DNA of 34,406 bases from the NCBI GenBank assembly GCA_021848775.1, contig JAJZTR010000004.1:1-34406 (forward strand), written 5' to 3'. The DNA is from Chloroflexota bacterium (GTDB lineage: Bacteria > Chloroflexota > Anaerolineae > Anaerolineales > Anaerolineaceae). The notes beneath the pieces were generated by a model. It saw only the letters and a list, made by a program, of their open reading frames with translations, ran no database searches and was not told the DNA's origin. Positions within the stretch are counted from its first letter, which is position 1. Each line of letters begins with the position of its first letter. Both the position numbers and the translations under genes were made by a program. This document shows, piece after piece, positions 1-34,406 of this stretch.

Positions 1-1
1 G

Positions 2-514
2 GATGGATTGAACCTGGGTGCGCGCCGGTTCACCATCTCGACGGTCGGCCTGGTCCCGGTCATTAAGCGCTTCTCAGAGGAAAAAAGCCAAATAAATCTG
101 GCTATCAGCCTGCACGCGGCCAATGATGAATTACGATCCAGCATGCTGCCGATCAACCGCAAGCATCCCATCGCGGAACTGATGGCTGCCTGCCGCGAGT
201 ATGTTGAAAAAACCGGGCGCCGATTAACCTTTGAATGGGCGCTTATTCAGGATGTGAATGATTCAATCGAGACGGCGCGTGCGCTGAGTAAACTGTTAAA
301 GGGGTTAATTTGCCACGTCAATGTTATCCCGCTTAATCCAACACACAAATACACCGGCAAAGGCAGCACCCGGGAGAGAGCAGCGGCTTTTAAGGCTGAA
401 CTGGAGAAAGCCGGCATTCCATGCACAATCCGCATGCGCCGGGGCATGGATATTCAGGCTGGCTGTGGTCAACTGGCAACCCGGGCAGAGAATAAAGCCG
501 TAAAACCGGTATGA
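2..514 (+). CDS. rlmN: 23S rRNA/tRNA adenine-C2 methyltransferase RlmN, 3' part only
   Basis: This is the C-terminal half of RlmN, the radical-SAM enzyme that methylates C2 of an adenosine in 23S rRNA and some tRNAs. The reading frame is open from the first base, so the gene begins upstream of the window and its radical-SAM CxxxCxxC cluster is not visible. What is visible is the family stretch GARRFTISTVGLVP, then SLHAANDELRS, and near the end RRGMDIQAGCGQL. The Cys in AGCGQL matches the catalytic cysteine that carries the transient methyl group. The stop lies 15 bases before ftsY, so the two genes are probably co-transcribed. The family assignment is firm; only completeness is lacking. Confidence 0.93.
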   Translation, partial: DGLNLGARRFTISTVGLVPVIKRFSEEKSQINLAISLHAANDELRSSMLPINRKHPIAELMAACREYVEKTGRRLTFEWALIQDVNDSIETARALSKLLKGLICHVNVIPLNPTHKYTGKGSTRERAAAFKAELEKAGIPCTIRMRRGMDIQAGCGQLATRAENKAVKPV

Positions 515-529
515 TATAATCTCTGCGCT

Positions 530-1441
530 ATGGCTGATATCCTCAACAAATGGAAACAAGCGCTTAATCGCAGCAGTAAAGCCGCCTTCGGACGGCTAGC
601 CACCGTCTTTGGGGCGACCGATATCGACAATTCCACCTGGGAAGACCTGGAAGCGCTGCTCATTCAGGCCGACCTTGGGGTCGGCACGACACAAGAGATT
701 GTGGCTGCACTGAAAAAAAGAGTCGACCGGGAAGGGATCACCAGTGCTCAGGAACTGAGTTCTATCCTGCGTGAAGAACTGTTGTTACGACTGGATCCGC
801 CGCCCAACCTGGAATTTTCGGGGCAAAAACCGGTTGTTATTTTGATTGTGGGAGTGAACGGGTCCGGCAAGACTACCACCATCGCCAAGCTGGGCAAGCA
901 ATTCAGCCAGCAGGGGCAAAAAGTTTTGCTGGCTGCGGCTGATACTTACCGTGCAGCGGCAGTTGACCAGCTGCAGGTATGGGCTGACCGCTTATTCCTG
1001 CCCATCATCACAGGCCAACCCAACGCCGATCCCGGTGCTGTGGCTTATGACTCGATCCAGGCTGGCATTTCCCGCAAAGTTGACATGGTGCTGATCGACA
1101 CTGCTGGTCGGCTGCACACCCGCACAAACCTAATGGAAGAATTAAAAAAGGTTCACCGTGTCACCGGCAAAGCTCTGGAAGGGGCACCACACGCAGTATG
1201 GCTGGTTTTGGACGCCACCACGGGTCAAAACGCATTACTGCAAGCGCGCGCGTTCAAGGAGGCTGTGAAGGTCACAGGCGTGATCCTGGCCAAACTCGAC
1301 TCTTCGGCACGCGGCGGCATGGCATTTGCCATTCAAAAAGAGTTGGGCATCCCGATTCTTTATGCTGGATTGGGTGAGACACCTGAGGATTTGGAAAGAT
1401 TCAATCGCGAATCTTTTGTAGATGGTATATTAAGCTCATAA
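530..1441 (+). CDS. ftsY: Signal recognition particle receptor FtsY
   Basis: This is the GTPase that docks SRP-ribosome complexes at the inner membrane. The 303-aa protein is only the NG domain: an N-domain helical bundle (residues 1-90) followed by the G domain. It lacks the long acidic A region seen in E. coli FtsY. G1 is GVNGSGKT (108-115), the SRP-GTPase insertion starts at DTYRAAA (138-144) and G3 is DTAGR (190-194). G4 reads AKLD (254-257) where TKLD is usual; the base-specifying Asp is kept. No strong Shine-Dalgarno precedes the ATG, which fits translation coupled to rlmN just upstream. prfB follows after 22 bases. Confidence 0.95.
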   Translation: MADILNKWKQALNRSSKAAFGRLATVFGATDIDNSTWEDLEALLIQADLGVGTTQEIVAALKKRVDREGITSAQELSSILREELLLRLDPPPNLEFSGQKPVVILIVGVNGSGKTTTIAKLGKQFSQQGQKVLLAAADTYRAAAVDQLQVWADRLFLPIITGQPNADPGAVAYDSIQAGISRKVDMVLIDTAGRLHTRTNLMEELKKVHRVTGKALEGAPHAVWLVLDATTGQNALLQARAFKEAVKVTGVILAKLDSSARGGMAFAIQKELGIPILYAGLGETPEDLERFNRESFVDGILSS

Positions 1442-1463
1442 TCAGTGAACAGGTGGAGGAAAA

Positions 1464-2544
1464 ATGCAAGCGATTGTGGAACGTCTGGCGGACGATAAAG
1501 CCAGAATCAAAGAATTAATGGTGCATCTTTGACTTCGAAAGACTTAAGACAGAACTAAGCGAACTTCAAAAAATTTCCGAAGAATCCACCTTATGGGAAA
1601 ACCCCGGGCGGGCTCAGCAAATCATGAAAAAGCAGGCGGATTTGCGCGCAGAAATCGAGTCCTGGGAAAGATTAGAAATAAGAATTAGCGACCTGTTTGA
1701 ACTGGCCCAATTGGAAGATGAGAGCCTGCTGCCTGAAATCGAACAGGAAGCGGCTGCCATTCAGCATGAACTCGATCAGCGTGAGTTGAGCACCTTGCTC
1801 TCTGGTCCTTATGACAGAGGAAATGCCCTGCTCACGATCAACGCCGGGGCTGGAGGAACCGATTCACAGGATTGGGCGGAAATGCTGCAGCGCCTATACC
1901 TGCGCTGGGCTGAGCGCCGCGGCTATAGCACCGACATCATCGACCTGACTGAGGGCGAGGAAGCCGGCATCAAGACCATTACCATAGCCATCAGCGGGAA
2001 ATACGCCTACGGTTACCTCAGAGCCGAAAAGGGGGTCCACCGTCTGGTGCGCCTTTCTCCGTTCGATTCAGCCCACCGGCGTCACACCTCTTTCGCGCAG
2101 GTGGAAGTTCTGCCCGAGATCGAAGATGACACTGAAATCATCATTCCCCCGGACGATGTGCGTATCGACATTTTTAAATCATCAGGCGCGGGCGGTCAAA
2201 ATGTCCAGAAAAACGCCACAGCCATTCGCCTGACGCACATCCCGACCGGCATGGTGGTAACCTGCCAGAATGAACGCTCACAGATGCAGAATCGCGAAAA
2301 CGCGTTTCGCGTGCTGCGCAGCCGTTTGGCAGCCATCCGGCAGGAAGAATTGGACAAACAGCTGGGCGAGCTGCGCGGAGAATACCAAAAAACGGAGTGG
2401 GGTTCGCAAATCCGGTCCTATGTGCTTCACCCCTACCAAATGGTCAAGGATCACCGCACCGAGTATGAGGTGGGCAACACGCAAGCCGTCCTCGACGGCG
2501 AAATTGACGGGTTTATTGAAGCTTACTTACGCTTTCGCAAGTAA
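1464..2544 (+). CDS. prfB: Peptide chain release factor 2 with programmed +1 frameshift
   Basis: RF2 reads UGA and UAA stop codons and releases the finished peptide. The gene is in two frames. An ATG at 1464, behind GGAGG at 1455-1459, opens 22 codons ending CTT TGA at 1527-1532. Skipping one base at this CTTTGAC site continues in the next frame from 1531 as DFERLKTEL, giving about 359 aa, which is normal for RF2. The tripeptide SPF (in RLSPFDSAHRR) recognises the stop codon, and GGQ (in SSGAGGQN) triggers hydrolysis. The in-frame UGA gives classical autoregulation: scarce RF2 favours the shift. The purine-rich stimulator just upstream is weak here (AATGGTG). A caller that ignores the shift starts wrongly at the internal ATG 1624. 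Confidence 0.95.
1527..1533 (+). promoter_or_regulatory. RF2 programmed frameshift site CTTTGAC
   Basis: CTT at codon 22 is followed by an in-frame TGA and then C, the canonical RF2 slip site. Downstream codons in the +1 frame encode the conserved RF2 N-terminal helix, which ends in the family pattern LWENPGRAQQIM. Confidence 0.93.
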
Positions 2545-2568
2545 TTCAATCTGGTTGGTAGGGTGTGC

Positions 2569-3537
2569 TCAGTCAAGCTTCTTGGCCAGGTCGACCATTG
2601 CCGGGTCCAATAGCTTCTTGTTGGCGACCACGACCTCCAATGGTGTTGTGGTGACCTCATTCTTGATCAAACCAACCAGCACACCGTACTCCCCACGTGC
2701 CATAGCTTCGGTAGCGCCTGCGCCTAACCGGGATGCCAGAATGCGGTCGCTAGCCTGCGGCGCTCCACCGCGTTGTACATGGCCTAAAATGGTCACACGT
2801 AATCCAAAGCCCAAACGTTCGCGGTGCTCCTTGAAATATTCGTCCAGGCGGGTAGCATTGTATTCAGCCCCCTCTGCCACCACAATGATAGCATGAGCTT
2901 TGCCCCGTTCATAAGCATCTGTCAATGTCTTGGCGAGTTTTTCCGGGTCGGTCTCGATTTCCGGGAGCACAACTTCCTCTGCTCCGCCCGCAATAGCCGC
3001 CATAAGCGCCAGATATCCGCACTTTCGTCCCATGACTTCGATTAAGAAAGCCCTCTGATGTGAGGATGCTGTAATCTTTAACCGGTCGATTGCCTCAAGG
3101 GCAATGTTCAACGCGGTATCCACCCCAATTGTGATGTCAGAGCCATAAAGGTCATTGTCAATGGTGGAGGCGATTCCAACAACCGGAAAACCAAGCGCGT
3201 GCAGTGCGTGCGCACCCGTCTGTGAACCGTTGCCACCGATAACAACCAGCCCCTCAACATCATTCTGATTCAGATTGCGAATGGCTTTCAATTGACCAGC
3301 CCGGGTTTTGAACTCCTCCGACCGGGCGCTGCCCAGGACGGTGCCTCCGCGTTGGATGATCCCTCCTACATCGCGGGCGCCAAGGCGGACGAATCGATCA
3401 TCGATCAGACCTTCGTAGCCATTTCGGATGCCCATCACCTCCCATCCGTTTCGAATGCCAGTACGCACTACAGCCCGGATTGCTGCATTCATTCCAGGCG
3501 CATCACCTCCACTGGTTAAAACGGCTATTTTTTTCAT
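2569..3537 (-). CDS. pfkA: 6-phosphofructokinase
   Basis: Glycolytic kinase converting fructose 6-phosphate to the 1,6-bisphosphate. The start chosen is the ATG at 3537 (MKKIAVLTSGGD), because GGAGGG lies 6 bases upstream and it gives 322 aa, the usual PfkA length; the frame stays open further upstream without support. The nucleotide loop SGGDAPGMN begins at residue 9. TIDND (125-129) holds the catalytic Asp, and EVMGRKCGYLA (168-178) is the sugar-phosphate segment. Gly at the E. coli 104 position in GGNGS (101-105) points to ATP rather than pyrophosphate as donor. The neighbouring residue is Asn where GGDGS is usual. The gene converges on prfB with only 24 bases between. Confidence 0.94.
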   Translation of the reverse strand: MKKIAVLTSGGDAPGMNAAIRAVVRTGIRNGWEVMGIRNGYEGLIDDRFVRLGARDVGGIIQRGGTVLGSARSEEFKTRAGQLKAIRNLNQNDVEGLVVIGGNGSQTGAHALHALGFPVVGIASTIDNDLYGSDITIGVDTALNIALEAIDRLKITASSHQRAFLIEVMGRKCGYLALMAAIAGGAEEVVLPEIETDPEKLAKTLTDAYERGKAHAIIVVAEGAEYNATRLDEYFKEHRERLGFGLRVTILGHVQRGGAPQASDRILASRLGAGATEAMARGEYGVLVGLIKNEVTTTPLEVVVANKKLLDPAMVDLAKKLD

Positions 3538-3846
3538 TTTTCCCTCCATCCGAAGGCTTAAAGGTGTACCTGTTTTGGATTTTATCACGCTTTGATTGTG
3601 TCGTTTAAGTGGACAATAAGTTTTCTACGAACGAACATACAATTTATCTTGTCCGGATATATGACACTGGGTTAATAACTTGCGGATTAATGACAGTATG
3701 CATGACGACCTGTCCTTGTTAAAATATCGATGCACATAGTACCCTTTAGGTTTTATTGAAAATAACTCACCCGTTTCGGGAATTATCCAAAATCAGCCTG
3801 GATCACCGGAAGACCGGCAACCCAAACTTACCCACAAGGTTAAATA

Positions 3847-5946
3847 ATGTCAGATCACCGCATCAGGCAACACCCTATCCTTCCCATCCCTGAACGCGCA
3901 CCGATTGAATTTTATTGGCAGGGAAGAAAATTAGATGCTTTCGAAGGCGAGACGATCGCCGCGGCGTTGTTTGCCAACGGCGAGCACATCTTTGGGCACC
4001 ACCACAAAGATGGATCACCCCTGGGCATTTTCTGTGCAAATGGTCAATGCTCTCAATGCATGGTATTGGCGGATGGCGTCCCTGTCAAAGGATGCATGGA
4101 GCTGGTCAGGAATGGGCAGAGAATCGAACCGGCGGATGGCTTGCCTGAACTCCCGCAAGTAAATCAACCCGTTAGCTTCAAACCCATCCTCGAGCGCAAA
4201 GTCAAGGTTTTGATCATCGGGGGTGGTCCAGCCGGGCTTTCAGCTGCCATCGAACTGGGTCAGCGCGGTGTTGAAGTGCTGTTGGTGGACGATAAACATC
4301 ATCTGGGGGGCAAGCTGGTCCTCCAGACCCACCGTTTCTTCGGCTCGACCAAGGCTGTATATGCCGGGACGCGCGGCATCGACATCGCAACCCGGCTGGA
4401 AAACGATCTGCGTAAACATCCATCGGTGGAAGTCTGGCTCAACAGCACTGTGCTGGCAGTCTTCAGCGATAAAAAAGTAGGCATCCTGAAGGATGGACAT
4501 GAATATTCGGTAATCGAACCGGATGTTCTGCTGGTGGCTTCAGGCGCCCGTGAAAAATTCCTGGCATTCAAAGGCAATACGCTGCCCGGGGTATTTGGGG
4601 CGGGTGCTTTCCAGACGCTGGTGAACCGCGACCTGGTGCGTCCTGCCGAGAAATTGTTTATCGTCGGCGGCGGGAATGTCGGGTTGATCGCCGGTTACCA
4701 CGCTTTGCAGGCAGGTATCCAGGTCGTCGGTCTGGTAGAAGCTTTACCTGAATGCGGCGGTTACAAGGTGCACAAAGATAAACTTGCCCGCATGGGTGTT
4801 CCAATTTACACATCTCATACGATACTGAGCGCCAACGGAGAGGGAAAAGTTGAATCGGTTACCATTGCCCAGGTCGACGCTGATTTCAAACCTGTTGCAG
4901 GCACCGAGAAATCCTTTGAATGCGACAGCGTGCTCATCGCCGTCGGGCTGGATCCGGTTAACGAGTTTTACCTAAAAGCCAGGCAATACGGCTTGAATTG
5001 TTATGTCGGCGGGGATGCAGAAGAAATCGCTGAAGCTTCCGCGGCAATTTTCTCCGGCAAAATCCGTGGAATGGAAATTGCCCGGGCCCTGGGTGTTGAA
5101 ACGGCTGAGATACCGGTTGAATGGTATTGGACCAGTGAAATTCTAAAATCCAAGCCCGGCGACACCTTTTCCGAGGAGCTGCCTGAGATCGAGGAAGGCG
5201 TGGTACCGGTTATCCACTGCACCCAGGAGATCCCCTGCGATCCATGTACAGGACTGTGCTCCCATGGATTGATCTACATCGACACCAAAGACATCCGTCA
5301 TGTTCCGACATTTTTAGGCAACAGTTATTGCTGCGAGGTGTGCGAGAAGTGCGTGGCGGGCTGTCCGGGTTTGGCGATCACCCTGGTCAACTATCGCGAA
5401 AACCCCGATTTGCCGGTGGTGTCCATTCCTTATGAATTCACCCGTCAAACCATTCAGGCTGAAGATCAAGTTATCGTGCTTGACACTGAAGGGAAAGACC
5501 TGGGGCGGGTGGAAGTCCTTTCGGTACATGCGGTCAACAAGGATGATAAAACGCTGGTCGTCCAGGTGAATGCTCCTAAAGAAATCGCTCAAAAAATCGC
5601 CGGGATTAAGGTTCAGGATGAGGACGTAACACACCCACTGGATCATTACATCGCCCACATCGAAGATGACACGATTGTCTGCCGCTGCGAACATGTCACT
5701 GCCGGTGAAATTAGATCGCTGATCCGTGCAGGTTATCGCGATATGAACGAGATCAAAACAGTTTCACGGGCGGGGATGGGCGCTTGCGGTGGAAAGACCT
5801 GCGTCAGCTTGATTCTGCGTCTATTCCGCGAGGAGGGCATTACCCGTGAAGAAATCACGGAATATTCAAAACGACCGGTATTTATTGAGGTGCCGCTTGG
5901 CATTTTAGCCGGAGCCAATGGACAGGAGAACAACACCAATGACTAA
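3847..5946 (+). CDS. Iron-sulfur flavoprotein, alpha subunit of an amino-acid dehydrogenase
   Basis: A 699-aa multidomain oxidoreductase. A 2Fe-2S ferredoxin-like domain lies at residues 20-115, with C63, C68, C71 and C83. An FAD/NAD(P) two-dinucleotide-binding domain follows, with IIGGGPAGLSAA near 123 and IVGGGNVGL near 275. A Cys-rich insert at about 458-520 looks like one or two 4Fe-4S clusters (CTQEIPCDPCTGLC, then CCEVCEKCVAGCP). The end, from about 610, is a BFD-like 2Fe-2S domain (VCRCEHVTAGEI and GACGGKTC). This architecture is that of the alpha subunits of proline dehydrogenase, opine oxidase or hydrogen-cyanide synthase complexes, with the small ferredoxin fused on. The stop overlaps the next gene by 8 bases. 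The substrate cannot be told from sequence. Confidence 0.8.
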   Translation: MSDHRIRQHPILPIPERAPIEFYWQGRKLDAFEGETIAAALFANGEHIFGHHHKDGSPLGIFCANGQCSQCMVLADGVPVKGCMELVRNGQRIEPADGLPELPQVNQPVSFKPILERKVKVLIIGGGPAGLSAAIELGQRGVEVLLVDDKHHLGGKLVLQTHRFFGSTKAVYAGTRGIDIATRLENDLRKHPSVEVWLNSTVLAVFSDKKVGILKDGHEYSVIEPDVLLVASGAREKFLAFKGNTLPGVFGAGAFQTLVNRDLVRPAEKLFIVGGGNVGLIAGYHALQAGIQVVGLVEALPECGGYKVHKDKLARMGVPIYTSHTILSANGEGKVESVTIAQVDADFKPVAGTEKSFECDSVLIAVGLDPVNEFYLKARQYGLNCYVGGDAEEIAEASAAIFSGKIRGMEIARALGVETAEIPVEWYWTSEILKSKPGDTFSEELPEIEEGVVPVIHCTQEIPCDPCTGLCSHGLIYIDTKDIRHVPTFLGNSYCCEVCEKCVAGCPGLAITLVNYRENPDLPVVSIPYEFTRQTIQAEDQVIVLDTEGKDLGRVEVLSVHAVNKDDKTLVVQVNAPKEIAQKIAGIKVQDEDVTHPLDHYIAHIEDDTIVCRCEHVTAGEIRSLIRAGYRDMNEIKTVSRAGMGACGGKTCVSLILRLFREEGITREEITEYSKRPVFIEVPLGILAGANGQENNTND

Positions 5947-7105
5947 TCCTGCCATCCCCCACTACGACATAGTTATCATTGGCGCCGGATCAATTGGCGC
6001 GCCGACCGCCTTTTTCCTGTCTCAAGCAGGATATAAAGTCCTGGTGCTCGACCAGGCCCCAAGCGTTGGGCAAACTTCCAACAAACGAGCCATCGGCGGC
6101 ATCCGTGCCACCCATTCGGATCCGGCGAAAATACAGCTGTGTTTACGCAGCATCGACATCTTCTCCACCTGGAAAGACCGCACCGGTGACGATATCGAAT
6201 GGTCTGAAGGGGGCTACGTTTTTGTCGCACGCACCCCGCGTGAAGAAAAAATCCTCAAGGATTTGCTGGTCACCCAGAAGTTGTACAGACTTGATATCGA
6301 CTGGCTGGATAAACCTCAGCTTATGGAATTGGTGCCAGATCTCAACCCACAGGAATTGACCGGCGGCACTTACTCCCCAAAGGATGGCAATGCCTCTCCG
6401 CTGCTAGCGGTACATTCCTTCTATGTCCATGCCATGGAATATGGAGCCGTTTTCAAGTTCAACGAACGGGTAACAGAAATGGTTATCCAGGGTGGAAAGG
6501 TAGTTGGGATCAAGACCAATCGGGGTGAGTACGGTGCGGACATGGTGGTCAACGCAGCCGGTCCCTGGGCACAGGAGATTGGCGCACTGGCAGGTCTGGA
6601 CCTCCCGGTGCGGCCGGATTCCCATGAAGCTGCCATCACCGAAGCCGTGGCGCCGTTTCTTAAACCCATGATCGTTGATATCTCACCAGGACCGGGTTCT
6701 TCGAATTATTATTTTTATCAGCACCTGACCGGGCAAATTATCTTCTGCATCACCCCCTCGCCGAATATCTGGGGTTTCGATGCCGAAGAAACCAGCAGCT
6801 TCCTGCCCATGGTGTCAAAACGGATGGTGGACCTGATGCCGCGGTTGAAGAACATTCGGGTACGGCGAACCTGGCGGGGTTTATATCCGATGACACCGGA
6901 CGGCGCTCCAATCGTCGGTCTTGCAAAGGGAGTCGAGGGACTGGTGCTGGCGGTCGGCATGTGCGGTCAGGGCTTCATGCTCGGTCCAGGCGTGGGCGAG
7001 CTGCTTACGCGCATCATTTCCGGTCAACTCCTCGATACTGACCATCAGACTCTGGACATTTTATCCCCCTACCGCCAATTCGCCGGGCAGGAATTGCTGA
7101 AATAA
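5939..7105 (+). CDS. FAD-dependent oxidoreductase (DAO family), catalytic subunit
   Basis: A 388-aa D-amino-acid-oxidase fold protein (DAO; sarcosine oxidase, proline dehydrogenase beta and HcnC relatives). The N-terminal dinucleotide-binding motif is IVIIGAGSIGAPTA (residues 11-24). GGIRATHSDP and the C-terminal GLYPMTPDGAPIVG and GMCGQGFMLGPGVGE are family segments that bind FAD and substrate. The start at 5939 is preferred over an in-frame ATG at 5918 because AGGAG lies at the right distance before 5939. It overlaps the end of the iron-sulfur subunit, so the two are translationally coupled and probably form one heteromeric dehydrogenase that oxidises an imino or amino acid. Confidence 0.82.
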   Translation: MTNPAIPHYDIVIIGAGSIGAPTAFFLSQAGYKVLVLDQAPSVGQTSNKRAIGGIRATHSDPAKIQLCLRSIDIFSTWKDRTGDDIEWSEGGYVFVARTPREEKILKDLLVTQKLYRLDIDWLDKPQLMELVPDLNPQELTGGTYSPKDGNASPLLAVHSFYVHAMEYGAVFKFNERVTEMVIQGGKVVGIKTNRGEYGADMVVNAAGPWAQEIGALAGLDLPVRPDSHEAAITEAVAPFLKPMIVDISPGPGSSNYYFYQHLTGQIIFCITPSPNIWGFDAEETSSFLPMVSKRMVDLMPRLKNIRVRRTWRGLYPMTPDGAPIVGLAKGVEGLVLAVGMCGQGFMLGPGVGELLTRIISGQLLDTDHQTLDILSPYRQFAGQELLK

Positions 7106-7134
7106 TAAATTCGGACGGGATTCTTAGATATTGG

Positions 7135-7140
7135 TATAAT
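7135..7140 (+). promoter_or_regulatory. Possible -10 box before the HAD gene
   Basis: TATAAT 58 bases upstream of the HAD-family ATG. The -35 region is poor (TTCGGA, spacing about 19), so this is a weak call. Confidence 0.4.
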
Positions 7141-7197
7141 ACTGGGTCGCTGTGAGACTTTATTAATCAGATTCTTCCCTCACAGCCCGGGAAAAAT

Positions 7198-7878
7198 ATG
7201 GGATTAATTAAAGGTTTAATATTTGATTTCGACGGTTTGATCCTCGATACAGAGGAACCTTCCTTTAGCGCCTGGGCGCAAATGTACAACGAATACGGTG
7301 TCAGCCTGGATATCCAGGCCTGGGCAGGTGGACTCGGTTCCTCTGAAGCCGGGTTCAACCCGGTCACACACCTTGAAGGCCTGCTGAATAAGCGGGTCGA
7401 TGCTGCCTCGCTGCGCAATACGGCACGCATCGTTGCCGATCGCAAAATTTTAGAGCTTCTGCCGCTGCCCGGGGTTGAAAAAACCATCCTGAGTGCCCGA
7501 CAGTCGGGACTGAAACTGGCTGTGGCATCCAGTTCACCGCGATCCTGGGTCGCCGGTCATCTCAAACGCCTGGACCTCTACCAGTACTTTGACTGCATCG
7601 TCTGCATGGAGGACGTTCCCGAGGTTAAACCTGCCCCTGATTTATTCCTGGCAGCCCTTTCAGGTCTGGGAATCAACCCGCAGGAAGCCTTGATCTTTGA
7701 GGATTCACCCAATGGAATAACAGCTGGTCGGAGGGCAAACACCTTTACGATCGCGATACCCAACATCGTCAGCCGGCAGCTTGACCTTTCGCATGCAAAC
7801 TTGATCCTGGACCGCATCGATGAGATCCCTCTTTCCGAGATTCTCAACACGGCCGAGAAAGTACCAGTATCCTGGTAA
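7198..7878 (+). CDS. HAD-superfamily hydrolase (beta-phosphoglucomutase/phosphatase-like)
   Basis: A 226-aa haloacid-dehalogenase fold protein of subfamily I with a helical cap. All four motifs are present: the nucleophile DFDGLILDTE (D10, D12), motif II in VASSSPRSW, the lysine of VKPAPDLFL, and the acidic pair of IFEDSPNGI. This combination is usual in beta-phosphoglucomutase, phosphoglycolate phosphatase and small sugar-phosphate phosphatases; the substrate cannot be assigned. The gene stands alone between the dehydrogenase operon and the Rel gene. Confidence 0.88.
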   Translation: MGLIKGLIFDFDGLILDTEEPSFSAWAQMYNEYGVSLDIQAWAGGLGSSEAGFNPVTHLEGLLNKRVDAASLRNTARIVADRKILELLPLPGVEKTILSARQSGLKLAVASSSPRSWVAGHLKRLDLYQYFDCIVCMEDVPEVKPAPDLFLAALSGLGINPQEALIFEDSPNGITAGRRANTFTIAIPNIVSRQLDLSHANLILDRIDEIPLSEILNTAEKVPVSW

Positions 7879-8129
7879 GCGAAGACTGATTTGAGGGGAC
7901 CTGTCATTTAAAGAGGTTAACCCGCCCTTGAATCTTAAGCAAAGGGCGATATACTTGTGCACAAATCTGCGAAACGCAATGGTTGTTGTACCAGGAAAAA
8001 AATTTTGCTGCGAATCTCCTGAGTGAATTTCTGACGATTAGAAAGAAGGTTCTTTTCAGCCTGTATCGGTATTGGCAATAAAACAGAAATGTGCTTTTAA
8101 CAGGCTAAGCCAAGGGGTAATTGCGCACC

Positions 8130-10334
8130 ATGCAAATTGAGAACTTAATGGAGATACTCCCCCAGAATTTCAGCGTCGTAGACCGCGAACAGGTCATGCG
8201 AGCCTACAACTATGCTGATGAAATGCATGCTGGGCAGAAACGAGTCTCCGGCGAGCCTTATGTCACCCACTGCGTTGCGGTGGCTGGTATTCTAGCCGAG
8301 ATGCAGGTGACCCCTACCATCATCATAGCTGCCCTGCTGCATGATACTGTCGAGGATACCCGCGCGACAACCAAAGATATCTCAAAGGGTTTCGGCGAAG
8401 AGGTGGCAAAACTGGTCGAAGGGGTCACCAAATTGACCAACCTTCCTCGTGTAAGCCGCGGCGACCAGCATAATGATACCTTGGCAGACTCTTCTGATAC
8501 CCCTGAAGAACTGCCGCCAATGGCAGCCAGGTTAAAAAGACGCGATCTGGCCAATGAAACCCTTCGGAAAGTTTTTCTGGCAATGGGTGACGACATCCGG
8601 GTGGTGCTTATCAAGCTGGCCGACCGCCTCCATAATATGCGCACGTTGGGCTACATGCCTGAAGCCAAACGCAAACGCATTGCCCAGGAAACCATGGACA
8701 TTTTTGCGCCGCTGGCTAACCGGCTAGGTATCTGGCAAATCAAATGGGAGTTGGAAGACCTGGCCTTCCGTTATATCGACCCAGATAAATACCGTGAGAT
8801 TGCAGAAAACCTGGCTGAACGCCGGCAGGATCGCGAGAAGATGATTAAGCGCATCATCGACCATTTACAATCGGTGCTGGCGCACAATGGCATCTCTGCC
8901 GAAATATCCGGGAGACCAAAGCATATCTTCTCCATCTACAAGAAGATGTCTGAAAAAGGCAAACCATTCGAGATGGTTCGTGATTTGCGCGCAGTCCGCT
9001 GCATTGTCCAGGATATCAAAGAATGTTACGCTGCTCTGGGAGTTATCCATACCACCTGGCGGCCGATTCCGCAGGAATTTGACGATTACGTCGCGGTTCC
9101 AAAAGATAATTTTTACCAGTCCTTGCACACCGCGGTCATATATGATGACGGGAAGCCATTGGAAGTCCAAATCCGCACCGTAGAAATGCATCAGAATGCG
9201 GAATTCGGTATTGCATCCCACTGGCGCTACAAGGAGCGCGGGCACCGCGATGAAATGTACGAGCAGCGCATCAATTGGTTCAGGCGCATCATGGAATGGC
9301 GGCAGGAAATCGAGGATGCGACCGAATTCGTCGATTCGATGAAAAGCGACGTGTTCCAGGATCGAGTTTATGTATTCACGCCTCGCGGCGATATCATCGA
9401 CATGCCAGCCGGCTCCACGCCCATCGACTTTGCGTATCACGTCCACACCGAAATTGGCAATCGCTGCCGGGGCGCAAAAGTTAATGGGAAACTGGTGACG
9501 CTGGATTATGAATTAAAGACCGGTGACCAGGTTGAAATTTTAGCCGCAAAACAGGGCGGTCCGTCCCGCGACTGGCTCAACCCGTCCCTCGGACTGGTAA
9601 AAACCCAACGTGCCCGTTCTAAAATCCGTGCCTGGTTCAAAAAACAGGACCGCGAACAAAATTTAATCCAGGGTAAGGTAATGCTGGAAAAGGAGCTTCG
9701 CCGGCTGGGGATGTCGGATTTTTCGGTGGAAACCCTCGCAAAAATATTCGATTTCCGGGCAGTGGATGAGTTTTACGTTGCTATCGGCTGCGGTGATATT
9801 GGTCTGGGACGTATCGTTAACCGGCTGAGCGAAGCTAGCACCCCCAAAGATCCCCCGGCATTCCCGCTTTCACCGCGTGAGGCAAAGCAGACCAGTAATG
9901 GAGTTTCAGTCCTGGGATTGAAAGGATTACTCACCACCATGGCCCGCTGCTGCAATCCCGCCCCGGGTGATGACATCGTGGGCTACATCACGCGCGGGCG
10001 CGGGGCGACCATCCATCGCCAGGATTGCCCGAATATGCTGCGCATCAAAGACCGCGAACGCATGATCAAGGTATCATGGGGCGAACCAAATCAGGTTTAT
10101 CCGGTTTCCGTTTCTGTAAAAGCGTACGACCGTCAGGGATTGATGAACGATATCTCTCAAATTATCACCAATGAAAACGTGAACCTGGTTGATATCGATA
10201 TCAAAGTCACACAAAATCTGGCATCGATTATTATGGTGTTGGAAGTCAGCGATATATCGCAATTAAGCAGGGTGCTTAGCCGGATCGAAAATTTACCGAA
10301 CGTTATGGAAGCCCACCGCCAACATCCAGGTTGA
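8130..10334 (+). CDS. rel: (p)ppGpp synthetase/hydrolase, Rel/SpoT family
   Basis: Stringent-response enzyme that makes and degrades (p)ppGpp. The 734-aa protein has the full long-RSH layout: HD hydrolase (about 25-175), nucleotidyltransferase synthetase (about 230-360), TGS (about 395-460) and a C-terminal ACT domain (about 660-734). The hydrolase metal ligands are all kept: H47, H71-D72 in LLHDTVEDT and D165 in KLADRLHN. The synthetase loop reads EFDDY (316-320), the pattern of single-function RelA, not the RxKD of bifunctional enzymes. An insert of about 30 residues follows KLTNLP in the HD domain. The ATG at 8130 is preferred to TTG 8121, which lies only 3 bases after the AAGGGG ribosome site. 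moeA follows 9 bases later. Confidence 0.94.
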   Translation: MQIENLMEILPQNFSVVDREQVMRAYNYADEMHAGQKRVSGEPYVTHCVAVAGILAEMQVTPTIIIAALLHDTVEDTRATTKDISKGFGEEVAKLVEGVTKLTNLPRVSRGDQHNDTLADSSDTPEELPPMAARLKRRDLANETLRKVFLAMGDDIRVVLIKLADRLHNMRTLGYMPEAKRKRIAQETMDIFAPLANRLGIWQIKWELEDLAFRYIDPDKYREIAENLAERRQDREKMIKRIIDHLQSVLAHNGISAEISGRPKHIFSIYKKMSEKGKPFEMVRDLRAVRCIVQDIKECYAALGVIHTTWRPIPQEFDDYVAVPKDNFYQSLHTAVIYDDGKPLEVQIRTVEMHQNAEFGIASHWRYKERGHRDEMYEQRINWFRRIMEWRQEIEDATEFVDSMKSDVFQDRVYVFTPRGDIIDMPAGSTPIDFAYHVHTEIGNRCRGAKVNGKLVTLDYELKTGDQVEILAAKQGGPSRDWLNPSLGLVKTQRARSKIRAWFKKQDREQNLIQGKVMLEKELRRLGMSDFSVETLAKIFDFRAVDEFYVAIGCGDIGLGRIVNRLSEASTPKDPPAFPLSPREAKQTSNGVSVLGLKGLLTTMARCCNPAPGDDIVGYITRGRGATIHRQDCPNMLRIKDRERMIKVSWGEPNQVYPVSVSVKAYDRQGLMNDISQIITNENVNLVDIDIKVTQNLASIIMVLEVSDISQLSRVLSRIENLPNVMEAHRQHPG

Positions 10335-10343
10335 GGACTTAAT

Positions 10344-11588
10344 ATGACTGACTCACCGCTACTGCCTGTTAAGGATGTCAAGAACCGCATACTCGCTGCA
10401 TTTTACCTCCTGCCGAAAGAAACCATCGCATTAATGGAGGGGAACGGACGGGTATTGGCGGAGGATGTTGCCGCCGGTTTTGATCTGCCCCCCTTTGACA
10501 ATTCGGGAATGGATGGCTTTGCGCTGCATCCAGCTGACCGGCCAGAATCCCTCGCTTCTTCGGTAGAGTTAGCGGTGGTCGCGGATATCCCGGCCGGGAT
10601 ACATCCGGCGGTCACTCTGAAACCTGGACAGGCTGCCCGCATCATGACAGGTGCTCCATTGCCGGAGGGTGCAGACTGCGTGGTGCCGGTTGAGGATACC
10701 GATTTTCCTTACCGGGAGACGAAGGTGCTGCCGGAGTCCGTCAGGGTTAACAAATTTCCGCCCGAAAAATCCAATATTCGTCCTCGTGGACAGGATGCGG
10801 CCGCAGGTGAGGTACTTTTACAGGCAGGTCAGGTGTTACTGCCCGCTTCGGCAGCACTTCTGGCATCTCTGGGACATGCGAAGGTTTCTGTCAGACGGCA
10901 GCCGAAAATCGCGATCCTTTCCACCGGCGACGAATTGATCCCGCCAGGCACTGCGCTAACCCCCGGCAAAATTTACGAGTCGAACAGCACCCTCCTGGGC
11001 GGGTTGACAGAAAGAGCCGGAGCTGTTCCGCAGCTGCTGGGCATTGCCAGCGACTCCCCGGCAGCCATCCAGGATAAACTGGAGCAGGCGATCACCGCAA
11101 AATCTGACTTGATCCTCACCTCGGCCGGAGTGAGTGTTGGTGCCTTCGACTTTGTGCGGCAGGTGATCGAAGATAACGGAAAACTCGAACTCTGGCGCGT
11201 CAACATGCGACCCGGCAAACCTCTGGCCTTTGGGCACTATAAGTCAACACCCGTAATCGGGCTGCCGGGCAACCCGGTTTCCGCGTTTGCCGGATTCATG
11301 GTGTTCGTGGCACCGGTTATTCGAAAGATGCTCGGGCTGAAGGAAAATCGCATGCTGCAAAAAGCCCGCCTGGAACATCCTATCCATTCAGACGGCCGTG
11401 AAAGTTATCTCCGCGCAGAGGTGCGCCGTGACATCCTTGGTCTCACCGCGCATTTGAACACGCATCAAGGTTCTGCCAATTTATTGTCAATTGTCCGGTC
11501 AAATGCTTTACTGATTGTCCCCTCTGGGGTAAAATCGCTCCCTACAGGAGCCGAGGTCGAAGTCTGGCTACTTTCCGAACCTGAATAA
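10344..11588 (+). CDS. moeA: Molybdopterin molybdenumtransferase MoeA
   Basis: Inserts molybdate into adenylated molybdopterin, the last common step of molybdenum-cofactor synthesis. The 414-aa length and blocks match the family: GNGRVLAEDV and NSGMDGFAL at the N-terminus, MTGAPLPEGADCVVPVEDT, then the MoCF-binding domain with ILSTGDELI, TSAGVSVGAFDFV and IGLPGNPVSAFAGF. A GAGG sequence lies just upstream of the ATG. The gene follows rel closely and may share its transcript. No other cofactor gene lies in the window, so the client molybdoenzyme is unknown. Confidence 0.94.
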   Translation: MTDSPLLPVKDVKNRILAAFYLLPKETIALMEGNGRVLAEDVAAGFDLPPFDNSGMDGFALHPADRPESLASSVELAVVADIPAGIHPAVTLKPGQAARIMTGAPLPEGADCVVPVEDTDFPYRETKVLPESVRVNKFPPEKSNIRPRGQDAAAGEVLLQAGQVLLPASAALLASLGHAKVSVRRQPKIAILSTGDELIPPGTALTPGKIYESNSTLLGGLTERAGAVPQLLGIASDSPAAIQDKLEQAITAKSDLILTSAGVSVGAFDFVRQVIEDNGKLELWRVNMRPGKPLAFGHYKSTPVIGLPGNPVSAFAGFMVFVAPVIRKMLGLKENRMLQKARLEHPIHSDGRESYLRAEVRRDILGLTAHLNTHQGSANLLSIVRSNALLIVPSGVKSLPTGAEVEVWLLSEPE

Positions 11589-11610
11589 GTGCAGTCTGGA
11601 TCTTGTTTTT

Positions 11611-12042
11611 ATGACAACTCTACGTAAAATTGCCATCGCCGCTGCTGTTCTGGGAATTATCGATTCGATTTACCTGTACATTATTAAAATTACCAACAAT
11701 AAAGCATTGTGCATTCAAGGGGTTGGGGACTGCTGGTCGGTCAACACCAGCATTTATTCTGAAGCCTTTGGCATCCCGGTATCCATACTTGGATTATTAA
11801 TGTATGCGGCAATAGCGGTTCTGTGGATTATGCTCCCTGCGAACCCCTTTTATAAGCGGTATGCGCCTATTCTCAATTTTGGGCTGAGCCTGGTCGGGGT
11901 AATTTTCTCAGCATACTTGACGTACCTTGAAATTGCGGTTATAAAAGCGATTTGTCCGTTCTGTGTGTTATCCGCAATCCTAGTTTTGATCCTGTTCGTC
12001 GTTTCGTTGATCCAATTATTCCAAAAACCCGGGGAAGAATAA
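11611..12042 (+). CDS. VKOR-family membrane thiol oxidoreductase
   Basis: A 143-aa integral membrane protein with four predicted helices (about 5-25, 55-75, 85-108 and 115-137). It has the two cysteine pairs of bacterial vitamin K epoxide reductase homologues: C34 and C41 in the loop after helix 1, and the active-site pair C115-P-F-C118 at the start of helix 4. Such proteins re-oxidise DsbA-like partners using quinone and so drive disulfide formation outside the membrane. No thioredoxin domain is fused here and no DsbA lies next to it. It is 22 bases downstream of moeA. Confidence 0.85.
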   Translation: MTTLRKIAIAAAVLGIIDSIYLYIIKITNNKALCIQGVGDCWSVNTSIYSEAFGIPVSILGLLMYAAIAVLWIMLPANPFYKRYAPILNFGLSLVGVIFSAYLTYLEIAVIKAICPFCVLSAILVLILFVVSLIQLFQKPGEE

Positions 12043-12061
12043 TTTATATTCGGAGGAATTA

Positions 12062-12295
12062 ATGCCAAAAATTCGTTGCCATTATATCGACTGCGCTTTT
12101 ATTGACGATGGCTATTGTACTGCCGCCCTCGTCGAAATCAATCCTGACAATGGCTGCTTGACCTATAATCCCACGGCAGAGGCCGAGCATGAGGATGATT
12201 GGGAAGACACAGAGATGGAAGAATGGGAAGAATTGGAAGAAGAGTCCGATGAGGACGATGAGGATTGGGGCGACGAAGAAGAGGAAGAGTTCTAA
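12062..12295 (+). CDS. Small Cys-containing protein with extreme acidic tail
   Basis: A 77-aa protein of unknown function behind a good ribosome site (GGAGG, 6 bases before ATG). The N-terminal 35 residues carry four cysteines (C6, C11, C19, C32) spaced as in small metal-binding domains such as DUF1540, a resemblance only. From residue 39 on it is almost entirely Asp, Glu and Trp, a net charge far below -20. A real gene is supported by the ribosome site, the sharp domain change and a terminator-like hairpin after the stop. Confidence 0.7.
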   Translation: MPKIRCHYIDCAFIDDGYCTAALVEINPDNGCLTYNPTAEAEHEDDWEDTEMEEWEELEEESDEDDEDWGDEEEEEF

Positions 12296-12359
12296 CCCGT
12301 ACTCTTCACAGCAGAAACCGGCTGCGCCAGTTAAAAGGCTGCTGAATATTTGATAATTG

Positions 12360-12388
12360 CCCCGGGAAGACAAATTCACCGGGGTTTT
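12360..12388 (+). terminator. Rho-independent-like terminator
   Basis: CCCCGG and CCGGGG arms separated by 13 bases, followed by TTTT. It lies after the acidic small gene and before the MFS transporter start, which also argues against starting the transporter upstream of 12388. Confidence 0.55.
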
Positions 12389-12415
12389 CCATGCCTGAAT
12401 AAGTCTTATGCATAT

Positions 12416-13654
12416 ATGGAAGAATTGACCAAAAACCTTAAACACAATTTCACAGTCAACATCATCGATGGGACTTTTTTTGGGCTGGGGATTGGGTTCG
12501 CCTCTTTTACAACGATAATTCCGCTGTTTGTTTCCAACCTGACCGATTCAGCCACCCTCATCGGCCTTATTCCCGCTGTCCATAATATGGGTTGGCAGCT
12601 GCCGCAATTGCTGACAGCTAAAGCCGTATCACGCATGCAGCAGTTTAAACCTGCCACCATACTTTGGACGATCCAGGAACGCCTGCCATTTTTAGGGTTG
12701 GCTTTTGTGGCACTGTTTATGAATAATTTGAGCAAATCGGCTGCCCTGGCAATCACTTTCGGGCTGCTGATTTGGCAGGGGCTGGGTGCCGGCATGACAG
12801 CCAACCCCTGGCAGAATATGATCGGCAAGATCATTCCATCCCAAATCCGCGGAACTTTTTTTGGGCTGCAGTCCGGGGCAGCCAATTTGCTGGGCGGTTT
12901 AAGCGCCATTGCCGCCGGCTTTATCTTGGACGAACTGGGTTTTCCGAATGGTTATATGGTGGCTTTTTTTGCTGCCAGTGCCAGCATGCTGGTCTCTTTT
13001 TTCGCTATCAACATGACCCGAGAACCGGCCCATATCCTCGAACCGCTGCCAACCGACCAGGTGTCCTTCTGGGGAAATGTAAAGCAGATTCTGCGGGAGG
13101 ATCAGAGCTTTCGCTGGTTTATCGTCAGCCGCTTCTTGTTCCAGTTCGGCACCATGGCGGCGGCTTTTTACACAGTTTACGCGGTCAAACAGCTTGGGAT
13201 GAGCGCCGTGGCTGCCGGAGCCATGACCAGTGTATTGTTTATCGTCCAGGTGATCTCCAACATGGGGTTCGGCTGGCTGGGTGATCGCATTGGGCATTTA
13301 CCAGTGCTGCGCCTGGGAGCTGTCTCAGCGGTCGCAGCAGCCTTGCTGGCCTGGCTGGCGCCCACCGCCGGCTGGTTTTTCGCGGTAATGGTGTTTGCCG
13401 GGGCCGCCAATTCGGTTTTCTGGACCATCGGCATGGTCGTCACGCTGGATTTCTGCAGCGATCAATCCCGCCCGACCTATATCGGACTGGCGAACACGCT
13501 CATCGCGCCGGCGGCTATCCTCGCTCCCCTGCTCGGCGGGTGGATTGCCGACGGGTTCAGCTTCAAGCATACCTTCGCCATCTCGGCAACATTTGCAATG
13601 ATCGCCCTGGTGTTCCTGCTGAAGTTTGTGAAGATCCCGCACAAGGCAGGTTGA
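12416..13654 (+). CDS. MFS transporter
   Basis: A 412-aa major facilitator superfamily permease with about 12 hydrophobic segments in two halves. After the short N-terminal MEELTKNLKHNF the first helix begins at NIIDGTFFGLGIGFASF. The loop SQIRGTFFGLQSG and the second-half GDRIGHLPVLR match the charged loop motifs of MFS carriers. The frame is open upstream to a TTG at 12350, but that start would lie inside the preceding terminator hairpin, so the ATG at 12416 is used although it lacks a clear ribosome site. Substrate unknown. Confidence 0.85.
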   Translation: MEELTKNLKHNFTVNIIDGTFFGLGIGFASFTTIIPLFVSNLTDSATLIGLIPAVHNMGWQLPQLLTAKAVSRMQQFKPATILWTIQERLPFLGLAFVALFMNNLSKSAALAITFGLLIWQGLGAGMTANPWQNMIGKIIPSQIRGTFFGLQSGAANLLGGLSAIAAGFILDELGFPNGYMVAFFAASASMLVSFFAINMTREPAHILEPLPTDQVSFWGNVKQILREDQSFRWFIVSRFLFQFGTMAAAFYTVYAVKQLGMSAVAAGAMTSVLFIVQVISNMGFGWLGDRIGHLPVLRLGAVSAVAAALLAWLAPTAGWFFAVMVFAGAANSVFWTIGMVVTLDFCSDQSRPTYIGLANTLIAPAAILAPLLGGWIADGFSFKHTFAISATFAMIALVFLLKFVKIPHKAG

Positions 13655-13766
13655 ATATCGATTTCCTGATAGGATTCGACAACCATTGGCGGCGAGTTAA
13701 TCTCTGCCCCCGTAATTGAGTTAGACAGTGGTAGCTGCAAGGACAAATTTATTGAAAAGGATGTTC

Positions 13767-14375
13767 ATGCGTAGAAATACTGACAGGTTTTTCATCTTGA
13801 TCGTGTTAGTTTTGGTGGCGTTGTGCGGGTTGGGCCTCTGGCTGCGTCCGGATGCCCCGCCCGATGCCCGTGAAGCTGCTGAAACCGCTAACCGGCAAAG
13901 CACCTCGGAAGGAACTGAAGCAAGCAGCACACCCGCTTCGATGGATTCATCCACCACAGTACCATCCGGCGTCACACCCACCGCGGCAAAGCTGCCTGTC
14001 TTCGACTGCATTCCAATGATTAATGGATATCAGACCGGCTTCGTCACCGCGATCATCGATGGTGACACCATTTACGTGCAGATCGACGGCATTGAATATT
14101 CAGTACGTTATATTGGCATCGATGCGCCCGAGTTGGATGACCGGGAACCCCTGGCGGAAGAGGCCAAACAATTGAATGCATCACTGGTGGATGGAAAGAC
14201 CGTGACCCTGGTGCGCGACGTTTCGAACACGGATGTCTACGGCCGTCTGCTGCGCTACGTCCTGGTAGAAGATGTTTTTGTCAATTATGAGCTTGTATCC
14301 GAGGGTCTGGCGGCTGTCAAAGCCTATTACCCTGACATAAGCTGCCATGAGACTCTGCTATCTGCGCAGGATTGA
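13767..14375 (+). CDS. Membrane-anchored thermonuclease (SNase) family protein, short C-terminus
   Basis: A 202-aa staphylococcal-nuclease-fold protein. One N-terminal membrane anchor or signal (residues 8-26) and a Ser/Thr-rich linker (40-75) precede the nuclease domain. The active-site equivalents are visible: D98/D100 in IIDGDT, R114 and E122 in VRYIGIDAPE, and R160 in YGRLLRY. The protein ends CHETLLSAQD, right where homologues normally continue with another AEARxxGxGLW helix, so the last 10-20 residues are missing. The tandem tRNA-Gln fragments begin about 10 bases later, which suggests their arrival truncated the gene. ATG 13767 is chosen because AAGG lies 6 bases before it. Confidence 0.82.
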   Translation: MRRNTDRFFILIVLVLVALCGLGLWLRPDAPPDAREAAETANRQSTSEGTEASSTPASMDSSTTVPSGVTPTAAKLPVFDCIPMINGYQTGFVTAIIDGDTIYVQIDGIEYSVRYIGIDAPELDDREPLAEEAKQLNASLVDGKTVTLVRDVSNTDVYGRLLRYVLVEDVFVNYELVSEGLAAVKAYYPDISCHETLLSAQD

Positions 14376-14399
14376 CCGAAGATTAACTCTCTCCATAAC

Positions 14400-14424
14400 A
14401 AAAAACTCTCTTGCGAGAGTTTTT
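14400..14424. terminator. Bidirectional hairpin terminator after the SNase gene
   Basis: AACTCTC and GAGAGTT arms around a TTGC loop, flanked by A-run on the left and TTTTTT on the right. It can end the plus-strand nuclease transcript and, read on the minus strand, transcripts from the tRNA-Gln side. Confidence 0.65.
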
Positions 14425-14655
14425 TCAGGCTGGGGGCAAAGGATACCATCCCCTCTGCGGGGATTCGAACCTCTCCATAACAACAACTCTACTGCGAGAA
14501 TTTTTTCAGGCTGGTGGCAAAGGATGTCATCCCCTCAATGGGGATCCGAACCTCTTTTAACACGAAATCCCGCTGGATGCGGGATTTGAGTTCAGGCTGG
14601 GGGCAAAGGATGTCATCCCCTCAATGGGGATCCGAACCTCTTTTAATGCAAAATC

Positions 14656-14672
14656 CCGCTGAGTGCGGGATT
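14656..14672. terminator. Hairpin just downstream of tRNA-Gln
   Basis: AATCCCGC and GCGGGATT around a short loop. On the minus strand it lies immediately after the tRNA and is followed by TTTTGC, so it is the likely end of the gltX/tRNA-Gln transcript. Confidence 0.55.
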
Positions 14673-14683
14673 TCGTTTTCAGG

Positions 14684-14754
14684 CTGGGGGCAAAGGATTC
14701 GAACCTCTACAAACAGATTCAGAGTCTGCTGTCCTGCCGTTAGACGAGCCCCCA
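14684..14754 (-). tRNA. tRNA-Gln (anticodon CTG)
   Basis: A complete 71-base cloverleaf. The 7-bp acceptor stem is TGGGGGC paired with GCCCCCA, and starting with U is typical of bacterial tRNA-Gln. The D-arm is GTC...GAC. The anticodon stem GCAGA/TCTGT encloses loop CTCTGAA, so the anticodon is CTG. The T-loop is TTCGAAT. No CCA is encoded. It lies 68 bases downstream of gltX on the same strand, so it may be transcribed with the glutamyl-tRNA synthetase. Confidence 0.92.
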
Positions 14755-14822
14755 TCTTTGCAGGCGGTATTTTACCACCCTTTAAAGAGACTGGCAAGCT
14801 TTGCAGCCGTCAGGCCAGGACC

Positions 14823-16316
14823 TTACTCCATCGAGGTCAACATCTCGACGGCGCGGAGCATGCGCGCGACCACCTTTTCCTTGCCGATAATTTCCATGCT
14901 TTCGAACAACGGCGGGCTGACCTTTTGGCCGGTAATAGCTATGCGCATCAAACCAAACACCTGCCCCGCTTTCAACCCTGATGTCTCGACCAGTTCGCGC
15001 ATGGGCGGTTCGGCGGTCTCCGGTTTCAGGTCGGGCAGCCCCTCAAGAATAACCAGGATTTGGCGGGCTAGCTCAGCTGAAGCTGCCGGGGTAAGACCTT
15101 TGATAACCAGTTCCTCCGCCTCCGGATTGACATCGGGCTGGAAGAAGAATCCGGCCAGTTCGGGTGCATCGTCCAACCCTTGCAGCCGTTCCTGCACGAT
15201 CGGCGCGATTTTCAAGAGGGTATCATCGTCGGCGGCGATACCGCGCTCGCTGAAATACGGCTTAATCCGGCGCGCCAGTTCATCCACCGGCAGGGCGCGA
15301 ATATGCAGCCCATTGAAATGATCGAGCTTGGTGAAATTGATTGCTGCGGGTGAAGCATTTAGCTTTTCCAGGCTGAATTTTTCCACCAGGTCCGGCAGGG
15401 TGAAGAACTCTGTGTGGTCATCGTAACTCCAGCCCATTAATGCCGCCCAATTGACCACCGCTTCAGGGACATAACCCAACCCTTCAAGTTCCTTGACAAA
15501 GATCGAGTAGCCGTCCTTCACCAGCTCAGCCTTGTCGCGCTTGCTCATCTTGCCCTTGCCGCTCGGCTTGAGGAACAACGACAGGTGGACCCAGATCGGT
15601 TCTTCCCAGCCGAATGCGCCGTGGATCATACTGTGCAGCGGTAATGTCGGCAGCCATTCCGCGCTGCGAATGACATGCGTGATCTTCATCAGGTGATCGT
15701 CGACCGCCGCCGCCAGGTGGTATAACGCCCATCCGTCGGATTTAACGAGAATATAGTCATCCATCGTGCGATTTTCCACGGTGATTTCTCCTCGCAGAAG
15801 ATCAATGACACTGGTATGGCCCTCCTTAGGGGTTTTAAACCGGACCACATAGCGCTCCCCGGCATCAATCCGCGCCTGAACTTCTTCAGCTGTCAGGTAA
15901 CGGCAGGTGCCGTCATAATGCGGGGGTTCCTTCCGTTTTTGCTGCTCGGTGCGCACCTTATCCAACCGTTCCGGCGAGCAAAAGCAGACAAAGGCGTGAC
16001 CCCTGGCGATCAACTCCTGGGCATACTTCTGATAGATCTCTTTACGTTCCGACTGGCGGTACGGTCCGTAAGAACCGCCAACATCCGGCCCTTCATCCCA
16101 GTCGATACCCATCCAGCGCAGGCTATTAAAGATCTCCTGCTCAGCACCAGGGACGAATCTTTTGCGGTCAGTATCTTCGATTCGCAAAATAAACTGCCCG
16201 CCTGTTTTTCTGGCCAGCAAATAATCATAAAGCGCGGTTCGAGCTCCGCCAAGATGCAAATACCCGGTGGGAGAAGGGGCAAAGCGCACTCGGGCGGGTT
16301 GAGATGATGAGGCCAT
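14823..16316 (-). CDS. gltX: Glutamate-tRNA ligase
   Basis: Class I aminoacyl-tRNA synthetase charging tRNA-Glu, 497 aa. The HIGH motif appears as HLGG (21-24, in PTGYLHLGG) and the KMSKS motif as KMSKR (near 255). RIEDTD and the cysteine-containing insert (CFCSPE...GTCRYL) are GluRS features. AGGAG lies 5 bases before the ATG. The gene is last in the mre cluster, 8 bases after rodA, and is followed by tRNA-Gln. If the organism lacks GlnRS this enzyme would also misacylate tRNA-Gln for GatCAB; that cannot be judged from the window. Confidence 0.95.
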   Translation of the reverse strand: MASSSQPARVRFAPSPTGYLHLGGARTALYDYLLARKTGGQFILRIEDTDRKRFVPGAEQEIFNSLRWMGIDWDEGPDVGGSYGPYRQSERKEIYQKYAQELIARGHAFVCFCSPERLDKVRTEQQKRKEPPHYDGTCRYLTAEEVQARIDAGERYVVRFKTPKEGHTSVIDLLRGEITVENRTMDDYILVKSDGWALYHLAAAVDDHLMKITHVIRSAEWLPTLPLHSMIHGAFGWEEPIWVHLSLFLKPSGKGKMSKRDKAELVKDGYSIFVKELEGLGYVPEAVVNWAALMGWSYDDHTEFFTLPDLVEKFSLEKLNASPAAINFTKLDHFNGLHIRALPVDELARRIKPYFSERGIAADDDTLLKIAPIVQERLQGLDDAPELAGFFFQPDVNPEAEELVIKGLTPAASAELARQILVILEGLPDLKPETAEPPMRELVETSGLKAGQVFGLMRIAITGQKVSPPLFESMEIIGKEKVVARMLRAVEMLTSME

Positions 16317-16324
16317 AGAACTCC

Positions 16325-17452
16325 TTAGAAATCGAGGGTCTGACTGTGGGCGGCTACGCTTTCCACCAATCCGATCCCCAAAACGAGAGATAATAAAGAA
16401 CTTCCGCCGTAACTGATGAATGGCAGGGTTAAGCCAGTCACGGGCAGAATATTCAAATTGACACCTATATTAACCGTCGTCTGGAAAAAGATCAATATGG
16501 CAATTCCATAAGCAATCAACGCGCCAAATGTATCCAGCGACTTTCGCGCCACGTACAAACAACGAATGACCACGAATACCAACAGCGCCATCACAATAAC
16601 AGTGCCGACAAAGCCAAACTCCTCAGCCATCGCGGAGTAAATAAAGTCGGTGTGGCGGACCTTTAGAAAACGCAGCTGCACCTGGCTGCCGCTGCCGTAT
16701 CCGGCACCGAACCAACCGCCGGATCCAATGCTGATCAACGCCTGTTCGATATTGTACTGTTCGCCGTGGGTGGCTTCAGGATCGGGAAACACAAAATTAA
16801 CCACACGCTGCATCTGATAATCTTCGATCAGCGGAAATTTGACCCCATTGATGGTCAGGAGCAGGAATGCTGCCACCAACGCCAATCCAATTCCGCCAAA
16901 AATAAATATGTATTTGGCCTTCAGACCTCCGATCCATAACATGGAGAACCAGATAACGATGAGCACGATCGAAGTGCTCAAGTTTGGTTGAAGCAGCACC
17001 CAGATGGTCATGCCCATGGTGATCGCGAAGCTCTTCATGATCCATTTGACATCATGCGGTTCATCCATGGTGTTGGAAAAATAGTTGGCAAGAGTGATGA
17101 TCAAAATTATTTTGCCAAGCTCAGAAGGTTGGATATTGATGCCGCCGACCTCAAACCAGCGGGTGGAACCAAAAGCCGCGTCGCCGATCAGGTAAATGCC
17201 AACCAGCAATACGATGGCACCAAAGTATAACAACCGGGTGGTCGACGCCCAGGTGCGGTAATTGATTGCCGCTAAAACCAGGATAAGCCCCATCCCAAGA
17301 CCGACAAAAATGATCTGGTTGCGTACCGTGTTAACCAATTCAGCATTCCCCGCTATTGCTGAACGGATCATGACGATCCCAAAAACCGATAACAGCACGA
17401 CCGTTCCAAACAATAAATAATCGAAATGGCGCCATGTTTCTCGCCTTAACAT
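16325..17452 (-). CDS. rodA: Peptidoglycan glycosyltransferase RodA
   Basis: SEDS-family polymerase that builds lateral-wall glycan with PBP2. The 375-aa protein has about ten membrane helices. Family segments include FGSTRWFEVGGINIQPSELGKI, with the catalytic region around the conserved Glu, and the C-terminal LPVTGLTLPFISYGGSSLL. Its place downstream of mreBCD and mrdA identifies RodA rather than FtsW. AGAGG lies just before the ATG. Confidence 0.93.
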   Translation of the reverse strand: MLRRETWRHFDYLLFGTVVLLSVFGIVMIRSAIAGNAELVNTVRNQIIFVGLGMGLILVLAAINYRTWASTTRLLYFGAIVLLVGIYLIGDAAFGSTRWFEVGGINIQPSELGKIILIITLANYFSNTMDEPHDVKWIMKSFAITMGMTIWVLLQPNLSTSIVLIVIWFSMLWIGGLKAKYIFIFGGIGLALVAAFLLLTINGVKFPLIEDYQMQRVVNFVFPDPEATHGEQYNIEQALISIGSGGWFGAGYGSGSQVQLRFLKVRHTDFIYSAMAEEFGFVGTVIVMALLVFVVIRCLYVARKSLDTFGALIAYGIAILIFFQTTVNIGVNLNILPVTGLTLPFISYGGSSLLSLVLGIGLVESVAAHSQTLDF

Positions 17453-17578
17453 AATGGTCCTCTTGTAATCAATAAAATCAGAAAATTCTTCACGGTAACA
17501 GCATTGCGCTTTCCTTCATCCTGAAAGGCAGAATGTAGGGCTTGGTGCCCTTGCAGGGAAAAATCCGTTTGATCGATC

Positions 17579-19645
17579 CTAGGGCATTGCCGATGATTTT
17601 AACCCAAAATACGCTTCCATGACCTTGCGAACCACGGGAGCAGCCAGTATCGCACCTTCGTCGCCGTCATAGACAAAAGCGACCACTGCTATTTCCGGAT
17701 TGTCATAGGGGGCGTAACCCACATACCAGGCGTGTGAAGGCCAAAGGCCAAAATCGCACACACCTTTTTCCTGGGCAATCTGATCGCAATATTCAGCCGT
17801 TCCTGTTTTACCTGCGCTTTGGAATTCAGCATCCTCGAATACCGTTTCAGCAGTGCCAGAAACAACCACCTCGCGCATGCCCTCTTTCGCCAGATCCACC
17901 ACCCAGGGTTCGACTGTTTTGACAACATCAGTCTGGAAAAAATTCTCATCGTAGACATGGATCATGGGGTCCTTGGTAATATCCCACAGCATATCCGGTT
18001 CAAACGGTTTGATTACCTCTCCTTCGCTATTGAGCACTTCCTTGACCAGTGTAGGCCGCATTAACTTACCATCATTCGCCAGGGTTGCCACCGATACAAG
18101 CACCTGCAATGGGGTGGATAATACAAACCCCTGCCCGATGGTTGCAATATAGGTATCGCCTGTGGACCAGACCTCACCCAGATTGATTCGCTTCCAATTT
18201 GGATCGGGGATTAAGCCATCCTGCTCGCCTGGCAGTTCAATCCCGAGCACTTGACCATACCCTAAAGCTCGAGCGTATTCACCCAGCCGCCAGATATTCA
18301 AACCTTCAGGAACTTCATCTTTGTACCCGCCCCCGACTTTGTAGAAATACACATCACAGGATTGGGATAAACCACCAATAAAATCGAGGTCACCATGACT
18401 ACCACCCGATTTCCAGAGATAGCAGACATAATCCCGCGTGGTGGGATTTGGGTCGTTCGCGAAAAATTTTTCTTCGATTCTGATTAATCCGGGATCGTTT
18501 ATGATCTGGTCTGGAGTGACCACGCCTTCATTGAGAATGCCTATCGCGGCAGCCATTTTGAATACCGACCCGGGGGGATGCTCGGCTGAGATCGCATGGT
18601 TGAACAAGGGCTTGTGCGGATCCTGGTTCAATTGTTCATAATAGTAGGCAGGAATCAACCGTGCCATGCGGTTATTTTCATAATTTGGGTATGATACCAG
18701 CGACAAAATCTCGCCGGTTTTGGGGTTCATAGCAATTACCACACCACTGGTGTAGGATTTATTGTTGATTAAACTTTGGCGTTTCATCCAGTCAATTAAC
18801 GCTGCCCGTGCTGCGCCTTGCAGGCGTGTATCGATCGTCAGTGTCACGCTGTTCCCGGAAACGGATTCAACCGGCGCCTCAAGATCGCGCAGGATTTGCC
18901 CTGAATTATCCACCTCCACCACACGATATCCGTTTTTACCAATTAAGATATCGTTGAGTGAATTTTCGACTCCGGCGTAACCCACTTTGTCGCGGTTCGA
19001 GACAAATCCGAGATTCTCCCAGTAATTTTGCTCGATGGCTGGAATAGGTCCTAAAAAGCCTACCACCTCAGCGGTTGTTTCGCCTGTCGGATACTCGCGA
19101 ACAGCTTCTACCTCCACAGCTACACCGGAAAGGTCGACCGACCGCTCCTGGATGATACGTGCGGTTGTCTCATTGATATTGCACTTAATTCTCACCGGGT
19201 CGAAGGGAGCATTCGTTTCACCAATATAAACAATTTGAGTAATTCCGAGATCTGTCTGGCAGGGGGTGAAGTTGCGGACTGATTCACTGTCTGTATTGCC
19301 GCCGCTTACCGGGACATCAATTATTTCCGAAAGCCGCCGGTATATATCCTGAATGGCGCCTTCGTCGATAGGTAGATCAGCGGGGGTTATCACGACATTG
19401 TACGATGCAACATTCCTCGCCAAAACGATACCGTTCCGGTCATATATTTTTCCCCGCTGTGTTGTCAGGCTGATCTCTCGGGTACGATTGTCCACAGCTC
19501 TAGCCTGATAATTCTCTCCCTGAAAAATTTGGAGCGTGAACAAACGCAGAACATAAAATATGAACACGATCACAACCAGACCAAAGATAATATACAGCCT
19601 GGTGTGATTCAGCTCATTTTTGGGTTCTAAAGGTCGGCTTTTCAT
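17579..19645 (-). CDS. mrdA: Penicillin-binding protein 2 (elongation transpeptidase)
   Basis: Class B PBP that cross-links peptidoglycan during elongation, partner of RodA. The 688-aa protein has an N-terminal membrane anchor (about 15-40), a pedestal domain including TTQRGKIYDRNG, and a C-terminal transpeptidase. The active-site Ser is in HPPGSVFKM (near 357). The second motif is SCD (in LSQSCDVYF, near 430), the usual SxN being SCD as in many PBP2 proteins. The third is KTG in SAGKTGTAEY (near 610). The gene starts 4 bases after the mreD stop. Confidence 0.94.
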   Translation of the reverse strand: MKSRPLEPKNELNHTRLYIIFGLVVIVFIFYVLRLFTLQIFQGENYQARAVDNRTREISLTTQRGKIYDRNGIVLARNVASYNVVITPADLPIDEGAIQDIYRRLSEIIDVPVSGGNTDSESVRNFTPCQTDLGITQIVYIGETNAPFDPVRIKCNINETTARIIQERSVDLSGVAVEVEAVREYPTGETTAEVVGFLGPIPAIEQNYWENLGFVSNRDKVGYAGVENSLNDILIGKNGYRVVEVDNSGQILRDLEAPVESVSGNSVTLTIDTRLQGAARAALIDWMKRQSLINNKSYTSGVVIAMNPKTGEILSLVSYPNYENNRMARLIPAYYYEQLNQDPHKPLFNHAISAEHPPGSVFKMAAAIGILNEGVVTPDQIINDPGLIRIEEKFFANDPNPTTRDYVCYLWKSGGSHGDLDFIGGLSQSCDVYFYKVGGGYKDEVPEGLNIWRLGEYARALGYGQVLGIELPGEQDGLIPDPNWKRINLGEVWSTGDTYIATIGQGFVLSTPLQVLVSVATLANDGKLMRPTLVKEVLNSEGEVIKPFEPDMLWDITKDPMIHVYDENFFQTDVVKTVEPWVVDLAKEGMREVVVSGTAETVFEDAEFQSAGKTGTAEYCDQIAQEKGVCDFGLWPSHAWYVGYAPYDNPEIAVVAFVYDGDEGAILAAPVVRKVMEAYFGLKSSAMP

Positions 19646-19649
19646 AGGG

Positions 19650-20147
19650 TTAAGCCATATCTGAAGGACTAATCCAGTGGGCGAGGTCGGTGATGATGAT
19701 GTATACCGGTAATGCTAACATAAGATTTAACAGCGCGCTTGGCAGCGTGACCATCGTCAGACTTTCAACCAGAAGCATGCCGCGTCCGGCTATTTGCAGC
19801 GCTGCTAAGGACATTCCGTGATAAATCAAGGTGGACAGGAAAGTAGCCACAAACAGCGCCAGGATTGGAGTCTGCCAAACCTGGCGCTGGAGCAGCCGGG
19901 TTAGCCCAATGACCCCGGCGTAGCCAAAAATTGGCATGTAAAAAGGCATGCCGGATACAAAAGTCACCGCCCCTCCGCCAATTAGAACCCAAAACCACAC
20001 CGCTCTCGCTCGATCCTGAAGCGCCCAGGAGACTAACACCAGCAAAACGAGGTCGGCAGTCCCGTGCAGCAATGGAAGCCTGCTGATTACCGCCAGCTGA
20101 ACCATTAACGTTAATCCCAAAACTGGAATTGCCAGCAGATATGCCAT
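19650..20147 (-). CDS. mreD: Rod-shape determining protein MreD
   Basis: A 165-aa hydrophobic protein with five or six predicted helices between mreC and mrdA, the usual MreD position. MreD sequences diverge strongly, so the call rests on length, membrane topology and gene order. It lies 4 bases downstream of mreC. Confidence 0.82.
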   Translation of the reverse strand: MAYLLAIPVLGLTLMVQLAVISRLPLLHGTADLVLLVLVSWALQDRARAVWFWVLIGGGAVTFVSGMPFYMPIFGYAGVIGLTRLLQRQVWQTPILALFVATFLSTLIYHGMSLAALQIAGRGMLLVESLTMVTLPSALLNLMLALPVYIIITDLAHWISPSDMA

Positions 20148-20151
20148 ATGA

Positions 20152-20994
20152 TTAAGGGGTGGAGGGAATTAGCGGTGAAATATCCACGGGACGGAAATTC
20201 GTAATCACCAGCACAGCCTGCAGTGAACTGAATTCGACCACCGACTGAACACTTGCCGATTGAAACAAGTCAGTGCCGGTGGAGCGAACACTCACCACCT
20301 GTCCAACCAGGATATCCGCCGGATAACCGCCTCCAAGCCCAGAGGTCAGGATCAGCTCACCTGGTTGAAGGTCAACATCTGGTGAAACCAATTCCAAAGA
20401 GATTTCGCCGGTCACAGAGCCGAGAATTTGGGCTTCAGCACTGGAAGGCACTAGCCTGACATTTACGATGGATCCTGGATCCGTGATCAACTCAACCCGG
20501 GCGGCTGTAGCAGTGACCGCGTCGATCCTGCCGACCAGACCCTGGTGGGTGATCACTGGCATGCCATGCCGCAAACCTGCATCGGAGCCGTGGTCGATGA
20601 TGACATAATGCAGGAATGGACTTGGATCGCGTCCAATAACAGCTGCCGCGACATAGGTGCTTTGCGGGCTGCTGCGAGCAAAATCGAGCAAAGCATACAA
20701 AACTTCTGCTTCGCGCAGCTGCTGTTCCAATTCGATGATCTGCGTTTGTAACCCTGCCACTTCACTTTCGAGGGCTTCGTTTTGTGCGCGCAGGCTGGCG
20801 ACGTCTCGCGGCACAGTAACAAAATCATATACAGCCATGAAGCGCGTCGACAGCCAGGTTTGCACCGACACGAACGGCGTCAGCGCGGACCGGAACAACG
20901 GCTGCATATACCCGCTAAGCGCAAAGAGTACCAGACCAGCGACAACCACAATAATCGTCGCGGTACGAAAGAACTGAGAACGGGGGTTTTTCAT
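20152..20994 (-). CDS. mreC: Cell-shape protein MreC
   Basis: A bitopic protein linking MreB filaments to the wall-building enzymes outside the membrane. The 280-aa protein has one N-terminal membrane helix (about 10-30), then a coiled coil (about 60-95, RAQNEALESEVAGLQTQIIE) and a periplasmic beta-barrel domain with segments such as VIGRDPSPFLHYVIIDHGSDAG and GLVGRIDAV typical of MreC. Confidence 0.93.
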   Translation of the reverse strand: MKNPRSQFFRTATIIVVVAGLVLFALSGYMQPLFRSALTPFVSVQTWLSTRFMAVYDFVTVPRDVASLRAQNEALESEVAGLQTQIIELEQQLREAEVLYALLDFARSSPQSTYVAAAVIGRDPSPFLHYVIIDHGSDAGLRHGMPVITHQGLVGRIDAVTATAARVELITDPGSIVNVRLVPSSAEAQILGSVTGEISLELVSPDVDLQPGELILTSGLGGGYPADILVGQVVSVRSTGTDLFQSASVQSVVEFSSLQAVLVITNFRPVDISPLIPSTP

Positions 20995-21053
20995 ACTGAA
21001 AGGATCCTACCTGCCTGGAATTCTATCAGAAGAATAGGAAGTTTCCAACCAGG

Positions 21054-22115
21054 CTAACGCCCTCCACCCCGATCCAACCCAACCAGGAATTCACTGTACT
21101 TGTCCAGATCTTCCAGGATCATGCCTGCCCCGCGAGCGACGCAGGTCATCGGATCTTCAGCGACCCAAACGCGCAGATGCAACTCATCCGAGAGGCGTTC
21201 CATCAACCCTTGCAGCAGCGCCCCACCGCCAGCCAGACAAATACCGGTTTCAATCAAGTCTGAAACGATTTCAGGCGGAGCTTCATCCAATGTGTCTTTT
21301 ATCGTATCCACGATCACCTGAACTGACCCGGCAATTCCTTCTCGAATTTCTACCGATGAAATCTCTAAAGATTCAGGGAGACCGCTGACAAGATTGCGTC
21401 CGCGAACGGTCATTGTTTTTTCCGTCGGCAGGGGGTAAGCCGAACCGATCTGCATTTTGACCTGTTCAGCCATCCGCTCGCCAATGAACAAGTTGTATTT
21501 ACTGCGAACATACTGAATAATGTCCTGGTCCATTTCGTCACCAGCGACCCGCAGTGAACGCGAAACGACAATTCCACCCATCGAAATCACCGCTACTTCA
21601 GTCGTTCCACCGCCAATATCGACAACCATGCTCCCCTGTACTTCAGACACCGGCAGACCGGCTCCCAGGGCTGCGGCTCGTGGTTCTTCAATGAGATAAG
21701 CCTCGCGCGCGCCGGCAGACATGGCTGCGTCATAAACTGCGCGTTTTTCGACTTCAGTGGCCCCAGAGGGGATCCCGACCACCACGCGGGGGCGCGGCAT
21801 GGGCACAATCGATTGTTGATGGGCTTTACCAATGAAATATCCTAACATCGCCTGGGTGATATCAAATTCTGAAATCACCCCGTCGCGTAATGGGCGAATG
21901 GCAACGACATTGGCTGGAGTGCGCCCGACCATTTCTTTGGCCTGCACACCAATCGCCAAAGGACGGCGGCTTCTTTTTTCCACTGCCACCCAGGACGGCT
22001 CATTGATTACGATTCCTTTCCCCCGGACATTGACCAGCGTGTTTGCTGTCCCCAAATCAATCCCAATGTCCAAAGAGAACAATCCCATCAACCAATTGAA
22101 AGGATTGAACGCCAA
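21054..22115 (-). CDS. mreB: Actin-like rod-shape protein MreB
   Basis: Bacterial actin that guides lateral-wall synthesis; 353 aa. The phosphate-1 motif is DIGIDLGTANTLV (from residue 16), phosphate-2 is MVVDIGGGTTEVAVIS and the adenosine motif is GICLAGGGALLQG. The start is TTG at 22115: AGGAG lies 6 bases upstream, whereas the next ATG would lose nine residues that begin with the amphipathic FNPFNWLM membrane tip. It is the first gene of the mreB-mreC-mreD-mrdA-rodA-gltX series. Confidence 0.95.
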   Translation of the reverse strand: MAFNPFNWLMGLFSLDIGIDLGTANTLVNVRGKGIVINEPSWVAVEKRSRRPLAIGVQAKEMVGRTPANVVAIRPLRDGVISEFDITQAMLGYFIGKAHQQSIVPMPRPRVVVGIPSGATEVEKRAVYDAAMSAGAREAYLIEEPRAAALGAGLPVSEVQGSMVVDIGGGTTEVAVISMGGIVVSRSLRVAGDEMDQDIIQYVRSKYNLFIGERMAEQVKMQIGSAYPLPTEKTMTVRGRNLVSGLPESLEISSVEIREGIAGSVQVIVDTIKDTLDEAPPEIVSDLIETGICLAGGGALLQGLMERLSDELHLRVWVAEDPMTCVARGAGMILEDLDKYSEFLVGLDRGGGR

Positions 22116-22253
22116 TATATACTCCTATTCCCAGAGGGCATGACGGCTAAATAATAGATTCATAGAAAAAAATTATACCATAGCACATCTAATCACATTT
22201 CCTTTCCGAATATTAATTATCATTTGCAGCCATTTCTTGCGTGCTGGTCGTGC

Positions 22254-22282
22254 TTGACATTCTCTGGTGGGACGCATATAAT
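22254..22282 (+). promoter_or_regulatory. Consensus sigma-70 promoter of tRNA-Gly
   Basis: TTGACA at 22254-22259 and TATAAT at 22277-22282 with an ideal 17-base spacer. Transcription would start just before the tRNA at 22295. It is outside the integrated element, so the insertion leaves it in control of the tRNA. Confidence 0.9.
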
Positions 22283-22294
22283 CCAAATTTGCAA

Positions 22295-22366
22295 GCGGGT
22301 GTAGTTCAGTGGTAGAACGTTTGCTTCCCAAGCAAAATGTCGTCGGTTCGAGTCCGATCACCCGCT
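22295..22366 (+). tRNA. tRNA-Gly (anticodon CCC), integration target
   Basis: A 72-base cloverleaf. Acceptor GCGGGTG pairs with CACCCGC. The anticodon stem TTTGC/GCAAA holds loop TTCCCAA (anticodon CCC), and the T-loop is TTCGAGT. No CCA is encoded. Its 3' 44 bases, from the last three bases of the 5' anticodon stem on, are part of the att core; the element supplies an identical 3' end, so the tRNA stays functional after insertion. Confidence 0.94.
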
Positions 22367-22367
22367 C
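22323..22367 (+). repeat. attL core (45-bp direct repeat, copy 1)
   Basis: Identical over 45 bases with 31478-31522. It runs from the anticodon stem to one base past the tRNA discriminator. The bases just outside differ between copies. Confidence 0.93.
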
Positions 22368-22392
22368 TAGGTGGGGGTAATTAGTCATTTTT

Positions 22393-22401
22393 ACCGCTAT
22401 A
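22393..22401 (-). repeat. Possible integrase arm site near attL
   Basis: ACCGCTATA is the reverse complement of TATAGCGGT, the end of the 18-bp direct repeats beside attR. It lies between attL and the integrase start. Confidence 0.4.
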
Positions 22402-22423
22402 AATCCATATATAGGGGTATGCT

Positions 22424-23305
22424 ATGACTCAAAAAACACCGTTTGACCATTTACTTAGGGTAAATTATGACAATTTTATCTTAAGCAGGGAGGCTATGAA
22501 TGTCTCCAAAAGTACGATCATTACCTATCGATCTGTATTAGGAAAATTCATAGCCTGGTTAGAATCCGAGGGGATCACCGCTCCGAATCAGATAACCACC
22601 TTTCACATTCGATCATTCATGTCTCAGGTGAAAGGTAAGCCATGGACCCTAAACGGTTACGGCCGGGCGATTCGGACCCTAATGATCTTCTGGTTTGAAG
22701 AGAGAACAATACCCGAGAGAATCAAGGTTGAAGTTCCCCGAGTCAGACGGCAAAAGTTACCCTTCCTTACCGGCCCCCAGATTAAGCAGCTATTGGATCT
22801 ATGCACCGCCCGGGAAAGGGCATTAGTCACTTTCATGGTTGATACCGGCCTGAGACGAATGGAAGTCTCTAATCTGAATGTATCAGATGTGAATTTTGAC
22901 AATGGAGCTGTCCGGGTGCTCCATGGGAAGGGTGATAAATACCGACTTGCTGTCATTGGACCCACTGCCAAACGAACCCTATTGACTGCCATGAAACATA
23001 ATAAGGATAAATCTGAGGATGCGCCGCTCTTCCAAACCCGAGAGGGAAATCGTTTGACCGGAAACGCGATTCAACTTCTATTCAGGCGGTTGTCTGAAAG
23101 AACCGGGATGAAAGTCACCCCCCATATGCTGCGCCGGTCCTTTGCAACCCTTACCCTAAAATCCGGTATCGATCTTGTTTCGCTTCAGATCCTTATGGGG
23201 CATGAATCCATTGAGACAACACGAGGTTATATTCAGCTCCTGGACGATGATCTAATCAAAGCCCATTCTGTTCATTCCCCCATGGATAACCTGAGACGTT
23301 TATAA
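22424..23305 (+). CDS. int: Tyrosine recombinase / site-specific integrase
   Basis: Catalyses integration and excision at the tRNA-Gly att site. The 293-aa protein has a SAM-like core-binding domain (about 10-95) and a catalytic domain (about 110-285). The catalytic set is complete: R144 in DTGLRRMEV, K169 in LHGKGDKYR, H234 and R237 in PHMLRRSFAT, H260 in LMGHESIETT, and nucleophile Y269. The ATG follows AGGGG with a 6-base gap, 56 bases from attL, the normal place for a satellite or prophage integrase. It is shorter than lambda-type integrases and lacks an obvious N-terminal arm-binding domain, so it is XerC/D-like in size. Confidence 0.94.
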   Translation: MTQKTPFDHLLRVNYDNFILSREAMNVSKSTIITYRSVLGKFIAWLESEGITAPNQITTFHIRSFMSQVKGKPWTLNGYGRAIRTLMIFWFEERTIPERIKVEVPRVRRQKLPFLTGPQIKQLLDLCTARERALVTFMVDTGLRRMEVSNLNVSDVNFDNGAVRVLHGKGDKYRLAVIGPTAKRTLLTAMKHNKDKSEDAPLFQTREGNRLTGNAIQLLFRRLSERTGMKVTPHMLRRSFATLTLKSGIDLVSLQILMGHESIETTRGYIQLLDDDLIKAHSVHSPMDNLRRL

Positions 23306-23565
23306 CCAGAACCATTTACCCAATAAGTAAAGTGTCATTTTTTCCGGCCCCCTTTGTGGGTGACATTGAGAGGCTTGCCCCGATTCGAGGGTATACAGAA
23401 GTTCCCCACGGCTATATTAAACGTTCTGGGGGCTTCTGGGGGGGCTGTGGGTATACGTTATTGGTTAGATCCGGGTAAACCACCAACCCCATGACCATTA
23501 GCTTAGGGAAAATCAGGGTGATTTTTGCGGTCCCAAAAGGATCTAATATTACTGAGAAAAGTTAC

Positions 23566-23576
23566 CTACTCAGTAT
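23566..23576 (+). promoter_or_regulatory. 11-bp palindrome copy, one mismatch
   Basis: CTACTCAGTAT; differs from ATACTCAGTAT at the first base. Non-coding, left of the 100-bp repeats. Confidence 0.65.
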
Positions 23577-23722
23577 GGGGTTGAAAATTCCCGATAAGAG
23601 GAAAATGCGCCCATAACCCCCACGCTTGGTATTAGGTGCTCTGGAAAAAAATATAGAGTTTAATCACTTTTTACCCTTCATTCAAAAAGACTTGATCATA
23701 AATTGTCTGGGATTGTGGTCGA

Positions 23723-23733
23723 ATAATCGGTAT
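23723..23733 (+). promoter_or_regulatory. Degenerate 11-bp palindrome in repeat unit 1
   Basis: ATAATCGGTAT, two mismatches, lies exactly 100 bases before the better copy at 23823 in unit 2. Confidence 0.35.
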
Positions 23734-23822
23734 GGTGTGTGATTAAAAAAATATAGCCTTTTGTCACATTTTAGCCGTATCTCAAATTAATTAGATCATA
23801 AATTAATGGGGATTCCGGTTGG

Positions 23823-23833
23823 ATACTCAGTAC
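23823..23833 (+). promoter_or_regulatory. 11-bp palindrome copy, one mismatch
   Basis: ATACTCAGTAC, last base changed. Inside repeat unit 2. Confidence 0.65.
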
Positions 23834-23949
23834 GGGGGGTGAATAAAAATATCGCCTTTTGTCGCTTTTTAGCCTTACCGGTTAGATAATTCCCTTATCT
23901 TCGCGTGAAGGTTGATAACATCCTACCTGTCCAACCTTTGATTTCTTTA

Positions 23950-24804
23950 TCAACTGCAGCTCTTGACCAGGTCGATCATAGAATCACGGTTTGAAAGGCC
24001 GTGAATGGAGGCATGAAGGTTAACAATATCCATCGGTTTACCATTGTTACACCCCGCAAAACACCCGCAAACGCCACGGTTTGTATCAATCCATAACGAA
24101 GGGTTATGATCATCGTGCAATGGACACCGGGCGATATACCAACCCGGGCCGGTTTTAGTTGCATCCGGGAAGTAGGAAAGGATAGTCACGCGCTGCCGCA
24201 CGACTGTTACAAGGTCAAGAGATGGATCTGGTACATTCAAAGCTGATTCCCATGGGTCTGAAGTGGGAACCCATGCCGCGCCCGCTATTCCTGGATTGTG
24301 GGTAATTTTGGGGGCTTCTGGGATCAACCCCAAAGGTATAACTTCGTCAAGTCGGTTAATTCGAGTTATGGGTGCATCCATTAGGACCTGGTACACCGCG
24401 CCGGATGGATGAATCGAGGGAGGGGCCAAAACATAACCCCCGGCCGCTTTGATATCCCCCAGGCCGGGTATATGAGTCGTCTGAACAGGTTGATCACACC
24501 AAAAATAAGCGTGTACACCCCGGCCGGTAATAACCTGATAAGTGGATATTTTATACATGGCCGCCCACATCATGTAAGTATCCACGGTATCAAAATCGAT
24601 TACGACTAATCCCCGGCCGGTCACTATTGCCAGGTTATAGGATCCACTTTCAAACCAATTAACCAGTTCTTCAGGGGAGGGAAGGCGGTTTTGATACTCC
24701 TGCCAGCGGACCGCCGCAACCTTCGATCTGGGTTTTATGGGAATTATTGCCACGCCTAAAATGTACCAATTTATAGCCTGTTTAAGTGTCTCGTTAATGT
24801 CCAT
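23950..24804 (-). CDS. Primase-polymerase (AEP prim-pol) fused to CHC2-type zinc finger
   Basis: Probable replication primase of the element, 284 aa. Residues 5-160 are a bifunctional primase-polymerase domain: VVIDFD (67-72) gives the metal-binding D70 and D72, TGRGVHAYF (93-101) the catalytic-His loop, and KAAGGYVLAPPSIHPSG (119-134) the nucleotide-binding segment. Residues 222-270 look like a DnaG CHC2 zinc-binding domain: CPLH (227-230) with C246/C248/C252, then the family pattern DIVNLHA. No TOPRIM domain follows. AAGGG lies just before the ATG, abutting a copy of the 11-bp palindrome. The gene is downstream of the ATPase on the same strand, with the dyad region between. Confidence 0.88.
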   Translation of the reverse strand: MDINETLKQAINWYILGVAIIPIKPRSKVAAVRWQEYQNRLPSPEELVNWFESGSYNLAIVTGRGLVVIDFDTVDTYMMWAAMYKISTYQVITGRGVHAYFWCDQPVQTTHIPGLGDIKAAGGYVLAPPSIHPSGAVYQVLMDAPITRINRLDEVIPLGLIPEAPKITHNPGIAGAAWVPTSDPWESALNVPDPSLDLVTVVRQRVTILSYFPDATKTGPGWYIARCPLHDDHNPSLWIDTNRGVCGCFAGCNNGKPMDIVNLHASIHGLSNRDSMIDLVKSCS

Positions 24805-24814
24805 AGTTGCCCTT

Positions 24815-24825
24815 ATACTGAGTAA
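24815..24825 (-). promoter_or_regulatory. 11-bp palindrome copy abutting the primase ribosome site
   Basis: ATACTGAGTAA on the plus strand, one mismatch and the only copy with the opposite central base. On the coding strand it ends directly at the AAGGG ribosome site, 10 bases before the ATG, so a bound protein could block expression. Confidence 0.65.
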
Positions 24826-24850
24826 GTCACGGCTAATTATTACCTTTTCA

Positions 24851-24972
24851 TTTCGGTCATTTCGATCATTTCGATCAATTGCTATATGTTTCTTATTACA
24901 TTCTTCTTTTCGAATTTCAGAGAGGCATAAGAAACATTAATCGAAAGATCGTAATGATCGTAATGATCGTAA
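24851..24972. repeat. 122-bp dyad with 9-bp iterons, candidate origin
   Basis: Left arm 24851-24896 and right arm 24927-24972 are inverted copies of each other over 46 bases without a gap. The inner 11 bases are perfect (ATGTTTCTTAT at 24886, ATAAGAAACAT at 24927). The outer parts are three 9-base iterons each: CGATCATTT type on the left, CGATCATTA type read inward from the right. The centre is AT-rich. It fills the gap between the ATPase and primase genes. Confidence 0.82.
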
Positions 24973-24979
24973 GGATTTA

Positions 24980-26437
24980 TCACGGTATAGATACCCCCGC
25001 GAGAATGTTAAGATCTGATATTTCGATGTACTTTTGAGCACGGCCGTTCACCCAGGCGGGTTTATGGAATATCAAATCAATTCCAACCTTCCGTAAAGTT
25101 GGGGCCAACCGCCTTAGCTCCCCTGCCATGGTATTAGGCTTTAATTTGTGGAAGTAATCTTCTGAAGGGCTATAAACAGATTGAACTTGAAACTTTGCAA
25201 GTAAATCCATGGTCGTACCCTTCCAATTCGGATTCTGTTTAATCAAAATCTGCAATTCGTTTGCAATCATTGAATTATCCAGAACGGCCACCGTTGCATT
25301 TTGGGCCGCTATTTCGTAAGTTTTGAGAAACTTACCCGGGTCCCAACCAATGCCGGGACCGGTTGCAGCAACCCAGCGGGCAAAATCAGCCATTCTGGGA
25401 TATTGTGCGAGCTTTGTTTTCTTGTGGTTTGCCAGGGCAAAAGTGAGAGAATCTAGAATTTCCCCGAACAGATACGGTTGGGCCGCTTCAAACTCATTCC
25501 AAAAATCAACCTTTGCCCGCCGGTTTGTATCATCCAATGGGGGAACGGTTAGAATGATCGACCTGGATAACAGATCCCCACGGGTTACAAGGTCTGTAAT
25601 GCCGTTAATCAGCATCGGCCGCTTGACCGATAGAATTATCTCTTCTGAATCGGTATAGAGCTGTCTACTGGCAAACCCCGCCCCGGTCGATATTCTACAC
25701 AAGGAATCTGATAACCAATCCGGGACACTTGAAAGGTTGTCAAAGGCCAAAACATGACTATTCGAGGCCGCTATCATCAGGGTCTGTTCATCTCTGGGGG
25801 AGCTGCGAAGATCCGCTTCATTAGGATCGATCAACCGCCTTAATACCTCAGATAGGGTTGATTTACCGCTCCCCTGTTCACCGTTCAATACCAAAATGGG
25901 ATAATCGCCGGGACCATACGCGCCCAGTAGCCAACCCATAACCAGATACCAACCATCATCATCAAGGTTTGTAAACTCTCGAAGGTCGTAATCCTTATCC
26001 ATACTTAGTAAGGGGGTTGGAAGTTGCTTCATCCCCCGGGTTTGTTTGAATGGAATGGGCGGGTTTGTAATAATATGCCAACCCCGTTGATCCACTTCGA
26101 CAAACTCCCAGTCTTGATTACATAGATCGATATACAGCTTCCCCTGGTAATGTGCTATTCGTGTAAAAACCTCACGGGTGGGATTATCCCCCGCTTTTGC
26201 CACGAAAACGGTTATAGCGTCTTCCAGAGCTGCCCCGCCCATGGTCTTCTTATTCGTCTCATAATATCGCCGGGATACCCAACTCCTGAATTTACCGGAT
26301 CTGACACCCACATACTCAGTATGATTATTGACCGGGATCCCAACCCACGCCGCCCCAACCGGATCGCAAAAGAAATCCAACTTTGGGAGTAAAAGATCTA
26401 CTACGACTGTAGCGGCTGATTTTTGTGTCCTTGGCAT
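24980..26437 (-). CDS. P-loop ATPase, probable SF3-like replicative helicase
   Basis: A 485-aa protein. The central ATPase has Walker A GEQGSGKST (186-194), a Walker B-like VLAFDN (229-234) and PMLINGI near 274-280, where the Asn would be motif C of superfamily 3 helicases. The N-terminal 150 residues and the C-terminal ~130 (KPNTMAGELRRLAPTLRKVGI, winged-helix-like) have no family I can name. ATG 26437 is chosen over GTG 26446 because GGGGGAG lies 8 bases before it; it starts 2 bases after the zinc-protein stop. Paired with the primase downstream it gives a replication module of the kind common in satellites and temperate phages. Confidence 0.8.
   Translation of the reverse strand: MPRTQKSAATVVVDLLLPKLDFFCDPVGAAWVGIPVNNHTEYVGVRSGKFRSWVSRRYYETNKKTMGGAALEDAITVFVAKAGDNPTREVFTRIAHYQGKLYIDLCNQDWEFVEVDQRGWHIITNPPIPFKQTRGMKQLPTPLLSMDKDYDLREFTNLDDDGWYLVMGWLLGAYGPGDYPILVLNGEQGSGKSTLSEVLRRLIDPNEADLRSSPRDEQTLMIAASNSHVLAFDNLSSVPDWLSDSLCRISTGAGFASRQLYTDSEEIILSVKRPMLINGITDLVTRGDLLSRSIILTVPPLDDTNRRAKVDFWNEFEAAQPYLFGEILDSLTFALANHKKTKLAQYPRMADFARWVAATGPGIGWDPGKFLKTYEIAAQNATVAVLDNSMIANELQILIKQNPNWKGTTMDLLAKFQVQSVYSPSEDYFHKLKPNTMAGELRRLAPTLRKVGIDLIFHKPAWVNGRAQKYIEISDLNILAGVSIP
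26312..26322 (+). promoter_or_regulatory. Perfect 11-bp palindrome, inside ATPase gene
   Basis: ATACTCAGTAT about 115 bases into the ATPase coding region. Confidence 0.75.
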
Positions 26438-26439
26438 AA

Positions 26440-26877
26440 TTACCACTCCCCCTTACACTTGGAGTTGACCACTTGCTTCTTAGGTAAATGGTCGTTTTTA
26501 TTGGTGGCCACGGTCTCTATTGCCTCCGCCCATATGGGAGAAGGTACGATGGTATAACCTGCGTAGACAGGATTCCCGGGTATGTAACAATGTGACACCC
26601 TTCGACCGACCTCATCAGTCCATGGTTCGGACGGATCCCAGCCGTGATAATGGAATTTTCCGCACCATGGGCACCTAATCCGCACCTGCCAGCCGTTGCC
26701 CGAATCAATGGGTTTTCCCCGGCCGTATCGGATTCGGCTATGGGGTGGAATCAATTCGCCTTTAACCCGGATATTTTGAATGTGATCTCCGGATTGATAA
26801 TACTCAGTATTTTTGTTATAATATTTATAAGTATCCAAGTTGTCGCCTCGACATTCCAAGCAGCCAAAGGCCCCCAT
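26440..26877 (-). CDS. Phage-type zinc-binding protein of unknown function
   Basis: A 145-aa protein. CLEC at 6-9 and CPWCGKFHYHGW (69-80) with a later SHC (95-97) form a probable zinc site. The CPxCGxxHxHG pattern followed by a distant HC occurs in small uncharacterised proteins of actinophages and related mobile elements; that is a resemblance only. It stands between the protease and the ATPase, with 18 and 2 bases of spacing, so it belongs to the same transcript. The ribosome site is weak. Confidence 0.7.
   Translation of the reverse strand: MGAFGCLECRGDNLDTYKYYNKNTEYYQSGDHIQNIRVKGELIPPHSRIRYGRGKPIDSGNGWQVRIRCPWCGKFHYHGWDPSEPWTDEVGRRVSHCYIPGNPVYAGYTIVPSPIWAEAIETVATNKNDHLPKKQVVNSKCKGEW
26800..26810 (+). 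promoter_or_regulatory. Perfect 11-bp palindrome, inside zinc-protein gene
   Basis: ATACTCAGTAT about 70 bases into the coding region. A degenerate ATACTTAGT also lies at 26899 between this gene and the protease gene. Confidence 0.75.
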
Positions 26878-26895
26878 TTCCCGGGGGTCTACGGT

Positions 26896-27537
26896 TTAAT
26901 ACTTAGTCCTAACACCTAAAACCGCCTTAATCAAATCGATAAATTTACCAACCGCAGCTGTCGTTTGGTCGATATTCCCCGATCGAACGGCTTTTTTTAC
27001 GACTTCCAGGCCAAGATCCAAAGCCTGGTCCGTAAGGCTGCCATTCTTTACCTTTGCGAGGGTCTTTTGATATGCCAGGCGTAAAGCTGATTGATTTGCT
27101 GGGATCGATACAATCGACCATTCCAGCAATTCCCACTCAGTATATTCTTGTGGTCCATACGCCCGGGAGGGATCAAGATTGACCGCCTTGATCGGTTCGA
27201 ATCCAATTGAAGCAGCATTAATAAACCCCTCAGTCCATAAACCCCGGATAGTATCGGCCAGGGGATGTATGCCAGGGGTGGGGAATTTGAAGCGTGATTT
27301 GATTCCAGCTCCCGGGAGTATCTCTACGGTCAATGCCTTTGCAATTGGGGGGATGCTGTAATCATGGCCATACATTACAACCGGGTTCTTACGGTAATTT
27401 TCCAGTCGAGCCCCAGTAGCCCGGACTATGTCACCCGCCCGGTCCGTACCTTCGGTACTGATCCACACCTCGAAAATTCCCTTTTCCTGATCAATAGTTT
27501 TAGTCCGGGCCGGGAAGGTTTTTTCGATTCGTGTCAT
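26896..27537 (-). CDS. HK97-family prohead protease
   Basis: A 213-aa serine protease of the type that trims phage capsid precursors (peptidase family U35/S78). The N-terminal half shows the fold: IFEVWISTEGTDRAGDIV, then VVMYGHD with candidate catalytic H58, then FINAASIGFEP with candidate nucleophile S110, and the closing block WELLEWSIVSIPANQSA (135-151). The C-terminal 60 residues are helical and variable. Its ATG overlaps the TGA of the coiled-coil gene (ATGA), so the two are translationally coupled. No HK97-type major capsid protein, the normal substrate, is found in the element. Confidence 0.9.
   Translation of the reverse strand: MTRIEKTFPARTKTIDQEKGIFEVWISTEGTDRAGDIVRATGARLENYRKNPVVMYGHDYSIPPIAKALTVEILPGAGIKSRFKFPTPGIHPLADTIRGLWTEGFINAASIGFEPIKAVNLDPSRAYGPQEYTEWELLEWSIVSIPANQSALRLAYQKTLAKVKNGSLTDQALDLGLEVVKKAVRSGNIDQTTAAVGKFIDLIKAVLGVRTKY
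27133..27143 (+). promoter_or_regulatory. Degenerate 11-bp palindrome copy
   Basis: CCACTCAGTAT, two mismatches, within the protease gene; keeps the 9-base ACTCAGTAT core. Confidence 0.4.
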
Positions 27538-28205
27538 TTCCCCACCTCCCCATTACGGGCACCAATGGAAAATTTTGAAATTTCCTCTTTACGGGAATTG
27601 ATCCTACCTATCCGGCCGGGAATCCCGTATTTATCCAGGATGGAAATTCCAGCCTTATAATCAAGGGTCCCGGCTGCAATTTCGGTAAGGGCTTCGTCAA
27701 GTTTTTCGTTCGCCCGCCGGAAACTAATCGGGGATTCTTCAATGCCAGGGAGCGGAACACCCCGCCTTTTCATTTCGGATGAAAGGGTTGTCAACCCCTC
27801 ACTTGCAATTTCGTGACGGTCAAAATATTCGAGGGCAACTTTCAAGGCTTTAACCGCTTCATTCCCGGCCTGGTTGATTTCCTTTGCCAACTCAGTATAG
27901 CGACCGCCCATTTCCGATTTTTGGGCATCTGCAAGATCCATCTGAGCCTGAGTAATAAGGTTACCCAGCCTTGTTAAAGCCATGGTTAAATCGGTTTTGC
28001 GGGCTTGAAGATCATTAATTTCCCGCCGGTAATCGTTCGCTTTGGAATCACCCATTATTACCGCATCAATGATCTTTTCTTGAAGGCTTTCCAATTGAGG
28101 ATCCACTTCCTGAAGCTCACGTTCGAAAATTACATTTTGAGCCGTCAATTTGTTAAGATGGTCCCGGGCTTGTGATACTGATAATTTGATTTCCTTAACT
28201 CTCAT
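27534..28205 (-). CDS. Coiled-coil protein upstream of the prohead protease
   Basis: A 223-aa protein I do not recognise. Residues about 5-115 are strongly helical and charged, with heptad-like spacing (NVIFERELQEVDPQLESLQEKI; ARKTDLTMALTRLGNLITQ), so a long coiled coil is likely. The C-terminal third contains EMKRRGVPLPGIEESP and a basic end. It overlaps the preceding ribbon-helix-helix gene by 11 bases and the protease by an ATGA. In HK97-type phages a scaffold-like helical region lies next to the protease as its substrate; this protein could play such a part here, but that is inference from position and shape only. Confidence 0.7.
   Translation of the reverse strand: MRVKEIKLSVSQARDHLNKLTAQNVIFERELQEVDPQLESLQEKIIDAVIMGDSKANDYRREINDLQARKTDLTMALTRLGNLITQAQMDLADAQKSEMGGRYTELAKEINQAGNEAVKALKVALEYFDRHEIASEGLTTLSSEMKRRGVPLPGIEESPISFRRANEKLDEALTEIAAGTLDYKAGISILDKYGIPGRIGRINSRKEEISKFSIGARNGEVGK
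27888..27898 (+). promoter_or_regulatory. Degenerate 11-bp palindrome copy
   Basis: CAACTCAGTAT, two mismatches, within the coiled-coil gene; keeps ACTCAGTAT. Confidence 0.4.
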
Positions 28206-28425
28206 TTTTATTTTCCTTTTTTACATTTTCCCGAGCTTCATTCTGTTCCCGGGTTCGTTGTGCCATGCGACTGATTAGAGAATAATCGGCTAACCAGCGA
28301 ATCGCTAGAGCAATGAGCTCATGCCTCATTAGGCCGGTTTCATCACATAGGTTATCCAGTCTCCGTTTTGTGGTTGTATCCATCTGGATATTTAGAAAAA
28401 TGGGATCTCCTAGTTTAGGTATCAT
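28195..28425 (-). CDS. Ribbon-helix-helix DNA-binding protein (second of a pair)
   Basis: A 76-aa protein with the strand-helix-helix layout of CopG/Arc-like regulators: strand PIFLNIQMD (8-16), helix TTTKRRLDNLCDETG, turn and helix MRHELIALAIRWLADY. A charged tail follows. It begins 3 bases after the stop of the first ribbon-helix-helix gene and overlaps the coiled-coil gene by 11 bases. Confidence 0.75.
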   Translation of the reverse strand: MIPKLGDPIFLNIQMDTTTKRRLDNLCDETGLMRHELIALAIRWLADYSLISRMAQRTREQNEARENVKKENKNES

Positions 28426-28428
28426 CGA

Positions 28429-28623
28429 TTATTGATTGCCCCCTTTTTCCCCCAGTTCGGGACCGGAAATTACTTCGATGTTTTCAACCGATCGGTATCT
28501 ATGCCGGATTAACTGCCGGATTAATTCCGACACAGGGCGGCCTGTTTCCCGGCTTAGTTCGTCAAGAACTAATTTTGCTTCCGGGGTTAAACGAATTGTT
28601 ACGCTTTCTGTTTTTCCACTCAT
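28429..28623 (-). CDS. Ribbon-helix-helix DNA-binding protein (first of a pair)
   Basis: A 64-aa CopG/MetJ/Arc-type protein: strand SVTIRLTP, helix EAKLVLDELSRETG, then RPVSELIRQLIRHRYRS. Such proteins bind short inverted repeats as dimers of dimers. The ATG at 28623 is preferred over a TTG six bases earlier because AGGGAG lies 8 bases before it. A perfect copy of the 11-bp palindrome lies 18 bases upstream of the start, which fits autorepression. It and its neighbour are the best candidates for binding the dispersed palindromes. Confidence 0.85.
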   Translation of the reverse strand: MSGKTESVTIRLTPEAKLVLDELSRETGRPVSELIRQLIRHRYRSVENIEVISGPELGEKGGNQ

Positions 28624-28641
28624 TTTCAATTCTCCCTGTCA

Positions 28642-28652
28642 ATACTCAGTAT
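28642..28652 (+). promoter_or_regulatory. Perfect 11-bp palindrome upstream of the ribbon-helix-helix genes
   Basis: ATACTCAGTAT in the short gap between the tape-measure stop and the first ribbon-helix-helix start, just upstream of its ribosome site. Confidence 0.8.
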
Positions 28653-28655
28653 TGG

Positions 28656-29966
28656 TTATTGCTGCCGTAAGGCTTTTTTAATAAACGGAATTAATACGCG
28701 CTCTGCCTCTTCCCTATCGGCTAAACTGACTATGGGTTGATAGTTGAAAATAATTGGTTGTCCGCCGCCGCCGCCCTGGGGGACAATCGCCCCCTGAATC
28801 GGGAAGGTATAGTATTCAACCTCCCTTTCACCAACCTTATAGATGGTTCCCGGGGTTACATTCCCGCCTTCGGCCTTGCCCCCGCCATTGGTTGGCCAAT
28901 ATGTATTTTCAGATCCATGGGAATGGGGGCGGTCCGGGTGCCCGGGAATCCCACAATATTTCGAGGGTTTCAATCCAGAATTTTCGATCTGACTACTGTA
29001 ATTTTGAGCCGCCTTGGAAGCATTATTCCAGGAGCTTTCAAGTCCACCGAGTTCATCTGATTGGGCACTTACTGAATCGGTTGTATTTTCCATCCATGCT
29101 TTGGTATCTAAAAATGCAGCCCGAACTTGTGCCAGGAAGGGGACCCATTTCATCCATTTTGCTCCACCCTCTTCAACGGCTTCATTGTGGTCAACAATAC
29201 GATTCAGTAGATCGGTTAGGGGTGGAATAACCGCTGCCCCTATCTGGTATTTGAATCCCATCCATGAATCTCCAAGGTCGTCAACCGCCAGCAAATAATC
29301 TTCAGCCTCTTCCTTTGATTGTCCAGTAATGATCATATAGTCGGCTACAGCATCTGTGAGATCTTGGACCTTATCCGAGCCCAACTCCATCATACGGGCC
29401 ATTTCCATACCGGACCGGCCAAAATTATCAGTTAGAAATTGAGCCCGCTGTAATGGATCTTGGAGATTCCTGTATTTATCCGATAATTCACCAATGCCCT
29501 GAATGGATGGGGTCGTACCATTTTGGGCCATGGTTTTTAAGGCCATTTCCAGGGTGCCAGTTTCAATCCGGAGATCATCGGCTACTTGAATCAGCTTGGA
29601 TGTTTCCTCACTTGCCATACCGCTATAAGTGGCTATTCGATCAACCACTTCCACATAAGCGGTGTAATCATTAATCGATTCTTTGAGAAAATTTCCGGTT
29701 GCCTGAATAGCGGTACCGAATAACTGCATGGGGCTGATCGGAATTGATAAACCCATCCCGCTTAATAAGTCAGCGGTGGATCCTACATTCGTTCCGAATA
29801 AATTGATATCTTTATCCAAACTACCAACGGTTGAGCGGGTCCCGGCCATGGCCTTTTCCAGATCGGTTAAACCGCCCTTCATTGCCTGCAGGTCGTCAAC
29901 CGTTTCCTGGGGGGCATCCCCCTCCCGTTTGGTTCTTAGGATGATATCAATGTTTGATTCTGACAT
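28656..29966 (-). CDS. Short phage tail tape-measure-like protein
   Basis: A 436-aa protein whose first 300 residues resemble the N-terminal region of TP901-type tail tape-measure proteins: IILRTKREG, the long helical GGLTDLEKAMAGTRSTVGSL, and blocks such as AVEVVDRIATYSGMASEE-like YVEVVDRIATYSG, LKTMAQNGTTPSIQG and FGRSGMEMARMMELG. The C-terminal third is Gly/Pro-rich (PQGGGGGQPI) and closes with SLADREEAERVLIPFIKKALR. Tape measures of real phages are usually 600-2000 residues, so this is unusually short yet has a natural-looking end. The ATG follows GAGTGAGG. It is the first protein gene after the putative structured RNA. Confidence 0.8.
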   Translation of the reverse strand: MSESNIDIILRTKREGDAPQETVDDLQAMKGGLTDLEKAMAGTRSTVGSLDKDINLFGTNVGSTADLLSGMGLSIPISPMQLFGTAIQATGNFLKESINDYTAYVEVVDRIATYSGMASEETSKLIQVADDLRIETGTLEMALKTMAQNGTTPSIQGIGELSDKYRNLQDPLQRAQFLTDNFGRSGMEMARMMELGSDKVQDLTDAVADYMIITGQSKEEAEDYLLAVDDLGDSWMGFKYQIGAAVIPPLTDLLNRIVDHNEAVEEGGAKWMKWVPFLAQVRAAFLDTKAWMENTTDSVSAQSDELGGLESSWNNASKAAQNYSSQIENSGLKPSKYCGIPGHPDRPHSHGSENTYWPTNGGGKAEGGNVTPGTIYKVGEREVEYYTFPIQGAIVPQGGGGGQPIIFNYQPIVSLADREEAERVLIPFIKKALRQQ

Positions 29967-29990
29967 TCCAATACCTCACTCAAAGGATTA

Positions 29991-30035
29991 AAACAAAAAC
30001 CGGCTAGACTCCCCAATCTCAGGGGAACTAGCCGG
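29991..30035 (-). terminator. Rho-independent terminator between structured RNA and tape-measure gene
   Basis: On the minus strand CCGGCTAG (30035-30028) pairs perfectly with CTAGCCGG (30007-30000), with an inner CCCC/GGGG helix, followed by TTTTTGTTT. It ends 25 bases before the tape-measure ATG. Confidence 0.85.
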
Positions 30036-30150
30036 GCCACGTTCGGAGTCTGCTACGCTATGCAGTTGCTCTTCGCTTTTAGTGTGCTCACCTATCCGGT
30101 CGACGCATGCCTAATCTCGTATCATTAGGCAAACTATAAAATTTAGCGCA
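29995..30150 (-). ncRNA. Putative structured RNA or attenuating leader
   Basis: About 155 bases without an open frame, bounded by a -10 box (TATAAT at 30161-30156) and a strong terminator. On the minus strand it contains GCCTAAT/ATTAGGC with an 8-base loop and a second compound hairpin GAG(CAA)CTGC...GCAG(A)CTC, then the terminator stem. It lies directly upstream of the tape-measure operon on the same strand, so it may be a free small RNA, or a leader whose terminator is read through under some condition. I cannot match it to a known RNA family. Confidence 0.6.
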
Positions 30151-30155
30151 CCTCT

Positions 30156-30161
30156 ATTATA
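30156..30161 (-). promoter_or_regulatory. -10 box of the RNA/tape-measure transcript
   Basis: TATAAT on the minus strand; no good -35 at 17 bases. A perfect 11-bp palindrome lies 50 bases upstream (30211). Confidence 0.5.
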
Positions 30162-30210
30162 CATCCATTAAACATTAGATATCTTAATAAATTTACCCAA
30201 AATGCCTTAC

Positions 30211-30221
30211 ATACTCAGTAT
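30211..30221 (+). promoter_or_regulatory. Perfect 11-bp palindrome upstream of the RNA/tape-measure promoter
   Basis: ATACTCAGTAT in non-coding DNA. Confidence 0.78.
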
Positions 30222-30573
30222 GGGGGGATCCCGTCCTATAAGGAATAATAACAATCCCCGGCTGATTCTTTAACATTTCTACAATGGCTTCAGTTAAATC
30301 TATCTATCACCTTCAACCCCCACAAAAACCGGCCAGATTATTCCGATTGTGCAATTAAAGTTACACCCCTATCAAAAAAGTTCGATTTCTACCATGATAG
30401 ATGATCTGGAAAAGGGTAAATAATCAGCAAAAATGATAAAATTAGGCCTGATGGTTTCGATAACTTAATATTATCGCAATTATCTATAACCATTTTCGCC
30501 CACTTTTTTGGATATTATTGGTGCCTTATTTTCTCAATGAATCGCATTGGATTCTTTAACATTAGGTGGAATA
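30222..30573. other. AT-rich intergenic region between divergent transcripts
   Basis: No gene seen. It holds a 14-bp direct repeat GATTCTTTAACATT at 30264 and 30550, and an inverted repeat CGATAA/TTATCG with a 7-base spacer at 30458-30476. These are plausible operator or promoter elements for the divergent minus-strand block and the plus-strand small genes. Confidence 0.5.
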
Positions 30574-30804
30574 ATGAATATTAGTTTAGATCCCCAACCC
30601 AAAAAGATTGATCGCCTTACGCTTAGGCGGATTGTCGCCGCTGTTTTAGTCCGGGCTGTTATGGATTGTCTGGAGGACAACGAATTAAACCGGACCTCCG
30701 CCCGGTCATGGTTGGAAAACACCGGCCGGGGTTGGGCTGATACTTTGGGTATTGATCTCCCGGACTTGGATTCTGCCAGGAAGATTGCTTTAAGACGCTG
30801 GTAA
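30574..30804 (+). CDS. Small protein of unknown function
   Basis: A 76-aa protein starting MNISLDPQPKKIDRLTLRR. The ATG at 30574 follows AGGTGG with a good gap; a TTG upstream in frame has no such support. The middle is helical with many Arg and Leu residues (RIVAAVLVRAVMDCLEDNELN); the end is GWADTLGIDLPDLDSARKIALRRW. I recognise no domain. It is transcribed away from the structural block and could encode a regulator or helper-interference factor. Confidence 0.65.
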   Translation: MNISLDPQPKKIDRLTLRRIVAAVLVRAVMDCLEDNELNRTSARSWLENTGRGWADTLGIDLPDLDSARKIALRRW

Positions 30805-30927
30805 TTTACAAGTGTAATTGTGGGTTATCGTTTCCCTTGTGGATACTCCAAAAAGCATTGAAATGGATTCCCATAATGGCTAATATTATTATGTCGCTTC
30901 CATCAATTAGCTGAAAGGATCCACAAA

Positions 30928-31266
30928 ATGACACACGAAATCAACCCGAATTTTATTGAACTTCTCATTGACAAGGGGTTAAATATAGTATTGGAATGGC
31001 TGAGAACCAACAACGCCCCCGCCGAAATGATCGATTTGTTAGATAATTGTTCATTTATGGCAGCCAACATTTCAGAATTACGGTCCGGGAATTTACCAGA
31101 TGAAACTGAAAATGCCATCCAAGATGATGTCCCGGAAACAATCAATTTGATCTATCAATTAGGGGGGTGGTTTTCTGAAGATGGACGCGATTCTTTTGAT
31201 TTTAAGGAATGGCATCTTCCCGCCCAAAATTCAAAATCCTCCAATATTGACAATCCGGGAGAATAA
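30928..31266 (+). CDS. Small acidic protein of unknown function
   Basis: A 112-aa protein starting MTHEINPNFIELLIDKGLNI. The ribosome site GAAAGGA lies about 9 bases before the ATG. The composition is acidic, mainly helical in the first 60 residues (IVLEWLRTNNAPAEMIDLLDN), with a polar end. No family recognised. It is the last gene before attR, where satellites often carry cargo or immunity genes. A perfect 11-bp palindrome follows 13 bases after the stop. Confidence 0.65.
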   Translation: MTHEINPNFIELLIDKGLNIVLEWLRTNNAPAEMIDLLDNCSFMAANISELRSGNLPDETENAIQDDVPETINLIYQLGGWFSEDGRDSFDFKEWHLPAQNSKSSNIDNPGE

Positions 31267-31278
31267 ACCCGCTCTCCC

Positions 31279-31289
31279 ATACTCAGTAT
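31279..31289 (+). promoter_or_regulatory. Perfect 11-bp palindrome after the last small gene
   Basis: ATACTCAGTAT in non-coding DNA about 190 bases from attR. Confidence 0.75.
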
Positions 31290-31404
31290 TAGGGAGCACC
31301 AACCTTAAAATTTCTTGCTTTCCGGGTCCTGAATCGCTATTATTTCGGTGTAGGTTGTGACCGTTTACTCCCTGAAAGTCACCAACCGGGAAAGTTTGAT
31401 CACA

Positions 31405-31454
31405 ACCCCCACATATAGCGGTTGATATTTTCTAATACCCCCACATATAGCGGT
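31405..31454 (+). repeat. 18-bp direct repeat pair next to attR
   Basis: ACCCCCACATATAGCGGT occurs at 31405-31422 and 31437-31454, 32 bases apart and 24 bases before the att core. A partial inverted copy lies beside attL. The layout fits arm-type sites for integrase or an excisionase. Confidence 0.7.
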
Positions 31455-31477
31455 AATTTCCGGGCTCTCCAAAGATC

Positions 31478-31522
31478 GCTTCCCAAGCAAAATGTCGTCG
31501 GTTCGAGTCCGATCACCCGCTC
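31478..31522 (+). repeat. attR core (45-bp direct repeat, copy 2)
   Basis: A perfect copy of 22323-22367, reproducing the tRNA-Gly 3' half without the 5' half. It marks the right end of the element. Confidence 0.93.
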
Positions 31523-31542
31523 ACGGACAAATATTTTTTCGC

Positions 31543-31572
31543 CCGCCCATAAAATTTGGCGGTTTTCTTTTT
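31543..31572 (+). terminator. Original tRNA-Gly terminator, displaced by the insertion
   Basis: CCGCC and GGCGG arms around a 10-base loop followed by TTTTCTTTTT, 20 bases after attR. Before insertion it would have lain just downstream of tRNA-Gly. Confidence 0.65.
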
Positions 31573-31591
31573 CACCAGGCAAGGTTCGTCG

Positions 31592-32392
31592 CTAATATTT
31601 TACGGCAGGTGTTTCTCCACCCCGAACTGCCCGGTCTATTTCAAGGAGATAGCCGGAGCCGCGAATCGAGCGGATCCAGTTTCCTCCTTCTGGAAACATT
31701 TCGAGTTTGGAATTTAGCCGCGATAAGATCGGGCGCAAGATTTTTGCGGCTTCACCAGCCCCGACCCGATAGCCGTAAGCTTTTTGTACCAATTCCTGGT
31801 GCGTCACCACCAGAGAATTGTTTTCAAGCAAAACCCCCATGATTTTAGCCTCAGTCGGTGTGAGGTGGATGATTGTTTCCTCTTTGGCGATTCGCCGGCG
31901 CATACAATCAATTACCACCCCATTCGCTGCGTGAAAAACGGTTTGCTCATAAGGCTGATTTGCCATAGCCAACACTCGATACCCTGCCCGAGCATTACCT
32001 ATGACTTGCTGTGAGCCCAAAGAAGATTCACCCCTGAGAACTCGTTCGACACTTATCAGGATATCCTTCGGGACCGCGGGTTTGATCAGGTAATCGTTGA
32101 CATGATAGCGCAGTGCCTGGATTGCAGTATCCATACTGCCATAAGCGGTCAGGATGATGACTTTGAGGTTTGGGTAAAGATCAATAGTCCTGGTGACAAC
32201 ATCGATTCCGCTCATGCCGGCCAGTTTTAAATCTAGAATCATCAGGTCAAAGGTCGAGCGGGCTAATTCGCGCAAAGCCGAGTCACCATCGCCCACTGCC
32301 GTAACCTCATACCCTTCGAGTTGTAGAATCCTCAGTAAAGACAGTCTGGCGACATATTCATCGTCTACCACTAAAATTCTCGCTAATGCCAT
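31592..32392 (-). CDS. OmpR/PhoB-like response regulator
   Basis: A 266-aa two-component regulator. The receiver domain (1-120) has D10-D11, phosphoacceptor D54 in DLMILDLKL, T82 and K104. The C-terminal winged helix (about 165-250) shows HLTPTEAKIMGVLLE and WIRSIRGSGYLL as in OmpR/PhoB DNA-binding domains. The ATG at 32392 is chosen because GGAGGG lies 8 bases upstream and the receiver begins at once; the open frame upstream overlaps the kinase. It starts one base after the kinase stop, so both are made together. Targets are unknown. Confidence 0.9.
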   Translation of the reverse strand: MALARILVVDDEYVARLSLLRILQLEGYEVTAVGDGDSALRELARSTFDLMILDLKLAGMSGIDVVTRTIDLYPNLKVIILTAYGSMDTAIQALRYHVNDYLIKPAVPKDILISVERVLRGESSLGSQQVIGNARAGYRVLAMANQPYEQTVFHAANGVVIDCMRRRIAKEETIIHLTPTEAKIMGVLLENNSLVVTHQELVQKAYGYRVGAGEAAKILRPILSRLNSKLEMFPEGGNWIRSIRGSGYLLEIDRAVRGGETPAVKY

Positions 32393-32393
32393 C

Positions 32394-34001
32394 TTAATCC
32401 CTCCTTGGCAGAACGACGCGGACACGAGCGCCTTGCCCCCGCAGGGGAGAAACAAAACCAAGATCTCCCCCGTGGACTTCGACAATCAGTTCATAACTTA
32501 TCGAAAGACCCAAACCGCTGCCATAGGATTTCGTGCTGACGAACGGTTCGAACAACCTCTCTTCGACACTCTCTGCCAGACCAACTCCGTTATCCTCGAC
32601 AGAAATTTCCACCTCTTTATCGTTTTCACTGATATCGATCCAGATTTGGCGCTGTTCGTCTTTGCTGCTTAATGCATCCATGGCGTTGAGCAGCAAATTT
32701 AGAATGACTTGCTGCACATGATCCCGAATTATGGGAATGATGATCGGATTGTCAGGATAATTGCGGATCACCTCGATATTGTAGTTTTTCAATTGTGGAT
32801 CGAGCAAATTGAGTACACCATCAACCAGACCGAGCATTTCTACCGGATAGGGAACGAAGCTGCCAGGTCTATAGTATTCCATCGTGGTCTGAGCCAGGGC
32901 TGATACACGCTCAACCTCCTTGCGAGCGATCTCGATGAACTCCTTGCGCTGCTCCTCCGGTAAATCAGTCCGCGCAGCCAGGTGCAGGCAATTTTGCACA
33001 CCTTGTAATGGATTGTTCAATTCATGCGCCAGAGAACCCATTAATCGGCCGAGAGCAGCCATTTTCTCAGCCATGATCAAGCTGCGCTGAGAATCCTCCA
33101 GTTGGCGAATAAAATCTTTCAAGTCATTGTAGAGTTGTGCATTTTCAAACGCTATTGCAGCCTGTCTGGCAAAAATTGTGATCAACTCCAGATCCGGTTT
33201 ACGCCATTCAGGCTGGTCTTCAGAGCGGATAGCAATAAACAATAGATTTTCTTTTTTACGGGTGATTGGAGCGCAAACCATGTCGCGATAATGGTTTTTT
33301 TTCATCCAGTCGCTCATGCGCTGCAACAATGGATCATCTGCTGTGATTAAAATAGCCGGTCCTTGATCGAAAATGGCTGTTAATGAGCCCTCGACCCGGG
33401 TAAAATTATGCTCTGAGGGGAATTCGGTAATGTTTTTCCCAGCGAGCAACTGCCAATGAGACTGTTTTCTGTCATTAACAAATATTCCGGATATGGTCGA
33501 TTGTGTTTGGGTACAAATATCATCCACGATCAGCTGGCTTAATACTTCCAATGTAGTCTCGGTATAAAGGTGTTCACTGATATCGAACAACGGGCGGATC
33601 ACTTTTAATCGAAGGGCGTCTAGTTTGTTCTGCTGCTTTTTAAGGACTGAATCAACCGTATCGATCAATTCGCCACCGTTCGATAATGGTTTAAGCAGCA
33701 GTCCATCAGCCCCGAATCTCAGGGCTTTGACTGCGTTTTCAACCGTACCAAATCCAGTCATAAGCAGAATCGCCAGGTCCGGGTTGGATTGAACCGCCAA
33801 TGTCATCAATTCAAACCCGTCCATATCGGGCATGCGAATATCGGTGATTAGTAAATCAAATGGGTTGGAGCGAAGGGATTCCAGGGCTTTTTTCGAATCA
33901 TTGACCGCCTGAGGTTGATAACCGGCCTTTTCTAACAGACGCTGGCATAGGATGGCATTCGCCAGGTCATCGTCCACAATCAGGATTTTTTCTCCAGCCA
34001 T
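32394..34001 (-). CDS. Hybrid sensor histidine kinase (receiver-GAF-HisKA-HATPase)
   Basis: A 535-aa soluble kinase with no membrane segment. An N-terminal receiver (1-125) has D10-D11, D54 in DLLITDIRMPDMDG, T82 and K104. A GAF-like sensor follows (about 140-295), then the H-box LAHELNNPLQG (His near 323) and the ATPase with N-box ILNLLLNAMDAL, G1 VEDNGVG and G2 SGLGLSI. The receiver placed before the kinase suggests that it is itself controlled by another kinase or acts in a relay. The signal is unknown. Confidence 0.92.
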   Translation of the reverse strand: MAGEKILIVDDDLANAILCQRLLEKAGYQPQAVNDSKKALESLRSNPFDLLITDIRMPDMDGFELMTLAVQSNPDLAILLMTGFGTVENAVKALRFGADGLLLKPLSNGGELIDTVDSVLKKQQNKLDALRLKVIRPLFDISEHLYTETTLEVLSQLIVDDICTQTQSTISGIFVNDRKQSHWQLLAGKNITEFPSEHNFTRVEGSLTAIFDQGPAILITADDPLLQRMSDWMKKNHYRDMVCAPITRKKENLLFIAIRSEDQPEWRKPDLELITIFARQAAIAFENAQLYNDLKDFIRQLEDSQRSLIMAEKMAALGRLMGSLAHELNNPLQGVQNCLHLAARTDLPEEQRKEFIEIARKEVERVSALAQTTMEYYRPGSFVPYPVEMLGLVDGVLNLLDPQLKNYNIEVIRNYPDNPIIIPIIRDHVQQVILNLLLNAMDALSSKDEQRQIWIDISENDKEVEISVEDNGVGLAESVEERLFEPFVSTKSYGSGLGLSISYELIVEVHGGDLGFVSPLRGQGARVRVVLPRRD

Positions 34002-34066
34002 TGGTTAGCTACTTCCGTGTTTAGTAAAAGAAGGTTAAGTTCGATCACGGTCTATTCTAACAAAAA

Positions 34067-34089
34067 AATATAGCATTTTGCGCTATATT
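34067..34089. promoter_or_regulatory. Operator-like inverted repeat between divergent genes
   Basis: AATATAGC and GCTATATT, a perfect 8-bp dyad with a 7-base spacer, in the gap between the kinase and methyltransferase starts. Confidence 0.5.
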
Positions 34090-34147
34090 GGTAAGGAGGG
34101 CTGGTTAATCAGGCAATGAACCTCAGCAGCAGCGAAAATGTCGATGC

Positions 34148-34153
34148 TATAAT
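34148..34153 (+). promoter_or_regulatory. Possible -10 box of the methyltransferase gene
   Basis: TATAAT 13 bases before the ATG; no good -35. If used, the transcript would be nearly leaderless. Confidence 0.4.
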
Positions 34154-34166
34154 CCTGCGAAGGCAG

Positions 34167-34406
34167 ATGAACAATTTTCAACCCTTTTTTTCCGATCAAC
34201 CTGAATTGCAGCTGGCTTCTAGCCTGCCGCCCGAAAAACGCATCCAACTTGGACAGGTATTTACCCCCTATGCCATCGCCAAGCCTATGGTCAGGTGGGT
34301 AACCTCAAACGGCCCTCCAACCACCCTCCTCGAACCGGCGCTTGGTCTGGGGATATTCACCCGGGCTTTATTGGAAATGTCCGCACAACCTGTGCTCCGG
34401 GTGACC
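34167..34406 (+). CDS. N6-adenine DNA methyltransferase, 5' part
   Basis: The first 80 codons of a gene cut by the window end. LGQVFTPYAIAKPMVRWV matches the motif X region, and TLLEPALGLGIF matches motif I (SAM binding), of gamma-type N6-adenine methyltransferases such as those in type I, IIG and Eco57I-like systems. AAGG precedes the ATG. Whether a restriction subunit follows cannot be seen. Restriction-modification genes are common beside integrated elements, but this one lies outside the att-bounded unit. Confidence 0.8.
   Translation, partial: MNNFQPFFSDQPELQLASSLPPEKRIQLGQVFTPYAIAKPMVRWVTSNGPPTTLLEPALGLGIFTRALLEMSAQPVLRVT

Follow-up and report, generated by a model that had tools for sequence, protein, structure and literature searches.

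A short palindromic DNA site is dispersed, evenly and with evidence of selection, through a phage-satellite-like element and through many otherwise different prophages of the Anaerolineaceae, but not through other prophages of the family or the host chromosome. This points to an unrecognised system that silences or organises whole elements through a binding protein yet to be identified. The window that we analysed is a stretch of 34,406 nucleotides from a 2.73-Mb genome of a Bellilinea relative (Anaerolineaceae, Chloroflexota), and the element occupies 9.2 kb of it, in a tRNA-Gly gene. All five exact copies of ATACTCAGTAT in the genome lie in the element, with only scattered one-mismatch hits elsewhere. 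The tRNA gene was identified with ARAGORN and Rfam and the proteins with profile searches, giving the following features.

22295..22367 (+), tRNA-Gly (CCC), the 3' part of which is the left attachment repeat; a 52-bp direct repeat, 22316-22367 / 31471-31522, is 94% identical
22424..23305 (+), tyrosine integrase (PF00589, 4e-33), catalytic residues intact by inspection
23566..23576 (+), site CTACTCAGTAT, one mismatch
23645..23940 (no strand), three imperfect repeats of about 100 bp, two of which carry a site-like palindrome; possible origin or handling region
23723..23733 (+), site-like ATAATCGGTAT, two mismatches
23823..23833 (+), site ATACTCAGTAC, one mismatch
23950..24804 (-), prim-pol primase with DnaG-type Zn ribbon (PF09250, 5e-19), 35-43% identical to primases of other site-bearing elements
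24815..24825 (-), site TTACTCAGTAT, one mismatch, 11 bp upstream of the primase start
24980..26446 (-), helicase/ATPase with relatives in site-bearing phages of the family (28-33%)
26001..26011 (+), site-like ATACTTAGTAA, centre T, inside the helicase gene
26312..26322 (+), exact site, inside the helicase gene
26800..26810 (+), exact site, inside the 145-aa gene
26896..27537 (-), prohead-protease-like protein (phrog_617, 8.5e-18; phrog_80, 2.7e-16), containing a two-mismatch site at 27133
27534..28205 (-), coiled-coil, scaffold-like protein (coiled coil only detected), containing a two-mismatch site at 27888
28195..28425 (-), RHH-A, small protein with a weak ribbon-helix-helix signature (weak phrog_876; iterative HMM)
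28429..28623 (-), RHH-B, CopG-like ribbon-helix-helix protein (PF01402, 5e-9)
28642..28652 (+), exact site, 19 bp upstream of the RHH-B start codon
28656..29966 (-), short tape-measure-like protein (phrog_8462, 1.5e-8), best relative in a site-free prophage (G104:C18)
30211..30221 (+), exact site, intergenic, 245 bp upstream of the tape-measure-like gene
31279..31289 (+), exact site, intergenic, near the right attachment repeat
31471..31522 (+), right attachment repeat, a copy of the tRNA-Gly 3' end, and right boundary of the element

The observation made in the first-pass annotation is confirmed, as the five exact copies, the three one-mismatch copies and the three named two-mismatch copies are all present at the positions given there, although the copy at 26001, with centre T and one arm mismatch, had been missed. 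Allowing up to two mismatches and counting palindromes on both strands, the window has 29 hits against 4.5 +/- 2.3 in dinucleotide shuffles, and 0 of 100 shuffles reached 29. In the 9.5-kb element region, a second-order Markov model predicts 0.0000 exact sites and 0.02 copies of the core TACTSAGTA (S = C or G), where 5 and 8 respectively were observed. In an unbiased scan of gapped palindromes, ATACT-N-AGTAT was by far the highest-scoring in the element (14 against 7 for the next). The remark that the copies share a central base, and hence an orientation, is true here (7 of 8 cores) but is not general, since over 395 sites in site-bearing elements the sense strand has C in 173 and G in 222, so that the site has no strong orientation. 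The central base is almost always G or C (395 against 6 A/T), and the symmetric logo carries little information beyond 11-13 bp. The element itself resembles PICI- or P4-like phage satellites in being a small integrated element, 9.2 kb between attachment repeats, with integrase, prim-pol, helicase, protease-like and tape-measure-like genes but without a full set of capsid, portal and terminase genes. No helper prophage with the site was found in this assembly, and a portal search was negative in the genome designated G000.

The same site is dispersed through about 15 other prophages or satellites of the family and about 25 metagenomic phages, with core counts reaching 24 in 20.8 kb against 0.18 expected, and family-wide the exact copies cluster in prophages. 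In contrast, the site is absent from about 20 other Anaerolineaceae prophages, including a second prophage (C23) of Bellilinea caldifistulae, which coexists in the same strain with the site-bearing prophage C27. The unbiased palindrome scan returned ATACT-N-AGTAT first in most site-bearing elements and in none of the site-free ones. In about 300 genomes of other families of the class there were only isolated hits and no clusters, apart from one genome with 78 copies (G513), in which an unrelated interspersed repeat ends in the palindrome. A search for plasmid relatives found none. The outer bases differ by element, with G125 and L321 (two site-bearing elements) favouring T and a third, L276, having A on both sides in 14 of 14 sites. 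When we looked for host-clade variants of the site, TTACTCAGTAA clustered only in the G125 prophage.

Comparison of related elements indicates that the sites are selectively retained. Between site-bearing relatives, 313 of 549 aligned sites are conserved where 71 are expected, while against site-free relatives only 8 of 57 are conserved (3.4 expected). Spacing is also more even than random (combined p 2.9e-6), as for example in the site-bearing element L325, with 10 sites about 2 kb apart and a CV of 0.19. Of 395 sites, there is mild enrichment at gene starts (49 against 31), at gene ends (41 against 31) and between genes (34 against 20).

We tentatively favour a reading in which ATACTSAGTAT, with its dyad axis on the central G/C base pair, is the operator or stoperator-like site of a symmetric, probably dimeric, DNA-binding protein. 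Sites are placed about every 0.8-2.2 kb through the whole length of certain temperate phages and satellites of Anaerolineaceae, in both orientations, inside genes and between them. In this view the likeliest role is whole-element silencing in the integrated state, in which the protein would occupy many sites, block or bridge transcription wherever it starts, and so keep early, late and satellite genes off. Our computations establish the set of sites, its dispersal, its restriction to some elements of one bacterial family, its selective retention and turnover, its even spacing and the loss of most sites in site-free relatives, whereas binding by a dimer and silencing as its outcome are inferred from sequence alone. 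The binder could be a fast-diverging or unrecognised element protein, or a host protein that these elements exploit.

The interpretation in the first-pass annotation is partly supported. Its comparison with stoperators is consistent with a site that is confined to the mobile element, far above chance, present in relatives at changed positions and distributed like a set of dispersed repressor sites. Its proposal that the twin ribbon-helix-helix proteins bind the site is not supported for the site in general, and we consider it unlikely. An exact site does lie 19 bp upstream of RHH-B, ribbon-helix-helix proteins are found at the start of the early operon of several site-bearing elements whose early end was examined, and CopG-type sites have a similar architecture. 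However, RHH-B has only one weak match (42%, E = 3e-5), in a site-free locus, in 147 genomes of the family, and none in viral contigs. Ribbon-helix-helix proteins with near-identical DNA-contacting strands (QVNVN, QINVN) occur both in site-bearing phages (L227, L319) and in site-free prophages (Bellilinea C23, L301), and contact residues differ widely while the site does not. Binding by RHH-B in this element alone is not excluded.

No phage gene family, including the Xre repressor, integrase and primase, was found to track the sites, in an association that used 20-kb pieces rather than complete phage genomes. The divergent Xre/RHH switch region of three site-bearing phages (G001, G038 and G033) has no site within two mismatches, and so the classical immunity repressor does not seem to be the binder. 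Consistent with this, a prophage in the same strain with an Xre 60% identical has zero cores in 40 kb, and by inspection the recognition helices differ between site-bearing phages. Integrases of site-bearing and site-free phages are intermixed in the tree, and primase and helicase modules are present in many site-free viruses and absent from some site-bearing phages.

This lack of an associated gene family raises the possibility that the binder is a host protein conserved in Anaerolineaceae, which only some elements have evolved to use, for example as a silencer that stabilises lysogeny, or which they titrate as a sponge. That clusters were found only in this bacterial family, and that a satellite and unrelated phages share one site although their regulators differ, would be in agreement with this. 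However, isolated chromosomal sites among the 29 family loci examined have no shared context, so that no host regulon was seen, and both the coexistence of site-bearing and site-free prophages in one strain and the differences in outer bases between elements also count against it. We regard a host binder as possible but doubtful. Somewhat less likely still is that one conserved trans-acting protein, host-borne or shared between elements, reads the 11-bp palindrome as a common silencing code for many unrelated prophages and their satellites, so that phages and satellites with different classical repressors would be kept silent, and possibly induced, together.

Even spacing and lack of orientation also fit DNA organisation, segregation or protection. 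A ParB/KorB-, Noc-, SlmA- or MatP-like protein might load at many dispersed palindromes to condense, partition or spatially place the phage or satellite DNA, perhaps during replication; partition or copy-control sites had been named as alternatives in the annotation. The G/C-only dyad centre is shared with the KorB operator core TTTAGCGGCTAAA (PMC11790492). We consider this unlikely, as no ParB-like gene was seen among the scanned proteins of the element, of the site-bearing phages G001 and G033 or of G161, although not every phage gene was covered, and these elements are integrated and encode integrases, and so do not need partition. It is less likely again that the sites are iteron-, Chi- or pac-like signals for replication, recombination or packaging, which satellites copy in order to be processed with the helper. 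Two of the three 100-bp repeats next to the integrase carry a site-like palindrome, satellites and phages share the site, and even spacing would guarantee a site on any fragment. However, site-bearing elements use different replication modules (prim-pol, VapE, DnaC-like loader), packaging signals are normally one per genome, and a Chi site would be frequent in the host chromosome, which this site is not.

Dispersed operator systems are known from a few phages, each with its own repressor. Here, one nearly invariant palindrome is used by many phages with different capsids, replication modules and immunity repressors, and by small satellites, across many genera of Anaerolineaceae, a group whose phages are hardly studied. 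Literature searches for the motif string returned no relevant paper, and those on prophages of Bellilinea or Anaerolineae nothing useful. The sites are under selection for presence and even coverage, independent of any recognisable gene, and identification of the binder would reveal either a new phage-wide lysogeny factor or a host silencer that phages exploit. The motif is also a simple sequence tag for finding such elements in metagenomes, and isolates carrying site-bearing prophages exist (Bellilinea caldifistulae, Thermanaerothrix daxensis and Ornatilinea apprima), making the system open to experiment.

The operators of KorB, which silences at long range on plasmid RK2, are likewise palindromic with a G/C base at the dyad (PMC11790492), but KorB is encoded by the plasmid, in contrast to the absence of a ParB/KorB-like gene among the proteins scanned here. 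KorB operators are dispersed on RK2. The stoperators of mycobacteriophage L5 and other Cluster A phages (PMC6550527, PMC9283540) are similar in that many short repressor sites, up to about 30, are spread over a temperate phage genome, some inside or at the ends of genes, with a consensus that drifts between relatives. L5 sites, however, are 13-bp, asymmetric, bound by a monomeric repressor and mostly in one orientation relative to transcription, whereas the present site is palindromic, orientation-free and nearly invariant across unrelated phages and satellites, and no repressor gene tracks it. The SPBRE/MrpR system of Bacillus phage SPbeta (PMC10516654) also has a dispersed repeated element, bound by one master repressor, for which function was proposed from sequence decades before the binder was found. 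Its 15-bp motif lies at intergenic regions (nine ChAP-seq peaks) and is bound by a recombinase-fold repressor, while here the sites are denser and largely inside genes, no recombinase-fold repressor gene was found to accompany them, and the integrase of the element keeps its catalytic residues. The conserved inverted repeats of phiC31 and the C1 operators of P1 are likewise dispersed operators of a phage repressor, those of phiC31 being inverted repeats, but they are known in single phages with an identified repressor, whereas the site described here is shared by many elements of a whole bacterial family.

All of the copies of the palindrome recorded in the first-pass annotation, five exact, three with one mismatch and three with two mismatches, were found where it had placed them, and the observation therefore held, although one further copy at position 26001 (ATACTTAGTAA) had been missed. 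In the whole assembly (2.73 Mb, 253 contigs) all five exact copies lie in the element. Under a second-order Markov model the 9.5-kb region should hold 0.02 copies of the core TACTSAGTA, but holds 8. An unbiased scan of palindromes with 5-bp arms and gaps of 0-6 placed ATACT-N-AGTAT first, far ahead of the next palindrome. The element itself lies between a tRNA-Gly gene and a repeat of the 3' end of that gene, and the features of the region to which we refer are as follows.

22295-22367: tRNA-Gly gene
22316-31522: the element, a 9.2-kb satellite-like unit in a Chloroflexota genome
24848-24975: large imperfect inverted repeat (49-nt arms, 78%) with repeated CGATCATT-like units, upstream of the primase gene
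26001: the missed copy of the palindrome
28656-29966: gene for the short (436 aa) tape-measure-like protein
29997-30036: strong hairpin (CCGGCTAG...CTAGCCGG) upstream of the tape-measure-like gene in a 600-bp non-coding region, without a match in Rfam
31471-31522: 52-bp repeat of the 3' end of the tRNA-Gly gene (94%)

The element encodes a tyrosine integrase, a prim-pol, a helicase, a 145-aa protein without a family match, a prohead-protease-like protein, a coiled-coil protein, two small ribbon-helix-helix (RHH) proteins and a short tape-measure-like protein, while no portal, terminase or capsid gene was recognised, and as such it looks like a phage satellite. Its replication genes are closest to those of site-bearing phages, while its tape-measure-like and protease-like genes are closest to those of site-free prophages (genome G104, contig C18, and genome G055, contig C33), hinting at mixed parentage or at the type of helper. 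The tape-measure-like protein occurs in an element without other tail genes, and it might alter the tail length of helper particles. The host genome is a congener of Bellilinea caldifistulae (G001, strain GOMI-1). Thermanaerothrix daxensis (G037) and Ornatilinea apprima (G018) were also recognised among the genomes compared, and that their GTDB family (f1) is Anaerolineaceae is inferred from these members.

An exact search of 147 genomes of this family gave clusters of the site in genomes G001, G004, G005, G012, G018, G030, G031, G032, G033, G037, G038, G056, G125 and G161. The regions retrieved are prophages with portal, tape-measure, endolysin, integrase and replication genes, or small VapE elements like the one in G161 (contig C15; locus L060, 4999-9824), a second small site-bearing element that is PICI-like and encodes an integrase, an RHH protein, a VapE-like helicase and a coiled-coil protein. 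In locus L051 (13135-14853) and its relatives, the early operons of the phages encode a DnaJ-domain protein and a von Willebrand factor A-like protein next to nuclease and VapE genes, an unusual combination for phages. A class-wide sample of 327 genomes showed only isolated hits outside the family, with the exception of G513, an unrelated genome of the class with 78 copies of the exact motif. In the five stretches of G513 that were read (L358-L362), the motif is the end of an unrelated interspersed repeat (CAAATCTTGA-ATACTGAGTAT), probably a MITE-like element. A search of IMG/VR with the aligned primases brought 80 viral loci, of which about 25 carry dense sites, up to 24 cores in 20.8 kb or 14 exact copies in 16 kb, while most of the others carry none. 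Palindromes with T at the outer position dominate in G125 and in loci L315, L318 and L321. The sequence logo has little information outside 11-13 bp, and the centre is almost always G or C. Phage portals found in the family led us to about 20 prophages without sites, which served as natural controls. One of these is a second prophage of Bellilinea caldifistulae (contig 23), with an Xre repressor 60% identical to that of the site-bearing prophage on contig 27 of the same organism and an RHH gene beside it, and yet with no core in 40 kb. Genome G032 carries both kinds of prophage on one contig. The trait therefore belongs to the element, and not to every prophage of the host.

As a measure of selection on the sites, we compared, for aligned relatives, the fate of every core with that of all 9-mers in the same alignment. 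Between site-bearing relatives 313 of 549 aligned cores are kept against 71 expected, and below 72% nucleotide identity 134 of 268 are kept against 13 expected. In contrast, against site-free relatives 8 of 57 are kept against 3.4 expected. As the pairs are not independent and are counted both ways, these values are effect sizes rather than exact probabilities. About two fifths of sites are not shared at the aligned position although both elements carry sites, and so individual sites turn over while coverage is kept. Sites are spaced more evenly than random (combined p 2.9e-6 over 15 elements, some of them related), as in locus L325, with 10 sites about 2 kb apart (CV 0.19), and are mildly enriched at gene boundaries. 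In several site-bearing phages (loci L046, 4204-4605; L049, 7003-7437; L051, 7739-8149) a site lies inside the Xre repressor gene and spells DTEYQ in the protein, whereas homologous repressors of site-free phages have other residues there, and the DNA site thus seems to constrain the protein.

We tested the candidates for the protein that would bind the site in turn. The first-pass annotation had likened the sites to stoperators and named the twin RHH proteins of the element as the natural candidates to bind them, and this interpretation is only partly supported, as the stoperator analogy is supported in part but the proposed binder is not. RHH-B, one of the two, has one weak relative in the family, in a locus without a site, and none in viral contigs. 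RHH proteins are widespread at early-operon starts, but strands with the same contact residues occur with and without sites. The Xre/RHH switch region of G001, G038 and G033 lacks a site within two mismatches, and the integrases of site-bearing and site-free phages mix. Profile-level searches seeded with the ORFs of the element, G161, G125 and G018, and searches at the pairwise level, found no family that was present in all site-bearing and absent from site-free elements, although in these searches the metagenomic loci are partial, the ORFs were called mechanically, and host factors in whole genomes were not covered. Isolated chromosomal sites among the 29 family loci examined have no common context. 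The binder may be encoded by the elements, which is favoured by the all-or-none state of close relatives and by the element-specific outer bases, or by the host, which is favoured by the lack of any tracking gene and by restriction to one family.

The pattern is real, conserved and far wider than had been claimed in the first-pass annotation. This much rests on the sequence comparisons, whereas binding by a protein and any function of the sites are inferred. In the likeliest reading, a symmetric protein binds sites placed every 1-2 kb, and silences or organises the element as a whole. DNA organisation is the main rival function, because of the even spacing and the G/C dyad, which is like that of KorB (PMC11790492). 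Silencing is nevertheless preferred, because the carriers are integrated elements, because the sites cover early and late genes and lie slightly more often at gene boundaries, and because the nearest known systems, the stoperators of L5 (PMC6550527) and SPBRE/MrpR (PMC10516654), serve lysogeny.
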